Shown here: positions 1-60,471 of the stretch, one piece after another
How the letters are laid out: each line of letters opens with the position of its first letter
How positions within the stretch are numbered: the first letter of the stretch is position 1
Virus record (IMG/VR): IMGVR_UViG_3300050821_001577
Span: 1 to 60,471 of that record
Reading direction: 5' to 3' (one strand)
Length of the DNA stretch: 60,471 nt
DNA from: a virus
Position numbers and translations under genes: made by a program
The notes under the pieces: model-generated
Databases searched by the model: none
Seen by the model: the letters and a program-made list of their open reading frames with translations, nothing else
Told to the model about the DNA's origin: nothing

Positions 1-1
1 T

Positions 2-391
2 GGTATCGAAGTGGCCCAAAGCCAACTGCCTATTTTGAAACGTGATGGACGATTGCCATTTTCGTTTCTTTGGCATCTAACTTGCGCCCTTCAATCCGCT
101 TGTGTTGCGCGAGTGCCGCTTTGCATTTGCCCCGTTCTGGGAATACGTCGCGATTCTCAAATTCTCTATCCGGTTGTCCAGCCGATCTCCATTTATGTGA
201 TCGATCAACTTTCCTTCTGGATCCTCTCCGTACTCCATCAACCATGCCATCCGATGTGCCAGCATCATCTTGCCGTTCACCCGGATATATCTATAACCAT
301 GGCCGGTTATCGTTCCTGCCTCTTTCTTCCAAAAGAACTGACCTGTCTTTTTGTTGTAAACAAGTTCTTCGTTGAGTTCTTTGTAGTCCAT
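2..391 (-). pseudogene. HNH/AP2 homing endonuclease, interrupted by in-frame amber codon and cut by window edge
   Basis: The first 104 residues are a free-standing HNH endonuclease of the same type as those at 2010, 52994 and 57281: an N-terminal YNKKTGQFFWKK strand, HRMAWLMEYG, the HNH core IDHINGDRLDNRIENLR, then the start of the AP2-like DNA-binding repeat (NTSGLKGAS). A TAG at 77-79 then stops it, but the same frame stays open to the window edge and encodes a recognisable continuation of the AP2 domain (MPKKRKWQSS...LALGHFDT). The TAG sits where sister genes have an aromatic residue, so a TGG-to-TAG change is likely. The gene lies just downstream of the major capsid gene. It is probably a decaying homing gene; readthrough is possible but unsupported. 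Confidence 0.8.
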
Positions 392-450
392 TTTGGCATC
401 CCTTCATCTGAAGGAAGCCGTATATCAGAAGCTGTACGATCCAGCAATGT

Positions 451-1365
451 TTACGATGTGGCAAACTCTGCCCATGCACACCGGGGATCGTTATATCCAA
501 ATGAATACCTTTCATACGCTTTTACGAGGAGATTGTCGGTAACATTATCGACCCACATATCGCTCTCGTAAGGTATACGAAGCATATGTATTAGACCTTC
601 GATGTTGGTCGTGAGGAACCACGCGAAGTTGCTGGTGAGGAAGTCCATCACGAGATGGCCCTCGGGGAGGCCGCCGGATAGCGTGAGGATCGCGTTGACA
701 TCGTTGTCTGCGGTACCGGGGCGCAGCTCGGTCTTCATCAGCCGGATTGCGACTTGCTCTAGATTCGGCGGAACGATCAGCCGGCGGGCTCGCGCCATGA
801 TGCGCAGGCCGCGCTCATTGACGAACTGGGTTCGAACGTTGGTCATGTCAGCGAGGAGGGCAGCTTCGTTCAACGACTTCGGCGTTGCCGAGGTGTTGGC
901 CCATGTGCCGTTGTCGAAGGGGTGCGCCGTGGAAAACAGAGCAACGCCGTCACCGATGATCGACGTGTTGTAAACGTTGCCCAAGTTCAGGACGTTCGCA
1001 GCCTGGATTTCCTTGAACTGCGCAAATGCTTCCTGAAGCTTGAGATTGGTCGGATTGAACTGCGCCTTGTACAGATTGTCATCGATGGCTTTGCGGGTGA
1101 TCGCGTAACCTAACGCCACCTCTATATGTACAAACGCCCACGTAAAGCGCTCGCCGGCATTGTTGTCGAACTGAGTTGCCGCGCCTTCATCCTTCAGGAA
1201 CGGCAGCGCTACAAACGCCATCTGCGTCGATCGCTCAACCGCCATTGCCGACTTATGGGTTTTGAATACTTTGTCCCATTGTCTCGGAATCATATCATAG
1301 GAGCCGCGGACATCGAAGAGGCCCGGCAGTAGCTCAGATCGAATATTTGCGAGAGCAATGGGCAA
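451..1365 (-). CDS. Major capsid protein
   Basis: A 304-residue HK97-fold type major head protein. It resembles Mu gpT-like and related podoviral capsid proteins: LFSTAHPFDNGTWANT at about 143-158, followed by an acidic/aliphatic helix and an MARARRLIVPP segment typical of the P-domain, with conserved GNVYNT before it. The start codon is TTG, placed 6 nt after AGGAG; no ATG fits. It lies downstream of the decoration-like gene (53-nt gap) at the end of the minus-strand head block, possibly in a transcription unit separated from the scaffold and portal genes by the terminator at 2738-2762. Identification rests on motif and context; confidence is high. Confidence 0.9.
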   Translation of the reverse strand: MPIALANIRSELLPGLFDVRGSYDMIPRQWDKVFKTHKSAMAVERSTQMAFVALPFLKDEGAATQFDNNAGERFTWAFVHIEVALGYAITRKAIDDNLYKAQFNPTNLKLQEAFAQFKEIQAANVLNLGNVYNTSIIGDGVALFSTAHPFDNGTWANTSATPKSLNEAALLADMTNVRTQFVNERGLRIMARARRLIVPPNLEQVAIRLMKTELRPGTADNDVNAILTLSGGLPEGHLVMDFLTSNFAWFLTTNIEGLIHMLRIPYESDMWVDNVTDNLLVKAYERYSFGYNDPRCAWAEFATS

Positions 1366-1418
1366 TTGAAGCTCCTATCAGGCAGACGTAAGAATGTGAT
1401 GCATCGTAACCATCAAGG

Positions 1419-2009
1419 TTATGGCACCCCGGTCAGAGTGCGGAAGCGCTGGTTGTTGAAGGTGACCACGACCCAATTGAACGGCGTGGTCGAGTCAGAT
1501 CCGTTACCGACGCCTTTGTACAAATCCACAATCTGGAACGGAGCAACGTTGCTGGTCGTGATCGTTGATTGATCGACCGTAAAGCCAGAGAAGCCGCCGC
1601 CCACAGTTGAGCCCGTACCAGTGGCCCAGCCAATATTTCCGCCGATATTCGATGTGACAATCGCGGTGTTAAGTGCGGCAACGAGGAAAAGCGCTCCTGG
1701 CGCATTGATCAGATACCCTGTGGCATCCGAGGCCGCTGAGCCTACCCAAAACGGGCTAGGCTGGAGGGTGAGCTGGCCACCTGTCGGAACGTAGTTGCAG
1801 CCAACAAAGATGCCTTCAAGAATGGTAGCAGTGCTGGCCGCTTGGATGATGTAGCTCGTGGCAGACTGGCTTTTGACGACCGGATCGCCGTTGAAGATCT
1901 TGGTGGCGTTGCTCGACTGAATTTGCCGGGTCAATTGCTGGTAGTCGGGGCCGAAGCCGGGCAAATAACCAATATGTCTGAATCCAAAACTGGCTTGCGT
2001 ATTGGCCAT
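1419..2009 (-). CDS. Putative capsid decoration/stabilisation protein
   Basis: A 196-residue protein without cysteine clusters or membrane segments, rich in Gly, Ser, Thr and small hydrophobics (beta-sandwich-like composition). Its N-terminus, MANTQASFGFRHIGYLPGFG, is of a type seen immediately upstream of major capsid genes in podoviruses. It starts directly after the stop of the upstream HNH gene (TAA followed at once by ATG). Position between scaffold-like and capsid genes and predicted beta content suggest a head cement or decoration protein. The function is inferred from location only. Confidence 0.6.
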   Translation of the reverse strand: MANTQASFGFRHIGYLPGFGPDYQQLTRQIQSSNATKIFNGDPVVKSQSATSYIIQAASTATILEGIFVGCNYVPTGGQLTLQPSPFWVGSAASDATGYLINAPGALFLVAALNTAIVTSNIGGNIGWATGTGSTVGGGFSGFTVDQSTITTSNVAPFQIVDLYKGVGNGSDSTTPFNWVVVTFNNQRFRTLTGVP

Positions 2010-2537
2010 TTAGTTTACCTCGTGTAGCGGCGAGAACTCGCCGAAATATTTGAGTTCTGCTGTTTGTCTAGCAGCGGCGGCACTATCCAAAGTGTCGAAG
2101 TATCCAAGCCATATCTGCTTCCCATCGACCCTTATTCTTGAGCAAAGACGCCCGCTTTTTCCCTCAATCGTTACTCCACGCACGCCCGTAGGATTATCCT
2201 TGCGGAGTGACATATTCCGATTGTTCTGGGTGTAAGTGGCGAGACGCAGATTGATCCATTTATCATTCCGTGGATCGCGGTCTTTGTGGTCCACCCCATG
2301 CTGAGGCCATTCGCCAGTCTGTAGGAACCAAATCAGATGGATGGCCATATATTCGTGGCCTTTGTAGCCAACAATTTTGTAGCCATCGGCGTTAACACAG
2401 CCAGCAGGACCGGCGGCAACGCCGCGGCGCGGCGGTCGCTTCCAATTCAGAGCGCCAGTCAACGGATCATACGAAAGCAGAGAACGAGCCAGCTCAAGGC
2501 TCAGTTCATCTTCTTTCTGTCGAACACGTGACGGCAT
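2010..2537 (-). CDS. HNH homing endonuclease with AP2 domain
   Basis: A 175-residue free-standing HNH endonuclease: N-terminal LLSYDPLTGALNWKRPP module, HLIWFLQTGEWP, core VDHKDRDPRNDKWINLRLATYTQN (residues about 80-105), then an AP2-type DNA-binding domain (GVRGVTIEGKSGR...WLGYFDT). It probably nicks or cuts DNA at an allelic site lacking the gene. The stop codon TAA is immediately followed by the ATG of the decoration-like gene, so insertion did not disturb the downstream start. It is paralogous to the HNH genes at 2, 52994 and 57281. Confidence 0.92.
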   Translation of the reverse strand: MPSRVRQKEDELSLELARSLLSYDPLTGALNWKRPPRRGVAAGPAGCVNADGYKIVGYKGHEYMAIHLIWFLQTGEWPQHGVDHKDRDPRNDKWINLRLATYTQNNRNMSLRKDNPTGVRGVTIEGKSGRLCSRIRVDGKQIWLGYFDTLDSAAAARQTAELKYFGEFSPLHEVN

Positions 2538-2705
2538 AGCCGGTACCGCTCCTAGTTAAGGGAGGCTGTACTGCAATGCCTGCAGGTATAGTGCCTTGGG
2601 GAAAGCCGCTTCTGCTGGAGCGGATCGGAAGGAAATGCGCCCTGCGCGTCTCAACTTCAGATGAATTATCGGCGAAATGCTGAGGCCGATTTGGTGCTAG
2701 TTCCC

Positions 2706-2734
2706 GCAATACAGGGAAATATAATTGCCGTCAA
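2706..2734 (-). promoter_or_regulatory. Possible promoter for the HNH/decoration/capsid unit
   Basis: On the minus strand TTGACG (2729-2734) is followed after 17 nt by TATTGC (2706-2711). The -35 box is good and the -10 box weak. It lies just downstream of the terminator hairpin at 2738-2762, where a new promoter for the highly expressed capsid genes would be expected. No transcript evidence. Confidence 0.3.
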
Positions 2735-2737
2735 TAA

Positions 2738-2762
2738 GAAAAACCCCGCTTGTTAGGCGGGG
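2738..2762 (-). terminator. Rho-independent terminator after the scaffold/glycosyltransferase block
   Basis: Reading the minus strand, a perfect 6-bp GC stem (CCCCGC 2757-2762 paired with GCGGGG 2744-2749, 7-nt loop) is followed directly by a T5 run (2739-2743). It lies 20 nt past the stop of the gene at 2782 and before the HNH/decoration/capsid genes. Confidence 0.85.
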
Positions 2763-2781
2763 AGGGGAAGAAAAATCCAAT

Positions 2782-3165
2782 TCATACGGCCGGTTCTTTT
2801 TCTTTCTCGGGCTCGGGCTTCGCCGCACCGCCGCTCAACAGACCTGTAGCCGTTTCCGGCTTGTCCTGAAATACAGCGGACGGAGGAATCGGCGTTACCG
2901 GGCCTCTCGGGTCAGATGCTGGGACTTCCTTGACCGGTACCGGCTCAAGAGCTGGCTTGCCGGTTTCGATCGCCGCAAGGATCTCATGAGCCTTGGAGGT
3001 AGCCGAAGAAAATACTGCGTCGTATTTCGTCTGCACCGAGGGCGGCGCGCTATCACCGGACGAAGCATCCTTCATTTCGATCTCAAGGCATTTCATCAGA
3101 ACGGTAAACGCCTCAATCTGGGTTGGGGCCTTGGCGACTTCCGCGATTAGCTGGTCAAGGGTCAT
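2782..3165 (-). CDS. Hypothetical virion-block protein with proline-rich tail
   Basis: A 127-residue protein of unknown function. The first ~65 residues are helical and acidic (MTLDQLIAEVAKAPTQIEAF); from about residue 70 the chain becomes rich in Pro, Ala, Glu and Val and probably disordered, ending in a KPEPEKEKEPAV tail. AAAGGAG precedes the ATG at good spacing. Its start overlaps the stop of the 42-residue gene upstream (ATGA), and a terminator follows. It could be a small accessory head protein. Confidence 0.75.
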   Translation of the reverse strand: MTLDQLIAEVAKAPTQIEAFTVLMKCLEIEMKDASSGDSAPPSVQTKYDAVFSSATSKAHEILAAIETGKPALEPVPVKEVPASDPRGPVTPIPPSAVFQDKPETATGLLSGGAAKPEPEKEKEPAV

Positions 3166-3290
3166 TTTTGCTCCTTTGGGTCAACACCCGCGACATATTG
3201 ATGGTGGCGCCGGTTCTGCCGGCGGTAACGAACAGTCGGTAACGCCGCCGACGTACCGGCAGCCTGCAGGGGCATTTCCAACACGGTCAT
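3162..3290 (-). CDS. Small basic protein (42 aa)
   Basis: An open frame of 42 codons whose ATG overlaps the stop of the gene above (ATGA at 3287-3290) and whose TGA overlaps the start of the gene below (ATGA at 3162-3165). This double coupling is the main evidence, since it fills an otherwise empty 120-bp gap exactly. The product is basic and rich in Arg, His and Gln towards the C-terminus (VRYRRQNRRHHQYVAGVD). No clear Shine-Dalgarno; translation would rely on coupling. Function unknown. Confidence 0.5.
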   Translation of the reverse strand: MTVLEMPLQAAGTSAALPTVRYRRQNRRHHQYVAGVDPKEQK

Positions 3291-3529
3291 CGGGGAAAGT
3301 GGAGTAAGCCACCCCCAGCGCTCAGAAGGCAAGACAATAAGCTGAAGATGATGACGATGCAAATGATCGCTATGACGACCCAAATCACGATATTGATGAT
3401 CTGGACGACGATAGGAGGGAGGTGGGACATCAGGAACGGAAGCAAAAGCTTAATCAGAGACCAAAGCCCGATGGCGATAACGATGAAAATACAGACCTGT
3501 TCCCAGAACGCGAGGCTGAAGCAGCCCAT
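3287..3529 (-). CDS. Small membrane protein, two transmembrane helices
   Basis: An 80-residue very hydrophobic protein with two membrane segments (about residues 8-32 and 38-67, rich in Ile and Val) joined by a short SHLPP turn. AAGGA lies 7 nt before the ATG. Embedded in the virion operon, it could be a membrane-acting accessory such as a holin-like or DNA-entry protein, but nothing identifies a family. It is translationally coupled to the 42-aa gene downstream. Confidence 0.7.
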   Translation of the reverse strand: MGCFSLAFWEQVCIFIVIAIGLWSLIKLLLPFLMSHLPPIVVQIINIVIWVVIAIICIVIIFSLLSCLLSAGGGLLHFPR

Positions 3530-3591
3530 TGGCGTATTCCTTCGGTGAATATCAGGCCAATCAGCTCAAGCCAGTTTTGTTCCAAAGAAAA

Positions 3592-4446
3592 TCAGGCCAG
3601 TTCGGATTCCAAATCGGGAAGCCATTCGCGTAGCGCCGCCTGAGCGGCAGATTTTGCCCTACGGTAACGATCGTCCACAGGCTCAGGAGGCCTCTGCCAG
3701 CGCGTCGTCCGAGCGCTGTCGTTGATCATTTTTGACCGTTCCTCAATCAATGGATGATGGCTGAGAAGCAGCTTTTTTCGCCATTCCGGCTCCTCAAACT
3801 CGGGAGAATTAATTATCGCATGAGCCATTTTCCGGCGATGGATAACCGCGGCATCGTAAAATGTAGCCCACCATGCCACGTCTCGGCGATCCATCGTACC
3901 AGGCCGGCGGCTGCCATCCGTCTGAACATCGGCAACGGCAATGCGCCCAATCAGTCTGGCGATGTCGTCAAGCCAATGGTCCACAAACCAATACGGAAAA
4001 TACGGCGGGTAGAAATATCCCATATGTTTGACGAGTCCAGCCGTTACCGCGTTGATCTCGGGAAACGACAGGTTGGCCATGTGGCTATAGACCACGCCAA
4101 TTCCATCGGGGAATAGGCTGGCAGCCTCTAAAATCTTGGTGTCAAACCCCGGTGTCAGGTGCGGCCTGTAGTCCACCATGTGCAAATAGACATCGGCTGG
4201 CGCGATCGTCAGAACGCGGTTGACCTTGGCTCCAAGCGTTTCCTCGCGTGGTCTAACTGAGACCTCAACGAAGTGATACTTTTCGGCTAATTCCCAGGCC
4301 GTAGCGATTGTTTCGGGCGTATCATCCTCATCTGCGGCGACAATGAGCCGAGTATCCATTTTTTGGATATTGCGAACCGTGGTTGCCACGGTCCAGCGCA
4401 GGAGTTCGGGTCGGCTGCGGGCTGTCAGGAGGATGCTGAGGCTCAT
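3592..4446 (-). CDS. Glycosyltransferase, GT-A type
   Basis: A 284-residue protein starting MSLSILLTARSRPELLRWTV, the nucleotide-sugar-binding first strand and helix of GT2-like GT-A glycosyltransferases, followed by LIVAADEDD and, further on, an HMVDY segment where the DxD-like metal site is expected. It probably transfers a sugar to a virion component, host envelope glycan or DNA; the acceptor is unknown. It overlaps the gene at 4443 (ATGA) and pairs with a second glycosyltransferase at 4739. Confidence 0.75.
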   Translation of the reverse strand: MSLSILLTARSRPELLRWTVATTVRNIQKMDTRLIVAADEDDTPETIATAWELAEKYHFVEVSVRPREETLGAKVNRVLTIAPADVYLHMVDYRPHLTPGFDTKILEAASLFPDGIGVVYSHMANLSFPEINAVTAGLVKHMGYFYPPYFPYWFVDHWLDDIARLIGRIAVADVQTDGSRRPGTMDRRDVAWWATFYDAAVIHRRKMAHAIINSPEFEEPEWRKKLLLSHHPLIEERSKMINDSARTTRWQRPPEPVDDRYRRAKSAAQAALREWLPDLESELA

Positions 4447-4742
4447 GGCGTTTCTTCTACAACTTCAATGGCCGCTTTGGCGTCCTGCCAATAAAGCATC
4501 CAATTAGGTCTTATTGGAAGGATGAGAGCAATTGACTTCTTGGCATCAAGCATAGCTGGAGCCCCAGCATTCCCCATAGAAATTCCATCAGGGTTATACC
4601 CCTCGGACTCACATAATTTCCTTGCTATACGGTATATTCTCTCATGTTCTCCAGTTGCGAATAACTGTGAAAATTCAGCAGCCGCTTCGAGGACGCCCAA
4701 TAAAGCTGCGCTGACTTTTTCTTCCACTTCATGGAATGTCAT
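4443..4742 (-). CDS. Hypothetical protein between two glycosyltransferases
   Basis: A 99-residue acidic helical protein (MTFHEVEEKVSAALLGVLEAAAEF) with no recognised domain. Its C-terminal part (RPNWMLYWQDAKAAIEVVEE) looks like an amphipathic helix. ATGA overlaps connect it to glycosyltransferase genes on both sides, so it is probably co-translated with them. Function unknown. Confidence 0.7.
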   Translation of the reverse strand: MTFHEVEEKVSAALLGVLEAAAEFSQLFATGEHERIYRIARKLCESEGYNPDGISMGNAGAPAMLDAKKSIALILPIRPNWMLYWQDAKAAIEVVEETP

Positions 4743-5491
4743 TCTGCTGCCATCTGCTTCACGGCATCAACCAACGTCAGAGGCGACGCGTTCTGCTCTC
4801 TTTCCGTGAGATATTGGATGTAGTTACCCTTGTACGAATATTGCCCGACATGCTCGATGTCATGCTCAAGCGAGGCCCAGATATCGCCTCCGCAGGTTCG
4901 CCAACGCTGGCAGAACGCAAGATCCTCGGACAACTTGCCGGCCTGATTATCGTCCGGGTTATCGAACGTATCGAACAGCCTCAGAATGCGTCCGCCGAGC
5001 ATGTCCTTTGCCGCGTGATACGTCATCCGGGTATCGATAACCTCAGGCATCTGCTTAAGCATGATATCAACGGCATCGCGGCGGATCAGAAAACAGCCCA
5101 TGCCTAGCCCAGCTACCGTCATGAAGTTGCCGTTGCGCTTCACGTCTTTCTCAGCAAGCCCCGATGCTGCCCATTGAATCGGCAACGTCTTCTTGGGATA
5201 GATCGCGCCAACCATCGGCTCATTGAGCAAGATCATGTCAAGCACGACCTGAGGCCCAAAGCTCATATCCGAATCAATGAACAGCATATGCGTCGCGTCG
5301 GGACATCCGTCATACCATCCCGTCAGCATGATATTCCGCGCCTCGCTCACATCTGGATAGCTGAATGCCGCGATACCGCCTCGGATGTTCCGTGACGAAA
5401 ACATCTGAATCAAGGCATGGGTGGTGTTGAGCGTCGGGACCGAGACAACATTGCCATACGCGGGCAGGCAAACGAGGATGTTGGGCGTCAT
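4739..5491 (-). CDS. Glycosyltransferase family 2-like protein
   Basis: A 250-residue protein with a clear GT-A organisation: LVCLPAYGNVVSVPT at the N-terminus, ARNIMLTGW helix, the metal/nucleotide site LFIDSDMSF (DSD at 73-75), a VGAIYPKK segment, and a late acidic SEDLAFCQRWRTCGGDIW motif that matches the catalytic-base region of GT2 enzymes. It probably glycosylates a surface or virion target. It overlaps its neighbours by ATGA; the HNH gene at 5488 was inserted directly upstream. Confidence 0.85.
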   Translation of the reverse strand: MTPNILVCLPAYGNVVSVPTLNTTHALIQMFSSRNIRGGIAAFSYPDVSEARNIMLTGWYDGCPDATHMLFIDSDMSFGPQVVLDMILLNEPMVGAIYPKKTLPIQWAASGLAEKDVKRNGNFMTVAGLGMGCFLIRRDAVDIMLKQMPEVIDTRMTYHAAKDMLGGRILRLFDTFDNPDDNQAGKLSEDLAFCQRWRTCGGDIWASLEHDIEHVGQYSYKGNYIQYLTEREQNASPLTLVDAVKQMAAE

Positions 5492-6315
5492 TCTAACGAA
5501 ATTCCTTGTTGAGCGGCTTTCTTGGCTGCAATAGTCGCAAACCTTTTAGCCTGAATGGCTGCGTTAACTTCTGGAGTTCTAGGCTTCTTTTTCATGGCAG
5601 AAGCTCGCATGGCTCCCATCCCCTCCTGAGAAAAAGTTCGCCCATTTGGCCATTTTTTCTTTCCTCTAGCCGCTTCTCCATTTTTTCTGATCTTTTCTAA
5701 CCATTCCGGGGTCAGAACTCTGCCATTTGGCCATTTTTTCTTGCCCTTATGGGCTAGGCTCATATTACGCCGACCTTCTTCTGAGATTGGTTTTCTGTTT
5801 GGATACTTCATTCCAGTCTTAGCCTTCACCATTTTAGCAATGGTCTCTGGCGAAAGCGTTCGGCCTTTCATTCTTCTAGAAATTCTTTCACCAAATTCCT
5901 TGGGAAATTTTCGACCTTTATTGATTGCTGATATTTTTGCCGAAAAACCTGGAGGCATTTTCTTGCCTCGTTTAGCCGCCGCTATATTTTCTCTCGCTTG
6001 AAGCGAAAGAACCCTTTTCTTCGAAACCTTGGCCGCTTCATCAATAACGAGCGCCATATCATCAGGCTTCTTTTTAAGCCTATAGCTGATCAGAAGCGCA
6101 GAATACCAATCTTTATTCTCGCGATGAACTGCGTAATGATCCGCTACAGAAAGCGCAATCCAATTGGATGGATCGTTATTGTTAGGATTGAAATCGGCAT
6201 GATGAATATCGAATGTCACACCATATTCATCGATCGGTATTGGTCCATTCAAGGCGATCCACGCTTGACGTATCCTCTTTTGAGACATCAAGCGGACCGT
6301 TCTTCCTTTTCTCAT
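5488..6315 (-). CDS. HNH endonuclease with NUMOD3 repeats
   Basis: A 275-residue homing-type endonuclease. The HNH core is near the N-terminus (IHHADFNPNNNDPSNWIALSVADHYAVH, about 37-64). The C-terminal two thirds is a chain of lysine-rich NUMOD3-like DNA-binding repeats (GRTLSPETIAKMVKAK, KPISEEGRRNMSLAHKGKKKWPNG, then two more ending in KKWPNGR). The ATG follows directly on the TAA of the upstream gene, and the end overlaps the glycosyltransferase start (ATGA), so the insertion is seamless. Confidence 0.9.
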   Translation of the reverse strand: MRKGRTVRLMSQKRIRQAWIALNGPIPIDEYGVTFDIHHADFNPNNNDPSNWIALSVADHYAVHRENKDWYSALLISYRLKKKPDDMALVIDEAAKVSKKRVLSLQARENIAAAKRGKKMPPGFSAKISAINKGRKFPKEFGERISRRMKGRTLSPETIAKMVKAKTGMKYPNRKPISEEGRRNMSLAHKGKKKWPNGRVLTPEWLEKIRKNGEAARGKKKWPNGRTFSQEGMGAMRASAMKKKPRTPEVNAAIQAKRFATIAAKKAAQQGISLE

Positions 6316-7011
6316 TTATTCCTCATCCACCATATGTTGTGGACGAGGTATATCACGTGTCATTGAAGGGTCAATCTTAATCGCAACCCTATTCCCACGC
6401 GCCCCAACCTCAGCGCCCGGCAACTTAGCCTGTGTAAGACGCAATGCGTCCGTCTGATCACGCGTCTGCTTCTGAGCTCGCATGTGATCCTCGTACTGGG
6501 CTTCCTGCGTCAATGTCTCAGGACGCTCCTCAAGACGTAACCCCTTCACAACTATCTGGCCTTCATACCCCGGCGCAGTGTACATGCCTGGATATCGCGA
6601 AGCCGGGACTGGGCGCCAACCGTTCGCCCACATCTGCAATTGCTGCTCATCCATCTCTTTTCCAAGAGCAGAAATCGCATTCCACTGAAAAGTCCATCCA
6701 GGAGGCGCCTTGACCTTCTCGTAAAGATCGCCGCCAGATTCCGGCCTCATACGCACAAGCTCCTCGCCATCACGGCCCATCACACGAGCATTGCTACGGC
6801 TCGGCTCGCGCGCCATTTCGCGGGGTTGCTCCCGTGGCACAGGACGAGGATTGTTACGGCGCAGCGGCGGCGAGGCCTGAGCAGCATGGGGTGGTGTAGT
6901 CTGGACTGGCGGCTTGCTTGGCCTACCAGGTGGTTTCCGCGGCGTCACGCCATCTTTGAGATATCCATACGGAGCAGGATTCGGTTGGGCCGAAAGAGGC
7001 TGCGGTGCCAT
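6316..7011 (-). CDS. Virion-block protein, paralogue 1 of three (Pro-rich N-terminus plus FQW/GW domain)
   Basis: About 231 residues from the ATG at 7009-7011, chosen because GGAGACG precedes it at normal spacing; upstream in-frame ATGs lack this and overlap the neighbour deeply. The N-terminal half is Pro/Arg-rich with an AT-hook-like GRPSKPP. The C-terminal half holds a domain shared with the genes at 7025 and 9321: PPGWTFQWNAIS, then GWRPVPASRYPGMY, then YEGQIVVKGLRLEERP. Function unknown; context suggests a minor capsid or internal virion protein. Confidence 0.75.
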   Translation of the reverse strand: MAPQPLSAQPNPAPYGYLKDGVTPRKPPGRPSKPPVQTTPPHAAQASPPLRRNNPRPVPREQPREMAREPSRSNARVMGRDGEELVRMRPESGGDLYEKVKAPPGWTFQWNAISALGKEMDEQQLQMWANGWRPVPASRYPGMYTAPGYEGQIVVKGLRLEERPETLTQEAQYEDHMRAQKQTRDQTDALRLTQAKLPGAEVGARGNRVAIKIDPSMTRDIPRPQHMVDEE

Positions 7012-7024
7012 ATCGTCTCCGTCA

Positions 7025-7741
7025 TCAATGTTCAGATGCTTGACCACTGGTAGCCTCCTCGGCAATGCGTTTGCGGATGTTTTCGATGGCATAGGGAAGA
7101 ATGATGGCATGCAAGGTTGGCCATTTCGAATCGGTTGCGCTTTCGCCCATAGCTTTCATATACTTCCTCTCTATTTCTTCCACTTCACGCCGATCTGAGC
7201 TGTAGACAAAATCATTCGCCAGACGGTCCCGCTCCTCAAATATCTGAGCGATATATGGCGTCAGTTCGCGAGGAATCTTAGTGGCGTTCTCAATCGTCTT
7301 AGTGGCACCGATCTCGGTTCGCTCGCCGCCGATCTTGAATTCACCTTCAAATAATGCGCCAGTGCTCTTGGCCCAATCGTCAACCATCTGCTTGGCTTTG
7401 GCGGTCTGTTCCGCGCGGTCGGCTTCTACTTCCCATTTGGACTTCTCAAATAAGCCAAGTCCATTGACTTCAATGTCTCCTATAAATCCCGCTGGCATGA
7501 AATAGCCATCGTGGCGAGATGCTGGCACTGCCGCCCAACCGGACAGGGTATGCCCCAGCGGCCTTTCGTAATGCACCTTGTCATGAACGAGATGCCACCA
7601 TTGATAAGACCGCCCCTGCGGCACCATCTCGGGCGGCACAAAGAACGGATCTGGATGCCGAGCGCGCGGCAGGATCGTATAGCCAGCGCCCCATAGGTCA
7701 TCAATGATCTCTCGGGAGACTATCTCGCGGACTGGTTTCAT
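7025..7741 (-). CDS. Virion-block protein, paralogue 2 of three
   Basis: A 238-residue protein starting at the ATG preceded by CGGAG (a GTG two codons upstream is possible). Residues ~30-95 carry the shared domain: GRSYQWWHLVHDK, GWAAVPASRHDGYFMPAGF, IGDIEVNGLGLFEKSK. The remainder is charged and helical (probable coiled coil about 95-150 and again 180-215). It follows the scaffold-like gene by a 2-bp gap or GTGA overlap. Function unknown; part of a paralogous trio. Confidence 0.8.
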   Translation of the reverse strand: MKPVREIVSREIIDDLWGAGYTILPRARHPDPFFVPPEMVPQGRSYQWWHLVHDKVHYERPLGHTLSGWAAVPASRHDGYFMPAGFIGDIEVNGLGLFEKSKWEVEADRAEQTAKAKQMVDDWAKSTGALFEGEFKIGGERTEIGATKTIENATKIPRELTPYIAQIFEERDRLANDFVYSSDRREVEEIERKYMKAMGESATDSKWPTLHAIILPYAIENIRKRIAEEATSGQASEH

Positions 7742-7743
7742 AG

Positions 7744-8727
7744 TCACTCCGTAACGGTTCGATCATATAGCCCTTGTCTCATCATATCTCGTTTTCTTTG
7801 CGCGAAAACTTGTACGCCCACTGGATCTCCAACTTTCCACCTATTTTTGCCGGTAGGGTCTGGAGTATTGTGCACGATGGATCCATCAGTTGCCGCAATA
7901 ACTTCACGTTGACTGAGCCTAACCTCAACCGCTCCACCATTCATGCCGCCACCTATATTTGCCCCTGACGCCGCCGCGCTGATCGGCCGCTTGCCTGATG
8001 TGTCCGGCTTTGGTTCAACTTTCGGCTCAACCCTCGCGACACTGCCGGCGATTCGTGCTTCAATCCGCGCAAAATATTCATCACTGTCGATCGCGATATC
8101 ATCCGCAAGGCAGTCGTTGTGAGCTGCAAGCATGCGCTTGTTCTTCTTGTCGTCCGTAATGCAGTCTGGGTGAGCCCTGATCCAAGCCGCGCTACGCGGA
8201 GACATCCGAGCGGCGAATTGCTCTACACTATCTGTGGGTTGCTGGCGAGGTTCTGGGCGCGTTTCTACGCGAGTGACGGGCTTTGCAGACTTGGCTTCCT
8301 CAAGATCTCCCTTGGCCTCGTTAAGCCGCTGCACGCGGGATTCAGCCGCGGCCATCTTTCGTTGAGCGCGGAATTGAGCCGGGCCGTCGCCAGCCTCAAA
8401 TGCCGAAATGTATTCTTTCTCAGCGGCAGAAATCTCAGCTTCAGCCGCCTGGATGCCGCTCAGCACCGTATCAAGCTGACTTTCAGTTACCGCCGTCTTG
8501 GTGGTTTGCAGCTCTTGGGTGACCTCCTCAAGGCGCCGCGCCGTCTGCTGTTGTGCCAATTCGGCGGCTGTTGCGCGCTGCTTCTGTTGCGTGAATTGGT
8601 CTTTCAGGTCCTCCAATGGATCCGCAGTAACGACTGTTTTCGTCGTCTCGCCTTCGATCTTGGTAACCGTGCCGTCACCATCCGCCGGCAGCGTTACTAC
8701 AATCGCGTCGTCATCTAGGTCAGCCAT
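7744..8727 (-). CDS. Putative capsid scaffold / assembly protein
   Basis: About 327 residues from the ATG at 8725-8727, placed 9 nt after GAGG. Acidic N-terminus (MADLDDDAIVVTLPADGDG), then a long alanine/glutamine/glutamate-rich coiled coil (about residues 40-150), a linker rich in Pro and Glu, and a basic C-terminal end (AQRKRDMMRQGLYDRTVTE). This layout of acidic start, coiled coil and basic capsid-binding tail, and its place between portal and capsid genes, are typical of scaffolding proteins. No sequence family was recognised. Confidence 0.65.
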   Translation of the reverse strand: MADLDDDAIVVTLPADGDGTVTKIEGETTKTVVTADPLEDLKDQFTQQKQRATAAELAQQQTARRLEEVTQELQTTKTAVTESQLDTVLSGIQAAEAEISAAEKEYISAFEAGDGPAQFRAQRKMAAAESRVQRLNEAKGDLEEAKSAKPVTRVETRPEPRQQPTDSVEQFAARMSPRSAAWIRAHPDCITDDKKNKRMLAAHNDCLADDIAIDSDEYFARIEARIAGSVARVEPKVEPKPDTSGKRPISAAASGANIGGGMNGGAVEVRLSQREVIAATDGSIVHNTPDPTGKNRWKVGDPVGVQVFAQRKRDMMRQGLYDRTVTE

Positions 8728-8899
8728 TGTCATTTTCCTCAAAAGCTGCGGCAAATCCACTGCCATGATCTGGGAAAGCGCATGTAATAACTACGCCATC
8801 GGGCAAAGTGTAGCGGCCATAAACCTGCACTTCAAAATATGCTTTGACTCCCTCGGCTACCCCGTACTTTTCCACCAAATAATCCAGTTTGGTTTCCAT
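8720..8899 (-). CDS. Hypothetical protein (59 aa)
   Basis: Starts at the ATG that overlaps the TGA of the GroES-like gene (TGATG); a GGAG lies 11 nt upstream. The product METKLDYLVEKYGVAEGVKA begins with an amphipathic helix and continues as a beta-rich acidic segment (VYGRYTLPDGVVITCAFPD). It is translationally coupled on both sides. Function unknown. Confidence 0.65.
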   Translation of the reverse strand: METKLDYLVEKYGVAEGVKAYFEVQVYGRYTLPDGVVITCAFPDHGSGFAAAFEENDNG

Positions 8900-9321
8900 C
8901 AGTAATAGATCTCCGGGTTGGTGACCTTCATCAAAATGCGGGTGTCCTGAAACAACCGGCACGGCACCTCGCGGATAAACATGCTCACCCCATCGGCTGG
9001 GGTATACATGACCCAATCGCCGACTTTGAGCTTGTCACCGTGGAAATGAGCAACGCCGTCGTCCTTGAAGGCACCCTTGCCGAGCGCTAGCACAAGCCCG
9101 ATATTGCCCTGCCATCGATCTTCCTCGACCGCTTTGTCAGTCAGGAAAATACCGCCCTTGGTCTTACCGGGCCGGATATAGCCCGCAACCAGAACCTGCG
9201 AATGCAGAACCGTTAGCTCGCTTGGGATATCTCCGATCTTGGAGAACAATAGTGCTTTCGGATCTGTCTCGGTATCGTCGGCAATCTCACGCATTTTTCC
9301 GATGGCGTTTGAACGGGCCAT
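8899..9321 (-). CDS. GroES-like co-chaperonin (Cpn10 fold)
   Basis: A 140-residue protein whose residues ~35-135 match the GroES/Cpn10 beta-barrel pattern: VLVAGYIRPGKTKGGIFLTDKAV (the start of the mobile-loop region), GLVLALGKGAF, KVGDWVMYTPADG, and a final DTRILMKVTNPE strand. GroES oligomers cap GroEL. A phage version in the head operon, next to scaffold and capsid genes, would most simply help fold the capsid protein, as T4 gp31 does. Divergent from bacterial GroES, with an N-terminal extension of about 35 residues. Confidence 0.75.
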   Translation of the reverse strand: MARSNAIGKMREIADDTETDPKALLFSKIGDIPSELTVLHSQVLVAGYIRPGKTKGGIFLTDKAVEEDRWQGNIGLVLALGKGAFKDDGVAHFHGDKLKVGDWVMYTPADGVSMFIREVPCRLFQDTRILMKVTNPEIYY

Positions 9322-9980
9322 TATTTGTTCCTCATCTGATCGTTAAGGTAAATTTGATGCAATTCCATTGCGCCATCAATAGGCAGCAGCAATCCGCCTG
9401 TTTCGCCCCGGACATAGAGTGAAATGCTGCGTTGCAGATATTCTTGCGCTGTCAGACCAAGCGCCGAGGCTGTATCTTGTAGATGCGTAGACATCCGAAG
9501 CGGGATGGTCACATCCACAACTATTGATGGGCCAGTGACTTGCTCGTAATGGCTTGAAACCATGAAAGATTCGGATAGAACGCGAAATGTATCACTTCCG
9601 GGATAGGCGGGATGTTCCTGCAGGTTCTTGAGGGCTTGCCTCTGGGATAGCGACAACTCAGCCTGCACCAAGCTTTGCTCTCGCTGCACCAAGACGTTAC
9701 CCAGATAGACGATCGCGCCATCGTCATTGGTGTCTGGCGGCATTTCATGGGCATGGCGTCCGAATGGCACCTGAACCCAACCCGGATATTTCCTCACATG
9801 CTCGGCAATAACCCACTGATAAGCTAGACCTATCGGAGGCTTTGGAATATCGAATATCTTGGCTTCTTCTTCGCCGAAAACTGGCGGGACATGTTTTCGA
9901 GAAATTGGAGGATTTACCTTGCCACCACGCTTAGACTTGCGCGCCGGTATGGCATGCTTCTTAATCAGTCTTCGAACCAT
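9321..9980 (-). CDS. Virion-block protein, paralogue 3 of three
   Basis: A 219-residue protein with a strongly basic N-terminus (MVRRLIKKHAIPARKSKRGGK), then the domain shared with the genes at 6316 and 7025: PPIGLAYQWVIAEHV, GWVQVPFGRHAHEMPPD, GAIVYLGNVLVQREQSL. The C-terminal ~100 residues contain a ribbon-helix-helix-like segment (TIPLRMSTHLQDTASALGLTAQEYLQRSI). Its stop overlaps the GroES-like start (TAATG). It may bind DNA as a minor virion protein; this is inference. Confidence 0.75.
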   Translation of the reverse strand: MVRRLIKKHAIPARKSKRGGKVNPPISRKHVPPVFGEEEAKIFDIPKPPIGLAYQWVIAEHVRKYPGWVQVPFGRHAHEMPPDTNDDGAIVYLGNVLVQREQSLVQAELSLSQRQALKNLQEHPAYPGSDTFRVLSESFMVSSHYEQVTGPSIVVDVTIPLRMSTHLQDTASALGLTAQEYLQRSISLYVRGETGGLLLPIDGAMELHQIYLNDQMRNK

Positions 9981-9982
9981 AT

Positions 9983-10014
9983 GGGATGCATCCCGTTATG
10001 TGCCATGCTGGCAC
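9983..10014. repeat. Palindrome plus hairpin upstream of paralogue 3
   Basis: A perfect 12-bp palindrome GGGATGCATCCC (9983-9994) lies just before the ATG at 9980, and a 6-bp stem with 3-nt loop (GTGCCA/TGGCAC, 10000-10014) follows. No T-run on either side, so not a terminator. They may be an RNA structure controlling the start at 9980, or the boundary of the inserted HNH gene. Confidence 0.6.
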
Positions 10015-10031
10015 GGTTTATGTGTCAAGCT

Positions 10032-10757
10032 TCAGACAAGCATTCCATTCAATCTTGCAAAATCTATAGGATCTTTGGCTTGTTTACGCAAGTTACAGGT
10101 TACGCAAGTGATTTGAATATTCGACCTATTGTTTGACCCACCTTTAGCTATCGGAATGATGTGGTCAACGTGATATTTCTTTCCCACTTTGATCCGACAA
10201 TAAGCACACTTACCCTTCTGTGCTTTCAAAATCCAGTTTAAATCATCTGCCGTATAGCTTCCACCAGCATTTCGCTGCTTGGCTCGCCGCTTCCCATGAT
10301 GCGATTTGTTTCTTTCTGGATTTTTTAAACGCCACAAACGCGACGCATTACGCTGCTTTTCTCGTATATGAGGATCAGCCAATCTCCGCTCTCTTTGCCG
10401 TGACGGCGACTGAGATGGAACATTTTTAGCTTTTTCTGGATTATTCATTCTCCAGGTTTTAAGAGATTCGCGTAACGAGGCTCTATTCTTCTTACGCCAT
10501 TCGCGTCTTTCATCAGTCTTATAGTTCTTCTTAGCCGATCTATTAGCAATAACCTTCCTACCTTCAGGATTTTCCTTATTCCATCTAGCCACAGCAATAT
10601 TAACGCACGCTATACACCGACCCAAACCATTAACATATCTTTCACTCAGATGGCCGTGACGACATGATTTTCCGGTAAAGAAGCGTTTTAATCCTAACTC
10701 GGTTGCATCTTTACGAGAAATGATCTTAAGATTGTCGGTAGCCAAATCGAACCTCAC
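10032..10757 (-). CDS. HNH endonuclease (zinc-binding McrA-like type)
   Basis: A 241-residue protein with GTG start. The N-terminal part (SCRHGHLSERYVNGLGRCIAC) is a small Cys/His metal site typical of phage HNH proteins; a lysine/arginine-rich helical middle follows; the catalytic HNH domain is C-terminal: KGKCAYCRIKV, YHVDHIIPIAKGGSNN, ITCVTCNLRK, i.e. two CxxC zinc ligands around the DH core. It belongs to a different subfamily from the AP2-type genes. It sits in an intergenic slot bounded by hairpins. Confidence 0.92.
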   Translation of the reverse strand: MRFDLATDNLKIISRKDATELGLKRFFTGKSCRHGHLSERYVNGLGRCIACVNIAVARWNKENPEGRKVIANRSAKKNYKTDERREWRKKNRASLRESLKTWRMNNPEKAKNVPSQSPSRQRERRLADPHIREKQRNASRLWRLKNPERNKSHHGKRRAKQRNAGGSYTADDLNWILKAQKGKCAYCRIKVGKKYHVDHIIPIAKGGSNNRSNIQITCVTCNLRKQAKDPIDFARLNGMLV

Positions 10758-10775
10758 CGTTCGTTGTGGTTAGAG

Positions 10776-10805
10776 GATTCCCCAGCGTTACAGCGCTGGG
10801 GAATC
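10776..10805. repeat. Perfect 12-bp stem hairpin between HNH gene and upstream gene
   Basis: Arms at 10776-10787 (GATTCCCCAGCG) and 10794-10805 are exact inverse complements around a 6-nt loop. There is no T-tract after it on the minus strand, so it is not a classical terminator. It may be an RNA-processing or stability element, or a relic of HNH insertion. Confidence 0.8.
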
Positions 10806-10813
10806 TTCGCTTA

Positions 10814-11032
10814 TTAAGCTTCAAGTCTCTTTCGCGCTTCTTGGCAAAGGAATATGGCGGTATCCAGACCTTCTATGACGCCGCGCCGCTTCTGGAAATC
10901 AGCCCAATCTTTAGCTGCGGTCAGGCCTTCAATACTTGACGCTTTGGATGCTTGCAGATCCCGCTCAAGATTGCGGGCGAGATTGGGATGGTCATCAATC
11001 TCAAATGCGACTGGCGAGGAATGGGCTGGCAT
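10814..11032 (-). CDS. Hypothetical protein (72 aa)
   Basis: Starts at the ATG overlapping the TAA of the 36-aa gene (TAATG at 11030-11034), which is preferred to the in-frame GTG 4 codons upstream. The product is helical and acidic (FEIDDHPNLARNLERDLQASKASSIEGLTAAKDWADFQ...) and may form a short coiled coil. It ends just before the 12-bp hairpin. Function unknown. Confidence 0.7.
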   Translation of the reverse strand: MPAHSSPVAFEIDDHPNLARNLERDLQASKASSIEGLTAAKDWADFQKRRGVIEGLDTAIFLCQEARKRLEA

Positions 11033-11142
11033 TAATACCACCAAAATTCAGCGACTTCGGTGCCGTCATCCCAGATGTGGGTAGCGATAGTCCAAAACCT
11101 ACCGCAACCTTGGTAAACAGCATGTGGAATGAGTTCTCGCAT
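11032..11142 (-). CDS. Small protein (36 aa)
   Basis: A 36-codon gene with ATG overlapping the TGA of the gene at 11142 (TGATG) and TAA overlapping the next ATG (TAATG), so both ends are coupled. The product (MRELIPHAVYQGCGRFWTIA...EVAEFWWY) is aromatic-rich, compact and acidic at its C-terminus. Function unknown. Confidence 0.7.
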   Translation of the reverse strand: MRELIPHAVYQGCGRFWTIATHIWDDGTEVAEFWWY

Positions 11143-12167
11143 CAACGCCGTGCCTCACGATGCGCCTTGGCTAGACGGGCCTCGCCGCCGCCAGAACCTC
11201 CGGGAAGCTTCGTGGCCGACGCCACCTTATCAGCCATCCCGCCATTGGCCCGGCACATTCCACCCCGGGCACGATTCGGCTTCCCAATCGTCGGATCATT
11301 CGTGGTGTTCGAATCCTGCCCGCGTATTTCCATGGGAGATGCCTTGAACCTCTCTCCCATGTGCAGCCGATCGGACACGCCTGGATCAGTATGGTTCTTC
11401 ACAGAGCCGCCCTTGGCGTAGAACGACCGAACGCGACCGCCCGATTCGAACGTGACTTGTTTGCCGCGCCCCATCTGCTCAAGATCTCCCTTGCCGCGCA
11501 TGTGCTGCACAGGCGTTCCATTGCGCTGACCCTCCTCGAAAACCTTCGTTCCTTTGGTAACCTTGCCGCCGCGCGCTTTCTGCATGGGCTTTTGGGTTGC
11601 CTCCTCAATCCTTCTCATGGCGTCTTCTGGGGACATACCGCCAGATGGAACCATTCTTTTGTTGGAAGCAACAATATCCTCAGCAGAAGGCATCTTGCCG
11701 CCAGAAGCTCGATGGATTTTGCCACCTCGTGCCCTCATCGGCATCGGAGGTCCCGGAGGTGGTGCCCCAGCTCCAGGAGGCATCATGGGTGGCTTTGCGG
11801 CCATCGGAGGCGGTGCCATACCTGCCGGCGCAATACCCATCGGCGGGGCTGGGGGAGCCATTGGCGGCCCAGCAGGAATAGCACCGCCTGCAGGGTGACC
11901 GCCAGAAATCACGTTGATGACGGTGCGCTCATTGTGCTTGCCCTTGACCTTGCCACCCTTCGCTCGTTTGGGCCGGTCCATCCGATGCTTGGATTTGCCG
12001 CCCTCGGCGTGCAGTTCCGCATGCTCTTGCTTGTGAAGCGCCAAAGCTTTCTTGCCGATGGCCTTTGCGCCATGCACGGCACCGCCTGACTTGTAGCCCT
12101 TGGTCAAATGACCAACCCGAGAACGCTCAACGTGAGACTGTCTTACGTGATTCATGGGATGGGCCAT
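11142..12167 (-). CDS. Basic Gly/Pro/Met-rich virion-block protein with repeated ARGGK motifs
   Basis: A 341-residue strongly basic, probably disordered protein. A short motif recurs: RAKGGKV, RARGGKI, RASGGKM, KARGGKV, ESGGRV, YAKGGSV, RARGGM. A central stretch of about 70 residues is almost entirely Pro, Gly, Ala and Met (AGPPMAPPAPPMGIAPAGMA...). CTAGGAG precedes the ATG. It lies just downstream of portal and an HTH gene. Related motifs occur in three other large virion-block genes (47388, 50066, 54423). It could be a DNA-condensing or ejected internal protein. Confidence 0.75.
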   Translation of the reverse strand: MAHPMNHVRQSHVERSRVGHLTKGYKSGGAVHGAKAIGKKALALHKQEHAELHAEGGKSKHRMDRPKRAKGGKVKGKHNERTVINVISGGHPAGGAIPAGPPMAPPAPPMGIAPAGMAPPPMAAKPPMMPPGAGAPPPGPPMPMRARGGKIHRASGGKMPSAEDIVASNKRMVPSGGMSPEDAMRRIEEATQKPMQKARGGKVTKGTKVFEEGQRNGTPVQHMRGKGDLEQMGRGKQVTFESGGRVRSFYAKGGSVKNHTDPGVSDRLHMGERFKASPMEIRGQDSNTTNDPTIGKPNRARGGMCRANGGMADKVASATKLPGGSGGGEARLAKAHREARR

Positions 12168-12193
12168 TTTGCGCTCCTAGCGGCTGTCAAGTC

Positions 12194-12439
12194 TTATATC
12201 GCACCGATTTGTGATTTCGGCAAGAAATTCGCCTTTATGGCCAGAATATTGTCATCCAGAGCCATCCGGCGAAGCAGCATCAACGTAAGCAAATCTTCCC
12301 AAACTCCCACAGGGATCTCGGAAGTACCTGTGGCCCAGCGCCTCATAGTTCTTTGAGAAACCTCTAAATCATCAGCCAGAGGGTTAATCCACTGATCACC
12401 ATACATCGCTTCGCCGATGTCTTTTAAAGCCACTGTCAT
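12194..12439 (-). CDS. Helix-turn-helix protein
   Basis: An 81-residue protein whose middle, NPLADDLEVSQRTMRRWATGTSEIP (about 19-43), reads as a helix-turn-helix with a typical recognition helix (SQRTMRRW). It is of the small phage DNA-binding type that recognises operator-like sites. The ATG overlaps the portal stop (ATGA). Placement within the head operon suggests late regulation or a packaging role, which is inference. Confidence 0.75.
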   Translation of the reverse strand: MTVALKDIGEAMYGDQWINPLADDLEVSQRTMRRWATGTSEIPVGVWEDLLTLMLLRRMALDDNILAIKANFLPKSQIGAI

Positions 12440-14679
12440 TGCTTGGGTTTCTTCGGTTTGGCTGCAGGTTCGGTTGGCTCAGGCTCTGGCTTCATGGCCT
12501 CGGCTGTCTCAAGAATCGCAGAATGTGTCCCCAAGGCTGCATCATGTGCCGCCTTCGAAACGTTCAATCCATGCTCAACCTTGTCCATTGTCTGCTGGTG
12601 GGCCTGCTGATGAGCCTTGAGGCCGAGTTCTGCGGTACCTTGGGCCTGATCCGCTTTGATCTTTTCCTGATCGGCACCATGAATTACCAATTCCTTCGCC
12701 ATATCAATGGTTTTGCCCTTAATATCGGCATCCATCTGCTGCTGGTCCTGCTGGACCTTCGGAGCTTCCACAGTCTCAAGCTTTTTGGCCTTTGTCTGGG
12801 CGTCCAGCATCTTGGCTTGAGCCGTGATTTGGTCTGGATTTGGCCCAGTTTGAGGATCTGGCGGCTTAATCAATCCTTTTGGATCCTCTCTCATCGCGGC
12901 AAGAACTCGTCGCAGCGTCTCATCCTCATCCATACGGCCTCCAAGAGGGCCAGATTTAAGCTCGACTAAGGCCACCGCTCGCATCTGACGGTGGATATGG
13001 CTGGGGATATTCGGATCTGATTTCGGCACCAACGTAACGGTGTCTAAAGCCTGTAGCAATTTTTCTTCAGTCCAGCCGAATTTCTTGCTGAATCTAGACT
13101 TGTTACCTTTCCAAAATGACTGCGGCATCTCGCGGAACAGATCTGCTATCAGCCCGATTTCCTCAGCTTGGGCCTCATGGCCGAGCTTATGGGTGGCCGC
13201 CATTAATTTCGTGGCCATCTCAATATGCGCGAGCATGGTCCCCACTGGAATATCCTTGATGCCTTCGCCAACCGGGATTTCTGCGGCAAGCCCCACGCTC
13301 TTGGCCTGTTCGGTGATCTTGTCGATAAGCACCATGAGACCGGGGCCAGCCTCGCGATACGGCAGGTTGGCGACGATTTCCCCGATCGGTTGGCCGTTTG
13401 TCTCAATCGGCGTGCCAGTGCCTGGCTGAAGCACCAGATCCGAAGTCTTTTGGCGCCCCCCGAGTGCCGCGATGAGGAATGCGGGGAAGTTGGCAAGAAA
13501 ACCAGCATCCAATGATAGGCGCCATGCCGCGGTTAGCGCGTCCGCCGAGTTGCCGAGAATATGCAGCAATCCTGTCCCAAAGAAACCTGGCCCTGGCACA
13601 TACGGATATTTGACGTACATCCGCTTGCGCTGGCATTCCTCGTCTTCTGGCTTCCAGTCCCGGCGCAGCGCCAGCATCTGCTGCGAATCTTTGTCGATCG
13701 TTACCAGATACGGTAACGCTAGGCCTTGCATGTCTGTCGGCGCAAACTGGTCAAGTTCTAATTCGCATTGAGTTTCGTACAACGTATATGGCTGATCCTC
13801 TGGGCGCGATTGCACCGCAGCAATGCCTTGGATCGCCGCAGTCTTCTCATCAACCATATTGGCGGTTTGCGTCGGAGGAGTGAGGGCGGTGTTGAGGTAT
13901 AGCCCCTTTTTCTGCATGCGCTTCATGACCGATTGGCGCATGGGGATCTGATGGGTGATCCGCTCGCAGGATTTGAAGTCTTTCGTGGCGTCCGAAACGA
14001 TCAAATCTTTCATATCCACCGTTTCAGTGGTGGGCCGCTTCTTCATCGGGTGCATATAGACTTTTTTGAACCCAGCACCGCCAAAGGCCCGGCCCCACAA
14101 AAGCATGTGCGAGGTCTCAGGCGCGTAACTGGTGTCAATCGAGGTCAAGAAATAGTTCATATCCCGCTCGAAAGCGTCGGCAAGCTCGTCTCTCGTCTCC
14201 TCTGGGTCGTCACCGAAGTCCTCAACCTTACATGGACCACCCGCTGGTAGAAACTCAGCTTGTGCGTTCGCCCAGTCCTTCAGGATGGCTTCCAAAAGCA
14301 GCGGATTGGTCACCACGGACATTCCGTCCATCACCGCGGCGCCATCCCCAGATCGCGGATCGGCAATCTGCAGCCCAAGCATATCCATGCCCTTGGTGCG
14401 ATTGGCTAATGACGGCTGGCGGGATAAATCATCAGCCTGAATCGCCTCAATGAGCTCGTTGGCGATCGTCAGCCGCTCAGATTCGCTCAGTTTGCCAGCG
14501 ATATTCTTGTAAAAATCGGCAGGATTTTCGGTATCAAGGTCAGAATCCGGCGTTGGATTGAACTGGATGACAACGCCACCGTCAGGCTGCGCAATTTCGA
14601 TGTTGCCATCAACGACTCTAACGCTGTCGTCGGGATCGTCTTCAATTATGACATGAATGTCTTGGGCGGGATCGGCCAT
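12436..14679 (-). CDS. Portal protein
   Basis: A 747-residue podovirus-type portal (head-tail connector) starting at the ATG that overlaps the upstream TGA (TGATG); the in-frame TTG one codon earlier is less likely. Features: RSGDGAAVMDGMSVVTNPLLLEAILKDW near residue 110, WGRAFGGAGFKKVYMHP (about 210), DMKDLIVSDATKDFKSCERITHQ, and a long C-terminal Gln/Lys/Ala-rich helical region (about 640-747) suited to a barrel or crown helix. It forms the dodecameric DNA-entry pore with terminase. Downstream order is HTH, ARGGK protein, then GroES and scaffold genes. Confidence 0.88.
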   Translation of the reverse strand: MADPAQDIHVIIEDDPDDSVRVVDGNIEIAQPDGGVVIQFNPTPDSDLDTENPADFYKNIAGKLSESERLTIANELIEAIQADDLSRQPSLANRTKGMDMLGLQIADPRSGDGAAVMDGMSVVTNPLLLEAILKDWANAQAEFLPAGGPCKVEDFGDDPEETRDELADAFERDMNYFLTSIDTSYAPETSHMLLWGRAFGGAGFKKVYMHPMKKRPTTETVDMKDLIVSDATKDFKSCERITHQIPMRQSVMKRMQKKGLYLNTALTPPTQTANMVDEKTAAIQGIAAVQSRPEDQPYTLYETQCELELDQFAPTDMQGLALPYLVTIDKDSQQMLALRRDWKPEDEECQRKRMYVKYPYVPGPGFFGTGLLHILGNSADALTAAWRLSLDAGFLANFPAFLIAALGGRQKTSDLVLQPGTGTPIETNGQPIGEIVANLPYREAGPGLMVLIDKITEQAKSVGLAAEIPVGEGIKDIPVGTMLAHIEMATKLMAATHKLGHEAQAEEIGLIADLFREMPQSFWKGNKSRFSKKFGWTEEKLLQALDTVTLVPKSDPNIPSHIHRQMRAVALVELKSGPLGGRMDEDETLRRVLAAMREDPKGLIKPPDPQTGPNPDQITAQAKMLDAQTKAKKLETVEAPKVQQDQQQMDADIKGKTIDMAKELVIHGADQEKIKADQAQGTAELGLKAHQQAHQQTMDKVEHGLNVSKAAHDAALGTHSAILETAEAMKPEPEPTEPAAKPKKPKQ

Positions 14680-14927
14680 CAATACAGCCTTGTCCCATCA
14701 GGGCCACGAGGACCCATAGGTCCGGTTGTTGGCCCATAAGATCCAGCAGTATTTGGCCAGCCAGAGTTTACCGGATTGTAAGGGGCCGGTTGATAGTAAT
14801 CCGATGCTGTCATGAACTCGACGCGCTTAACGGTCACCCCATCCTCAAAATATTCGATGGCCTTAACGGAGGGACAGCGGATTCCGTGGGACATGCCACA
14901 AAAGCGGCAGTTGGTTATTGTAGTCAT
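14679..14927 (-). CDS. Small CxxC protein with conserved VKAIEYFEDGTVKRVEF-type motif
   Basis: An 82-residue protein from the ATG 6 nt after GGAGG. It opens with a single metal-ligand-like pair (CRFCGMSHGIRCP) and a motif, VKAIEYFEDGVTVKRVEFM, common in small proteins next to phage portal genes. The remainder is Pro/Tyr/Gly-rich and disordered, ending GTRLY. Function unknown; tight linkage to portal suggests head assembly. Confidence 0.8.
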   Translation of the reverse strand: MTTITNCRFCGMSHGIRCPSVKAIEYFEDGVTVKRVEFMTASDYYQPAPYNPVNSGWPNTAGSYGPTTGPMGPRGPDGTRLY

Positions 14928-15022
14928 TTCAGCCTCCAAGGAGGAACCAGAGGCCGAGCATTACCACACAAGAGCCCACAATCGCAAAAGGAACGTGAGA
15001 CAGAGGCGATAATCGGCATTTG

Positions 15023-15217
15023 TCAGGTTTCGAGCCTAATCCATAATTTCGGCTCATCCGCTTCCTTCCTCGGTGCATCTGGCTTCATCCGGTTGCTGTT
15101 CTGCGCCGCTCTCCAGCACTGCTGGCATAAATCATGATCCAATGCTGGATTATGAGCGCCACCACGCCGAAAGACCTTGATCGGCCGCCCGCATTGGCAT
15201 GTGTTGGCGTTACGCAC
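15023..15217 (-). CDS. Small zinc-ribbon-like protein
   Basis: A 64-residue protein with CQCGRPIKVF near the N-terminus and CQQCW at 31-35, four cysteines that could bind zinc. Basic overall. It overlaps the next gene at 15210 by 8 bp. Function unknown. Confidence 0.65.
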   Translation of the reverse strand: MRNANTCQCGRPIKVFRRGGAHNPALDHDLCQQCWRAAQNSNRMKPDAPRKEADEPKLWIRLET

Positions 15218-15392
15218 GCCTATTCATGATGTTGGCCTGAAGGCTCGCCTCGGTTAGTGTCATTGCTTTCCGAAGGCGACGGAATAGTTCTCGCGCCTTG
15301 GCTGGGTTTTCCTTGCGCATTTTGCGGTAGTTTTGCGCCCATTCATCCCTGATGTCGCGAAGGTCCGGTTTGACAATCTGCAAAATATTCAT
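15210..15392 (-). CDS. Small helical protein
   Basis: A 60-residue basic, helical protein (MNILQIVKPDLRDIRDEWAQ... ARELFRRLRKAMTLTEASLQ) whose ATG overlaps the upstream stop (ATGA). Not recognised. It is one of a run of small coupled genes between terL and portal. Confidence 0.65.
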   Translation of the reverse strand: MNILQIVKPDLRDIRDEWAQNYRKMRKENPAKARELFRRLRKAMTLTEASLQANIMNRRA

Positions 15393-15646
15393 CGCGCCTT
15401 CACCCTCCCCAGTATTTCCTGCTTGGCGACATCAATGCCCAAATTCATCTGCGCCGCATTGCTGCCAGCCATCGCCATGCCGTAGTCACTCGGACCGCCG
15501 GCAATGACCACCAGCCAGGACATGTCGCCGTTTTTGGCGCTCTCCAGCATGCCCTCTAGCAGCTTTACGCAGTCGTCCCCGCCAGATGGCATGGTCTTGG
15601 GGACAATCAGTGGACCTTGGCCTGTGATGATTCGGGGGCTTTTCAT
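15389..15646 (-). CDS. Hypothetical protein (85 aa)
   Basis: An 85-residue protein with a central VKLLEGMLESAKNGDMSWLVVIAGGPSDYG segment that alternates helix and strand. Both ends are coupled by ATGA overlaps. Similar short proteins with a MSWLVVI-type strand occur in other phage genomes without known function. Confidence 0.7.
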   Translation of the reverse strand: MKSPRIITGQGPLIVPKTMPSGGDDCVKLLEGMLESAKNGDMSWLVVIAGGPSDYGMAMAGSNAAQMNLGIDVAKQEILGRVKAR

Positions 15647-15888
15647 GATGCGTCTTTCTTGACCTGATTCGCTTCATCCGCTTCCACTTCAATAAGCCTC
15701 TCTAAAGTGGGTGGATATTGGTCAGCGTAATAGTTGTTTCCTATCGCATTTTTTGTAATGGCAAACCCCAACGACGGGCCTTTAACCAAGAGATTGCCCG
15801 TATTGTGCTCGCATTCAATGCAATAGCCCTCAGGGAGAGGACGCAGCTTCAACAGCTCGTCTCTGACATCTTCAAGCGTCTTTTGCAT
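15643..15888 (-). CDS. Hypothetical protein (81 aa)
   Basis: Start set at the ATG 8 nt after AGGAG rather than an in-frame ATG 14 codons upstream. The product, MQKTLEDVRDELLKLRPLPE followed by a CIECEHNTGNLLV segment, is acidic. It overlaps the gene above by 17 bp and the one below by ATGA. Function unknown. Confidence 0.65.
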   Translation of the reverse strand: MQKTLEDVRDELLKLRPLPEGYCIECEHNTGNLLVKGPSLGFAITKNAIGNNYYADQYPPTLERLIEVEADEANQVKKDAS

Positions 15889-16093
15889 TACGGATCTCCT
15901 TCCTGATATCCGCGTAGCTGTGCCCCTCAACCGAGACGGCGCCAGCTACCGCGCGGAGTCGGGCGATCGTGTTGCGGAGACGTTCGATTTCATCCGCAGC
16001 TCGGTTGAGCAGTTCTTCGTGATCGCATCGCTCATATGGATTAGATGCCGCGAACTTGCTTTCTTCCCGCAGAGTCTCAACAATATCGCTCAT
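15872..16093 (-). CDS. Small coiled-coil protein
   Basis: A 73-residue protein starting MSDIVETLREESKFAASNPY with a long amphipathic helix (HEELLNRAADEIERLRNTIARLRAV), typical of abundant small phage proteins whose role is unknown. ATGA overlap with the gene at 16090. Confidence 0.7.
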   Translation of the reverse strand: MSDIVETLREESKFAASNPYERCDHEELLNRAADEIERLRNTIARLRAVAGAVSVEGHSYADIRKEIRNAKDA

Positions 16094-16560
16094 TTCCAGT
16101 TCTCCGTGTTCATCGCGAAGGGGCTGCCCCAGGGATCGGGTTTTGGTTCATCCATCGGCGGGCGCAAGTCGGTCATATGGGCAGCCACACCTTGAGCCAA
16201 GTAACGCGTCTGACAATCAGCCATATACCGGTGGCTGTCGGCAATCTTCTGCGTTACCCGTTCAATGTCCTTTTCCATCTGGGGATGAATAGAACGCTCT
16301 TTGATCTCATCGCATTCGATTGTAGCTGCTCGCATTGCACCGCGCCAATCCATAGTCATTTCGGCTACCGGATAGACGTATGCACCGCGCTCTCGCCAAC
16401 CCTCGCTGAGCCGCAATCGCTGGATCTCAGCCAGCGCCTCAGAGCACATCGCGCTAATGGCAGGAGCATAGTTGAACTCATTGCCGCCGAGATCCGCAGA
16501 AGGCCATGGATCTCCCGGCTTGAGATTCGCGATCAGTTCAAGCTTCCTCGTGATGTCCAT
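16090..16560 (-). CDS. Hypothetical protein (156 aa)
   Basis: Start chosen at MDITRKLELIANLKPGDPWP (GAGG 9 nt upstream) rather than 12 codons earlier. Helical, charged, with no recognised domain; a central MRAATIECDEIKERSIHPQ helix pair. It overlaps the KTSC gene by 23 bp. Function unknown. Confidence 0.7.
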   Translation of the reverse strand: MDITRKLELIANLKPGDPWPSADLGGNEFNYAPAISAMCSEALAEIQRLRLSEGWRERGAYVYPVAEMTMDWRGAMRAATIECDEIKERSIHPQMEKDIERVTQKIADSHRYMADCQTRYLAQGVAAHMTDLRPPMDEPKPDPWGSPFAMNTENWK

Positions 16561-16783
16561 CTTTCTCGTCCTCTCGCTTCGTAAATGAAAACCCACCGTT
16601 CTTCACATGCTCGTGGAAAAACTTGCCGATGCTCTCCCCAGCATCATGCGCAGCCATCATCCGGTCATGCAATTCCTTCGGCACGTCCGGGTAGTCATAG
16701 GTCGCGCCTGATCTGAATTTTACGGTGAGCTGTTTGCCGTCGTGATCAACCGCGGCGATCGTGCTGGATTTGATTTCGGTCAT
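16538..16783 (-). CDS. KTSC domain protein
   Basis: An 81-residue protein matching the KTSC domain: SSTIAAVDHDGKQLTVKFRSG, YDYPDVPKELHDRMMAAHDAGESIGKFFHEHVK. KTSC domains are small folds found alone in phages and fused to nucleic-acid enzymes, with unproven function. The ATG overlaps the stop of the gene above (TGATG), and the C-terminus is acidic/His-rich. Confidence 0.85.
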   Translation of the reverse strand: MTEIKSSTIAAVDHDGKQLTVKFRSGATYDYPDVPKELHDRMMAAHDAGESIGKFFHEHVKNGGFSFTKREDEKDGHHEEA

Positions 16784-17067
16784 CAGAATGCCCTCACAAA
16801 ATACCATGCCAGATCAGCGGTAACCATCAGAAACCCTACGATGGTCCAGAAACCAAATACCTTCAGGTCAAACTGATCATGAGCGTTCTGAATGCTCCAA
16901 AACCTACCATCCCAATTCGGATCATGATCGAACCAGATATTTGTCGGCAACTCAGCGCTGCCATACATATTCCTGGTGACTTCTTCCCATCTCTGATCCG
17001 GCGTCCGATAAGGCTTGTCAGGCCTGACTTCGCCGGGGCGCGGGATGATGGTTTCGAGGTCCGTCAT
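16783..17067 (-). CDS. C-terminally anchored membrane protein
   Basis: A 94-residue protein with a soluble N-terminal part (about 1-65) and one C-terminal transmembrane helix (FGFWTIVGFLMVTADLAWYFV, 71-91). It starts just inside the end of terL (ATGA). Not recognised; such single-anchor proteins are scattered among the small genes of this genome. Confidence 0.7.
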   Translation of the reverse strand: MTDLETIIPRPGEVRPDKPYRTPDQRWEEVTRNMYGSAELPTNIWFDHDPNWDGRFWSIQNAHDQFDLKVFGFWTIVGFLMVTADLAWYFVRAF

Positions 17068-19781
17068 GCCGATCTCCTGCTGAAACCTGGATAGAGTGCC
17101 CGCTTAGGTGCCCCACGATGCCTCACCGCGTCCAACTCCTGTGCCCGGCGCTCCTCATCGCTGCGGATCAAACCGGTGTCGCGGAGATGCTTGATCGCCT
17201 GCGTCATCGAATCAAACAAATCATCATGAGTTCCGTAGGGGAAAAGCGCGCACTCATCAATGACCTTCCCAGCATAGTCGAATTCTTCTGGATCCGGCGC
17301 ATAAATCATCTCTTGAGAGAACGAAGGCACAATAGCCATGCCGCGGGCCATCTTATCTCCCTTGGGCTCAACAAGTTGGATCGTCCATCCTTGCCGTCCA
17401 TGGGCATTCCGCAGAGATTGAGCGGCAGATATGCCAGAAGCCTTTGACTCTATTAACAATTTGTCTGCTTTGAACCGATTGCAGCTATCCGCAACCCATT
17501 CGATCAGTCCCCAGAAAGGGCGCGCTCGGATCTTGTATGTCGATTCATGCTCGTTTGGCAGAATATCAATCTTGGGACCGGAAAACTCAAGCCGCTTTGA
17601 CCATGCATGGATCAGCATTGCCCGATTATAGCCATGCTCGTTCTGGAACACACCCCAGATCGTCAATGCAGATGGATCGTTCTTTTCTTCCTCAGTATAA
17701 GCGCCGTCTAGACTGGCCACGATATATTCAAACGGTGGGAACTTGCGACCAGTCATATAAATCTCGGCTGGCATCCACCACTCACGCTTAATCAGGCCAC
17801 CGCCACGAGCCTCTGGCGTCTGCTGGAGTTGGCTGGCAGTCGCATAGGGACCAAGTTCAATCTTGAGGCTTTGAACCGATCGTTCCGAGAAACGGTCAAT
17901 CCAAGCTAACTCACCCTCGCAATCATCTTGGTTCGCTCGCCACCGCGGATCAACCCAGCCAATCGAAGTTGTGTACGGCTCGCCATTGTCGTCTGCCTGC
18001 CACACATACTCCATTGGAATGCAGAGATGACAATATGGTAGCTGAAGCCGAAGGATCTCGCCGGAAACGTCTGCCTCACTGACACGCTGAGATATGACAA
18101 TCTTTGCATCGGTCTCCATGCTGTTCAGACGTGACGACAGAGATTCCCGAAACCAGCGGTTGGTTTCGTCCATGACCGCTTTGGATTCGCTCTCTTTCAC
18201 GTTATTTAAATCGTCGCAGTTGGAGCAAATTATGTTTGCACCATCTCCGCACAACATGTTATGGTTCCCCTCCACCGTGATGCAAAACGTTTCAGAGGGA
18301 ATTTCATGCAACAAATCGACAGAAACGACGCGAACGAAAGATGGCTTCCAGTAGTCGGGTTTGAAGGGATTTACGAGGTTTCCGACCTTGGCCGAGTTCG
18401 CAGCATGCCGCGCGTCGTGGTGCGGCGCAGACACTTGGCTATCCACAACGACAGAATCAGCCATGAGAAATGCGAACATGAGATGGTTAACTCTGGCAAG
18501 ATAATGACTGGCACGATTTGCGAAGGATATCCGCGCGTCTCGCTTCGCCGCGATGGCAAGACTTTCTATCGGATGTGCCACGTTTTGGTGGCCGCAGCAT
18601 TCTTGGGGCCGTGCCCCGAAGGCGAGGAGGTTCGCCATAAAGATGGTAATCGAGGCGATGCCAGTCTCAGCAATATCGAATATGGAACGCGGGCTCAGAA
18701 CATTGCCGATTGCAAAAGGCACGGAACATTTCGGAATGGCGCGTCGCATCTTACCGAGGACATGGTTCGCCAGATTGCGGCTCGCCATTACGAGACCGCT
18801 GCGGATCTTGGCAAAGAATTTGGGGTAAGCGGGGGCACCATCGCCGGCATCAGAAATCGGCGGATCTGGAAGCATTTGAACTTGGACTTGCTCCCGACCT
18901 ATCGCAGGAGCGGCGATCTCCACCCGGCTAGGCGCGGCAATAAGACGATGCCCGATTCGGATATCTGACGCAAACCTGTAGCCTTCATCGCCTAGAATGA
19001 GATGGTCCAAGGTGCAGGTCACGCTTGAACCATTCTCTAGTCCGACCCTAACCAAGTGGCGCCCCGGATTCGTATGCCAGCCAATGACCGGCTTGAGTTC
19101 TAATTTTCCGGTAGATCGATTGTATGACCAAACCGGCAAATCCATCCTGTTCTTGACAAACTTTCCGATGGCGATTGGCCCGATGGCGGTATCAATAAGT
19201 TGATCTGACGGAAAGCAGATGGCTCGGTTGCCGCGCTTACCAGTGACCGAGCCTGTAACCGAGCTCGCCAGCTTCCAGCCATGTTTCCGGTTGGAAACCA
19301 TCGTCATGCCGTTCTGGCGGATCGCGACATGGGGATACATGGCCTGATAATCGGTCGACGACACCAGATCGCCAAACCGCTGATTGTCGCGCTCGGTATT
19401 GCTGGAACTATACGAGAACGTCACGTACCGGAGATGGGCGAGGTCCATCGCCCCCCATTCCCATGCTGGCCAGAATACGTTGGTCAGCAGCGACTTCATC
19501 GCTCCAGGGAATACATTGATGAGGAGATTGGTTATTTCCCCGTAGGTGACCGCCTCAAGGTGCTCACAGATGGCCTCCAGAACCCACCCATCAACGAACG
19601 GCGTGCCAGGCTCCAGCACATGCCAGAAATACCGCACGAAGCTCAGCAAGCCACCCTGCCACACCCCGTCCTCATCTCGGTAGCCTCTGGTCTGATGCTC
19701 AGCCTTGGCTATCCTGCGGCGCTTCTCGGCTAATGCTGCGTTGAAGCGCTCAAGATCGGCACGGGGAATAGGCTTGTTCAT
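17064..19781 (-). CDS. terL: Terminase large subunit containing an intein
   Basis: A 905-residue precursor; after removal of a 333-residue intein the terminase is 572 residues, a normal size. N-extein: Walker A VFPGAMKSL (90-98, Lys97), the TGSVTGKRGNRAI stretch. The intein runs Cys189-Asn521 and Cys522 is the +1 residue, so splicing rebuilds the Walker B region RAI-CDDLNN (522-527). C-extein: nuclease motifs SLDGAY, LLIESKASG and the late DDLFDSMTQ. The enzyme translocates DNA through the portal and cuts it. The start ATG overlaps the small HTH gene (ATGA). The central part of the intein is antisense to an HNH gene at 18306. Confidence 0.93.
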   Translation of the reverse strand: MNKPIPRADLERFNAALAEKRRRIAKAEHQTRGYRDEDGVWQGGLLSFVRYFWHVLEPGTPFVDGWVLEAICEHLEAVTYGEITNLLINVFPGAMKSLLTNVFWPAWEWGAMDLAHLRYVTFSYSSSNTERDNQRFGDLVSSTDYQAMYPHVAIRQNGMTMVSNRKHGWKLASSVTGSVTGKRGNRAICFPSDQLIDTAIGPIAIGKFVKNRMDLPVWSYNRSTGKLELKPVIGWHTNPGRHLVRVGLENGSSVTCTLDHLILGDEGYRFASDIRIGHRLIAAPSRVEIAAPAIGREQVQVQMLPDPPISDAGDGAPAYPKFFAKIRSGLVMASRNLANHVLGKMRRAIPKCSVPFAIGNVLSPRSIFDIAETGIASITIFMANLLAFGARPQECCGHQNVAHPIESLAIAAKRDARISFANRASHYLARVNHLMFAFLMADSVVVDSQVSAPHHDARHAANSAKVGNLVNPFKPDYWKPSFVRVVSVDLLHEIPSETFCITVEGNHNMLCGDGANIICSNCDDLNNVKESESKAVMDETNRWFRESLSSRLNSMETDAKIVISQRVSEADVSGEILRLQLPYCHLCIPMEYVWQADDNGEPYTTSIGWVDPRWRANQDDCEGELAWIDRFSERSVQSLKIELGPYATASQLQQTPEARGGGLIKREWWMPAEIYMTGRKFPPFEYIVASLDGAYTEEEKNDPSALTIWGVFQNEHGYNRAMLIHAWSKRLEFSGPKIDILPNEHESTYKIRARPFWGLIEWVADSCNRFKADKLLIESKASGISAAQSLRNAHGRQGWTIQLVEPKGDKMARGMAIVPSFSQEMIYAPDPEEFDYAGKVIDECALFPYGTHDDLFDSMTQAIKHLRDTGLIRSDEERRAQELDAVRHRGAPKRALYPGFSRRSA
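18219..19217 (-). mobile_element. Intein coding segment within terL
   Basis: 999 bp coding residues 189-521 of the terL product. Block A: CFPSDQLIDTAIGPI beginning with the nucleophilic Cys189 (TGC at 19215-19217). Block B: GSSVTCTLDHLIL with the TxxH signature (Thr257, His260). Block F: VVSVDLLHEIPSETFCITVEG. Block G: ANIICSN ending in Asn521 (AAC at 18219-18221), then Cys522 of the extein. The residue before the terminal Asn is Ser instead of the usual His. No in-frame endonuclease motif (LAGLIDADG or HNH) is present; the middle ~200 residues are the reverse of the HNH gene on the other strand. Confidence 0.9.
18306..18968 (+). CDS. HNH endonuclease (NUMOD4) nested antisense inside the terL intein
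   Basis: A 220-residue protein read on the plus strand, wholly inside the intein. Start ATG at 18306, 6 nt after AGAGGG. Domains: NUMOD4 at about 12-33 (ERWLPVVGFEGIYEVSDLGR), HNH core (YRMCHVLVAAAFLG, then EEVRHKDGNRGDASLSNIEYGTRAQN, about 90-140), and a C-terminal helix-turn-helix (ETAADLGKEFGVSGGTIAGI). All expected domains are complete, so it is very probably functional, not a shadow. Codons lie exactly opposite terL codons, which forces the absence of TTA, CTA and TCA. It probably mobilises the intein or itself. Confidence 0.88.
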   Translation: MQQIDRNDANERWLPVVGFEGIYEVSDLGRVRSMPRVVVRRRHLAIHNDRISHEKCEHEMVNSGKIMTGTICEGYPRVSLRRDGKTFYRMCHVLVAAAFLGPCPEGEEVRHKDGNRGDASLSNIEYGTRAQNIADCKRHGTFRNGASHLTEDMVRQIAARHYETAADLGKEFGVSGGTIAGIRNRRIWKHLNLDLLPTYRRSGDLHPARRGNKTMPDSDI

Positions 19782-19957
19782 CTACCCGACGCATTAGCTG
19801 CACGTTTGCGCCGTGCCAGCGCCTGCCTGATTGCTGCGTTGACATGGCCGGGGCTGATGCTCAGCCGCTCGGCAATGGCCCAATTTGGCATGCCCTTCTC
19901 ATGCAGCTCTAAGGCGCGATCACACTTGGGTACGGTGTTCGGCTTGGGAGGGCTCAC
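19778..19957 (-). CDS. Small helix-turn-helix protein upstream of terL (59 aa)
   Basis: GTG start overlapping the stop of the gene above (GTGA) and TGA overlapping the terL ATG (ATGA). The product carries a tri-helical HTH: DRALELHEKGMPNWAIAERL then SISPGHVNAAIRQALARRKR, similar to resolvase-like or small-terminase N-terminal HTHs. Basic C-terminus. It may act in packaging-site recognition or regulation; terS proper seems to be at 21772. Confidence 0.75.
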   Translation of the reverse strand: MSPPKPNTVPKCDRALELHEKGMPNWAIAERLSISPGHVNAAIRQALARRKRAANASGR

Positions 19958-20184
19958 TTCAGAGCCTCGTCAATCATGGCCTGCCAGAATGCCCGCGCGT
20001 GAGCAACCGAGTTGGTTTTATTGAATTCGCCATCGTCGTCTGGCTCAGCCTCAATCATTGCTGCTGTTGGTTCGCGCATAGCCTCGATCGCGGCGCGGGC
20101 AAGCGCCTTGGCATGATGCTGGCTGATCACGTAGTCCGACTTCGCCTCAATCGCCCTCGCGACCCGCTCCACCATCTCGCTCAT
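19954..20184 (-). CDS. Hypothetical protein (76 aa)
   Basis: Starts at MSEMVERVARAIEAKSDYVI, whose ATG overlaps the stop of the 27-aa membrane peptide (ATGA). An acidic helical protein of a kind very common in phages (MERVARAI... ARAAIEAMREPT... FWQAMIDEAL), function unknown. Confidence 0.75.
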   Translation of the reverse strand: MSEMVERVARAIEAKSDYVISQHHAKALARAAIEAMREPTAAMIEAEPDDDGEFNKTNSVAHARAFWQAMIDEALK

Positions 20185-20264
20185 GCGAACAACCCCCACG
20201 CAGCCACGGCCCAGAATGCAGCATGGATCACCACGGTAAGGGCTTGGTATCGGAGGAGGGTCAT
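20181..20264 (-). CDS. Single-span membrane microprotein (27 aa)
   Basis: ATG 6 nt after AAGGAG, overlapping the upstream stop (ATGA), and its own TGA overlaps the next ATG. The product MTLLRYQALTVVIHAAFWAV continues with AAWGLFA and is one transmembrane helix with a basic N-terminus. Function unknown. Confidence 0.65.
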   Translation of the reverse strand: MTLLRYQALTVVIHAAFWAVAAWGLFA

Positions 20265-20665
20265 GCGCGCTCCTTCGCATATTTTGCACTCAAACGAGCA
20301 AACTCAGCTCGGTCATGGGCTTCCCTGCGGTCGCGATCAACAGCCGCTTGAGCAGCACGCACCTTGCGTTCTTTTTCCTTCTCCTCAGCGTCAACTTTAT
20401 GCCAAATGGCTTCGATCTGGCTTTTTCTCATCAAGAGAATATCAATCGGAAACTTGAATGACCGCAGGGTGGTGTACGACCCCCCATAGTAATCCGATTC
20501 CGTGCATCTCCAAGAGATCACAGCTTGGTCGTCCTCAAAATACAGAGGCATGACCAATTCGTCATAGCCTTCCGAATAGTAGGGAGACCGGCTTGAGACC
20601 AAAGCCGCGCTGGACACCAAATCAATGTAGGCCACAATGATCTTCTCTGCTTCGTCGCGTGTCAT
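20261..20665 (-). CDS. Hypothetical protein with charged C-terminal helix
   Basis: A 134-residue protein. The N-terminal ~80 residues are a mixed alpha/beta domain (PLYFEDDQAVISWRC...YTTLRSFKFPIDILLM); the C-terminal 50 are a highly charged helix rich in Glu, Lys and Arg. Both ends are ATGA-coupled. Not recognised. Confidence 0.7.
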   Translation of the reverse strand: MTRDEAEKIIVAYIDLVSSAALVSSRSPYYSEGYDELVMPLYFEDDQAVISWRCTESDYYGGSYTTLRSFKFPIDILLMRKSQIEAIWHKVDAEEKEKERKVRAAQAAVDRDRREAHDRAEFARLSAKYAKERA

Positions 20666-20835
20666 TTCCCCTCCCTATTCGCTTCCGCCGCCTTGAGTAG
20701 CCATTCTTCGGCCCAAGCTCGGTCACCGTTGTAGTATTCGTCGATTGCCAGCATGACGGCATCCAATGCCTCGTTCAGAGCAACTTGGAACTCCGTTGTC
20801 TCAACTGGTTCGTGATTGCAGGCATGATTCCTCAT
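20662..20835 (-). CDS. Hypothetical acidic protein (57 aa)
   Basis: Coupled at both ends by ATGA. Acidic helical product (NHEPVETTEFQVALNEALDA ... AEEWLLKAAEANREGK). An AAGGA lies about 11 nt upstream. Function unknown. Confidence 0.65.
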   Translation of the reverse strand: MRNHACNHEPVETTEFQVALNEALDAVMLAIDEYYNGDRAWAEEWLLKAAEANREGK

Positions 20836-20942
20836 TTGCGTTGTTCCTTCCGCTGCGCCAGATCACCGATGAAGGCTGTCACCAACAGGCACCCAGAATA
20901 TCCGAAAAATAGGCCGCATATGAACACGGTTAAACCGCTCAT
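20832..20942 (-). CDS. Single-span membrane microprotein (36 aa)
   Basis: MSGLTVFICGLFFGYSGCLL continues VTAFIGDLAQRKEQRK: one transmembrane helix followed by a basic cytoplasmic tail. GAGGA lies 8 nt before the ATG, and both ends overlap neighbours by ATGA. Function unknown. Confidence 0.65.
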   Translation of the reverse strand: MSGLTVFICGLFFGYSGCLLVTAFIGDLAQRKEQRK

Positions 20943-21103
20943 TTTCGGGTCCTCTTGAGAACCATGGCTAATCGGAGCGGAAACAAAACCGAAATCAGAT
21001 AGACTTGAAGATATCCGACTATGTTGCCATGAACAGCCATTTCAATGCCTAGAGCGAAGGCCAGAAAATACAGCGTCAGCATAATCGCGTCATGGGCTCT
21101 CAT
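20939..21103 (-). CDS. Two-span small membrane protein (54 aa)
   Basis: Two hydrophobic segments (IMLTLYFLAFALGIEMAV and IVGYLQVYLISVLFPLRLAMVL) and a basic end (KRTRK). The TGA overlaps the next ATG. Its ATG directly follows the TAA of the Acb2-like gene. Possibly a small holin-like or membrane stress protein; no family recognised. Confidence 0.65.
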   Translation of the reverse strand: MRAHDAIMLTLYFLAFALGIEMAVHGNIVGYLQVYLISVLFPLRLAMVLKRTRK

Positions 21104-21277
21104 TTACATCCGCTCCACAGCCTTGCGCATCCACATGGCAGCTTCCTCAATCTTGGTAACAGCCAGCGACCATTCGCGGCTGGAACCCAATGATTTGATG
21201 ATCTCAGTCATTTGGGCCTCCAACTCATCGATTCGCAGGTTCATTTCGGTGCGGTCTGCTGGAGTTATTCCGTTCAC
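21104..21277 (-). CDS. Acb2/Tad1 hairpin-like protein (putative anti-CBASS sponge)
   Basis: A 57-residue protein with a GTG start (AAGGAG 8 nt upstream, GTGA overlap). It is an alpha-hairpin: helix 1 DRTEMNLRIDELEAQMTEII, then SSREWSLAVTKIEEAAMWMRKAV (residues 32-54). The SREx(2)LAxTKxEEAxMW signature is that of the Acb2 family, whose hexamers sequester cyclic di- and trinucleotide signals of CBASS defence. It is shorter than characterised Acb2, covering mainly the hairpin core. Binding activity is inferred. Confidence 0.65.
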   Translation of the reverse strand: MNGITPADRTEMNLRIDELEAQMTEIIKSLGSSREWSLAVTKIEEAAMWMRKAVERM

Positions 21278-21726
21278 GTCTTGCTCTCCTTCTGCCGGCG
21301 GTACCACTGGGCCTTGGATATGCCATCAGCTTCCCATGGCTTATCCCGGACCTCGCCTTTCTTCGGGCGACCACGTTTTAGGCTCAACTTCCCGCCCTTT
21401 ATGGCTTCAGCCATCTGATCAATAAGACCCGGAGGATGAGCCATACTTGTGAGTGATACTCCATCCGGGTCTTCTGGCGGACCGGCCTTGATACCGACTG
21501 GCTCTAACGGGATTTTCACCCGCGCCCTGAGCCCCTGGGTAGGACCCCGCTCTGTCTGAGCTATAGAGCCGACCTCAGGCTCGGAACGACGCAATCCCAC
21601 TCGCGCCGCAGCTTTGCCATCTTGGCCCTCGCGTCCTTCCGCGATGCCGCCAGAATTCTTGCGCCTGCGGGCATAGGCCGCCTCGCGCATCTCACGTGAT
21701 TGCTGCTCTCGTGGACCTCCCTTCAT
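21274..21726 (-). CDS. Basic DNA-binding-like protein with AT-hook and HTH-like tail
   Basis: Up to 150 residues; the start is uncertain (no strong Shine-Dalgarno), and a shorter form from the ATG at 21444 (MAHPPGLIDQMAEAIKGGKL, 56 aa) is possible. The C-terminus has an AT-hook-like KRGRPKKGE and a GISKAQWYRRQKE segment resembling a recognition helix. Basic and Gly/Arg-rich upstream. It lies directly next to three repeats and terS, so a packaging or DNA-binding role is plausible. Confidence 0.6.
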   Translation of the reverse strand: MKGGPREQQSREMREAAYARRRKNSGGIAEGREGQDGKAAARVGLRRSEPEVGSIAQTERGPTQGLRARVKIPLEPVGIKAGPPEDPDGVSLTSMAHPPGLIDQMAEAIKGGKLSLKRGRPKKGEVRDKPWEADGISKAQWYRRQKESKT

Positions 21727-21730
21727 TCTG

Positions 21731-21774
21731 AAATAGTCTCACTAAATAGTCTCACGCGCAAGCAAATAGTCTCA
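21731..21774 (-). repeat. Three direct repeats (TGAGACTATTT) next to terS
   Basis: Three exact 11-bp copies on the minus strand at 21764-21774, 21744-21754 and 21731-21741, with 13- and 20-bp periods. The first includes the TGA stop of terS. They occupy the whole gap between terS and the next gene. Iteron-like spacing suggests a protein-binding array; a pac/cos or regulatory site is the obvious hypothesis. Confidence 0.85.
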
Positions 21775-22329
21775 TTCAGGCTCGCCATCATCCTCAGGCT
21801 TCGCAGGCTGATACGTCAGCAGATGCCGCGGCAACTCAATCTCAAGCTTCTCAGCCTGTTCAAGCAACGCCTGGCTCAACTCAGCATCGCTCATCCGGGC
21901 AAATTCTCCAGGTTCTCCAACCTCATGGCGCTCTATGAACATGTTCAATTCCCGTCCCAAAAGCTCCAGAGCCCGATTCGCAGCCGGCGGATTGCGCTCA
22001 AATGTCTCAATAACCCCACCGCCCTCAAGAGAAACCTTCACAGGGACCTTCCCGAGGCACGTGAGCGCGTTCTCCATCAGATGCGTGATCACCCACGTCT
22101 TGGTCAGTTGCGCGCTCTGGATGGCCTCTGCGGTCGATTGAGCGTGTATCTGCTCTCGCTCGGCCAGAAGTTCCCGAACTCGTTGAACAATTTCGATTTT
22201 CTTTAATAACTTGCCACCGGCTGCAGGGGATGGTCGGTATCCTGCGATGGTATAGGCGTCTAAAGCAGACCTACCTTTGGCTACTTCTTGGGCAAAGATC
22301 TCGTAACTGGCCTTTTTGAGGGTGGGCAT
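21772..22329 (-). CDS. terS: Terminase small subunit (putative)
   Basis: A 185-residue protein with an N-terminal HTH-type domain, YEIFAQEVAKGRSALDAYTIAGYRPS...KLLKKIEIVQRVRELLAER (about 9-57), matching the opening of phage small terminases, followed by a helical oligomerisation region and an acidic tail (PAKPEDDGEPE). Small terminases bind the packaging site and present DNA to TerL. It is separated from terL by about 2 kb of small genes, which is unusual but known. An adjacent repeat array supports the assignment. Confidence 0.78.
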   Translation of the reverse strand: MPTLKKASYEIFAQEVAKGRSALDAYTIAGYRPSPAAGGKLLKKIEIVQRVRELLAEREQIHAQSTAEAIQSAQLTKTWVITHLMENALTCLGKVPVKVSLEGGGVIETFERNPPAANRALELLGRELNMFIERHEVGEPGEFARMSDAELSQALLEQAEKLEIELPRHLLTYQPAKPEDDGEPE

Positions 22330-22536
22330 TCATTTCCCAGCGAATGCGTCTAGCACTTCCTTGAGCCGATCTCGGTAGGCTGCTGTCATGGCTCGGCCTA
22401 GCTCGTCATCGCCTAGCATATCAGGATCACCGGTTTGGCCATAGAAATCAGTTACAGCAACGCGAATAGCCATGGCTTGGGCGTATGTAACTGGCTGGCC
22501 GTAAATAGAAATCTCTGGTTCTCTCGGTTTAGTCAC
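22330..22536 (-). CDS. Hypothetical protein (68 aa)
   Basis: GTG start 7 nt after AGAGG, overlapping the previous gene by 8 bp. The product contains YGQPVTYAQAMAIRVAVTDF ... ELGRAMTAAYRDRLKEVLDAF, a helical small protein type frequent near phage terS. It ends directly before terS. Function unknown. Confidence 0.7.
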   Translation of the reverse strand: MTKPREPEISIYGQPVTYAQAMAIRVAVTDFYGQTGDPDMLGDDELGRAMTAAYRDRLKEVLDAFAGK

Positions 22537-22804
22537 CTTGCTGCCTCTGACCTCTGCGGATGTTCTTGGGATGGCCAGCGCGGCGAAGCCTCTCAATCGT
22601 CTGGATTAAATGGGCACCTTCCATGGGAGCTCCGAAACTGCCATGGCCGAAAAATTGATCTGCGGATATGACGTGGGTGGCGACCTTGGCACGTCCAGCC
22701 TTGTCGCGCCAGCAAAGCTGAATCTTCACGCTTTCCGGCCACTCCATTGATGGATCATGCATTTTGGCTCGGCTAGTGTCTGAAATTGGAGCGTCAACCG
22801 GCAT
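22529..22804 (-). CDS. Hypothetical protein (91 aa)
   Basis: A 91-residue basic protein (MPVDAPISDTSRAKMHDPSM...KIQLCWRDKAGRAKVATHVI). AGGA lies 9 nt upstream; it overlaps both neighbours. Beta-strand-rich centre, basic C-terminus (RRGQRQQGD). Not recognised. Confidence 0.65.
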   Translation of the reverse strand: MPVDAPISDTSRAKMHDPSMEWPESVKIQLCWRDKAGRAKVATHVISADQFFGHGSFGAPMEGAHLIQTIERLRRAGHPKNIRRGQRQQGD

Positions 22805-23012
22805 TTATTTCTGTCCTGTTTGCAAGACGATGGCACCTAGCCAAGGATACGCCTTTCACGCGTTCTCGGAAGATCTCATCGGCTTGATACCTTCGTTTGC
22901 TGGCCTCGCTACGGCATCGCCTGCAGATATTGTATACCTTTCCGTTCTTGTGGGTGAAATAATAAACTAGCTTCTCATTGAGCCGATGGCCGTTGCGGCA
23001 TTTTTCCTTCAT
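22794..23012 (-). CDS. Small zinc-binding protein
   Basis: A 72-residue protein starting at the ATG that overlaps the stop of the 26-aa peptide (ATGA). It has CRNGHRLNEKLVYYFTHKNG then CRRCRSEASKRRY, a Cys/His zinc module like the N-terminal module of the HNH gene at 10032 (SCRHGHL...GRCIAC) but without a nuclease core. It could be an HNH relic or a free zinc ribbon. Confidence 0.7.
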   Translation of the reverse strand: MKEKCRNGHRLNEKLVYYFTHKNGKVYNICRRCRSEASKRRYQADEIFRERVKGVSLARCHRLANRTEINAG

Positions 23013-23089
23013 GAAAACTTCCAAATCAATAGGGCAATAATAATCCAAAGCGCTGACGATATCAGAATTGCCCTCAGCCACGGATTCAT
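23009..23089 (-). CDS. Single-span membrane microprotein (26 aa)
   Basis: MNPWLRAILISSALWIIIAL ends LIWKFS: one transmembrane helix with a basic tail. AAGGA precedes the ATG, which overlaps the upstream TGA; its own TGA overlaps the next ATG. Perfect coupling on both sides argues it is a real gene despite its size. Confidence 0.6.
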   Translation of the reverse strand: MNPWLRAILISSALWIIIALLIWKFS

Positions 23090-23181
23090 TTGGTTTCCTT
23101 CGGCAGTCTCTGTTCCGGCGGCAGATGTCGATTTTCTTGCCAGATTCGTAGGAGGTAATCAGCTAGTTGCTGGCTACTCAT
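23086..23181 (-). CDS. Small protein (31 aa)
   Basis: MSSQQLADYLLRIWQENRHL continues PPEQRLPKETK. GAGGA lies 8 nt before the ATG, and its TGA overlaps the next ATG. An amphipathic helix followed by a charged tail. Function unknown. Confidence 0.6.
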   Translation of the reverse strand: MSSQQLADYLLRIWQENRHLPPEQRLPKETK

Positions 23182-23191
23182 TTGCAGATCC

Positions 23192-23638
23192 TCAGAACTT
23201 GATTTCTTCGTCGTCGCCGACAATGGACTGTGAGCCTACCAAATCGTGTGCGCAGATCATCGTATCAGATCCAGTATCAGGATATTCCGCAGTGTGAATT
23301 TTTTCCGGCTCAACGTAGGGCACCAGCTCATTAGCCTCCAGCGTCCACATGCTGCCTTCGTTCTCGCCACTGATTTCCTTGATCCAGATCCAAGGGCTAT
23401 CAATGGCCATGACCAGGCCGATGCCATCAAATTCACGGCTGCGGACCTTCTCACCCTTCTTCCAGCTCCGCTGATGCAATTCATGCACATTGGCGAGCGG
23501 AATCATGATCTTCTTCCGCTCGGCGCCGATCAGCTCCAAATGAATATCCTCGTCATCGGTTTCAACATCGAAGCTGACCTTGGCGCGGATCAGCAGTTCA
23601 TCGCCCTTGCGGGGAAGGTAGCCTTCAGGAAGTGGCAT
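23192..23638 (-). CDS. Hypothetical protein (148 aa)
   Basis: An acidic, beta-rich protein (LPRKGDELLIRAKVSFDVET...KKIMIPLANVHELHQRSWKKGEKVRSREFDGIGLVMAI) with the feel of an SH3-like or OB-type small barrel. AAAGGA precedes the ATG at good spacing. No family recognised. Confidence 0.75.
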   Translation of the reverse strand: MPLPEGYLPRKGDELLIRAKVSFDVETDDEDIHLELIGAERKKIMIPLANVHELHQRSWKKGEKVRSREFDGIGLVMAIDSPWIWIKEISGENEGSMWTLEANELVPYVEPEKIHTAEYPDTGSDTMICAHDLVGSQSIVGDDEEIKF

Positions 23639-23658
23639 CGGTGGTCCTTTCAGGTGAA

Positions 23659-23808
23659 TTATTCTGCTGCTACGGGGTGATTTCGAGTTTCCGAACGCGG
23701 TGCAAAATACCAGTCATTCGGAAGACGATGATTGATTGAGTTCCCCACCAGATTGTATTGGTGTTTGGAAACCGAGATTTTCACAGGAGGTTTACCGTAT
23801 TTAGCCAT
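23659..23808 (-). CDS. Hypothetical protein (49 aa)
   Basis: A 49-residue basic protein (MAKYGKPPVKISVSKHQYNL...NDWYFAPRSETRNHPVAAE). Its ATG lies 8 bp inside the end of the upstream gene, with GGAG upstream. Function unknown. Confidence 0.6.
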   Translation of the reverse strand: MAKYGKPPVKISVSKHQYNLVGNSINHRLPNDWYFAPRSETRNHPVAAE

Positions 23809-24148
23809 TTGGAGTGAACTCCTCGAAAATATATAGGCTAAGCTCCTGCTGGACGAAGACGGCGCAGAAACCAATGTACCGTAGAATTCCAGTGTCCTCA
23901 GGAATCTTTCCGCCGCATTTGAAAGCGCGAAAATTGCGAACCTCATCAGGAACTTCCGTATTAACCATGGCCCATAGCCAAAACATGCTGCCCTGATCCT
24001 GTACGCGTAGAATCTCAGCACCGACCGGAAGTGTCATGGTAAACTGCTCAAGAACTGGCATCTGATATTTGAAAATCACCCGACCAGTCGTATCGGACAT
24101 CTTCTTCCCACGAAGACTTTCGTCCCATTGATCAATCTGATTGGTCAT
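23801..24148 (-). CDS. DUF7352-like small phage protein
   Basis: A 115-residue protein matching the DUF7352 pattern: VIFKYQMPVLEQFTMTLPVGAEILRVQDQ, FWLWAMVNTEVPDEVRNF, ILRYIGFCAVFVQQELSLYIFEE. Members are common in alphaproteobacterial phages with no known function. Predicted beta-rich fold. AAAGGA is 7 nt upstream. A hairpin (24168-24188) lies in its leader. Confidence 0.8.
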   Translation of the reverse strand: MTNQIDQWDESLRGKKMSDTTGRVIFKYQMPVLEQFTMTLPVGAEILRVQDQGSMFWLWAMVNTEVPDEVRNFRAFKCGGKIPEDTGILRYIGFCAVFVQQELSLYIFEEFTPNG

Positions 24149-24167
24149 TTTAGTCCTTTCAGGTGAT

Positions 24168-24188
24168 GGCGAGCCTGTCTAGCTCGCC
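24168..24188. repeat. 7-bp hairpin in the leader of the DUF7352-like gene
   Basis: GGCGAGC (24168-24174) and GCTCGCC (24182-24188) form a perfect stem around a 7-nt loop between two minus-strand genes. No T-tract follows on either strand, so an RNA stability or attenuation element is more likely than an intrinsic terminator. Confidence 0.6.
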
Positions 24189-24199
24189 TTGGGAGGGGA

Positions 24200-24364
24200 T
24201 CAGAACCACCGAATCGATGGGTAGAGATATCCGAGGCGCTTCCACGCTCGGGGATACCAGATCACGGCGGTGAGGTAATTCTTTCCGTTCGATCCAGTCG
24301 CTACACGCACATGGATGCCGAAATGATGGCCTTTTCCGATGGTGAAGATTTTCTTGTCAATCAT
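24200..24364 (-). CDS. Hypothetical protein (54 aa)
   Basis: MIDKKIFTIGKGHHFGIHVR continues as a basic beta-rich chain ending YLYPSIRWF. It begins 3 nt after the stop of the gene above. The aromatic, basic composition is normal for a small soluble protein; not recognised. Confidence 0.6.
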   Translation of the reverse strand: MIDKKIFTIGKGHHFGIHVRVATGSNGKNYLTAVIWYPRAWKRLGYLYPSIRWF

Positions 24365-24367
24365 GGA

Positions 24368-24571
24368 TTAATCCTGCGGATATCGCGATGCAACATAATG
24401 GCGGGCTTGTTCGGTCATGCGGCCATAGCGCAGCATCATGCGGGCCAAGGTCTTATCGGAATGAGCATCCTTGGCGTTGAGAAGGGCAAGACGGACCTCA
24501 TTCAAGGTCTTGAGAGGAAGGGCCGCCTTATCAGCGTCGGCGCGCAATAAATCTCCCATGGTGCGGTACAT
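24368..24571 (-). CDS. Hypothetical protein (67 aa)
   Basis: A helical protein (LLRADADKAALPLKTLNEVRLALLNAKDAH...RYGRMTEQARHYVASRYP). AAGGA precedes the ATG. It follows the gene at 24575 closely in the same promoter-A operon. Function unknown. Confidence 0.7.
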   Translation of the reverse strand: MYRTMGDLLRADADKAALPLKTLNEVRLALLNAKDAHSDKTLARMMLRYGRMTEQARHYVASRYPQD

Positions 24572-24574
24572 TTT

Positions 24575-24796
24575 TCAGATCCTTTCCACATGCACGCTGA
24601 TCACGACGGGAACGGGCAGATTGGTCTCACGCGACAGAAGCACTCTACCGATCTTGCGGCGCTCGCCAACGGCATGCATATCGGCTGAGGCTTCGCTGCG
24701 GGTTTCAAATTCACGCACGCTGCCATCTGCGAACCTTGTCACGCACTTATGCGTTTTCGAGGCTGCAAGAGCGGCTGCAATGAGGGGATGGGTCAT
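24575..24796 (-). CDS. Hypothetical protein (73 aa), first gene after promoter A
   Basis: A 73-residue protein (MTHPLIAAALAASKTHKCVT...DGSVREFETRSEASADMHAVGERRKIGRVL) with alpha/beta character. GGGAGATCAGA is a good Shine-Dalgarno. About 20 nt downstream of the predicted transcription start of the minus-strand promoter at 24822-24863, so it heads a new leftward transcript. Function unknown. Confidence 0.75.
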   Translation of the reverse strand: MTHPLIAAALAASKTHKCVTRFADGSVREFETRSEASADMHAVGERRKIGRVLLSRETNLPVPVVISVHVERI

Positions 24797-24821
24797 TCTG
24801 ATCTCCCGTTGGCTTAATCAC

Positions 24822-24863
24822 CATAAACCATATGTTTTGGGATAAGTCAACTAGTGGTTTACG
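24822..24863 (-). promoter_or_regulatory. Conserved-motif promoter A (leftward)
   Basis: Minus strand: CGTAAACCACTAG (24851-24863), then TTGACT (-35, 24845-24850), 17 nt, TTTATG (-10, 24822-24827). The motif matches promoters B (34331) and C (40374) over the CGTAAACCA box, GTTGAC and a TGG just before the -10. It starts immediately after the stop of the cytosine methyltransferase gene. Confidence 0.75.
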
Positions 24864-24864
24864 A

Positions 24865-25731
24865 TTATTTCGGGTGAAATGTTCTGGCAATATGGCGTGA
24901 CAGCGTTTCAGGTATTTTTGCAATCATCGCGCTGGCCATCTTGCGGGCTGGGGATTTTGACGAGGTCATGCGGCTGATCTTGCCGTCGCCAGCGAACCAT
25001 TCACGGCCACTGCCGCGCTGCTTGATGCCTTCAACCATTTGACCGTAATCGCCAAACCACGATCCACCATCGGATTTCATTCCCTCAACCGAGGCCGACT
25101 GAAAGCTTCCGCCACTCCCATTGAAGCGAAATCCTGGAACCTTCATGCCTTCGCGCAATCGCCGATCAGCCTCGCCATTGAATGCCAGCGGCTTGTAGTC
25201 GGGATTGCCGTGATCTGACCAACTAAATCCACCGACTTTTGCATGCGACGTAATCGGCATGAGTGCTGGCACATCGCCCCATAACGCAAAGCTACCAAAC
25301 ATCCACCGAGCTCTCCCAACCCAAGGCTGGGCTCCTCTGACGTTTTCAACAACCATCGGAATGTGGTGACCGGCAGATTCCGAAGCCTCGCGCTGAATGC
25401 GGAAACAGGCGTTGAATAGCGCCAGTTCCTTCTCAAGCCGAACAGAATCGGCACGAACTTGTTTTGCGAGTGCTTTTGCTTTTGACCAGGGCATCGCGGT
25501 ATATGAGAAAAATTGGCACGGGGGCGACATGACTAGGCAATTAGCCGTTTTGAATTGAGATCCGTGGAGGGTAAGCGCGTCTTGGATAACAAGCTGTCCC
25601 GGATAACTATGCGGCCCATAAACATGCCGCTCAATGTCAAACCCGATTATCTCCCATCCTTCGGCCAAAAATCCCTCGGCCCAGCCTCCAACCCCGCAAA
25701 AAACGTCAATGCACAACGGTTTTTGCTTCAT
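24865..25731 (-). CDS. DNA cytosine-5 methyltransferase
   Basis: A 288-residue C5-MTase: motif I IDVFCGVGGWAEGF (8-21), motif IV SPPCQFFS with catalytic Cys72, motif VI ENV (129-131), and a C-terminal region (AMIAKIPETLSRHIA) resembling motif X. The spacing is compact for this family and the target-recognition region is short, as in other phage orphan enzymes. It probably modifies phage DNA to evade host restriction; no cognate endonuclease is visible. ATGA-coupled to the gene at 25728. Confidence 0.9.
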   Translation of the reverse strand: MKQKPLCIDVFCGVGGWAEGFLAEGWEIIGFDIERHVYGPHSYPGQLVIQDALTLHGSQFKTANCLVMSPPCQFFSYTAMPWSKAKALAKQVRADSVRLEKELALFNACFRIQREASESAGHHIPMVVENVRGAQPWVGRARWMFGSFALWGDVPALMPITSHAKVGGFSWSDHGNPDYKPLAFNGEADRRLREGMKVPGFRFNGSGGSFQSASVEGMKSDGGSWFGDYGQMVEGIKQRGSGREWFAGDGKISRMTSSKSPARKMASAMIAKIPETLSRHIARTFHPK

Positions 25732-26504
25732 CTTACCAAATCCTCATAGGATTGAGATTCCTGCTCAGAACCGAACGCAGCGCGGCGGCGAATACCATCC
25801 TCGGTGATCTTGGCCGCACGATCGCGGGCCTCCTGTGCCTCGCGGCTAGTTTTGGTCATGTCGGCCTGGCGCCCAGCATCCGCGACGGCACCGAGCTCCA
25901 TTGACCGCAGCCGCATTGCCGCAGCGACGCGGGCTTGCTCGTCAGGAGATATCATTGGCGTTGTGGCGATCTGCTTCACCGCCAATATCCGGCCGACCTG
26001 GTAATGCTCCTCGCGCATGTCTGCGGCGCATTTCTTGACCTGATCAAGCAATCGGAAGGCACTCGGGGCATGGTCAATCGTGAATGGAACTCGCTCGCCA
26101 TCGGCATTCAGATCGTAAACCCTGCGATTTTTGAAATCATCACAGGCTTGGAGGATGGCGAATAGCGGCTGTTTAATCAGATGGGCCGTGTAGCCGGCGG
26201 CGATCGCCTGTGGATTATCGGATTTGATGTTGAGATATCCCCCGAGCAAAGCCGAGATCGCCTTGAATGCCCGATCACGCTCAGCCGACGCCATCGAAAT
26301 CGGCCGCAGCATCGTGTTCAGGTCCAGTTGCCGGGCACGCATCCTCTGGCGCAATTGGGGAGGCGGTAGAGCGGGCAATGTGTCTCGGGTGCCATCCTTG
26401 CCCAGCGTGCCGTAAAGCCTCTGTACGGTCGTTTGTAGGCCGTGGAGGGTCACCGTATCAGTGGATACTTCCTTGCCCTCGGTTATCGTCAGATCATTTG
26501 CCAT
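25728..26504 (-). CDS. Hypothetical protein, replication neighbourhood
   Basis: About 258 residues from MANDLTITEGKEVSTDTVTL; an in-frame GTG at 26612 would add 36 residues but lacks a ribosome site. Middle region: MLRPISMASAERDRAFKAIS ... YLNIKSDNPQAIAAGYTAHL ... FDYF-free helical segments, then a C-terminal coiled coil rich in Arg and Ala. It lies between the O-like initiator and the cytosine methyltransferase. Function unknown; a loader or accessory of replication is possible. Confidence 0.65.
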   Translation of the reverse strand: MANDLTITEGKEVSTDTVTLHGLQTTVQRLYGTLGKDGTRDTLPALPPPQLRQRMRARQLDLNTMLRPISMASAERDRAFKAISALLGGYLNIKSDNPQAIAAGYTAHLIKQPLFAILQACDDFKNRRVYDLNADGERVPFTIDHAPSAFRLLDQVKKCAADMREEHYQVGRILAVKQIATTPMISPDEQARVAAAMRLRSMELGAVADAGRQADMTKTSREAQEARDRAAKITEDGIRRRAAFGSEQESQSYEDLVR

Positions 26505-26723
26505 CAGTCTGGTATCTTCTTTTTGGTCCAATTCCGCATTGCTCTGGCGCATTGGCGAGCATTCAGGACTTTGGCACCATTCGTTCCAGCGCTCTCGGCT
26601 AGATCCGCTCACAACTTAACCAGATGAGCCGAGAAAGCATCTTAGCCTCGTAAAATGAAAAATGGCTCAGATTCATCCATTTTATCAAGCATGGCCCTAT
26701 TTCCAAAACGATCAGGTTTCATA

Positions 26724-27149
26724 TCAATCACCATGCCCAGCCGCGATTTCGAAGAAACTCAGCTTCTTTTTCGGTCCATGTGGCTGCGGCCCGTCGTTCC
26801 AGCCCTCATCATTCAGCCATGTCGCTGGATTCTTTACGAATCCACCCATTACCTTGGGTGATCTACTATACTGTTCGAGACCGTCCATCAAATCTATCCA
26901 CCTTATGCGGCCAGCCTTGGCGATCTTTTCCAAAACCTTCATCGCTCGCGGTTTAGCTGTTTTGTTCGGATATTTGTGCCAGAATTGTGCCAGATAATCC
27001 GGGGGCCAGTCTGCAGGAATAAGGCTCGGCAGAAGATCGCTTGGAGTTACCGCATCAATTGCATCCTGCAGGATCTCTATCACTGCCGTCTCGGTGATCA
27101 GGTCCAAGCCTAAGTCGGTGATTCGCGCCAGCGTTTGGGAGGTCAGCAT
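26724..27149 (-). CDS. Replication initiator-like protein (DnaT/O C-terminal domain type)
   Basis: A 141-residue protein with the signature of phage replication proteins: FWHKYPNKTAKPRAMKVLEKIAKAG (about 56-80), WIDLMDGLEQYSRSPKVMGGFVKNPATWLNDEGWNDGP (about 84-121). In larger O- or DnaB-loader-like proteins this is the C-terminal domain; here it is almost the whole protein, so N-terminal truncation or a split architecture is likely. Role: recruiting the host replisome. The 219-bp gap downstream holds no convincing gene. Confidence 0.7.
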   Translation of the reverse strand: MLTSQTLARITDLGLDLITETAVIEILQDAIDAVTPSDLLPSLIPADWPPDYLAQFWHKYPNKTAKPRAMKVLEKIAKAGRIRWIDLMDGLEQYSRSPKVMGGFVKNPATWLNDEGWNDGPQPHGPKKKLSFFEIAAGHGD

Positions 27150-27154
27150 GGCGA

Positions 27155-27388
27155 TTACCCCCGAATTCTGAGAACAAAATCCTTAAATGATTCCTGAGGT
27201 TCGGCCCTGTCTCGGATATATTCCTGTTCGCCGTATTTGATGCCGTCTGCCTCAAATTTCGGGGCGCAATCCGGGCAAACCCCTTTGGACAGAAATAAAA
27301 ATCCACCGCAATCTTTCCTATTTGTGAAGTCCTTGCTGCAGAGATCGCAAACAACCGAATCACCGATATCGATCACAATTACCTGCAT
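27155..27388 (-). CDS. Small zinc-finger protein
   Basis: A 77-residue protein with CDLCSKDF (14-21) and CPDCAPKF (38-45), two CxxC pairs fitting one zinc site, an N-terminal strand MQVIVIDIGDSVV and an acidic C-terminal tail. GGAGAACGG precedes the ATG. It sits next to the replication initiator. Function unknown. Confidence 0.75.
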   Translation of the reverse strand: MQVIVIDIGDSVVCDLCSKDFTNRKDCGGFLFLSKGVCPDCAPKFEADGIKYGEQEYIRDRAEPQESFKDFVLRIRG

Positions 27389-27407
27389 TTTCCGTTCTCC
27401 GTGGTTT

Positions 27408-27656
27408 TCAGATTTTGTCTTTCAACGATGCTGGATCTATCACGCGAACTCCACTTGCTGCGCCGTGCGATATCTTCCGAGCCTCGTGCGCGTCTCGTTT
27501 CTCGTTGATCTTACTCAGTCGCCGAACTTCCGCTTTCTGATTCGCCGTTTTCTTCAGAATAGCTTTGATGCCATTCTTTTCTTTCCATTCCAGCAGTGCT
27601 TGTTTAGCCGCTTGCCGGATCTGGTAAGCCGTTCCGTTTTCCTTCAATCTTCCCAT
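27408..27656 (-). CDS. Small basic protein (82 aa)
   Basis: Lys/Arg-rich helical protein (YQIRQAAKQALLEWKEKNGIKAILKKTANQ...EARKISHGAASGVRVIDPASLKDKI). It lies just downstream of the terminator at 27681-27711, so it may have its own start or be transcribed by readthrough. Function unknown; nucleic-acid binding is plausible. Confidence 0.7.
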   Translation of the reverse strand: MGRLKENGTAYQIRQAAKQALLEWKEKNGIKAILKKTANQKAEVRRLSKINEKRDAHEARKISHGAASGVRVIDPASLKDKI

Positions 27657-27680
27657 TGCTAAGCCTCTTACTTGCCTATC

Positions 27681-27711
27681 AAAAATCGGTCATTTGCCTC
27701 TTGGCAAATGA
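27681..27711 (-). terminator. Intrinsic terminator at the end of the gene-free region
   Basis: On the minus strand a 9-bp perfect stem (TCATTTGCC 27703-27711 with GGCAAATGA 27690-27698, 4-nt loop) is followed 4 nt later by TTTTT (27681-27685). It closes the 504-bp stretch without a confident gene. Confidence 0.75.
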
Positions 27712-28105
27712 TCCCGAGCAGAGGAACACCACCTACAGACAGAATTCCGGCGTCGGAACCTGATCGGGGAGTATCGTTTCGGGGTCGCTCTGTCGAAACA
27801 CTCCGTGCTCCATGCGGCGGCGGATCGAACGCCCCAGATCAGGCTAAGGCGCCGTTCGTGCTGGTCAGCGTACTGCCAGTGTCCAATAGTTAAGTGATTT
27901 GGCTAGGTTATCCCGCAACAACCCTGACTAGGCTCGCAGGACCTACCCCGACAGACGGGATGGCCTATGGAACCGATGCTGCTTTGCGGGGTTTAGACGG
28001 GGGTTGACGAAAGGCGAGATATTGCCTAAATCAATCCACATCCGACCGCCGCCAAGCATATCGGATATTCTTAAGTCCGGCTCCAGGGAAACCCCCTCGG
28101 AGCCG
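27681..28105 (-). ncRNA. Candidate structured non-coding RNA (~425 nt)
   Basis: The stretch 27657-28160 (504 bp) holds no confident gene, unusual in this packed genome. On the minus strand it has TTGACT-N18-TACAAA (28136-28141 and 28112-28117) at the start and the terminator at 27681-27711 at the end. Within lie strong pairings: CCTGATC+GGGG (27759-27769) with CCCC+GATCAGG (27832-27843), enclosing a GTTTCG/CGAAAC plus GGAGT/ACTCC hairpin, and a CGGCTCC/GGAGCCG hairpin near 28080-28104. Two weak short reading frames also exist (e.g. 28065 downward, MLGGGRMWIDLGN), so a decayed gene is the alternative. Confidence 0.45.
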
Positions 28106-28111
28106 TCGACT

Positions 28112-28141
28112 TTTGTACGCCTGACTCTTGAACGGAGTCAA
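28112..28141 (-). promoter_or_regulatory. Possible promoter of the candidate ncRNA
   Basis: Minus-strand TTGACT (28136-28141), 18-nt spacer, TACAAA (28112-28117), located about 20 nt after the stop of the adenine methyltransferase. Good -35, fair -10. It lacks the CGTAAACCA box of promoters A-C. Confidence 0.4.
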
Positions 28142-28160
28142 TGGCTACCGGTAGACAAGT

Positions 28161-28748
28161 TCATTCCGCCTCCCACGAAATGCGGTGTATGCGCGAAGCA
28201 CCCGTATGTGATTTGTCCCAAACGAACCAAGCGAAAGCCATGCCGCTATTCGAATGGTTGCCAGTCCAGCCCCTTCGATGCATCTGGGGCAAGCGCTTTC
28301 GGAAAACATAAACGTCGGCGAGCCATCCGGTATCCAAGATTGGTGATCGGCGCTCACTTTCGAGAAATGCAAGGCGCAGCAATAATGCTACTCTGGGGCA
28401 GAGATCGAGTGCCTTGGTGGCAAACTCCGTGGCATTCTTGAACGGCGGATTCGTCAGGATCATTTGCACCCCGATCGGTAGTTGAGTTTCCATTAGGAAA
28501 TCCCATCCCGATTGGTCCTGATCTGGTGAACTATAATCCACTAAATCGGTTGCATAGACCTGCCGCCCCGACGCCCTGAGAAGCCTCACAATGGCTCCTG
28601 GTCCGCAAGCTGGCTCCCAGATTACCTCGGGTAGGTTTTCCACGCCCATGAGCGCCCTAAGAGCTTCTGGAGGCGTTTCATAGCAATCGTCTGCACGCTC
28701 ATTCACCGGATGAGCAGCATTCCCCATTCCTGAAACTAAACCAGCCAT
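28161..28748 (-). CDS. DNA N6-adenine methyltransferase
   Basis: A 195-residue protein; start at MAGLVSGMGNAAHPVNERAD with GGGGA 6 nt upstream. Motifs: DDCYETPPEALRAL (20-33), SAM-binding EPACGPGAIV (45-54), YATDLVDY and catalytic NPPF (100-103). This order is that of Dam-like phage adenine methyltransferases. The C-terminus ends in the normal ...SWEAE form, so the gene is complete. Probably protects phage DNA or marks it for regulation. Confidence 0.9.
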   Translation of the reverse strand: MAGLVSGMGNAAHPVNERADDCYETPPEALRALMGVENLPEVIWEPACGPGAIVRLLRASGRQVYATDLVDYSSPDQDQSGWDFLMETQLPIGVQMILTNPPFKNATEFATKALDLCPRVALLLRLAFLESERRSPILDTGWLADVYVFRKRLPQMHRRGWTGNHSNSGMAFAWFVWDKSHTGASRIHRISWEAE

Positions 28749-28822
28749 CAGATTCCCCACCGCCAAACCGTTATCTCAAGCCGCGGGTGCGCGCTGAGAT
28801 TTTGCCAAGCATTTTGTTCAAT

Positions 28823-29368
28823 TTAATAGGAAACATTATTCGCCATTTTTCGGTGTGCAATCAGGTGCCGATCGCCGTACCGAGCCATGAGGATCGCCTC
28901 AGCGCGTCCATCATCTTTCTTGCGCCGGAGCCAATGCGCGGCCTCTGGATGAAGCTCTAATGCCTTCTGCCGGCTCTGCTCCTTGTCGGCGCCCTTGAGA
29001 TCATAAAACCGCTTCCAGACCTGAGGATGGATAAGCGATATCGGCACACCACAGCAAGCGATCGTGGCTCGGATCTGCCCGACGACCAGGCCGAATCGAA
29101 ACGTTGTCGCAGCTCCCATCGTCCGGCGTTTTCCGTGCTTATCCGGTATCGATGGCATTGGCTGCACGTTCTCCACAAACGCATGAACTGGCTGCATTTT
29201 CCGCACCCATGCGACAAATCGTAGCACGTCAATCTCGCGGCGCGCGCCGTCGTCAATTGCTGGCAAATCAATCACGTCGGCGATGAATTCAGGACCTTCA
29301 GCATCGGCGCGATAGAAGGCGCATGCGGCCCCAGAAATGCCGGGGTCTGCTGCTATGATTACGGTCAC
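28823..29368 (-). CDS. RuvC-like Holliday junction resolvase
   Basis: A 181-residue RNase H-fold nuclease: first strand TVIIAADPGISGAACAF with Asp8, second acidic residue in VHAFVENVQ (Glu66), and the C-terminal catalytic pair in KKDDGRAEAILMARYG (Asp152/153, Glu157). Length fits RuvC-like phage resolvases. It would cleave branched DNA during replication/recombination and before packaging. It follows the 56-aa gene at 29375. Confidence 0.9.
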   Translation of the reverse strand: MTVIIAADPGISGAACAFYRADAEGPEFIADVIDLPAIDDGARREIDVLRFVAWVRKMQPVHAFVENVQPMPSIPDKHGKRRTMGAATTFRFGLVVGQIRATIACCGVPISLIHPQVWKRFYDLKGADKEQSRQKALELHPEAAHWLRRKKDDGRAEAILMARYGDRHLIAHRKMANNVSY

Positions 29369-29374
29369 AGGGAC

Positions 29375-29545
29375 CTAATCATAGATGCATTTTCCCTCGC
29401 GGAAATCCTTGGCCCATTGGATTTCCGACTTGATGTAGCTATCGCGCTGTTGTCGAAGCATCAGCTCCTGTTTATCCGGTGGCAATGCATCAAATCTCGC
29501 CCTTGCCTCACGTGCTAATTCCATTAGTGATTTGGTGGGTTCCAT
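29375..29545 (-). CDS. Small protein upstream of resolvase (56 aa)
   Basis: An acidic/basic helical protein (MEPTKSLMELAREARARFDA...QRDSYIKSEIQWAKDFREGK). It stops with TAG 6 bp before the resolvase ATG; the use of TAG here argues against amber recoding in this phage. The Shine-Dalgarno is weak (GGGAAAAGATAG). Function unknown. Confidence 0.65.
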   Translation of the reverse strand: MEPTKSLMELAREARARFDALPPDKQELMLRQQRDSYIKSEIQWAKDFREGKCIYD

Positions 29546-29596
29546 CTATCTTTTCCCGATTTATTAAGTAAAGTGTTGTACAGATCGCTGGATATA

Positions 29597-29724
29597 GGGC
29601 GTTAGATAACCAGCCCCGCCTAGGTAACTAGGACCATCCGAACGGATGGACAGCCCTCACGGGCAAAGAGGTTCGCCCCGAGACACTCAGGTGTCGCACA
29701 GGCCCGAAAGGGCCTGTTTCTATT
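29597..29724 (+). ncRNA. Array of short tetraloop hairpins ending in terminator-like hairpin
   Basis: Plus-strand hairpins in a row, all with 4-nt loops: CCTAG-GTAA-CTAGG (29619-29632), CCATCC-GAAC-GGATGG (29634-29649), GCCC-TCAC-GGGC (29653-29664), GACAC-TCAG-GTGTC (29682-29695), CAGGCCC-GAAA-GGGCCTG (29699-29716), then TTTCTATT. GGGCG (29597-29601) can pair with CGCCC (29674-29678), closing the first three hairpins into a cloverleaf. GNRA-type loops (GTAA, GAAA) favour the plus strand as the RNA. It could also be a structured DNA site such as an origin. Confidence 0.55.
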
Positions 29725-29741
29725 GGACGGCGCGAGGCCAT

Positions 29742-29903
29742 TCACATTCCGATAGTGTGGATCACTTCAACGCATCGGCCGCAGAAAAGCATGGCATCCG
29801 ATTGGCAATAAACGCCTTTCCGACCACAGGAATTAACCAACGCCGTGACGCGCCGCCATTCATCCGCCATCACAACAACCCACATATTGGTCTGAACAAC
29901 CAT
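29742..29903 (-). CDS. Small cysteine-containing protein (53 aa)
   Basis: Starts 2 nt after the stop of the gene at 29906; an internal ATG at 29870 would give 42 residues. The product ends with a possible zinc module (NSCGRKGVYCQSDAMLFCGRC). No Shine-Dalgarno is visible, so translation would depend on coupling. Function unknown. Confidence 0.5.
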   Translation of the reverse strand: MVVQTNMWVVVMADEWRRVTALVNSCGRKGVYCQSDAMLFCGRCVEVIHTIGM

Positions 29904-29905
29904 GA

Positions 29906-30772
29906 TCAATGTTTCGTGCTAGCAGCCTTCGCCGCTTCCTGCATCTCCTTGAACTGCTTCCGAGATAGCGGTGTGCCGGAGGATGGCGTCGGAGTTGACG
30001 TATTCAGACCTTCGGCGATCGAAGCAACGGCTTCCTTGTCAAATCCAGCCTTTTCCTTGTCAAAATCGCCAAACGCCTTGGCATCGCGTGCCTTGAGCGC
30101 GTCCATCTCGGCCTTGTGTTCTTCCTGCGCCTTCAGATCGGCTTCGACCTCAGGATGCAGGGTGCCCATGCCTTCCTTGATCCGGCGCTCGGAAACGGAA
30201 TGGAAACCATCGAGATACCGGCGGTAGGCTTCGGTTGACGGATCATAAGAAGGTCGCGCCGGAATGTTCTGCATCACGTCCGATTCGCCTTCCTCAAATG
30301 CGCGGTCGGAAAGCGAGGTACGGTCAGGCATCAGGAACATATCGAGTTGGTTGCCTAGCGAGGAGCCGCACATCTTGGCGACCTTCAGCTTGCGGGCGAT
30401 TGCCGCGCGTTCCTTGGCCTCTTTCTCGGCCGTTTCCAGAGCGAAAGCGGTATCAAAGTCAGCCTTCGTGAAGCCGCCCTGCGCTTTTGCCGATTTGTAT
30501 TTATTACGCAGGTTTGAATTGGCCGTGGCTAGTGCTTCCCGCAGCATTTTCACCTCTGGCTTGAACTGGAGAAAAAGCGCTTTCTCCTCTTGATCGTATT
30601 CAGGATTGACGCCACGAGGCGCCGCAGTGGCCTTGGGAGCATCCGTGGTCGGTTTTCCGACTGCGGCCCTCGCCTCAGCCCGATCGGCCGCCGCTGGCGC
30701 CCCAGCCTTCGCAGCCTCACGCGCGGCCTTGGCATCGGCTTTCTGTTGTTCCGTCATTTTCGGTCTGGCCAT
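29906..30772 (-). CDS. Hypothetical Ala/Lys/Glu-rich protein, possibly GapR-like
   Basis: A 288-residue protein starting at the second of two adjacent ATGs (GAGGAG 5 nt upstream). N-terminal ~55 residues are low-complexity Ala-rich; a helical middle (EEKALFLQFKPEVKMLREAL ... LRNKYKSAKAQGGFTKADFD) loosely recalls GapR/DUF2312 DNA-binding helices; a LGNQLDMFLMPDRTSLSDRA motif follows; the C-terminus is a charged coiled coil with a Thr/Ser/Pro tail. Second gene of the leftward early transcript. Function uncertain. Confidence 0.65.
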   Translation of the reverse strand: MARPKMTEQQKADAKAAREAAKAGAPAAADRAEARAAVGKPTTDAPKATAAPRGVNPEYDQEEKALFLQFKPEVKMLREALATANSNLRNKYKSAKAQGGFTKADFDTAFALETAEKEAKERAAIARKLKVAKMCGSSLGNQLDMFLMPDRTSLSDRAFEEGESDVMQNIPARPSYDPSTEAYRRYLDGFHSVSERRIKEGMGTLHPEVEADLKAQEEHKAEMDALKARDAKAFGDFDKEKAGFDKEAVASIAEGLNTSTPTPSSGTPLSRKQFKEMQEAAKAASTKH

Positions 30773-30781
30773 CATGGCTCC

Positions 30782-31015
30782 TCAGGTTTGATTTTTGGGG
30801 CAGAATGGATTCTGGCAGTCTTCGCATGGGTCGGGAAGCAATTCTTCGGCCGGAATACCGGTTTTGAGAGCAATCATCAAAACCCGATTTGGCGGTATCG
30901 CGTCCCACTTGGTTAAGGCTTGGCGACTGACTTCCGCCATGGCCGCTACATCGGCTTTTGAGTGATTTTTCAATAGCTTATGGTAAGCCAATTGATTTTT
31001 TGAGAGCTTTGTCAT
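30782..31015 (-). CDS. Cro/CI-type helix-turn-helix regulator
   Basis: A 77-residue protein with a Cro-like HTH: HSKADVAAMAEVSRQALTKWDAIPPNRVLMIALKTGIPAEELLPD (about 18-62). The C-terminus has three cysteines in CEDCQNPFC that might bind metal. It is the first gene left of the divergent promoter, the classic place for a regulator that controls the early switch. Start at MTKLSKNQ; the in-frame ATG 6 codons upstream is unlikely. Confidence 0.82.
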   Translation of the reverse strand: MTKLSKNQLAYHKLLKNHSKADVAAMAEVSRQALTKWDAIPPNRVLMIALKTGIPAEELLPDPCEDCQNPFCPKNQT

Positions 31016-31019
31016 GTTG

Positions 31020-31050
31020 ACTGAATGGCACAAATCGATTTATCTGTCAA
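31020..31050 (-). promoter_or_regulatory. Leftward early promoter
   Basis: Minus-strand TTGACA (31045-31050) upstream of the Cro-like gene, with a weak -10 (CATTCA at N17). It is the left half of a back-to-back pair with the rightward promoter. Confidence 0.5.
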
Positions 31051-31063
31051 TATGTGGTTGACA
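31045..31063. promoter_or_regulatory. Palindromic operator spanning divergent -35 boxes
   Basis: TGTCAA (31045-31050), 7-nt TATGTGG, TTGACA (31058-31063): a perfect inverted repeat in which each arm is also a -35 hexamer, one pointing left and one right. A dimeric regulator, probably the adjacent Cro-like protein, could block both promoters at once. Confidence 0.6.
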
Positions 31064-31086
31064 AGGCGCAATCGCAGGTTTACAGA
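31058..31086 (+). promoter_or_regulatory. Rightward early promoter
   Basis: TTGACA (31058-31063), 17 nt, TACAGA (31081-31086), about 27 nt before the first rightward gene at 31113. It would drive the early plus-strand operon. Confidence 0.6.
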
Positions 31087-31112
31087 AGGGTCATCGGCAA
31101 AGAGCGAAACAG

Positions 31113-31289
31113 ATGAACAACGAACAAACCAAACGCCAAGGCATCAAATGGGTCAAGATTACTCATAAAGCCCGCAACGTCTATGTATGTGCATTTGGTT
31201 TTCGAGGCGAAATCAAGGCTTTCAAAATCCATCAGGGTTCTAAGAACTGGATGGAAGTAGCCGTTAAAAATTGGTTAGACGATCAGTAA
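31113..31289 (+). CDS. Small basic protein, first rightward gene (58 aa)
   Basis: MNNEQTKRQGIKWVKITHKA continues RNVYVCAFGFRGEIKAFKIH...WLDDQ. Basic, beta-strand rich, tightly following the early promoter, as expected of a small early regulator or takeover protein. No family recognised. Confidence 0.65.
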   Translation: MNNEQTKRQGIKWVKITHKARNVYVCAFGFRGEIKAFKIHQGSKNWMEVAVKNWLDDQ

Positions 31290-31300
31290 CCAAAGTGGCT

Positions 31301-31316
31301 CACCACAGCAGGAGAT
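31301..31316 (+). repeat. Repeated leader with ribosome binding site, copy 1
   Basis: CACCACAGCAGGAGAT occurs here and, identically, at 31591-31606. Each copy includes the AGGAG of the following gene (ATGs at 31323 and 31611). Probably a duplicated translation-initiation leader, perhaps also a protein or RNA contact site. Confidence 0.8.
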
Positions 31317-31322
31317 TATCGG

Positions 31323-31583
31323 ATGACCGATCGGATCAAATTGGGAGGCAACGACAACCGCGGCAAGCCTCGCCAAGACTTTGCCGATGAAATTGCTGGT
31401 CTTAATGAAACCGATTTCATCAAGAAAGCCGAGCATTATATTTGGCTGTCGGCCTACGCTAACAACAATCCTCGCTCCGATTATCATTGGATGGCCGATG
31501 CCTGCTATGACGAAGCAGCGCGTCGCGAAAAGCCAGAGCTTTACAAGCAGGCCTACGATGCGGCTGTCAAATCAGCCTCATAA
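31323..31583 (+). CDS. Hypothetical early protein (86 aa)
   Basis: An 86-residue helical protein (DEIAGLNETDFIKKAEHYIWLSAYANNNPRSDYHWMADACYDEAARREKPEL...). AGGAG in the repeated leader 31301-31316. Similar AEHYIWLSAYANNNPRSDYHW-type small proteins are found in phage early regions; function unknown. Confidence 0.75.
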   Translation: MTDRIKLGGNDNRGKPRQDFADEIAGLNETDFIKKAEHYIWLSAYANNNPRSDYHWMADACYDEAARREKPELYKQAYDAAVKSAS

Positions 31584-31590
31584 CCCAATC

Positions 31591-31606
31591 CACCACAGCA
31601 GGAGAT
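31591..31606 (+). repeat. Repeated leader with ribosome binding site, copy 2
   Basis: Exact second copy of the 16-bp CACCACAGCAGGAGAT, ending 4 nt before the ATG at 31611. Confidence 0.8.
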
Positions 31607-31610
31607 CAGA

Positions 31611-31820
31611 ATGGACCATGGAAGCAGACACGAAGGCGAGGATATGACTGCCTTCACCATGCGCAAGATCCGCAATGAAATCATCGAATCTTGTGCGATC
31701 CGAGCTGAAGCTACAGCGCTAAATTTTGTGAATGGAGAAGCGCAGACCAAATATGGAAAGGCCTACCAATCGGGCTGTCATAATGCTGCAAACCATATCC
31801 GAGCAATGAAGGATTTATAG
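31611..31820 (+). CDS. Hypothetical early protein (69 aa)
   Basis: A 69-residue protein (MTAFTMRKIRNEIIESCAIR ... YQSGCHNAANHIRAMKDL) with a long helix and two cysteines. Function unknown. Follows the second leader repeat. Confidence 0.7.
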   Translation: MDHGSRHEGEDMTAFTMRKIRNEIIESCAIRAEATALNFVNGEAQTKYGKAYQSGCHNAANHIRAMKDL

Positions 31821-31822
31821 CC

Positions 31823-32002
31823 ATGGCCGCCACCCAGCCAGATCCCTACGCCCACGACCTCAACGAACTCATCAAGGATTTCTGGGATGGCCGAATTTCA
31901 GAGGCTCGGTTCTCAGACTGCGCAATTGAAGCAGGGATGTCGCGCGTGGAACTCAATTTGATCCTGCAGGAAATTCGGAACGATGATGGGGTGCTGACAT
32001 GA
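31823..32002 (+). CDS. Hypothetical early protein (59 aa)
   Basis: Acidic helical protein starting 2 nt after the previous stop and ending in an ATGA overlap with the next gene. Sequence: MAATQPDPYAHDLNELIKDF then WDGRISEARFSDC... ILQEIRNDDGV. It has an HTH-like feel (SRVELNLILQEI) but no clear family. Confidence 0.65.
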   Translation: MAATQPDPYAHDLNELIKDFWDGRISEARFSDCAIEAGMSRVELNLILQEIRNDDGVLT

Positions 32003-32271
32003 GTGAACGAACGCCGGGACCTTGGAAGATCTACGATGATTCGAACGACTTTCATGTCATGATCATGGGGAAATGGCCTTCGTCTGGCGGTGCTCACGTT
32101 GCAGACGTTCTGCGTCGCGAGAATGCCGCCGCGATCGTCCTATGGGAAAACCACTTCGATGAGTTAGTTAATGCTCTGGAGCAGATCGCCAATCAACAAT
32201 ACACGGGGGGCGGCGAGATATTGGCCATGACGAAGATAGCCAGAGATGCCCTGGCAAAGGTGAAATCATGA
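31999..32271 (+). CDS. Hypothetical early protein, paralogue of next gene
   Basis: A 90-residue protein. Its C-terminal helix-turn (LVNALEQIANQ ... MTKIARDALAKVKS) resembles that of the next gene (LVKALEEIALG ... MKELARAALAQVKL), showing partial duplication. The N-terminus GPWKIYDDSNDFHVMI is beta-rich. ATGA overlaps at both ends. Confidence 0.75.
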   Translation: MSERTPGPWKIYDDSNDFHVMIMGKWPSSGGAHVADVLRRENAAAIVLWENHFDELVNALEQIANQQYTGGGEILAMTKIARDALAKVKS

Positions 32272-32576
32272 GCGAGCGCGAAGAAATCATGGATCTGATC
32301 CGCAACGAATACGATCCCAAGCCAAAGCTTGATGCCGCTGACTTTCCCGGCTTCGAATGGGACGACGGCGCTGGGCGCATCGCGGATGCGATATTGGCTG
32401 ACAAGGCTTTATTGCTACGAAAGCATTATGACGAGCGGGATGTGCTGGTGAAAGCGCTAGAAGAAATCGCTCTAGGTCGCGGTACTTTTGCCCAAGACCG
32501 CTTTGAGCACGCCTGCAACACGATCGAAGACATGAAAGAACTCGCTCGCGCAGCCCTCGCGCAGGTGAAGCTATGA
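32268..32576 (+). CDS. Hypothetical early protein, paralogous C-terminus
   Basis: A 102-residue acidic protein (MSEREEIMDLIRNEYDPKPK...FPGFEWDDGAGRIADAILADKALLLRKHYDERDVLVKALEEI). The C-terminal 50 residues match the preceding gene's end. Helical. Function unknown; coupled by ATGA at both ends. Confidence 0.75.
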   Translation: MSEREEIMDLIRNEYDPKPKLDAADFPGFEWDDGAGRIADAILADKALLLRKHYDERDVLVKALEEIALGRGTFAQDRFEHACNTIEDMKELARAALAQVKL

Positions 32577-32692
32577 CCGTGCGCACGCTCCTCACAATCG
32601 AGACCGCTGCTGACATCGCACGCAGGGTGGTGGAGTATCTCGCATATGCTATTTTCTTCGCGGCGATCGGCATCGGGTGGATAATCACATGA
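32573..32692 (+). CDS. Single-span membrane protein (39 aa)
   Basis: ATGA-coupled at both ends. MTVRTLLTIETAADIARRVV then EYLAYAIFFAAIGIGWIIT: an amphipathic start and one C-terminal transmembrane helix. Function unknown. Confidence 0.6.
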   Translation: MTVRTLLTIETAADIARRVVEYLAYAIFFAAIGIGWIIT

Positions 32693-32889
32693 GCGAATCG
32701 GAAGACGAACGGTTGCAAGCATTCCTGATCCTCGTCAAGACGGCACGTTGGCGAGCGCCACCAAGATGCTGGAATGAAGAATTTAGGCGTGCGCTGAATG
32801 ATCGTCTGGTATCCGTAGGGTTTGGTGGCATTTTATACCTAACTCTTGGCGGCGAATATTTTGCTGAGCACGGGAATATTCCAGCATGA
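32689..32889 (+). CDS. Hypothetical early protein (66 aa)
   Basis: Starts at MSESEDERLQAFLILVKTAR, whose ATG overlaps the stop before it. Helix followed by a beta-like segment (GGILYLTLGGEYFAEHGN). Function unknown. Confidence 0.65.
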   Translation: MSESEDERLQAFLILVKTARWRAPPRCWNEEFRRALNDRLVSVGFGGILYLTLGGEYFAEHGNIPA

Positions 32890-33092
32890 CGCGCGAGATC
32901 GGCCCCAGAGAACGCCATCTCAGAGAGCAGCGCGAGGCCCGCATTGCCGAGCTAGAATCCGCCAGCGCCGATGTACGCCGGAAAGAGCGCGCTGCGGTTA
33001 AGGCTGCAGGGGTTGGCAAAGAGTTAGTTGAGCGGATCCAGAAAGCGGCCCTCAAAAGGGGAAAGCCGCGCAAACGGAAGGTGAAGAAATGA
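32886..33092 (+). CDS. Small basic coiled-coil protein (68 aa)
   Basis: Very basic, helical (RERHLREQREARIAELESASADVRRKERAAVKAAG...), with a KRGKPRKRKVKK tail suited to nucleic-acid binding. Coupled by ATGA at both ends. Function unknown. Confidence 0.7.
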   Translation: MTREIGPRERHLREQREARIAELESASADVRRKERAAVKAAGVGKELVERIQKAALKRGKPRKRKVKK

Positions 33093-33277
33093 GTGGATTC
33101 CACTATTCCGGCAAGGATCTGGCGCACGAACGTCGTATGACAATCCAGCAATGCGCCAAAATCGCAGAAGATGAAATGACTTCTGCAGATGGCGAGGGAG
33201 AGATTTATATCGCTCGAAAAATTGCCAACAAAATTCTCAGCCTTCTTTCAGTATCGAGTTTGGAGCCGAATAAATGA
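33089..33277 (+). CDS. Hypothetical early protein (62 aa)
   Basis: A 62-residue protein (YSGKDLAHERRMTIQQCAKIAEDEMTSADGEGEIYIARKIANKILSL). One helical domain. ATGA overlaps at both ends. Function unknown. Confidence 0.65.
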   Translation: MSGFHYSGKDLAHERRMTIQQCAKIAEDEMTSADGEGEIYIARKIANKILSLLSVSSLEPNK

Positions 33278-33609
33278 AGACCATGGAAGAACTCATATTG
33301 GACCGGCTCATTGATGAAGCGACGCGGCCATTCAAACTGGCGCTGGAGCAAGCGACCAAGGATCTGGCAATGGCCAAGCAGAGTTTGCAGTATCGCGACT
33401 CGGCACTCGCTCGCGAAACAGAATGGCGCCAGAAGCTACAGAAGGAAGCGATAGAAGCGGAAGGGCCGCTCTCCGATCTATACAAGGCGGCTGGCAAGGT
33501 GAGATTGGCAACTCACGGGAAGATATCCGACCAATTGCGCGAGGCGATCTCGCAAATGGGATCAGCAATGGCCGTTGCCGAGAAATATATCGATCAGATC
33601 CCATTCTAG
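33274..33609 (+). CDS. Coiled-coil early protein (111 aa)
   Basis: A 111-residue helical protein, probable coiled coil over residues 15-70 (FKLALEQATKDLAMAKQSLQ...). Function unknown. Its start overlaps the upstream stop. Confidence 0.7.
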   Translation: MKTMEELILDRLIDEATRPFKLALEQATKDLAMAKQSLQYRDSALARETEWRQKLQKEAIEAEGPLSDLYKAAGKVRLATHGKISDQLREAISQMGSAMAVAEKYIDQIPF

Positions 33610-33619
33610 AGGAGCCGAG

Positions 33620-34135
33620 ATGACCGAGCTTCGCCAAAGGCAGCCGCGCGTGAAGCGGGAGAGACCGCCAATGCCACCGCTTGCTGTCAGGGTGTTGGTG
33701 GCAGAGCGGCAGATTGATTCAATCAATCGTGGATTCTATGAATTTTGCAGTGTTGACGAATGGCCATTGAAGCATCGCCTGAAATGGCTCCTCAGCCGCA
33801 TATTCGAGGATGGCGAGAACGTTGTGCCTCATGCTCTCGATCATGACCCGGCTTTGGTCTTGAGACCTTACAACCCGCGCATCAAGGATGTTGCCGCCCG
33901 CTATACGCCACATGCCCATGATCCGGCGCATCTCGTCTATCGGTCAAAGCCAGATCACCAGCAAAAGACCACCGGTCGCAAGCCAGGCGCAGAACGAACG
34001 ATCACGACCAAGGGCAGCGATATTTGGGTCAAGACGAAGTTCGCCCGTTTGTCCCGCAAGCCGAAGCGCAAGGCCAAGATCGCCAGTCGCGGCTTTTCAA
34101 AGCAGAAGCGATCATTTGGAGGAAAGCGGAAATGA
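33620..34135 (+). CDS. HNH-like conserved phage protein
   Basis: A 171-residue basic protein starting at MTELRQRQPRVKRERPPMPP (AGGAG 6 nt upstream). It carries the pattern HALDHDPALVLRPYNPR, DPAHLVYRSKPDHQQKTTGRK, GAERTITTKGSD, then a K/R-rich tail. Proteins with this DHDPAL...DHxxKTxGxxGAERxxTTxGSD layout are sometimes annotated as HNH-family, but the zinc cysteines seen in relatives are missing here. Nuclease activity is uncertain. Confidence 0.65.
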   Translation: MTELRQRQPRVKRERPPMPPLAVRVLVAERQIDSINRGFYEFCSVDEWPLKHRLKWLLSRIFEDGENVVPHALDHDPALVLRPYNPRIKDVAARYTPHAHDPAHLVYRSKPDHQQKTTGRKPGAERTITTKGSDIWVKTKFARLSRKPKRKAKIASRGFSKQKRSFGGKRK

Positions 34136-34335
34136 CCGAGATCAGTTGGTGTATCAACGCTTGCGAAAAGCGGCTGCTTGTTGCTCGAATTGACGAACTC
34201 GTGGCCGCAATCAAGGTAATCCTTGCCAAAAACGACGAGTTCCGCGCCGGAATGCCTGATGGCTGGGAAGGTGATCCGCTCCAAGACGCCTGCGAAGCGG
34301 CTCGTATTCTGATCACTTCATCAATTAATTCGTAA
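34132..34335 (+). CDS. Hypothetical protein (67 aa) ending in promoter B motif
   Basis: MTEISWCINACEKRLLVARI and an acidic helical remainder. The ATG overlaps the previous stop. The last codons ATT AAT TCG TAA are part of the promoter B upstream box, as in the gene at 39764, so the C-terminal residues INS are constrained by the promoter. Function unknown. Confidence 0.7.
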   Translation: MTEISWCINACEKRLLVARIDELVAAIKVILAKNDEFRAGMPDGWEGDPLQDACEAARILITSSINS

Positions 34336-34372
34336 ACCACCAGTTGACTTGATCCCTGATCCGTGGTTGATA
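34326..34372 (+). promoter_or_regulatory. Conserved-motif promoter B (rightward)
   Basis: AATTAATTCGTAAACCA upstream box (34324-34340 region), TTGACT (-35, 34344-34349), 17 nt, TTGATA (-10, 34367-34372) preceded by TGG. It matches promoters A and C and drives a three-gene unit ending at the terminator at 35189. Confidence 0.78.
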
Positions 34373-34414
34373 GGTCTCACGGAGCCATTGGGGCTCATAC
34401 TAGGGGAGAACGAA

Positions 34415-34681
34415 ATGACCGTGCAAACTCACGAACTGAAAGAGGCCGCTGACCACCTTCATAAAGCCGCCGAGCTTCTTTACTCCGACATCAGTTATAC
34501 CACCATTGAACTTTTAGCGGCATTTAACCGTGGAATCGCCACCATTACCGAACCTGTTTCAAAGCGCAAATTGCCGCTGCGCCCAGATTACCTTGATGAA
34601 CCGCCTCAGTCGGTTGATGACGGCGGATGCGATCCTCTTTACGGTTTGCGGATGGACAGCGCCGATCTTGGCGAGTGCTAA
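34415..34681 (+). CDS. Hypothetical early protein (88 aa)
   Basis: Starts at MTVQTHELKEAADHLHKAAE (GGGGAG upstream). Helical N-terminus, Pro-rich acidic C-terminus. First gene after promoter B. Function unknown. Confidence 0.7.
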   Translation: MTVQTHELKEAADHLHKAAELLYSDISYTTIELLAAFNRGIATITEPVSKRKLPLRPDYLDEPPQSVDDGGCDPLYGLRMDSADLGEC

Positions 34682-34719
34682 CGGCGGGTTCGGCTGAGAC
34701 CAACCGGGGAACTAACGAA

Positions 34720-34920
34720 ATGCCGAAATATCAGATCAAGCGCGGGGAAGACGGCAAGCATTACGCCGTCTTCCAGGACAACCTCGATGCCGAGGATGCA
34801 TCGGCTCATTTTGATGGCTGCCGCATTACCTGCTTCGATGGCTACGACAACGCCTATGAACTCACCTCGGATTGGTGGCACCGCAGCGGGCGCACCAAGG
34901 CCGGCAACAGCATCGGATAA
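34720..34920 (+). CDS. Hypothetical early protein (66 aa)
   Basis: MPKYQIKRGEDGKHYAVFQD and a second beta-rich stretch (DGCRITCFDGYDNAYELTSDWWHR). Acidic, possibly a small beta-barrel. GGGGAAC is an acceptable Shine-Dalgarno. Function unknown. Confidence 0.7.
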   Translation: MPKYQIKRGEDGKHYAVFQDNLDAEDASAHFDGCRITCFDGYDNAYELTSDWWHRSGRTKAGNSIG

Positions 34921-34924
34921 AACC

Positions 34925-35176
34925 ATGGTTACCATCGGCGGCAAGCACCGCAAGCCCAAGCTTCCATCACAGCCTCAGGTCGTCATTCAGTTGGCGCCGG
35001 ATTCCAATCAGTACGCCAAGCTCGGAATCGATGAGGAGCAGCGCGCAACCATCGCGTGGATTGGCGACCCGAACGCAGCGACCAAATTCAACTCGCGCTA
35101 CGAGGCTAAGTCTCGTACCCGCGATATGGCTGACATCCCCGATTCGCGCGTGTTCCGAGAATTGGAAACCGCCTGA
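34925..35176 (+). CDS. Hypothetical early protein (83 aa)
   Basis: An 83-residue protein (VVIQLAPDSNQYAKLGIDEEQRATIAWIGDPNAATKFNSRYEAK...). Basic N-terminus (MVTIGGKHRKPKLPSQ). Followed by a clear terminator. Function unknown. Confidence 0.7.
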   Translation: MVTIGGKHRKPKLPSQPQVVIQLAPDSNQYAKLGIDEEQRATIAWIGDPNAATKFNSRYEAKSRTRDMADIPDSRVFRELETA

Positions 35177-35188
35177 TCTCCCCCAGAC

Positions 35189-35213
35189 TGGGGCTAAGTC
35201 GCCCCACTTTTTT
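35189..35213 (+). terminator. Rho-independent terminator of the promoter B unit
   Basis: TGGGGC (35189-35194) and GCCCCA (35201-35206) form a 6-bp stem with a 6-nt loop, followed by CTTTTTTC (T-run 35208-35213). Confidence 0.85.
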
Positions 35214-35227
35214 CAACGAGGATGACA

Positions 35228-35458
35228 ATGGCAACTCTGCAACAATCCTTCGCCGCATATCGCAAAAACATAATGAGTGATGAAGAATTGGCGATCTGCC
35301 TCAAGGCAATCGAGGACCTGAACGCTACGCTCGACGCTCTTGATGAGCGCGGATATCACCGGAACGGATATCTGATCTTGGAGCATTCCCTCAGGTCAAT
35401 GACCGATAGTCGTGCTCGTGACCGACTCGACCAAAACCGAGCGAGGAGCGCATCATGA
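35228..35458 (+). CDS. Hypothetical early protein (76 aa)
   Basis: Start MATLQQSFAAYRKNIMSDEE, chosen because GAGG lies 6 nt upstream. Helical and acidic. First gene after the terminator; no promoter of the A-C type is visible in front, so readthrough is likely. Function unknown. Confidence 0.7.
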   Translation: MATLQQSFAAYRKNIMSDEELAICLKAIEDLNATLDALDERGYHRNGYLILEHSLRSMTDSRARDRLDQNRARSAS

Positions 35459-35718
35459 CCGCCACGACGCATCCCGCAATCACTGTCGCCCAAGCGCTCT
35501 ACGATGAGCCGCGCGATATCGTCAGGCACGAGCAGCAATTCCTCGCCGCAGTGCATCGCATCCGAGGCGACTGCATTCGAACGAAAGCCGCGTCCATTGC
35601 ATTGAGCGGCCTCGGGTCCAAGACCTATCTCGCCACGGCTTACCGTGCCGATCAGACGGAAGCCGATGGCCTCACGAAGGCGCTGGCGGTTTACCGGGAA
35701 GCGCTGGAGGAGGCGTAA
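35455..35718 (+). CDS. Hypothetical early protein (87 aa)
   Basis: Helical protein (HPAITVAQALYDEPRDIVRHEQQFLAAVHRIRGDCIRTKAASIALSGLG...). ATGA-coupled to the gene above. Function unknown. Confidence 0.7.
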   Translation: MTATTHPAITVAQALYDEPRDIVRHEQQFLAAVHRIRGDCIRTKAASIALSGLGSKTYLATAYRADQTEADGLTKALAVYREALEEA

Positions 35719-35997
35719 ATGCCGAAGCGCAAGAAACGGCGTGCAGCAAAATTGACCGGATGCCCTAAGTGCGGTTGCACCAATACCAAAAAGGTGTCTG
35801 GCTTTACGATGTGCTCCAAATGCGATCACAGGTTCGGAGAAGGCGGTTTGGGTAGACAAACCGAGAAACGCAATCGGTATGACGGCGAATGGAACAACGT
35901 ATCAGACCATCGATATGGCGTCACGCGATTACCGGGTGCCGACGACCAGAATTATGCTCCGAACTTAAACCCGCGCAATAGAACGGAATTGAAATGA
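35719..35997 (+). CDS. Zinc-ribbon protein
   Basis: A 92-residue protein with basic start (MPKRKKRRAAKLTG) and a classic zinc ribbon CPKCGC...MCSKCDHRF (15-40), followed by a charged tail. Directly after the previous stop. Likely nucleic-acid binding. It precedes the recombination genes. Confidence 0.78.
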   Translation: MPKRKKRRAAKLTGCPKCGCTNTKKVSGFTMCSKCDHRFGEGGLGRQTEKRNRYDGEWNNVSDHRYGVTRLPGADDQNYAPNLNPRNRTELK

Positions 35998-37064
35998 CCA
36001 AAGCCGCCGAAAAGACCTCTGAGCCGAGCTACGATTTCTGGAAGCGATCTCTGGCTGGCGAAAAGCCGAAGATGTTCGTTGATGACGCGCAGCTTGGATT
36101 TTATCGCAAGCCGATCAAAGAGCGCAACGACAAGGGAAATAATAAGCGCGTCGGTTGGTCTGCAGTCGCCATTTACATGCAAGACGGCGTGATGACCGCG
36201 CGTGTCACCAGCAAAATGCATATTACGTCAGGTAACACGATCTATGATGCGGCTGGCGATGAATTGAACGAATTGTGGAGCTATGTTGCTGGCCATCCGA
36301 TCAGCGAAAGCGAATATCGACAGGTTGCCGAAGAAGGCATGAATTGGAGCGATGCTACGGATGAGGTTGCAGTGATCCCCGCCGCAAATCGCGATGTCGC
36401 CAAGTCCGACAATGCGCCTAGCGAGGAGGTTGCGCCCGTCCAAGCCCATACCGATGCAATCACCAATGCTATTAATTCATCGAAGGCAACGATTAAGACC
36501 GTGGCCAGCAATGAGGATGCTGCGGTAGCTCTCGGAACTAAGAACCGCATTGCCGAGCTACGGCTTGCTTGTGACAAAGCTGGCCGCGCTGAGTATGAGC
36601 CAATGCATGCCAATTATGTCAAGGTGCGCGACCCATGGCAGAAGCCAGTCAAAAGCGCTGATGCCGAAGAAAAACGGCTCAACGGGGAAATCCTGCGATG
36701 GCGCGAATCTGAGCGCCAGCGCATCGCCAAGGAGCAGGCAGAAGCCGAACGCAAGCAGCGCGAGATTGACGAGGCCAATGCTCGTGCGGCCGATCGGGCT
36801 ATTGCACGGGGAGAACCAGAGCCAATGCCTGAGGTTGAGGAAGTGGCGATGCCGATAGCTATTGCACCGATCATTCCGACTTATGGCACGCGTACCGTCA
36901 AGGAACAGGTCAAGAAATTTGCCATCATCCACGATCCGGTTGCGGCCTTCGCCTATTTCAAGACCGATTATGACTTGCTGGAGCGGCTGGATAAGCTATG
37001 CACCGATGCCGTTCGAGCCGGTACGAATGTGCCAGGTGTCTCCTACCGAGAGGGTTTGCTATGA
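35994..37064 (+). CDS. Recombinase-associated phage protein
   Basis: A 356-residue protein. Central coiled coil rich in Glu, Arg and Ala (about 220-275), then a Pro-rich hinge and a C-terminal domain (GTRTVKEQVKKFAIIHDPVA...LCTDAVRAGTNVPGVSYREGL) like those of proteins next to phage recT/bet genes. It overlaps the recombinase start (ATGA), so they are probably made together. Exact role unknown. Confidence 0.7.
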   Translation: MTKAAEKTSEPSYDFWKRSLAGEKPKMFVDDAQLGFYRKPIKERNDKGNNKRVGWSAVAIYMQDGVMTARVTSKMHITSGNTIYDAAGDELNELWSYVAGHPISESEYRQVAEEGMNWSDATDEVAVIPAANRDVAKSDNAPSEEVAPVQAHTDAITNAINSSKATIKTVASNEDAAVALGTKNRIAELRLACDKAGRAEYEPMHANYVKVRDPWQKPVKSADAEEKRLNGEILRWRESERQRIAKEQAEAERKQREIDEANARAADRAIARGEPEPMPEVEEVAMPIAIAPIIPTYGTRTVKEQVKKFAIIHDPVAAFAYFKTDYDLLERLDKLCTDAVRAGTNVPGVSYREGLL

Positions 37065-38053
37065 ACGCTATCGTCAAATCTGATAGCCCACATGAGATCA
37101 TGGAATCAGTCTTGATCAAGGGCGATCTTTCCAAACTCACCGCAGAGGAGCGCAATTCATACTATACGGCGGTATGCAAGAGCGTCGGATTGAACCCGCT
37201 TACAAAACCGTTGGAATACATCACGCTGAATGGCAAACTTCGCCTCTACGCGCTCAAGGATTGCACGGACCAACTCCGCTCAATCCACAATATCTCGGTT
37301 ACCGATCTTTCTGAGAGCGAACGTGAAGGCGTCTTTGTGGTCAAGGCCAAGGTTGCCAATGCGAACGGACGGACGGACGTTTCAACTGGTGCCGCCAATA
37401 TCGCCGGTCTCAAGGGCGAAGCTCTGGCCAATGCCCTCATGAAAGCAGAGACCAAAGCCAAGCGTCGGGCCACCCTGTCTATTTGCGGACTTGGTCTATT
37501 GGATGATACCGAGGTTGACGACATCCCAGCGGCTCAGAAAGCACCCGCTGAACGCTCCCGCGTGCCAAGCCCGTCTGATGCACCAGCCCTTGAGAAGGCC
37601 GCTCCTGAGCCTCCGCAAGGCCCGCAATTGGTCAAGGGCGGAAAGGACGCCGCAAGCTGGGCCAAGCTGTACATTGAGGCGCTGTTGACCTCGGATAGCC
37701 CCGAGACGGTGATGCAGTGGGTGGATGCGAACCAAAATCCGCTCAGCCGGATATCCAAGGATGAGGCCAAGAAAATCACGGTGATAACCGAGAAGCATCT
37801 GGCATTTCTCCGCAAGACCGCGCCGAAGGAAGATCCGATCAGCAGCGGCGTTCCGAAGTCGAATGCCATGCCTAACGTTGGTTCCAATCAATGGATGACT
37901 TGGGCGCTCGGCAAGATCGCCGAGACCGATGCTGGCGATGAAATGGATGCACTGTTCGAATCATTCGATGCATGGTGGGATGATCTTCTACCCAGCGATA
38001 AGGAAAGCCTGCTTGGGGCCAGGAAAACGCGAGAGGCAACGCAAGAACCATGA
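37061..38053 (+). CDS. Single-strand annealing recombinase (RecT/Bet-like)
   Basis: A 330-residue protein. N-terminal annealase-type core: YYTAVCKSVGLNPLTKPLEY, ITLNGKLRLYALKDCTDQLR, VKAKVANANGRTDVSTGAAN, and KAETKAKRRATLSICGLGLL (about 120-150), the K/R-rich end of the Bet-type domain. C-terminal half is Pro/Ala-rich then helical. It binds ssDNA and anneals it to complementary strands. Start ATG overlaps the previous stop. No exonuclease partner is visible. Confidence 0.85.
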   Translation: MNAIVKSDSPHEIMESVLIKGDLSKLTAEERNSYYTAVCKSVGLNPLTKPLEYITLNGKLRLYALKDCTDQLRSIHNISVTDLSESEREGVFVVKAKVANANGRTDVSTGAANIAGLKGEALANALMKAETKAKRRATLSICGLGLLDDTEVDDIPAAQKAPAERSRVPSPSDAPALEKAAPEPPQGPQLVKGGKDAASWAKLYIEALLTSDSPETVMQWVDANQNPLSRISKDEAKKITVITEKHLAFLRKTAPKEDPISSGVPKSNAMPNVGSNQWMTWALGKIAETDAGDEMDALFESFDAWWDDLLPSDKESLLGARKTREATQEP

Positions 38054-38565
38054 AGGTAGAACCGGTCGCATTCATCTATGATGGCCGGTCAATGGTGCCA
38101 CTTGATCGGTACCGAGAGCTCGCCAACAGACAATTCCGCGCCGGCACCGTTTATGCGTTGATCCCGCATCGTGACCGATCGTCTGTCAGTCACCGCCACA
38201 TGTTCGCTTCGATAAAAAAGGGTTTCGACAATATTCCTGAGGCGTTGGCCAATCGCTGGAAAAGTCCAGATCATCTCAGGAAGTGGTGCTTAATTCAGGA
38301 AGGATATGCAGACGAACTGACCCACATATGCGCCAACGTGAATGAAGCAAAAAGCACCGCTGCGTTGATCCAGACGATAGATGAATATGCCGTGATCAAA
38401 AGGACTGGAAACATTCTGACCATTTGGACGGCCCAATCTCAGGACGAAAACCACATGGGCCACGATGAGTTTCAGGAATCCAAAACAAAAATATTGGAGC
38501 GCATCGCCTCCATGTGCGGAATTTCACTGGAAGAACTCACCAAGAACGCGAAGGAAACGACATGA
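38050..38565 (+). CDS. Conserved phage protein of the recombination block
   Basis: A 171-residue protein: GTVYALIPHRDRSSVSHRHM, IKKGFDNIPEALANRWKSPD, HLRKWCLIQEGYADEL, then a C-terminal acidic domain ending QESKTKILERIASMCGISLE. The WKSPxHLRKWxLIxxGYxDE signature recurs in phage proteins beside recombinases and resolvases. A role in DNA recombination is plausible, unproven. ATGA-coupled at both ends. Confidence 0.75.
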   Translation: MKVEPVAFIYDGRSMVPLDRYRELANRQFRAGTVYALIPHRDRSSVSHRHMFASIKKGFDNIPEALANRWKSPDHLRKWCLIQEGYADELTHICANVNEAKSTAALIQTIDEYAVIKRTGNILTIWTAQSQDENHMGHDEFQESKTKILERIASMCGISLEELTKNAKETT

Positions 38566-38753
38566 GCGATACCGATGACGATATCGATTATGATCCTGCC
38601 CTTGATGAAGAAGACTGCTGGAATTGCGGCGGCGAAGGCCGCGTGAACAATTGCATTGATGGCTGCTGCGTTGATCAGGACGACATCTATTGCCCATATT
38701 GCTCGAAGCGATGCGATATCTGCAACCCGCCGAAGAAAGATACTCCCAAATGA
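38562..38753 (+). CDS. Small cysteine-rich zinc-finger protein (DnaJ-like repeat)
   Basis: A 63-residue acidic protein with CWNCGGEG, CIDGCC and CPYCSKRCDIC, i.e. multiple CxxC pairs like the zinc module of DnaJ. Start overlaps the previous stop. Two zinc sites are possible. Function unknown. Confidence 0.75.
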   Translation: MSDTDDDIDYDPALDEEDCWNCGGEGRVNNCIDGCCVDQDDIYCPYCSKRCDICNPPKKDTPK

Positions 38754-39145
38754 GCGCGGTCCACTCCAAGGAAACCATTGCCTCAATCGCCAGATTTGCG
38801 GAAAATGGCCTGTCGGCATCGCAAATCGTTGCGGAATTAGGTAATATCTTCAATCGCAACCAAATAATCGGGCTCGCGTTCAGAAATAAAATTCCGCTTC
38901 ATGGCGTCGCAAAACCGAGAGAGCCGAGGAAACCCGTGGCAAAACCTCCATACATGCAATGCGAGCCGGTTGCGGAGGATGCCGTTGAATCGCCCCGAAC
39001 CGATTTGATCATGTTTGAGCAGTTGGGGCCGCAAAGCTGCAGGTTTCCGTTTGGGAATGAGAATTATCTATTCTGCGGCCGGACGAAGTTTGGTGATTTG
39101 CCCTACTGTGCCAAATGCTGCCGCGTGGCTTATCGGGAACGATGA
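38750..39145 (+). CDS. GcrA-like regulator
   Basis: A 131-residue protein with the two ends of GcrA: N-terminal HTH-like SIARFAENGLSASQIVAELGNIFNRNQIIGLAFR (12-45) and C-terminal Cys-rich motif SCRFPFGNENYLFCGR...LPYCAKCCRVAY (96-128). GcrA is a sigma70 co-activator of Alphaproteobacteria acting at methylated promoters. A phage copy, next to adenine and cytosine methyltransferase genes elsewhere in the genome, could redirect host transcription. ATGA-coupled. Confidence 0.82.
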   Translation: MSAVHSKETIASIARFAENGLSASQIVAELGNIFNRNQIIGLAFRNKIPLHGVAKPREPRKPVAKPPYMQCEPVAEDAVESPRTDLIMFEQLGPQSCRFPFGNENYLFCGRTKFGDLPYCAKCCRVAYRER

Positions 39146-39384
39146 AGGCCAGCCTCGTGCATAGAATTGATATCGCCTTGGCAGGTCAGCCGATGTCGTT
39201 TGCTGGGCTTGCGGAGGCGCTGTATCCCAATCGGAAGTCTTGGCGGTGCTCATCCCATGGTGGCCCGCCAGGTGCATTCATGGCCTTGTCAGCCGCTCTG
39301 CGTCGCGGCGGATTTCACGTTTCTCTATCGGCCAAGCCGGGGCCGCAAAACAGGATGGTTTATCCAAGGGTGAGAAAGGGATGA
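39142..39384 (+). CDS. Small winged-helix-like protein (80 aa)
   Basis: MKASLVHRIDIALAGQPMSF, AGLAEALYPNRKSWRCSSHG, then MALSAALRRGGFHVSLSAKP: helix-turn-helix plus a beta wing, as in winged-helix proteins. Basic. Start overlaps the GcrA-like stop. Likely DNA-binding; family not recognised. Confidence 0.7.
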   Translation: MKASLVHRIDIALAGQPMSFAGLAEALYPNRKSWRCSSHGGPPGAFMALSAALRRGGFHVSLSAKPGPQNRMVYPRVRKG

Positions 39385-39764
39385 AGATGACACGAGAATT
39401 TTCCACATGCGACGTTCTATCAACAGTAACCGGAGTCCTGATTGGGCCGATCGGCGGCGTGTACGAGGTCCTAAGCTGGATGACAGGTGAAGATGTCTTT
39501 ACGCATCAGATCCCGCGCATCGGCAAGGAAGCTGTTTCTGTGCTCATCGAGCGCCATCCTCTCTTGCAACAAGCAATTGACGAAGCAAAACTAGTCACAC
39601 CTGAAAACTGGCAGGAATGGCGGCAAACGTGGGAAGATCGTTACGGGCTGACAATTGCTGTTCCCAAATTTGACGAAGATTCCCATGAGAGAATAGATCC
39701 GATATCCGAACTAGCGGAAAAGTTGGAGCCAAACCGAATTATTGTAGTTAAGGGTGAAAAATAA
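39381..39764 (+). CDS. DUF7736-like protein
   Basis: A 127-residue protein whose N-terminus, TREFSTCDVLSTVTGVLIGP...GVYEVLSWMTGEDVFTHQIP, matches the DUF7736 pattern of small phage proteins with unknown function. The C-terminal half is acidic and helical. ATGA overlap upstream, TAATG downstream. Confidence 0.75.
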   Translation: MKMTREFSTCDVLSTVTGVLIGPIGGVYEVLSWMTGEDVFTHQIPRIGKEAVSVLIERHPLLQQAIDEAKLVTPENWQEWRQTWEDRYGLTIAVPKFDEDSHERIDPISELAEKLEPNRIIVVKGEK

Positions 39765-40378
39765 TGATCCACGATCGCGAATCAACCGAAGCGAGGTTCT
39801 TCGAGGAATATGACCGGATGAAGCTGGACCTAGCCGAAGCCCAGCAGAAGGTCATGCTTCTGACAGATCAACTCAGGCAGGCGAACGCCGAAAACCAAGC
39901 ATTCGCCTACAAGGTCGATTTTCTGAAATTGGAGGTGGATCGCGTTACCGCAAGCCGGGAGCAATATGAGCGGGTGGCCATCCGGGTCAGTGCCAAGATG
40001 GAGGGCGCCACAGCGATGATGATCAGGCAGCTTGGGGACCTCCAGGAGGAGATAAAAGCTGCGGCCTTCGCCGAAGTACCTGGGAAGGTCAAAGACGCAC
40101 CGGAGAGGCCCGCAGAGGCCGAGGAACCTCTTTCAGAACGCATTTCCGGCAAAGGAGAACTAGGACTTGGAATCCACGGAATTCCCAAGGAATGGCCAGA
40201 AGGAAGCTTCTCGCTGGAGGTTCTTGGCAAGCTTATCGGTGCCGCAGATGAGCCACCGGCAGAAAATCCTACCAAAATCGACACCAGACAGATCGGCCGA
40301 AACTACGGCGCTGGCTTTGGCGATTCGGCCAGCCTCCTGCCGCCGCCTCGGTTTGGCAATGGCCCAATTAATTCGTAA
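39764..40378 (+). CDS. Coiled-coil protein ending in promoter C motif
   Basis: A 204-residue protein with a long coiled coil (about 10-110) and a disordered acidic/Pro-rich C-terminal half. Its last codons ATT AAT TCG TAA are part of the promoter C upstream box, exactly as in the gene at 34132. Function unknown. Confidence 0.75.
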   Translation: MIHDRESTEARFFEEYDRMKLDLAEAQQKVMLLTDQLRQANAENQAFAYKVDFLKLEVDRVTASREQYERVAIRVSAKMEGATAMMIRQLGDLQEEIKAAAFAEVPGKVKDAPERPAEAEEPLSERISGKGELGLGIHGIPKEWPEGSFSLEVLGKLIGAADEPPAENPTKIDTRQIGRNYGAGFGDSASLLPPPRFGNGPINS

Positions 40379-40415
40379 ACCAGCCGTTGACATAAACCCG
40401 GATTTGTGGTCATAT
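40369..40415 (+). promoter_or_regulatory. Conserved-motif promoter C (rightward)
   Basis: AATTAATTCGTAAACCA box (ending 40382), TTGACA (-35, 40387-40392), 17 nt, TCATAT (-10, 40410-40415) preceded by TGG. About 38 nt before the gene at 40453. Same layout as promoters A and B. Confidence 0.78.
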
Positions 40416-40452
40416 TGATTTGTCAATGGTGCCCGCCAAGATGGAGACGACA

Positions 40453-40737
40453 ATGGCCAATCTCGAAAATTTCGCAGAAACCCGCGGTTTCGATCTTTTC
40501 ACCACCCGCGTAATGGCCGTGATCGGCGATGCTTCGCGCGATATCGGCTCGATTTACGATCTGATGGACGACAACGTGAGCCTTATCACCGTTGGTCCTT
40601 CGCAGGGCCAGGACGAGCAGCGCGGTGCCTACGACTGGTGGCCGCTGTATATCGATGGCAATGTTGTTGGCGAATTGCGCGACGACGCCTGCGGCATGAC
40701 CATTCATACAGTCGCCGAAATTCTGGACGAAACATGA
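40453..40737 (+). CDS. Hypothetical protein, first gene after promoter C (94 aa)
   Basis: Starts at MANLENFAETRGFDLFTTRV (GGAGACGACA upstream). Acidic alpha/beta protein. Its ATG lies ~30 nt from the predicted transcription start. Function unknown. Confidence 0.75.
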   Translation: MANLENFAETRGFDLFTTRVMAVIGDASRDIGSIYDLMDDNVSLITVGPSQGQDEQRGAYDWWPLYIDGNVVGELRDDACGMTIHTVAEILDET

Positions 40738-40781
40738 CTCCCGCTGAGATCCAGAGCATCCGCCATGACACCATCAAATAA
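40734..40781 (+). CDS. Very short reading frame (15 aa), possible coupling peptide
   Basis: ATG overlapping the previous stop; encodes MTPAEIQSIRHDTIK. It ends inside the next gene's start region. It may only serve re-initiation. Low confidence. Confidence 0.3.
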   Translation: MTPAEIQSIRHDTIK

Positions 40782-40935
40782 TGCGCTTTTGGCTTGTGCC
40801 AAATGGCTTAGTTACTGTCTTGCGATCGGTTGGTCACGTAGTGACCTTGATCGCTTGGAGCAACTTTGGTGGAAATATCATGATGATCGAGGAAATTTGC
40901 TGATGGGACCTATAGTCCAAACGCGCGAATCATGA
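40765..40935 (+). CDS. Hypothetical protein (56 aa)
   Basis: MTPSNNALLACAKWLSYCLA then a charged helical tail (DLDRLEQLWWKYHDDRGNLL). Weak Shine-Dalgarno. It overlaps the next gene by ATGA. Function unknown. Confidence 0.6.
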   Translation: MTPSNNALLACAKWLSYCLAIGWSRSDLDRLEQLWWKYHDDRGNLLMGPIVQTRES

Positions 40936-41024
40936 CCGCCTCAGCCGTGAAATGGCATTGGACCATCCGCGCGATCGTGGCGCTGATCGTGGTGGCGGCT
41001 ATCGTCGGGAGGATTTGGTTGTGA
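40932..41024 (+). CDS. Single-span membrane microprotein (30 aa)
   Basis: MTASAVKWHWTIRAIVALIV continues VAAIVGRIWL: one transmembrane helix. Coupled by ATGA upstream and GTGA downstream. Function unknown. Confidence 0.6.
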   Translation: MTASAVKWHWTIRAIVALIVVAAIVGRIWL

Positions 41025-41224
41025 GCAGACGTATGCCTAAAGAACTTTTGCGAAAACTTAAATCAGCTCGCCAGTCCGCCACACTTCAGAATGCGAGCTT
41101 TGGCAATTTCGGCGATGAGACTGAGTTTGTCAAAAAACTGGTGGCCTTGCATCATCTGACATGGATCATCGGTCCGCTTGATCAGGTCATAAAATGGGCT
41201 GAGAACGAAGGGACCGAACAATGA
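41021..41224 (+). CDS. Hypothetical protein (67 aa, GTG start)
   Basis: GTG overlapping the previous stop, with GGGAGG 8 nt upstream. Basic N-terminus (MSRRMPKELLRKLKSARQSA), helical (FVKKLVALHHLTWIIGPLDQVIKWAENEG). Function unknown. Confidence 0.65.
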   Translation: MSRRMPKELLRKLKSARQSATLQNASFGNFGDETEFVKKLVALHHLTWIIGPLDQVIKWAENEGTEQ

Positions 41225-41274
41225 CCCACCTAACCACCCGCCTAGCCGTCCGCGCGATTTCGGAGACAGTCTGA
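41221..41274 (+). CDS. Very short reading frame (17 aa), possible leader
   Basis: ATG overlaps the previous stop and TGA overlaps the MazG-like ATG (TGATG). Encodes MTHLTTRLAVRAISETV. It probably keeps ribosomes moving into the next gene. Low confidence as a protein. Confidence 0.35.
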   Translation: MTHLTTRLAVRAISETV

Positions 41275-41858
41275 TGACGAGACCCCGTGAGTTTATGCGA
41301 TGGGCCGGTGAAATCTTTGGACCGATTTCTTTGGATCCGCATGAGCGCGTCACGAGATTCCTTGAGGAGGCGCTGGAAGTCGCCCACGCGGCCGGAGTTC
41401 AGCCAGTTCTCCTTGACAAGATCATTGATCGAGTTTGGCAAAAGGCCCCAAATCCCAGTGATCTACCAAAAGAGATTGGGCAGGCCCAAGCTTGCCTGGA
41501 AATGTTTTCTGAAAGCATAGGCCTATCAGCAGATGAGGAGGCAAACCGGGAATTTGACCGGGTCAGAATTATTCCGAAAGACGAATGGACGCGCCGGCAT
41601 CAAGCCAAGGTTGCCCTTGGAATAGCAAGTGCGATCCTCCTGGCGATCGTGATGCAGACCGAGGTGCATGCCGGTGAGCTGGTCCCGCCGGAATGGCCCG
41701 GGAACCCGGCAATCTGCACACTGACCGGCCACATTCTGACGTGCAAGCCAGCCGATCGTCAGAAGCTAACGCCCAACTGCGCCCCCGGCTACGAGCAGGC
41801 CTGCCAGCAGCGCGACCATGGCACGGACGGGCTGCGGCGATCGGAGCAGAAACAATGA
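41274..41858 (+). CDS. MazG-like NTP pyrophosphohydrolase fused to membrane/secreted tail
   Basis: A 194-residue protein. Residues ~20-115 match MazG-like proteins (ERVTRFLEEALEVAHAAGV, PKEIGQAQACLEMFSESIGLSADEEANREFDRV), normally ~100 residues long and ending near RRHQAKV. Here the chain continues through a membrane segment (ALGIASAILLAIVMQTEVHA, 111-130) into a Cys-containing tail (AICTLTGHILTCKPADRQKL). Either a true fusion or a fusion of two neighbouring genes. MazG enzymes hydrolyse NTPs or (p)ppGpp-type signals. Confidence 0.7.
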   Translation: MTRPREFMRWAGEIFGPISLDPHERVTRFLEEALEVAHAAGVQPVLLDKIIDRVWQKAPNPSDLPKEIGQAQACLEMFSESIGLSADEEANREFDRVRIIPKDEWTRRHQAKVALGIASAILLAIVMQTEVHAGELVPPEWPGNPAICTLTGHILTCKPADRQKLTPNCAPGYEQACQQRDHGTDGLRRSEQKQ

Positions 41859-42040
41859 TAGTTGCCTGCGAAAAGTTTCAAGACAAAGTCTATATCGTGG
41901 ACGGAAACGGACGATTTTGGCGTTTCGAAATCAACTGGGCTGGCGAACCGCAGGTGATAGCCCTAACCAAACTGTTTCGCCCCGACGAACTCAATGCCAT
42001 GGTTCGCCCTCAACTTGCTCACTGGGATACGTCACTATGA
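41855..42040 (+). CDS. Hypothetical protein (61 aa)
   Basis: MIVACEKFQDKVYIVDGNGR, a beta-rich small protein (FWRFEINWAGEPQVIALTKLF). ATGA-coupled at both ends. Function unknown. Confidence 0.65.
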   Translation: MIVACEKFQDKVYIVDGNGRFWRFEINWAGEPQVIALTKLFRPDELNAMVRPQLAHWDTSL

Positions 42041-42720
42041 CCGACACCCTCGCCGACCACATCCGCGACGCAGCGGCCAATCTCAAGGCCGGGATTGAGA
42101 AGCTGAAACCGTTGACTGAACAAGCACTCCTCGCCAACGGCTGCCGTTGCGCGACCCGCGACCGTATGCCGCCCGAGATCCACAAAGCCATGCACGCGCT
42201 GAGCTATGCGGTGAAGGCGGTGGAGGCTCAATCTTCCGTGGACCACCAGCAGCGACGTGGAGTTGCTTGGGATATCATCGATGAAGCGATTGTCGCTTAC
42301 GATCAATGGATGCTGGATGATGACTACCAACCTGGAAAGGTTATGGCAAATATCATCAGCCAAATGCGCGAGCGGAGGAACCTGTATACGGTACAGGCTG
42401 CCGACGCCAAGGCAGAGCCGGTCGGCTGGCGCTACGGACGGAAGGATTGGAATCGCAAAATCTGGCGGGTGGTCACGGAAACTCCGACCTTCGAAACTCC
42501 CGATGATTGGATCGTAGAACCCCTATTCGCCGCCCCTCCCGCCGTGGACAGAGCGGCGGTGATCGAGGCCTTGGAGAAATGTCGCACCTCTTATTGCGGA
42601 TACGCGATCACCAATCCGGATCAATATCCCGAAGTGTTGGCAAGCTTCTGGAAGGAACTTCAGCGCATCGACGGAATTGCTCGCGCCGCCCTCGCCGATG
42701 CCAAGGGGGATGGGAAGTGA
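42037..42720 (+). CDS. Hypothetical early protein (227 aa)
   Basis: Starts at MTDTLADHIRDAAANLKAGI (ATGA overlap). Helical N-terminal half; a middle DUF551-like strand region (VGWRYGRKDWNRKIWRVVTE...DDWIVEPLFAAPPAVDRAAV) that resembles small phage proteins ending in the EPLFAAPP motif; helical C-terminus. Function unknown. Confidence 0.75.
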   Translation: MTDTLADHIRDAAANLKAGIEKLKPLTEQALLANGCRCATRDRMPPEIHKAMHALSYAVKAVEAQSSVDHQQRRGVAWDIIDEAIVAYDQWMLDDDYQPGKVMANIISQMRERRNLYTVQAADAKAEPVGWRYGRKDWNRKIWRVVTETPTFETPDDWIVEPLFAAPPAVDRAAVIEALEKCRTSYCGYAITNPDQYPEVLASFWKELQRIDGIARAALADAKGDGK

Positions 42721-42833
42721 TCATCAAGCCACCTCGATGTGATTGGCTGAAAGTACCGTACAAGGATAAGCGCGTCGGATATTCGTGGCGTTGCAGATCA
42801 TGCGGCTATCGCGGGCGAGGAAAGATCCAATGA
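42717..42833 (+). CDS. Small zinc-ribbon protein (38 aa, GTG start)
   Basis: GTG overlaps the previous stop. Basic product with CDWLKV, WRCRSCGYRG; three cysteines near one another and strong Lys/Arg content. ATGA overlap downstream. Function unknown. Confidence 0.6.
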   Translation: MIIKPPRCDWLKVPYKDKRVGYSWRCRSCGYRGRGKIQ

Positions 42834-43063
42834 GGGACTCTAGAGTTAGGGCAGAAACGGCCGAAGCCGAGATCCGACGCATTGCGAAGGAAGCCATGGA
42901 TGCCGTTTCATCCATGGCCGCTCGATCAATAGTCGTGGAAGCTGCACTCAGGGTGATTATGAAACATGGTCTTCTGGATGAATTTTCGCATGAGATTAAC
43001 CACCCATCCGCCGACCCGACGCCATCGGCCCCCACGCCAGAGCGGCCAGAGCAAGAGCCGTAA
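42830..43063 (+). CDS. Last rightward gene, helical protein (77 aa)
   Basis: MRDSRVRAETAEAEIRRIAK, helical, with Pro-rich tail (SADPTPSAPTPERPEQEP). The rightward block ends here; no strong terminator is visible in the 94 bp before the oppositely directed lysis block. Function unknown. Confidence 0.7.
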   Translation: MRDSRVRAETAEAEIRRIAKEAMDAVSSMAARSIVVEAALRVIMKHGLLDEFSHEINHPSADPTPSAPTPERPEQEP

Positions 43064-43157
43064 CAGCGTGTATCCATACCCATCGGCGGCGGTGATCAAG
43101 ATCGGTTTGCAATCCGAAAGATTTTGCTGAGCTTTTCATGTTAACGAAAGGTCAATT

Positions 43158-43331
43158 TCATGGGCTCACTTCCTCAATCGTTATCCGATACGTCTTGTCA
43201 GGCTGCAGCTCACCCAACGCCTTGGCAATCTCACCATGGAAATGCCCTTGCTCGGCCTCGAATTTTATCAGCACCCAACGTGTATGAAGGTTCTTTGAGA
43301 TCGACGCAGCGCATTTGGCCAGGAACTGCAT
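43158..43331 (-). CDS. Hypothetical protein at end of lysis block (57 aa)
   Basis: ATG overlaps the stop of the spanin-like gene (TGATG). MQFLAKCAASISKNLHTRWV, then WVLIKFEAEQGHFHGEIAKALGEL...YRITIEEV: alpha/beta. Last gene of the leftward late operon. Function unknown. Confidence 0.65.
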   Translation of the reverse strand: MQFLAKCAASISKNLHTRWVLIKFEAEQGHFHGEIAKALGELQPDKTYRITIEEVSP

Positions 43332-43807
43332 CACTTTGGCACTGCAGTAACGGGGACCATTATCCGCTGTCGCAGGCTCTCAAGTTCGGCCCGCAGCGCT
43401 TTGACATCCTCCAGGATCGTCGGAGTGTTTCGCCGATCGATTTCCTCGTTATGGCGATCAAGGCGTTCCCAGCGCGCTTGCAGGTCCGCTATTTGCGCAG
43501 CTTGCCCGGCCCTCTGTTTGTGCACCTCATCCAATGCATCCGCCTGGCGCCCGATTCGCTGAATATCTGCCCGCAACCAAGCAAGCTCGGTGACGATGGT
43601 TTTTTTGTACTCGTCATTGGTTTGGATCGAGGTGTATAGCAACGCTAATTGCTTGCCGTCGCTCTCCCGGCCGACCTCCAGCTTCTCGATACGCTGTGCC
43701 TGCGGGATAATGACGACCGAATAAAGACTGCCCATTGTGACGACGATGGCGCTGAGAGCTCCAATCATCGTTCGAATCCAATCTCCATTAGCTCCGGTAG
43801 TCGGCAT
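43331..43807 (-). CDS. Membrane-anchored coiled-coil protein, possible i-spanin
   Basis: A 158-residue protein with an N-terminal transmembrane segment (IRTMIGALSAIVVTMGSLYSVVII, 11-34) followed by a long coiled coil (36-150, rich in Arg, Glu, Gln, Asp). N-terminal anchor plus periplasmic coiled coil is the Rz-type inner-membrane spanin layout, and the lysis context fits. No overlapping Rz1 lipoprotein gene was identified. Spanin function is inference. Confidence 0.6.
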   Translation of the reverse strand: MPTTGANGDWIRTMIGALSAIVVTMGSLYSVVIIPQAQRIEKLEVGRESDGKQLALLYTSIQTNDEYKKTIVTELAWLRADIQRIGRQADALDEVHKQRAGQAAQIADLQARWERLDRHNEEIDRRNTPTILEDVKALRAELESLRQRIMVPVTAVPK

Positions 43808-43810
43808 TCC

Positions 43811-44218
43811 TCACGCGTCCCGCCTCGCTTTTCGGAATAATGAAGACATCACCAATGGCCTGAACGCAATTCTACGACCTCCGAGAACATGGACCGGCGT
43901 CCTGCTATCAGGCGGACGCCTCCGCCGTTGCTTGAGCGCGATCGCGTTCCAGACGAAATTCAGCGCGCCGAAGATCATCGCCGCCATCATGGATTCGATC
44001 GAGAAGCACGCGGCTGATATCAGCAATACCGAAGATGTTGCAAGCAACCCGGCGCGGCGAATATCTTGCAAGAACACTGGCGCCGATTTGCAGGCAGCAT
44101 CCTGATCAGTTTGCCATGCCACGATGCCACACAGGATTGCGCCGACAACCTCGAATGCACGAAAAGCGTACATCAGCCGATAGTCGACCGTGAATGTCAC
44201 TACATTGGGATCAATCAT
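43811..44218 (-). CDS. Small multi-span membrane protein of lysis block
   Basis: About 135 residues from MIDPNVVTFTVDYRLMYAFR (AGAGG 8 nt upstream). Three hydrophobic segments (FEVVGAILCGIVAW, AGLLATSSVLLISAACFSI, MMAAMIFGALNFVWNAIAL), then a basic tail rich in Arg. Possibly a holin or antiholin partner of the gene at 44211. Overlaps it by 8 bp. Confidence 0.65.
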   Translation of the reverse strand: MIDPNVVTFTVDYRLMYAFRAFEVVGAILCGIVAWQTDQDAACKSAPVFLQDIRRAGLLATSSVLLISAACFSIESMMAAMIFGALNFVWNAIALKQRRRRPPDSRTPVHVLGGRRIAFRPLVMSSLFRKARRDA

Positions 44219-44507
44219 TTTTAAGCCTCTTGCTGACCCCCGCAAACCAACGGTTAACTAAATGAATCGCTCCCTGGCATAGGAATATGCCGACAACCCC
44301 GGTAAACCAAATCGTAGCGGCGTAATGGGTTCCAAAATATATACTGATTGCTGGACCTACCCCGATCGCCGCCATTCCTCCGACCGTCACATGCCGGAAC
44401 AGTTCCAAAAGCGAAATTCTCCGCATCGAAATGGCACCAGCAAAACCTCCGCTCATTCCAAGGATAAAATCCCTAACAGTTTGCGACGACCAGAAATCGT
44501 CGGACAT
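44211..44507 (-). CDS. Holin-like protein (LydA type)
   Basis: A 98-residue protein, N-terminal MSDDFWSSQTVRDFILGMSG, then membrane segments (GFAGAISMR, VGGMAAIGVGPAISIYFG, IWFTGVVGIFLCQGAIHLV) and a basic tail KRLKND. The pattern of a short amphipathic start and 2-3 membrane helices near an endolysin resembles LydA-type holins. It would set the time of lysis. Family assignment is moderate. Confidence 0.65.
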   Translation of the reverse strand: MSDDFWSSQTVRDFILGMSGGFAGAISMRRISLLELFRHVTVGGMAAIGVGPAISIYFGTHYAATIWFTGVVGIFLCQGAIHLVNRWFAGVSKRLKND

Positions 44508-44509
44508 TT

Positions 44510-45034
44510 TCAGCCCCCAGGCCGCTTCTCCGAAGCAATATGAGCAAGGAAAATAGGATCGTCACGCGTAATCACTCGAACATCGGGACGCGAAAGCACC
44601 ATCTGCTGAAGCATGAGCGGGCTGACTTTATGGGCAGGAATCGGCAACGGATTCGGGAAATATCCAACCCACCGGAGATCGTCCTGCATCGTCGCCGAAC
44701 AGAACACCTTGTGCTGAGTATGAAGGTCAAAATGCTCAACGAAATCCAGCAGCCCGAAATAATCGTATTTCTCGCCTAGAACATTGGGCGAGCGCAGATA
44801 GTGCTCAAATCTCGCGGTCATGTCGTCATCGGCTGGCAGCGCGATGAGTTGTTCGAATTTGAACTCTCCACCGTCGTAGTCTAGGCGGCGCTCCTGCACG
44901 CCGCCCTCAGCAAAGGCGCCGATGATCGTACCGCCGCGCATGATTGCCTCAGCATGCGCGACCTGGCCACCGGTAACGGCAATGATGGCTCTGGAGATGC
45001 CATCATCATGGCAGACGAAGCGAAGGACAATCAT
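44510..45034 (-). CDS. NlpC/P60-like (permuted papain-fold) enzyme
   Basis: A 174-residue protein: HAEAIMRGGTIIGAFAEGGV (His27 region), EKYDYFGLLDFVEHF, and FCSATMQDDLRW with Cys112, the arrangement of permuted YiiX/NlpC-type papain folds (His before Cys). In phages these occur in tail or lysis clusters; the substrate could be peptidoglycan or lipid-linked. ATGA-coupled to the gene above. Confidence 0.75.
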   Translation of the reverse strand: MIVLRFVCHDDGISRAIIAVTGGQVAHAEAIMRGGTIIGAFAEGGVQERRLDYDGGEFKFEQLIALPADDDMTARFEHYLRSPNVLGEKYDYFGLLDFVEHFDLHTQHKVFCSATMQDDLRWVGYFPNPLPIPAHKVSPLMLQQMVLSRPDVRVITRDDPIFLAHIASEKRPGG

Positions 45035-45291
45035 TTTTTCACCTGTGGCTGAACATTGCCTTCTTTCGAATATTTCAGGCTTGGTTTAATGGAAATGTAG
45101 AATTCAACACCTCCCATTGTCACCCACAGATCGGCACAGCCATCACCTGATCCACTATCAATCGAGGTTCCTTCGTCGCAAATGTCCGACAGAAATTCAC
45201 GAATCTCTGTAGCCAAAGTAAATGGCTTCGTGTCCCAATCTCTGGGAAGCAGATTGGCTACCGTGCTGTGTCGCTTATCACTATCATTCAT
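45031..45291 (-). CDS. Hypothetical protein (86 aa)
   Basis: Acidic alpha/beta protein (ATEIREFLSDICDEGTSIDSGSGDGCADLWVTMGGVEFYISI). ATGA-coupled to the NlpC-like gene. Function unknown. Confidence 0.7.
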   Translation of the reverse strand: MNDSDKRHSTVANLLPRDWDTKPFTLATEIREFLSDICDEGTSIDSGSGDGCADLWVTMGGVEFYISIKPSLKYSKEGNVQPQVKK

Positions 45292-45294
45292 GGC

Positions 45295-45762
45295 TCAGAA
45301 CCCGAACGCTGCGCCGCCGCTGAGCACGCCAATGCGCAGCAGGAAGGTGTTGGTATCAACCACAATGGCAGCGCATTTGTTTTTCAGATCGGCGAGAGGC
45401 CCGACGCCGGCCTTGAACATGTCCACGCCCCTCACCGCATCTCTCGCCTTCTGCAGCGCCAGGAAGGCCCCCAGCTTCGTCGGCAGTGGGTTCTGCGCAT
45501 TCTGCACCGCAGGCAGCATTGCAGTCCAGCAATCTATTGCTGGTTGGTCGCTATTCGCAGTCGCATCATCCAAGGCCGCTTGGATGTCGCTCACAACGAA
45601 CGTCTTCAGCACAGACATTGGATCACGAGTAGCCGGTGCCGATGGCGTGGTCGACTTTGTCATCGTAGCGGAAACCTTTGCTCCCTGCGCCATAGCCGAA
45701 TCAAGTCCCGCAAGAAACAGAACGGAGATCAGAAATGCGATAGTCCTGAGAATGAATTTCAT
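45295..45762 (-). CDS. Secreted protein with signal peptide
   Basis: A 155-residue protein with a clear signal peptide (MKFILRTIAFLISVLFLAGL, cleavage near AMA-QG at 23-26). The mature part is helical with WTAMLPAVQNAQ, LGAFLALQKARD, GPLADLKNKCAAIVVDTNTFLLRIGVLSG, a pattern seen in other phage lysis-region proteins with unknown role. Probably periplasmic. Confidence 0.75.
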   Translation of the reverse strand: MKFILRTIAFLISVLFLAGLDSAMAQGAKVSATMTKSTTPSAPATRDPMSVLKTFVVSDIQAALDDATANSDQPAIDCWTAMLPAVQNAQNPLPTKLGAFLALQKARDAVRGVDMFKAGVGPLADLKNKCAAIVVDTNTFLLRIGVLSGGAAFGF

Positions 45763-45773
45763 ATCCTATTTCC

Positions 45774-46130
45774 TTATGCCGCAGCGGCGGTTTTGGTGAC
45801 GGCTTCTTGAGCCTGAAGGGTTGGAGCAATCTTATTTACAGTAGGATCAACTGCAATCGCAGCTAGTGTTTGATTTGCCTGAGCATTGACGGTGATCCGC
45901 TCAACACCAGGCATCGCCAGAACGCTCTTGACCTGAGAGCTCTGACCACCGACTACCATGCCGATGACCCCGAGCGCGCCATTGGCGAGGGTCGCGACTG
46001 CAATGATGTACGGTACAGCAGTCGTACCAAAAAGAACCGTCAACTGAGGAGTAGCCCCCATGAACAAACTATTGAGGCCAACCAAAAGACCAATCCATTG
46101 AACCAATGTCAAATTCTTAATGGTTTCCAC
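45774..46130 (-). CDS. Small two-span membrane protein with extracytoplasmic tail
   Basis: A 118-residue protein: two membrane helices (WIGLLVGLNSLFMGATPQ, VPYIIAVATLANGALGVIGMVVG), then a soluble tail LAMPGVERITVNAQANQTLAAIAVDPTVNKIAPT that recurs in phages of this kind. Holin-like by position; function unknown. Confidence 0.7.
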   Translation of the reverse strand: METIKNLTLVQWIGLLVGLNSLFMGATPQLTVLFGTTAVPYIIAVATLANGALGVIGMVVGGQSSQVKSVLAMPGVERITVNAQANQTLAAIAVDPTVNKIAPTLQAQEAVTKTAAAA

Positions 46131-46290
46131 TTCCTGTGCTCCCTGCGGTTGGTGCGGCCAACGCCGCGGTCAAAATCTTGGTGACAAAACTCTCAATCTC
46201 GGCATCGCTCACCATGTGCCGATACATGAACGGGATCTGCGATTTTGCGCTCTCGCAGCCTGCTTTGATCTGATCTGCCGTTGGTTTCAT
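46117..46290 (-). CDS. Conserved small lysis-region protein (57 aa)
   Basis: MKPTADQIKAGCESAKSQIP, FMYRHMVSDAEIESFVTKIL, Ala/Thr/Gly-rich end. AGGAG lies 8 nt before the ATG. It overlaps the gene below by 14 bp. Comparable short proteins accompany the preceding gene type in other phages. Function unknown. Confidence 0.7.
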   Translation of the reverse strand: MKPTADQIKAGCESAKSQIPFMYRHMVSDAEIESFVTKILTAALAAPTAGSTGSGNH

Positions 46291-46302
46291 GTCATTCTCC
46301 TG

Positions 46303-46584
46303 TTAGTGGCCGTGCCCCGAATATGGACTGGCACCTTTCGTAGCGGTAGGCTGTGCCGGGACGCTGGCAGCTCGGCTAAAATCAACGCAATACGGCCCTT
46401 GAGCATCTTGTATCAGATTCGGATGATCTGGCGGGCATATCGGCATTGATGCTGGATTCGCGCAATCCGCGCCATCGCGCATGGCATCATATCGGCCCGG
46501 TCCATCGCAGCGCGGATCAGCATAGACCCGATCGCCAGCAAAGGCTGAGGTGGTGAGAAGCAGAAATGCAGCAATCCTGATCAT
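46303..46584 (-). CDS. Secreted small Cys-containing protein
   Basis: A 93-residue protein with a signal peptide (MIRIAAFLLLTTSAFAG, cleavage near AFA-GD). The mature chain has four cysteines (DPRCDGPG, DCANPASMPIC, GPYCVDF) that could form disulfides, and a Ser/Gly/His tail. Function unknown; periplasmic. Confidence 0.75.
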   Translation of the reverse strand: MIRIAAFLLLTTSAFAGDRVYADPRCDGPGRYDAMRDGADCANPASMPICPPDHPNLIQDAQGPYCVDFSRAASVPAQPTATKGASPYSGHGH

Positions 46585-46784
46585 TGTCCCTCCGGGAAAT
46601 AGGTTTCAATCAATGCCCGAGCCTTGGAATAGGCGGTGTGTCGATGATCCAAGCCGCTCGTAAACTCAGCAATGGCCATCTCGTGAGATTGCTCTCTCAT
46701 GTTGCTGACCAAGCGCTCGTAAATTAACTTGATCCCGTCGCAAAAAGCGGCATCGATAGCAGCCAAGGCTAGCTGGCGTTTCAT
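46581..46784 (-). CDS. Hypothetical protein (67 aa)
   Basis: Helical protein (LALAAIDAAFCDGIKLIYERLVSNMREQ...YSKARALIETYFPEG). ATGA-coupled to the endolysin upstream and the secreted protein downstream. Function unknown. Confidence 0.7.
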   Translation of the reverse strand: MKRQLALAAIDAAFCDGIKLIYERLVSNMREQSHEMAIAEFTSGLDHRHTAYSKARALIETYFPEGQ

Positions 46785-47362
46785 GCGCTGGCTGCCCCAG
46801 AATCAAACATGGAAAGCGATAACTTTTCGCAGCGATCATTGCGGCCAAACCAATCCGATGCAAATTTGTGCTGGCTTGGGTCATGATTGATGATGGCCTG
46901 ATAGAAGGCACGCTCGTCATCATGGAATGCAACGATAGTATTTCGGATCAGATTATCATCAACTGCATTGCGTACCGCTTGCGAGGTGAATACTCCCCAT
47001 ATGCCATCTACGGTCAGCCCAAGGCACCTTTGCAAGAGTTTAGTACCTCGTCCTGGTCCGCCGTTGACGTTGATGTTGAATACACTCAGATTGAGGCCAG
47101 CAGGCAACTCTGGACAATGCGGTTGCCAATAGCTTTGCCAATAGATCGTTCGGTATTCGTCGGCTGAGATCAGTCGAACACTCTGGAGTGTCAAGCCTAG
47201 CGAATGCCGGAAAATATTGTACTCGGACTGAATGATGCCGAAATTCGTAGCGCCTCCATGGTCTCCCGGAGTGTTGGAGTAGCCGCCCTCCTCCTTGAGG
47301 ATGAATGGCATACATGCTTCGAATTTTGGATCAGATCCCAAAGGATACGGAATGAAAGTCAT
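46781..47362 (-). CDS. Endolysin, GH108 family
   Basis: A 193-residue muramidase-type lysin. The N-terminal GH108 signature KEEGGYSNTPGDHGGATNFG (23-42) contains the catalytic Glu24/25 EGGY motif. The second half (about 108-170: LLQRCLGLTVDGIWGVFTSQ) resembles PG_binding_3. No signal peptide, so release depends on a holin. It cleaves the glycan backbone of peptidoglycan at lysis. Confidence 0.9.
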   Translation of the reverse strand: MTFIPYPLGSDPKFEACMPFILKEEGGYSNTPGDHGGATNFGIIQSEYNIFRHSLGLTLQSVRLISADEYRTIYWQSYWQPHCPELPAGLNLSVFNINVNGGPGRGTKLLQRCLGLTVDGIWGVFTSQAVRNAVDDNLIRNTIVAFHDDERAFYQAIINHDPSQHKFASDWFGRNDRCEKLSLSMFDSGAASA

Positions 47363-47387
47363 ATTGATCTACCTCGTAATTGTCTGG

Positions 47388-50066
47388 TTATTGGTTCCCT
47401 ACCCGTTTGGCTTTATCCTGTTCATCATTGGCGCCTGCTGGCACAGGTCCTTGCAGACGCGCAGGCAGATTGAGCGAGAACGGAGCTTCCTTTCTAACAG
47501 CCCTTGATGCCATCGGACGTGATCCCATCGGCTTACTCACCGCCGCAGTCCTATCGATATTGTCCAAAGAATCATTAAGCTTGCGCATATCCTTGATGCC
47601 CGAGACTTTTTGTCCAGCTTTGTCAAGTAGCTTTCCTACAGCATATCCGGTTAATCCGCCATCTCCATGAATGAGGCCTAGTGCGGCCCCGACCATGCCG
47701 GCGTATTTACGAGCCGCGGCAAACGAAGCTACCGCCGTATCTGACCTCGTTGCCGCGCGAGGCGGAATGATGGTCAGTTTGATCGCGTCCGCATATCTCT
47801 GCATCAAGGCAAGCTCTTTTGGAGAATAAAGCTGTCCGGCAATGGTCTTTCCCGTCCCATTCAGAAATTCATTGATGGCCTGCATTTTCTTTTGCGCGCC
47901 TGGCTGGTCTTTGCCCTCTGCGGCTTGGGTAAGCTTCTGCCATACCCCTTGCCTTACCGCTGACATGGCCTCGCTATCCGGTCCAACGATCCTCTCAATG
48001 GCCTGCAACGCTCGTGTGACATGCCCTGGATTTCCAGCGCCGATTACCTTGAATACGCCATTGGTTATTTCTTCTGACGTGGCTGTACCTTCAACCATTT
48101 TCTGAAATACAGCCTTCGGAGCACCGCCTAATTCAGCACCTCCGAACGTATCTTGGTAGGCCTGGCGGGCTCGTTCGGCGCCTTGAACGGCCGGCAACTG
48201 CTCAATGTTACGGTCAAGATCACGGATAGCCTGAGCATGGGCACGCATTGCATTCCGTTCCTGAGGTGTAAACATACGCTGCCCCAAAGACGATCCGGTG
48301 AAATCGTTAATGCTCTGGGCTGATTTGGCCGGGTCAATCTCGCCCGACGCTTTTCGCACTTGTGACGCCTTCTGCCACATGGCTTGCCGCAGCGCGCTCC
48401 AACTGTCCGAATCAGGTCCTAGAACATGCTCAAGTCGATCGGCAATACGAACCGGCAAACCGGAGTTACCGATCTTTCCCGAGCCAATGATCATATTGGC
48501 GGTTTCTTCCGGTGTCGCATTGCGATCCACAATACGACGCATGGCCGTTCCAACGTCATCACCTGATCCTTGAGGCGTAAATGTCCGCTGATACCGAGAA
48601 TACGAAGCACGAGCCTCCTGAAGCGCAGCCAAAGCACGAGGATCCCCCGAGAACAGGTTTTCTGTGATGGCCCGTTCAATCTGGCTGTCGAAGTTATTCA
48701 TTACGCTCCTGGTAGCCCGGATATCCGCTGCATTTCCGCTGCTACGTGCCGCCTGATAATAGGCCACCAGTTGCTTGCGCATCTGGTCAACCCCCTGAAG
48801 GCTGACTGACGTGATTTCCTCAGGATTGGGCTCGGCGTGCGGGCTTGCTCGGTTCTGAATGCGCGGTTGCGACATCGTATCAAGCGCTTGGATAGCTCTC
48901 GATGCTGATGGAGTAAGGTGATCGTCAATGACCACCGGATTAGAGCCATAGGTCAGTTCGTTGCGGATACGATCTCCCATTCCCCGAACTGCGCTGACAT
49001 CGAATTGACCGGGGAGTTGTCCAAATTCATTGTAGCGTGCCTGAAACTCAGCGCGGTTTTCCGCCGCAGCTTGCCGGATATTCGACCCTACGACTTCGCC
49101 AGCCTCACGAGGATTTTCAACGGGTAACGATCTCCCCTGTATCGATTCATTCAGAGCTCGACCCTGATCTGACACGATACCACGCTGAGCTTCCGATTCT
49201 GATTGCGCAGTACGTTCGGCCTGTGCCTGAGCCTCACGAAGCCGCGCAGCACGGTCAAATATCTCTGAACTCAGATTTGAAGCTGCATCAGAAGGCGTAT
49301 CAACTACCGGATTAGCTCTTGCCGTCTGCTGCCCTACGGCTTGCCCACCAGCGTTGATATCTTCATGCTGTTTGTTGAAGAATGCTGCGGCGCGCTGCTG
49401 TTGTTCCGGACCATAAGCACCACGGGAAGCCATGTCCTCGTATCGGATCGCATCAAGATCCTGTGCCGACTGTCCCTTGGAAAGATTGATGCCGAATTCT
49501 TCGGCGGCAGCCTTGTTGCCGCTGACAATCGGAGAGACGATCTTCTCAGCCTCTCGTAATGGCGCAGCCAACAGACCGCCAGTTCCTCCCGGAGCCCCCG
49601 GAGTAAATACAGAAGCAACTTTGCCCGCAGCTTGCCCAAGCCCCTCTGTATTCATGCTCGCAGGAACATCGGTATCGCTTACCGAAGATGGTCCAGGTCC
49701 AAATGTTTGCGCTTCGGATTGTTTTTCTGCGTCTATCAACTCTTTCGGACCTGTCACAGCCTGTTTTACCAGCCAAAGCGGGCCTCCAGGCGTCGCCTTT
49801 TCCCACATATTGGATAGGCGATCCGACCACGTTTTTGGCGCAACCGGAGTTGCCGGCACAGCCGGATCAAAGTCAGGGCCTTTTGCTATCGGCGTAGCTG
49901 GCTCTGAAGGATCGAAATCAGGCATGCCGCCGCTAGCCATATTTGCTTTGCCACCAGTCGCGCGCTTGATCTTTTTGTGTTCAGGCTTTCGCAGCCCAGC
50001 CATAGGATCGTAAGCGATCAACCGCTTGAACCGCTCCGCTGCCGTGCTCTGTGGATGATGCTTCAT
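47388..50066 (-). CDS. Large ejection/internal virion protein with internal duplication
   Basis: An 892-residue protein from the ATG overlapping the upstream stop (TGATG). N-terminus has RATGGKANMASGGM and acidic FDPSEPATP repeats; a helical Gln/Ala/Glu-rich middle; then two homologous ~130-residue repeats (about 484-614 and 631-762, e.g. ATPEETANMIIGSG...LEHVLGPDSDSWSALRQAMWQK versus ATSEEITNGVFKVIG...IERIVGPDSEAMSAVRQGVWQK). C-terminal helix is basic. Long helical proteins in this position of podoviruses are ejected with DNA. No enzymatic motif seen. Confidence 0.75.
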   Translation of the reverse strand: MKHHPQSTAAERFKRLIAYDPMAGLRKPEHKKIKRATGGKANMASGGMPDFDPSEPATPIAKGPDFDPAVPATPVAPKTWSDRLSNMWEKATPGGPLWLVKQAVTGPKELIDAEKQSEAQTFGPGPSSVSDTDVPASMNTEGLGQAAGKVASVFTPGAPGGTGGLLAAPLREAEKIVSPIVSGNKAAAEEFGINLSKGQSAQDLDAIRYEDMASRGAYGPEQQQRAAAFFNKQHEDINAGGQAVGQQTARANPVVDTPSDAASNLSSEIFDRAARLREAQAQAERTAQSESEAQRGIVSDQGRALNESIQGRSLPVENPREAGEVVGSNIRQAAAENRAEFQARYNEFGQLPGQFDVSAVRGMGDRIRNELTYGSNPVVIDDHLTPSASRAIQALDTMSQPRIQNRASPHAEPNPEEITSVSLQGVDQMRKQLVAYYQAARSSGNAADIRATRSVMNNFDSQIERAITENLFSGDPRALAALQEARASYSRYQRTFTPQGSGDDVGTAMRRIVDRNATPEETANMIIGSGKIGNSGLPVRIADRLEHVLGPDSDSWSALRQAMWQKASQVRKASGEIDPAKSAQSINDFTGSSLGQRMFTPQERNAMRAHAQAIRDLDRNIEQLPAVQGAERARQAYQDTFGGAELGGAPKAVFQKMVEGTATSEEITNGVFKVIGAGNPGHVTRALQAIERIVGPDSEAMSAVRQGVWQKLTQAAEGKDQPGAQKKMQAINEFLNGTGKTIAGQLYSPKELALMQRYADAIKLTIIPPRAATRSDTAVASFAAARKYAGMVGAALGLIHGDGGLTGYAVGKLLDKAGQKVSGIKDMRKLNDSLDNIDRTAAVSKPMGSRPMASRAVRKEAPFSLNLPARLQGPVPAGANDEQDKAKRVGNQ

Positions 50067-52993
50067 CACTGCCCTGGCAAAAGTTGACCGTCTGCGCCAA
50101 AATACCACATCTTACCGGTCCGGTCTGGTCTTTGCGATACAGCGCCTGGAGGTGGAGCGTGCGGTGATTGGGCTGAAGTTGATCCGGGTTGCTGTATAGG
50201 GATGCCGCTTGGATAAACCATCTTGCTTATCGATGGATCGATCTGGCCTCCTGTACCATGTGCAAGGGCGTCACGCGTTGCCGGCGCAAGATATTTCTGA
50301 TCAAAATTGTTTAGCCCTGTCCCAGCCTGATAGCGTTGGCGCTGTCCATCCAACTGCCCACCGAGCAGCGTCGTGAATGTCTGGATAACGCCTTTCAACT
50401 GTGCAGGCGTCTGCTGAGACAAAATCAGATGCTTGATCGCTTCACGGTCGGCCTGGCTATTGACGCCACCGACGACTGCTTTGACCACTTCGTCGCCTAC
50501 GATCTCTTTCGCTGCTTCGAAATTGGTAACCGCAGGCTTGCCCGTCCAAGCCGATATCGTGTTGGCAATCTTGTTTCCAATCGGAATAGGTCCATTCTTC
50601 AACTCATCACCGAGTTGAGCGAGAGTGCCAAGATGCGCCACTGAAACGTTGAGCGAATTGACGGCCTGACTAGCTGGACCGCGCGAGAAATTCTGAATAA
50701 CGCCGCTCTTTTCCGCGAAGTGGGTTTGATCATATGTCGGATCATATTGCTTCACGTCACGGTAAAGCCGATCACGCTGGCCTTTCTGCAGACTAGCCTC
50801 GCGATTCGGATCAATCTCGTAATCCGCCACGCCTCGCACGATATCCGCATACCCAGGAGGCCGGTTGTCCTGAAGATATCTGTAATATCCCTCATCACGC
50901 GCCTCTGGGCTCGCCTGCGGTGCCTTGCGTCGCTCCTCAATTGGAGGTGCCGTGCTCACAAACTTCGCTTTGTTGGCAACGTCTGATCCTGGCACCTGAA
51001 CATCTTTCAGCTTCCCAGTGTTCGGATCAAATGTCTTATAGGTTACCTCTCCGGTATTCGGATCAACATCATGGACAAGCTGAGGCTTGTATTCCTTCTC
51101 CTCAACTGCCTTGTTGTGCCGCGCAGTTTCCGTCTGCGTATCCGTCTTGAGCTTCATTTCCTCCGCATGTTGCTGAGCCTCACGGGATAGTTTCGCGGCT
51201 TCCTCAGCCACCTTTCGATCGCGCTCCTCACCGGCACCGTAGGCAGACATGCCGGCTAGACCACCCTCGCCGATCGCATTTCCAAGATTGGGCGATCGAG
51301 ACGCCAGCATGCCGAGCCCTGCGGCCAGCAAACCAGATCGGGCGTTATGGGACATGTTGAACAGTCCCAGACCGCCGCCATTATCAGGCGCTGGCTGGCT
51401 CGTTGGCTGCCAAGTCGCTCCCATCGGATTGGTGGTCGGTGCCGCAGATCCAACACCCGGCGCAAATGACATGGCCGCACTATCAACCCCGCCAACGCCC
51501 GCAGGAGACCCGCTGGGCTTGCCCGTGATCTCCGGCGGCAAAGGCTCGTCATCATCATTAGGCGCAGCAGGAGCCACCCCAGAGCTCGGCAAAGGGTTTC
51601 CTGCGCGCCAGTCATCCACCGCGGCCTTGTCCGGCATCCTATACGGCTGATCCGGGTTCCATACCGGCGCCGCAGCAACACCTTGATTTGGCGTTTCCGC
51701 AACCGGAGTTTGAACGCCTTGACCCTTACGCAGCATATCATACGCAATTGCCCTGTTAGCATCACCAAATGGATCGTCAGGTGCGCCGCCATCGGCATAT
51801 CCAGCCACACCACCGCGGGCGAACCCTTCGCCGTAATCCGCAGCGCTCAACCCTGGCAATGGGCTTGAACTGGAGCCACCATATGCATCCGTGAAGACAT
51901 TACCGCCGCCATATGACGGGCCACTGAGCAACCCGTTGGAATCCTTATTATTGGCCGCAATGATCTTGGAATAATCAAACGTCGGAGCCGTATTGCTCGG
52001 CGCACCTGGAGCACTGCCAGCATGGGGCGCGGCATTCCCAAGACTGATCTGGGGTATCCATGACGGCGCATTGCCCCAAGGTGACTTGGCGACACCACCG
52101 CCGTCAAAATGCTGGACAGCATCGCCAAGGCTGACACGACCACCACGAGCCAAGAACGAAGCCGCCGCCAAGCCAAGCCCAGCATATTGGGAAAACTGAT
52201 TCGGAGCTGGCGCGGTCGTTTGACCGGTCGAACTGGAGCCCAAGCCAGGTCCAACACCGGTATCCAGTCCAGCCAGCCATTGCGTCTGCTGGTACGGATA
52301 GGCCTGCTGTTGGTTGTATTGCGCCTGATTCGCGGCATCGATCTGCTGCTGGGTCTGCTGCTGTACAGTCCCGGCCCCGAGTTGAGCTCCAGCCCCAGTC
52401 AAAGCCGCGTTCTGACCCGCAAGGCCGAAGTTGGCGATCGATCCCGCCGCAGCCAATGGGTTCTGCTGGAATTGCTGCCCTGCCGCCGCCAATCCCTGCT
52501 GATACGAATTGCTGTAGAGCCCCGCGATCACCGGAGCCTGAGCAAGCGATTCCTGCCCAGCAAGATTGGCCTGTGCCACCCCGACGCGATTGCCACCCAA
52601 GGCACCTTGGGAAATGGCATTCCCTGTCAATTGCTGCTGCTGCTGTGCGTTCTGATTGTTGAATTGCGCCTGCGTCGCATCAATGACGTTCTGTGTATAT
52701 GGATTTTGGTACTGCTGGATCTGCGCCGCAGTCAGCGGATTAGCAGCCCCTGCCGCCAATCCAAGCGCCTGATTAATCGCCGGTTGAGCCTGACCAGAAG
52801 CCGCGTTGATGCCCGATATTCCGGCCTGCTGTTGGGAATTGATCGGAGCGGTTAACTCGCCCGTATAGGCCTGATAGGGAGTAGCTGCGACGCCTTGAAC
52901 GCGGTTTAGGAGGTTCTGATAGGCGGATGTCGCCTGCGGAGCGGCTGAGGTGCTGCTTGAGCTAGTACTGGTGTTCGACCCCTTTCCACACAT
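50066..52993 (-). CDS. Very large virion protein (Q/A-rich head, ARGG motifs, conserved C-terminus)
   Basis: A 975-residue protein. Residues 1-280: Gln/Ala/Asn-rich helices with PYQAYTGELTAPINSQQQAG and QNPYTQNVIDATQ. Then ARGGRVSLGDAVQHFDGGG and FARGGVAGYADGGAPD, Pro/Gly-rich linkers, a charged coiled coil near 590-660, and a conserved helical end (VAHLGTLAQLGDELKNGPIP...SQADREAIKHLILSQQTPAQ). This order is typical of ejection or internal virion proteins of podoviruses. No catalytic motif recognised. Confidence 0.75.
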   Translation of the reverse strand: MCGKGSNTSTSSSSTSAAPQATSAYQNLLNRVQGVAATPYQAYTGELTAPINSQQQAGISGINAASGQAQPAINQALGLAAGAANPLTAAQIQQYQNPYTQNVIDATQAQFNNQNAQQQQQLTGNAISQGALGGNRVGVAQANLAGQESLAQAPVIAGLYSNSYQQGLAAAGQQFQQNPLAAAGSIANFGLAGQNAALTGAGAQLGAGTVQQQTQQQIDAANQAQYNQQQAYPYQQTQWLAGLDTGVGPGLGSSSTGQTTAPAPNQFSQYAGLGLAAASFLARGGRVSLGDAVQHFDGGGVAKSPWGNAPSWIPQISLGNAAPHAGSAPGAPSNTAPTFDYSKIIAANNKDSNGLLSGPSYGGGNVFTDAYGGSSSSPLPGLSAADYGEGFARGGVAGYADGGAPDDPFGDANRAIAYDMLRKGQGVQTPVAETPNQGVAAAPVWNPDQPYRMPDKAAVDDWRAGNPLPSSGVAPAAPNDDDEPLPPEITGKPSGSPAGVGGVDSAAMSFAPGVGSAAPTTNPMGATWQPTSQPAPDNGGGLGLFNMSHNARSGLLAAGLGMLASRSPNLGNAIGEGGLAGMSAYGAGEERDRKVAEEAAKLSREAQQHAEEMKLKTDTQTETARHNKAVEEKEYKPQLVHDVDPNTGEVTYKTFDPNTGKLKDVQVPGSDVANKAKFVSTAPPIEERRKAPQASPEARDEGYYRYLQDNRPPGYADIVRGVADYEIDPNREASLQKGQRDRLYRDVKQYDPTYDQTHFAEKSGVIQNFSRGPASQAVNSLNVSVAHLGTLAQLGDELKNGPIPIGNKIANTISAWTGKPAVTNFEAAKEIVGDEVVKAVVGGVNSQADREAIKHLILSQQTPAQLKGVIQTFTTLLGGQLDGQRQRYQAGTGLNNFDQKYLAPATRDALAHGTGGQIDPSISKMVYPSGIPIQQPGSTSAQSPHAPPPGAVSQRPDRTGKMWYFGADGQLLPGQ

Positions 52994-53515
52994 TTAAGCC
53001 CCCGAAGAATGGAAATCACCGTGCAATTCCTTTGCTTTGGCGAGATAGGCTAAATGGGCAGAATATGGATCGTCAAAGAAACCAGCATGATGCCTCTTAC
53101 CGTGTTTTACCACGAGGGCAGCAAATTTACCTTTCTGTTTGCTGAAGTGTACTCCCTTGTATCCAGAGGTATTGTCTTGACGAACCCCGCAATTCGCATG
53201 ATTTTGCGAGTGAGAAGCTTCCCTCAGATTGGCTAGTCGATTGTCGTCCCTAACTCGATTAATGTGGTCAATTTCATCCTTTGGCCACATGCCATGGGTC
53301 ATCAACCAAGCTAGGCGATGAGCAAAATAGTAATGGCCGTCAATCCTAATCCGCCAATGTCCGCGGCAGGCATACCCGCCAGCAATCTTCCCGATTGGAG
53401 ATCGGTCACTGAGTTTGACCTTCCATCGGAAAATGCCGGTCTTTGGATCATAAGAGAGAACTTCGCTTACACGGTCAAAATCTAGTCCGTACTTGACGTC
53501 TCTATTCCCACACAT
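52994..53515 (-). CDS. HNH homing endonuclease with AP2 domain
   Basis: A 173-residue paralogue of the genes at 2, 2010 and 57281: VLSYDPKTGIFRWKVK, HRLAWLMTHGMWP, HNH core EIDHINRVRDDNRLANLREA, AP2 part NTSGYKGVHFSKQKGKFAAL...HAGFFDD. The stop TAA is directly followed by the ATG of the 975-aa virion gene, the same seamless junction as at 2010. Confidence 0.92.
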   Translation of the reverse strand: MCGNRDVKYGLDFDRVSEVLSYDPKTGIFRWKVKLSDRSPIGKIAGGYACRGHWRIRIDGHYYFAHRLAWLMTHGMWPKDEIDHINRVRDDNRLANLREASHSQNHANCGVRQDNTSGYKGVHFSKQKGKFAALVVKHGKRHHAGFFDDPYSAHLAYLAKAKELHGDFHSSGA

Positions 53516-53547
53516 AAGGAACCGTCCTTATAGCAGGTAGGGAAATG

Positions 53548-54165
53548 CTATCCCCGGTGCCGTGCTGATGATTTGGCCAAATATGCCTGATGGCGCTCTC
53601 TCTTTTGTCGTTTATCATCTTGAATATCTTTTGGAAAGGGTGTTTTCCAGAAGTCTTCATTCGTTAAGTCGTTACCGTTGATCCATTTCGGGTTAACCAC
53701 GAAATACGCGCCGGCTGGATACCCGAGGATCTTGCGGTAAAGCCGGACCTTTCCAGCCATCCGGTTATTCGTGATGATTCCTATGACCAGCGGCACTCCG
53801 ATATCATCTGAGCATTTCTTGGCGAAATTCACCAACGCTTCGGCATGGGGCATATCCGGCCCGTTGAACTTTCGCCGAAACGGTCTGCGTACATAGGAAA
53901 AAAGCTCCTCAAGATGCGTCTCCTCGCTTGACCAAAAGCTTGTCATCACAATCATGATGATGGCCTCAAGCGAGCCGGGCTGACCGATCAAGCCGATGAT
54001 CCCACCCTCCCGGTTGAAGGCGCGATTGAGCATCGCTTTCACCTTCGGCTCGGACATCGATACCAAGCCATTCTCGGCATGGATCTCCCGGCACATCTCC
54101 ATGATTTCAGCCTCCTCGGATTTTGAGGCAAGGCGGACGATCGGCGCAGGAACCGTGGTAAGCAT
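53548..54165 (-). CDS. GNAT-like acetyltransferase
   Basis: A 205-residue protein with the GNAT layout: first helices REIHAENGLVSMSEPKVKAM, strand GLIGQPGSLEAIIMIVMTSF, the acetyl-CoA-type loop area HLEELFSY...PFRRKFNG, LIG helix (LVNFAKKCSDDIGVPLVIGI), and RLYRKILGYPAGAYFVVN. Phage relatives occur in virion operons. It may acetylate a virion or host protein, target unknown. Starts in a TAATG overlap. Confidence 0.75.
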   Translation of the reverse strand: MLTTVPAPIVRLASKSEEAEIMEMCREIHAENGLVSMSEPKVKAMLNRAFNREGGIIGLIGQPGSLEAIIMIVMTSFWSSEETHLEELFSYVRRPFRRKFNGPDMPHAEALVNFAKKCSDDIGVPLVIGIITNNRMAGKVRLYRKILGYPAGAYFVVNPKWINGNDLTNEDFWKTPFPKDIQDDKRQKRERHQAYLAKSSARHRG

Positions 54166-54419
54166 TAATTAACGTCCTTGGCGTCAGGTTTGCTCGTTTG
54201 CTGCGCAATGATCTTCGCCAACGAATCATGAAGCTGTTGAGCGCATAGAAGGTCCATGCGGAGGTTGGCCGTAATTATTTCGGATAGTTCAATCTTGCTA
54301 TCAATCTTGCCAACAATTGCGGGCAAGAATTGAGCCGTACTGAACGCAAAATTGCAAATCCCATTACAAAAACCTGAAACTGCAACAGTGTTCACAAATA
54401 CGACGGGTACATCTGCCAT
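54165..54419 (-). CDS. Hypothetical protein (84 aa)
   Basis: An N-terminal beta stretch (VPVVFVNTVAVSGFCNGICN) and helical end (LRMDLLCAQQLHDSLAKIIA). Four cysteines. ATG and stop overlap neighbours. Possibly a small virion component; no family recognised. Confidence 0.7.
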   Translation of the reverse strand: MADVPVVFVNTVAVSGFCNGICNFAFSTAQFLPAIVGKIDSKIELSEIITANLRMDLLCAQQLHDSLAKIIAQQTSKPDAKDVN

Positions 54420-54422
54420 GGG

Positions 54423-54986
54423 TTAATCCTGTGCTGGGCCTTCGAGGCCGGATAAGGTGTGAATCAGTTTCTGTCGTTCGTGGGTTTGCCATGCATCAAG
54501 CATCTTATGTCCTTGATCAAGATCACCGTAGCGATCTTTAATATCTTCCGGGAGGGCCACGAATTCACCGTCTGCCGCCAGAATCGGCACCTTGCCGCCA
54601 GCAGCACGTTTTGCTGGGTCATCCTGTTCATGCGCTGCGGCGCTCTTGGGAAACATCCTGCTTAGTATCGCCATTCCCGCATGCGTATTGCCTTCGCCGA
54701 GGCCGCTAACGTGATCGGCCGTGAACACGTATGAGCCATCTTTCACATGCATTGGCCGCTTATCGGCACGACCTCCAGTATCGCCTATGATCGGTCCAGC
54801 ATGTACTTTGCCGCCATGCTTGCGCTTACGAGCCTTTCGGGCGGTTTCCATTGCCACAGCTATGGCTTGGCGATCGGCATCCTTCTTTCCAAACTTGGCC
54901 TCTGTATGGGCGTAGCTTGGCCCTTTGTGAAACTCGCTGATATTGCGCGAGATGGCAGGCTTACTGGCTGATTTTTCAAGGGGCAT
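54423..54986 (-). CDS. Conserved virion-block protein with HGGKVHAGP motif
   Basis: About 187 residues from MPLEKSASKPAISRNISEFH. Contains KRKHGGKVHAGPIIGDTGGRADKRPMHVKDGSYVF, DHVSGLGEGNTHAGMAILSRMFP, then AAGGKVPILAADGEFVALPE and LDAWQTHERQKLIHTLSGLE. This set is widespread in phage structural operons. It shares GGKV motifs with the genes at 11142, 47388 and 50066. Probably a minor structural protein; function unknown. Confidence 0.8.
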   Translation of the reverse strand: MPLEKSASKPAISRNISEFHKGPSYAHTEAKFGKKDADRQAIAVAMETARKARKRKHGGKVHAGPIIGDTGGRADKRPMHVKDGSYVFTADHVSGLGEGNTHAGMAILSRMFPKSAAAHEQDDPAKRAAGGKVPILAADGEFVALPEDIKDRYGDLDQGHKMLDAWQTHERQKLIHTLSGLEGPAQD

Positions 54987-55227
54987 AGACTGGTATCTTT
55001 CCAACTGTCCCGTCAGGCAATACCACAGAAACATAGGTCGCGGGAGTAGCTGGAAGGGCGCTAGCACCGCCAGCATTAGCAGAGGTCGTCTTGCCGCCGA
55101 ACTGAATGAACGCCTTCTGAAGTGCCTGGATTATCAAACCGAGATATCGTACACCGCTCTGCTGAGTAGTGTTAAGATCCTTGAGGCCCTGCGAGGCGGC
55201 GCTACCGCCTATGTCTTCATCTGCCAT
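54976..55227 (-). CDS. Small virion-block protein (83 aa)
   Basis: ATG overlaps the stop of the hub gene (TAATG). MADEDIGGSAASQGLKDLNT, helical QQSGVRYLGLIIQALQKAFI, then a beta/Gly-rich end LPDGTVGKIPVY. Proteins of this kind often precede the HGGK gene in phage tail modules. Function unknown. Confidence 0.7.
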   Translation of the reverse strand: MADEDIGGSAASQGLKDLNTTQQSGVRYLGLIIQALQKAFIQFGGKTTSANAGGASALPATPATYVSVVLPDGTVGKIPVYAP

Positions 55228-57275
55228 TATCGCCGTCCATCCTCTCGCCAACGATAGCGAACATAGCCCAGCCGAGAGAAACTACCAAGATCAGATCCGC
55301 TCACGGTAATGCTCATCAAGCCGCCACGGAATCTCGTGGTGATAAATTCCGTTGCTTGGGTAACCGTGTATGGTCCGTAAACGGTGGGAGGATCACCCGA
55401 GTAGTTTGTCACATTGAACGACATCTGAATACTCGCTGTCTGAGGTCCGCCGCTCGTTCCCCATTTGAAATCGGGCTGAACACGGTCAACGAATGCATAA
55501 CTCTCGCCTTCTGCAATGCGGAAATAACCTGTCGTGTAAGACCACACCAACGGCTGCCCCGCTGCATCTGGGCTAGTTTCGTGCTGGTAAATAATCCCGG
55601 TAGAAATAGCTCCGATCGGAGGTCCCAACACCGTCTGATCAATCCATGCTGATCGCGGCAGCAATCCGTAATCCCAAGGCGCACCTGGTTCGGTGATGTT
55701 CATCTTGACATACAAATCGTTCTCGCCGCTTACGCTGGCATTCGATGGGAACGCCCAACCAACCTCGTTGAACGGCGTATTTGGCATCGCTCGAACGTTG
55801 TGGATGAACGCGGTGTTGAGGTTCTGAAACACGAAATCCCAAACATTGCACGGAATAACCTGAACCCCACTTCCGGTATAGGAATAGAAGTTCGATTTGC
55901 CCATCCAATAGACGCCACTGCGGAGCTGCTGAGCGGCATGGCTTGACGCTAAACCAGCACCCGCCCCGATCTTGTTGAAGCCATACGTATTGGGATATCC
56001 GATGTAGTTCATCGCCCATAGATCAAGGTCTGTCCAGATCAGGTTTTGATTGGAGACAGCCATTCCACCGACGCACATGGATCCGATTGGAATGCGGAAG
56101 TTGCCAGCCTGCGTCGTCGTGAGGGCTTGCCACTGGAAGAAGTTGCCTACATCGCACCATGCCACCAGCATGGGATCTTGCTGAAGGCCCAGCCCTCCAT
56201 TGATCGTTTCATCGATCGTTGAGCCAAACGCGATCAGGATTTGTTGCGAGGTCGAGACGAAGGCGCCGCGATTGAATATCGGTCCTGTTGCTACCAACGA
56301 CGCATTCGTGAATCCGCCAGATGGATCCCAATAGTAAATCCCGCCATTCTCTGGGCACGCCAGAGCGATCTGTCCCCAATTATCCGAGGTGTAATCCGTC
56401 GCAGTGATTTCAGAACCGATCTGATTCGGAGGAACGACGCCTGTTCCGTATCCACCGAGGCCATAGCCACCGAGGCCATAGCCGACGCCAACAGGAGGCG
56501 GCCCCAAGGCAATGTAATACGTTACGTTCGCGTTACCTGTTCCCTGTGGAAATGATCCGCTTGACGAGGCTGTGGTCGAAACAGTGATCGTGAAATTATT
56601 CGCATCAATCACACTGTTGACCGTATAGGCACCCTGAATCGTAACCCCTCGATTGGTAGTCCCCAATCTGAATACGACCGTAGCACCAACTGACAATCCA
56701 TGGCTCGGAAGCTGCACAGAGACAATCGTGCTGGCGTTCGTGGTGGTGAATATCGAAACAGCGCCACCGGTTGAGGTAGCAGTAGCATTCTTTGGCGCAT
56801 TAATCGTGTAGGAATGCGTCCCGACAATCGAGGTTATCTGATAAATGCCGGACAGTATGATTCCGCCGATCGAAACCATTGTGTTGAACAAAACGGCATC
56901 ATTCACCGTCACGTTCGATATGTTCGGGTCAACTACTATGACATTCCGAGTGTTGATGACAGTCGAAAAGTTCTCAACGAAATCTGAAACCAGTGTCTGG
57001 GGTGTGATGTCCTGAAGATTGCTTCCGGTTATGACATCCAGGCTAGTCGTGGTTCCGACCAGCAAATGATTCGTGGCATTCAGATCAGCCCATGCGTGTA
57101 GATCGCGTGGCACACCCGAAAGCGCCGATGCAAAGAACTGAGTCCAGCCGCCGAGCTTCTGGGCGAGCCCATCGCGAAATCGGATCAATTGAGATTGCGA
57201 ATAACCCGCCTCGAGCAGAGTTGGCGTTTTTTCTGTATTAATTCCGGGCCTGAGCGTTACTGAGCCAAAAGCCAA
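55227..57275 (-). CDS. gp10-like DNA stabilisation / tail hub protein
   Basis: A 682-residue beta-rich protein starting MAFGSVTLRPGINTEKTPTL, the start of P22 gp10-type hubs, with LIRFRDGLAQKLGGWTQFFA, LVGTTTSLDVI, blades such as SQQILIAFGST, VAWCDVGNFFQW, VYWMGKSNFYSYTGSGVQVI and WDFVFQNLN. Residues ~150-250 look like an inserted Ig-like domain (Ala/Ser/Thr/Val-rich strands). A GYGLGGYGLGGYGTG repeat follows. The protein plugs the portal channel and anchors the tail. Confidence 0.8.
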   Translation of the reverse strand: MAFGSVTLRPGINTEKTPTLLEAGYSQSQLIRFRDGLAQKLGGWTQFFASALSGVPRDLHAWADLNATNHLLVGTTTSLDVITGSNLQDITPQTLVSDFVENFSTVINTRNVIVVDPNISNVTVNDAVLFNTMVSIGGIILSGIYQITSIVGTHSYTINAPKNATATSTGGAVSIFTTTNASTIVSVQLPSHGLSVGATVVFRLGTTNRGVTIQGAYTVNSVIDANNFTITVSTTASSSGSFPQGTGNANVTYYIALGPPPVGVGYGLGGYGLGGYGTGVVPPNQIGSEITATDYTSDNWGQIALACPENGGIYYWDPSGGFTNASLVATGPIFNRGAFVSTSQQILIAFGSTIDETINGGLGLQQDPMLVAWCDVGNFFQWQALTTTQAGNFRIPIGSMCVGGMAVSNQNLIWTDLDLWAMNYIGYPNTYGFNKIGAGAGLASSHAAQQLRSGVYWMGKSNFYSYTGSGVQVIPCNVWDFVFQNLNTAFIHNVRAMPNTPFNEVGWAFPSNASVSGENDLYVKMNITEPGAPWDYGLLPRSAWIDQTVLGPPIGAISTGIIYQHETSPDAAGQPLVWSYTTGYFRIAEGESYAFVDRVQPDFKWGTSGGPQTASIQMSFNVTNYSGDPPTVYGPYTVTQATEFITTRFRGGLMSITVSGSDLGSFSRLGYVRYRWREDGRR

Positions 57276-57280
57276 GATAC

Positions 57281-57790
57281 CTACCCCGCATTCGCATATT
57301 GGCCATACTTTTCTATAGCCGCAGCAATATAAGCCGAATGGGCTTCTTTAGGCGAGCTAAATAGACCCAAGTGGCGCTGAGCTAACCGTGCCTGCCATCG
57401 CTTTGATGGTTTATGAAAACGCACACCTTTGTAACCCGAAGAACAATCTCCTCGTACACATCTATTAGCATTATTTTGAGAAAATGTTGCCAGTCTCAAA
57501 TTGGCAATCGCATTGTTTCTCCTATTCATGTCACGGTGATCAATCTGATCCGGCCATACACCATGGACATAAAACCAGGCAAGACGATGGGCCATATACA
57601 TTCGATAGTCTATAACGATAGAAAGATACCCATTGCTATCGGTTCCAGCCAAACTGCCGATCTTCCATTTAACGAATTTATTGACACCTGACCCCCACCG
57701 GAGAATCCCGGTCTCTGGATCATAATCCAGGACCGATCTCAATCTTTCCAGCGTAACGTCTGGGGCCGTTAGTTTTGTCTTTGCTGCCAC
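57281..57790 (-). CDS. HNH homing endonuclease with AP2 domain
   Basis: A 169-residue paralogue: VLDYDPETGILRWGSG, HRLAWFYVHGVWP, core QIDHRDMNRRNNAIANLRLAT, AP2 part SSGYKGVRFHKPSKRWQARL...LGLFSSPKEAHSAY. It lies between the collar fibre and hub genes, 5 bp from the hub start. The complete AP2 part shows where the amber lies in the copy at 2-391. Confidence 0.92.
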   Translation of the reverse strand: MAAKTKLTAPDVTLERLRSVLDYDPETGILRWGSGVNKFVKWKIGSLAGTDSNGYLSIVIDYRMYMAHRLAWFYVHGVWPDQIDHRDMNRRNNAIANLRLATFSQNNANRCVRGDCSSGYKGVRFHKPSKRWQARLAQRHLGLFSSPKEAHSAYIAAAIEKYGQYANAG

Positions 57791-57794
57791 TTCG

Positions 57795-58739
57795 TCACCC
57801 GGCTCTGATCATGGTGATTCCTGATATCGCAGTCGGTCCCATGTTGGTAAATGCCGACTGCGCACCTCCATTCAATGTCACGCTGGCGGTAATTCCGGTT
57901 GGCTTGGTATCGGTCTGCGGGCTTATAAGTGCCGCTGGACCTGCGGCGCTGGGAGATGAAGGACCGCTGCCGACACTCGTGCTACCAACGGTGAAACTGC
58001 CTCCACCATTGAGATCATGAAAATGACCAAAATCTGTAATTGCCACAGGAAATGCACCTGTAGGCAAATGAGCCTGTATCAATGCTATATTCTGCTGTCC
58101 CCCAGAGGAGAAAATTGCATCTCCATTGATACCGGATCCTGCGGCCGTAATTCGTCCCGTTCCTCCGTTAAGATAAGCTCGCGATCGGCCTCGCAAATCA
58201 GGAACATTTGACCCAATCATACCTGCCAACTGTGGATATGTCCCTCCGCTGAATGCAGATCCGTCGCAAAGCAAATACGGAGGTATCGTGCATTTGGTTA
58301 TCCAATTCGGAATCGAAGAAACGGCATAATCAATGAACGTTCCAATGCGACCGAGATTCCTGAACTTCACAACATTGCCGTTGACCTGAACATCAGTGAT
58401 TTCAAATGGAGGCACACAGATAACCTGCGCATTTGATCCGGCCTGAACAAAAAGCGCTGGACCACCCGTCGTAAGATTCTCAACAGACCACCAACCCTGT
58501 ACCGCAGGAAACGCAATTGCAGCATCTGCTCCAAGAGAGCCACTAACACTGATGGTCCCACACTGAAGTTGTGCGGCGTTCAGAGTAATGACGCCCCCAG
58601 TCGCAGCAACAGAAGCTATGCCGCCAACGATCGTGTCAAGCAAGCCGAAGTTGCCGTTTAGCGGAACGTCCCATGTGCCAACATCGGACCCGCGAGTCGG
58701 TTGCGCAAGATTTCTGTTAACTGTTACGGGATCAGCCAA
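57795..58739 (-). CDS. Tail fibre with collar domain
   Basis: A 314-residue protein with TTG start (GAGGA upstream). N-terminus: VNRNLAQPTRGSDVGTWDVPLNGNFG, typical of short-fibre adhesins; then a beta-rich shaft; collar-type domain PPYLLCDGSAFSGGTYPQLAGMIGSNVPDLRGRSRAYLNG (about 155-195), as in T4-type tail collar fibres; Gly/Ser-rich tip. It probably binds host surface glycans. Confidence 0.85.
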   Translation of the reverse strand: MADPVTVNRNLAQPTRGSDVGTWDVPLNGNFGLLDTIVGGIASVAATGGVITLNAAQLQCGTISVSGSLGADAAIAFPAVQGWWSVENLTTGGPALFVQAGSNAQVICVPPFEITDVQVNGNVVKFRNLGRIGTFIDYAVSSIPNWITKCTIPPYLLCDGSAFSGGTYPQLAGMIGSNVPDLRGRSRAYLNGGTGRITAAGSGINGDAIFSSGGQQNIALIQAHLPTGAFPVAITDFGHFHDLNGGGSFTVGSTSVGSGPSSPSAAGPAALISPQTDTKPTGITASVTLNGGAQSAFTNMGPTAISGITMIRAG

Positions 58740-58740
58740 T

Positions 58741-59463
58741 TTAAGTCCTCGGCGGTGTTGCTAGTGGGGTAGGCGAACTCGAAGACCAAGCCTCGGACTG
58801 GAATTTCTTACGCATTTCCTCGATACCAGCAGACTTCAGAGACCTATCGTACTTGGTTTGCCATGTCACACCTGATTGCGGATCATCGGCCGCAGCACCG
58901 AAGTTCTTGAGATAACCCGATCCCATGACAAGCGCTGCATTCAAGAATACATCTGGAAGATATACCGAAACTTGTGTTGTTGGATTCGCTGCCGACAATG
59001 GAACTGGCCGCTGTGTTCCAACTACCTCAATCGTATAGTTCTGATCTGGCCATGGTCCTACGATCCACGAATATTGATTGATAGTAGCGAAGTATATGGG
59101 AATACCGGATCCGGTTGAATCTGGATATAGAGCATCCAGCATCTCTTTTGATACTGGCAACATCGGATTGCGCTTTCCTAGATCTGGATTCGTGGTTCCT
59201 GCTGGAGTGATGACGTTCATCTGCTGGGTTACGATGAATGGCCCATTCAAACCCGAACTATTCTCAATGAAGTTTCTGTTACCGGAAACCAATGCGACAG
59301 ATGAATCTCTAGTGACCGTAGTTAGCAGATCCAAGTCACGGTATATCATCTGTTCGGCATCATCCACGATATTCGGGAGAGCCAGCACAAAGTTTGGATC
59401 ATTCACTGGTATAACCAGAAAATTAGCCAATGAAGTCGTGAATGTAGACCAAGTCAGCGACAT
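58741..59463 (-). CDS. Head-tail adaptor protein
   Basis: A 240-residue protein: LANFLVIPVNDPNFVLALPN, IVDDAEQMIYRDLDLLTTVTR, LGKRNPMLPVSKEMLDALYPDS, YFATINQYSWIVGPWPDQNYTIEVVGTQRP, VSVYLPDVFLNAALVMGSGYLKNFG. The motif set is that of the phage adaptor (gp4/gp6-like) family linking portal to tail. Basic helical C-terminus. Begins right after a TAG stop. Confidence 0.85.
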   Translation of the reverse strand: MSLTWSTFTTSLANFLVIPVNDPNFVLALPNIVDDAEQMIYRDLDLLTTVTRDSSVALVSGNRNFIENSSGLNGPFIVTQQMNVITPAGTTNPDLGKRNPMLPVSKEMLDALYPDSTGSGIPIYFATINQYSWIVGPWPDQNYTIEVVGTQRPVPLSAANPTTQVSVYLPDVFLNAALVMGSGYLKNFGAAADDPQSGVTWQTKYDRSLKSAGIEEMRKKFQSEAWSSSSPTPLATPPRT

Positions 59464-60393
59464 CTAAAATCCTGCATTCGAAAGCGCGGTATCTATTAAT
59501 GCGGCATCGGCCGTTTCTCCGGTCAGATTGAAATGAGTACCATCTGGAGCTCTGTTGGTTCCAATGCCTGTCAGACTATCAGCATTGTCTCCGGTGAATA
59601 TCGTCACGCTGTCCACCAGACCTGCCTGTGCAGTCTGAAGACCAGAACTTACCACACCAGCCAGCAACGTCATTTCTGATACGATTATCTTGGATGTACA
59701 GCCGTAGCTTTGCAATGTGGCGAATGTGCTCTTGGCATTTGAGGTATAGACACTTGGTGACGTACTTACTGCATTGTCATTTGTTCCCAAGCGATACAGC
59801 CAAACGAATTTCCAGTTTCCGCCGTTACCACTCCCAGAGATCGGATATCCGAGAGAGCGAGCCCTCAGGCAGGCAACCCGCATGCGATTTTGGAAATTGC
59901 CCGTGATGCTCCAATCTCCAGAGGTCGTCCCTCCGATCGCCGGATCAATTGTGATCACTCGGGTATATGGCGTTCCACGGCCTGCCGTATTGGCTATCAG
60001 GCGATCCGCCAGAATGCCCCACATGCTGCCAGGGCCATTCGATGCGCCTATTACCGGATCGGAATACGCATACATGTTCCCATCGTAGATCGATAGGTTA
60101 TCGTTGTTTGATTGCGTCGTCGTATAGGCGCTCGGCCCGCTATTCGCGCTGATGCTGTCGCCGATAATGCCAACAATCAGTGTTACCTGACCATTGACCA
60201 ATGCGGTTGAGCGCGATGTCCTAGCCCCGATCGGGACGGCAGCGCTACCAACTCCAGGAGAAACTGTAGTTCCGGCATTCTGGCCGGCGAATAAATCATA
60301 GAGAACGAATTGCTGCGGATCTCCACCGCCGCCAGGTGAAAACCCTAGTAGCACAGCAAGAACAAATGCCAGAAAACCAAGTCTTAGCTTCAT
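59464..60393 (-). CDS. Secreted SGNH-type esterase/hydrolase
   Basis: A 309-residue protein starting MKLRLGFLAFVLAVLLGFSP, a signal peptide. The four SGNH blocks are present: block I GIIGDSISAN (Ser80 region), block III GTNDN (about 205) and block V DGTHFN (Asp284, His287); an oxyanion Gly lies in GNGGNWKF or nearby. It probably deacetylates or de-esterifies a host polysaccharide. Ends in TAG. Directly upstream of the adaptor gene. Confidence 0.82.
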   Translation of the reverse strand: MKLRLGFLAFVLAVLLGFSPGGGGDPQQFVLYDLFAGQNAGTTVSPGVGSAAVPIGARTSRSTALVNGQVTLIVGIIGDSISANSGPSAYTTTQSNNDNLSIYDGNMYAYSDPVIGASNGPGSMWGILADRLIANTAGRGTPYTRVITIDPAIGGTTSGDWSITGNFQNRMRVACLRARSLGYPISGSGNGGNWKFVWLYRLGTNDNAVSTSPSVYTSNAKSTFATLQSYGCTSKIIVSEMTLLAGVVSSGLQTAQAGLVDSVTIFTGDNADSLTGIGTNRAPDGTHFNLTGETADAALIDTALSNAGF

Positions 60394-60471
60394 CCCATCA
60401 CTTCCTGAGCAACTACCGAGCAACCACCGTTATTGTTCGGCGAGGTAGCAGTTCCTGCGCTTCCAAAAAGC
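60390..60471 (-). CDS. Partial gene at right window edge
   Basis: The frame enters from the edge with LFGSAGTATSPNNNGGCSVV and ends AQEVMG; its TGA overlaps the SGNH ATG (ATGA). Only the C-terminal 26 residues are visible. The start lies outside the window. Function unknown. Confidence 0.65.
   Translation of the reverse strand, partial: LFGSAGTATSPNNNGGCSVVAQEVMG

Follow-up and report, generated by a model that had tools for sequence, protein, structure and literature searches.

ColE1-type RNAI is a multi-hairpin antisense RNA of ~100 to 130 nt in which several stem-loops are followed by a terminator; it is antisense to a longer transcript, has loops larger than those described below, and targets a replication primer. 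The OOP RNA of phage lambda is short, lies opposite the cII message, and ends at the tO hairpin (PMC5869508). How does a compact array of hairpins in an uncultured, soil-type phage compare with these systems? The array occupies an intergenic element of 128 bases (29597-29724) in IMG/VR virus record IMGVR_UViG_3300050821_001577, whose full length (positions 1 to 60,471; 60,471 bases) is the window analyzed here. With ColE1-type RNAI, the RNA predicted from this element shares its size, its several stem-loops followed by a terminator, and its antisense orientation to a longer transcript, whereas its loops are of 4 nt and no primer is known. With lambda OOP it shares, again as a prediction, the plan of a short RNA opposite an operon message, in an early/replication gene block, with a hairpin terminator (PMC5869508). 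Unlike OOP, for which a promoter (pO) is predicted and which covers the end of cII, the element overlaps no open reading frame (ORF) of the neighboring operon and lacks a recognizable promoter; it is also more structured, and its sequence is unrelated. We read it as the gene of a plus-strand small RNA of ~125 to 135 nt that would end at an intrinsic terminator and lie antisense to the leftward operon—a reading that we hold with about as much belief as doubt.

Is the array more than a chance arrangement of inverted repeats? A hairpin scan of the element bore out the original prediction of five perfect Watson-Crick hairpins with 4-nt loops; the array is as compact as had been claimed, though it spans 99 nt (29619-29717) rather than 98 bp. 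On the plus strand these are P2 (29619-29632; 5 bp, GNRA loop GTAA), P3 (29634-29649; 6 bp, loop GAAC), P4 (29653-29664; 4 bp, loop TCAC), P5 (29682-29695; 5 bp, loop TCAG), and the terminator-like hairpin Pt, ACAGGCCC-GAAA-GGGCCTGT followed by TTCTATT (29698-29724; hairpin 29698-29717, -15.9 kcal/mol). The stem of Pt, earlier described as a terminator-like stem of 7 bp, does resemble a terminator and measures 8 bp when its outer A-T pair is counted. A closing helix, P1, can form between GGGCG (29597-29601), continued by AACC (29608-29611), and CGCCC (29674-29678), preceded by GGTT (29670-29673); GGGCG/CGCCC is thus able to close three hairpins, as had been proposed, namely P2-P4. The plus-strand element has a minimum free energy of -57.3 kcal/mol (z -5.0), which none of 200 shuffles equaled, and minus-strand folding also departs from shuffles (z -3.3). 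Hairpin density reaches 5 hairpins and 28 stem bp per 100 nt, compared with at most 3 and 15 elsewhere in the window, and among 200 windows simulated with a second-order Markov model five hairpins occurred in one and 28 stem bp in none. The five-hairpin array is well beyond chance. Strong folding as such also occurs elsewhere in the window (10689 plus, 27937 on both strands, 6241 minus), with z equal to or lower than that of the element; the strongest signal (z ~-6.2) is at 10689-10850, plus, around the end of a leftward gene (10032-10757).

On which strand would the structure form? All seven helices are purely Watson-Crick, so G-U pairs are uninformative on this point, and we compared ensemble pairing probabilities under five different flank choices. 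P2, P3, and P4 kept probabilities of 0.87-1.0 on the plus strand under every choice (0.98-1.0, 1.0, and 0.87-1.0, respectively) and had 0.02-0.78 on the minus strand (0.05-0.78, 0.22-0.76, and 0.02-0.34), while P5 and Pt were kept on the minus strand too. Two GNRA loops occur on the plus strand, GTAA and GAAA—the number originally noted—vs. one on the minus strand (GTGA), and a U-rich tail follows the last stem on the plus strand only. In these models the array folds robustly only as a plus-strand RNA. A lax terminator scan found no more sites in the window than in shuffles, and a stricter scan of all 60 kb (stem of at least 6 bp, -8 kcal/mol or lower, U-rich tail) returned 8 terminator-like sites, of which Pt is the most stable. 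The U-tract of this putative terminator is interrupted (UUUCUAUU). We found no convincing plus-strand gene close upstream of the element that would otherwise need a terminator. Judged on sequence, then, the predicted RNA would end as OOP does, at an intrinsic terminator (Pt with TTCTATT), and it would be encoded opposite its target message, the neighboring genes all being minus and the hairpins favoring plus.

The closing helix was more sensitive to context. Its pairing probability was 0.95 for RNAs starting at 29592-29597 and ending at 29722, 0.27-0.41 for starts at 29585-29590, and 0.03 when the transcript extended 20 nt beyond the terminator. Because P1 depends on the transcript ends in this way, the modeled string of hairpins is secure for a plus-strand RNA, and the closed cloverleaf is conditional.

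What surrounds the element? The structural proteins of this phage match those of podovirus-like phages from metagenomes and alphaproteobacterial hosts, and the relatives of its terminase come mainly from Rhizobiales genomes. The large terminase subunit itself (905 aa; 17064-19781, minus) is matched by relatives in two blocks only (~45-190 and 520-880). Between these, at 213-511, Pfam gives a weak intein-splicing match that falls below its cut-off; on this pattern the subunit probably carries an intein at 213-511. Near the element, genes run leftward (minus) left of ~31.0 kb and rightward (plus) right of it. At 31058 (plus), TTGACA-N17-TACAGA, among the window's best TTGAC/TACAAA-type promoters, lies at the start of the rightward operon, opposite an HTH gene (30782-31033).

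The leftward operon reads p289, 55-aa ORF, element, 56-aa ORF, RuvC. The 289-aa protein p289 (29906-30775, minus) is encoded directly ahead of a resolvase-type gene in many related phages; here the 55-aa ORF (29742-29909, minus), for which we found no relatives in phage records, adjoins the element upstream in the minus sense. Downstream in that sense are the 56-aa ORF (29375-29545, minus), which adjoins the element, has an RBS-like GGGAAAAG, and has 11 relatives in viral contigs, and a RuvC-like Holliday junction resolvase (28823-29368, minus; PHROG 1770). The element almost exactly fills the 196-bp gap between the two small ORFs. The location first described, between the resolvase region and the 289-aa gene, is correct, but no domain match supports the label "GapR-like" given to that gene, as p289 had no significant match in Pfam. 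Related phages commonly carry p289 directly before an ORF of 150-210 aa, which where checked is a Holliday junction resolvase (RuvC-like in locus L002 and, by inspection, RusA-like in genome G408). The pair of p289 (29906-30775, minus, in the window) and a Holliday junction resolvase appears conserved across loci L153-L180, with the resolvase type (RuvC or RusA) swapped. Within p289 the conserved part is middle to C-terminal (DRAF/Y-x-EG...P-x-YDPST...GFH/GYH).

How widespread is the element? Rfam gave no match at gathering score across the whole window and nothing relevant near the element at E ≤ 10; blastn of the element in phages and plasmids gave no match; ARAGORN found no tRNA or tmRNA gene in the window; and neither covariance-model (CM) nor DNA searches of ~980 alphaproteobacterial genomes (in overlapping draws) found a homolog. 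Weak CM matches in two genomes (E 0.03) and short DNA matches of 19-24 nt (E 0.005-0.01) were treated as chance. The CCATCCGAACGGATGG pattern had 13 matches in viral contigs; the remainder of the element accompanied none of them, and most looked coding-like by inspection. The single-sequence covariance model, R1, is a weak probe that divergent homologs may escape but that a near copy would show. CM search and inspection likewise revealed no equivalent element in the loci of relatives of the 56-aa protein (11), RuvC (1), and p289 (28). The nearest relative that has this region is G408. Its p289 DNA is 80% identical, and what comes next, ahead of a RusA-like gene, is 305 nt of sequence without relation to the window; the 55-aa ORF, 56-aa ORF, RuvC, and element are all missing from it, and an unfiltered covariance search of G408 found no element. 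The whole stretch between p289 and a conserved RNA near 28.1 kb is replaced there. The locus with the closest RuvC (57%), L002, has p289 abutting RuvC. We take the element to be part of an exchangeable module and confined to this phage or its closest kin. As no homolog turned up in any collection searched, covariation cannot be drawn on for the element, and the conservation of pairing in relatives by which the original prediction was to be judged speaks neither for nor against it. Separately, five relatives (L158, L166, L168, L169, and L170) have a GC-rich, terminator-like hairpin between p289 and the resolvase; it is gene-sense, whereas Pt in the window's element points the other way.

Where might transcription begin? 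A plus-strand promoter would need to lie in the A+T-rich stretch at 29547-29596, which is at the same time the minus-sense 5' leader of the 56-aa ORF. This stretch contains no sigma70-like promoter within the usual limits, and its best TTGAC/TACAAA-type score is only 8 of 12; we found no convincing promoter for the element on either strand. Its promoter may be phage- or activator-dependent. Duplex prediction against 24 translation starts gave no significant target (best z -2.3).

The conserved RNA mentioned above, R2 (27657-28160, minus; promoter 28141-28112), lies ~1.5 kb from the element in the same operon region of the same phage and is likewise intergenic, structured, and without an Rfam match. 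It differs in lying on the other strand, in having a conserved promoter, and in occurring in about ten phage records carrying p289; the element shows no similarity to it above shuffles. Positions 27970-28117 align with G408 and G413, and the structured consensus of these three sequences has compensatory changes at 9 of 46 predicted pairs. The R2 model matches further p289-type phages (E ~1e-14 to 1e-4), with copies at L138:18698-18866, L143:10917-11088, L167:4089, L166:3660, L002:4089, L170:5347, and L158:4655 and in L188 and L192; in the loci read, R2 is downstream of p289 and its resolvase-type gene. Read in the gene sense (minus), every extended copy starts with TTGACN-N17/18-TACAAA or a near match to it; next come a GC-rich hairpin and a domain that is closed by CCGAT/ATCGG in most copies and has a conserved UUGAUUUAGG...CGUCAAC core. 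The window's own R2 promoter (TTGACT at 28141, TACAAA at 28117) is the best of its type in the whole window. Similarity between the window and L167 extends ~450 nt to a U-run hairpin upstream of a small gene, and in L170 and L158 the R2 5' domain closely precedes an ATG-initiated reading frame. We rejected R2 as a plus-strand RNA with a TTTTGT terminator, since TTTTGT is the reverse complement of the conserved -10 box. Its features suggest that R2 is a conserved leader or a long RNA driven by a strong early promoter, and one testable idea is that its 5' domain is a terminator-suppressing leader. With a shared promoter, a structured 5' domain, and no Rfam entry, R2 is likely the more general discovery of the two.

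How else might the array be explained? It could work not as a separate RNA but within the minus-strand operon mRNA, where a structure lying between cistrons or in the 5' leader ahead of the 56-aa gene and RuvC would serve as a decay barrier or processing site. The flanking genes are all minus, the ribosome-binding site of the 56-aa gene follows closely downstream of the element, and the minus strand, too, folds better than shuffles (z -3.3) and keeps P5 and Pt. We nevertheless find this role doubtful: P2-P4 are unstable in the minus sense, which has neither U-tract nor promoter, and in relatives both the region ahead of the 56-aa gene and the gap between p289 and the resolvase lack such an element. 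That the array is a functionless relic—recently acquired, structured DNA in an exchangeable module, with no present role—seems to us improbable, even though it occurs in one phage only and the nearest relative has a RusA-like gene for RuvC and no 55- or 56-aa genes; seven perfect, mismatch-free helices are unlikely without selection unless acquisition was very recent, and phage genomes are compact.

Two further readings merit little credence. A DNA-level element, whether a set of protein-bound inverted repeats or a structured single-strand origin, would fit the density of short inverted repeats and the resolvase and replication-type genes nearby, but we regard it as very improbable. The repeats differ in sequence from one another, giving no repeated operator; at the element the cumulative GC skew shows no extremum, and its local turn at 30-32 kb coincides with the change in gene direction; and close relatives, which must replicate too, lack the element, so that neither a skew switch nor conservation with the replication module marks an origin here. 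The structured origin suggested in the original prediction gets no support from the skew, and the ribozyme-like element finds no counterpart in Rfam; its third suggestion, a plus-strand small RNA, is favored by the strand bias of the hairpins, the GNRA loops, and the direction of the terminator-like stem, though no homologs were found. The slimmest chance of all goes to a plus-strand RNA that founds a new class of compact multi-hairpin phage RNAs, adopting the closed cloverleaf and working in trans, with a host or phage protein as its target, instead of through antisense pairing.

The antisense small RNA reading has its main weaknesses in the missing promoter and homologs. Under it, the transcription, start, target, and effect that we infer are as follows. 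The plus-strand RNA would begin near 29590-29597 and stop at the intrinsic terminator near 29722, and its compact hairpins would give it stability. Because this RNA would lie opposite the operon message, cis-antisense control is the simplest mechanism. The tetraloops would be the first to touch the operon mRNA, in its complementary stretch between cistrons, and the resulting duplex might then be cut or exert polarity on the 56-aa gene and resolvase downstream; this route, from hairpin-initiated pairing to cleavage or polarity, is proposed by analogy with lambda OOP.

If transcribed, the element would be an unlisted antisense RNA. The early operon that carries it comes from a group of uncultured phages with kin among Rhizobiales phages and prophages, where little work has been done on phage RNAs. 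Given that close relatives lack it, a transcribed element would also illustrate how a regulatory RNA can be carried in an exchangeable module of recombination genes.
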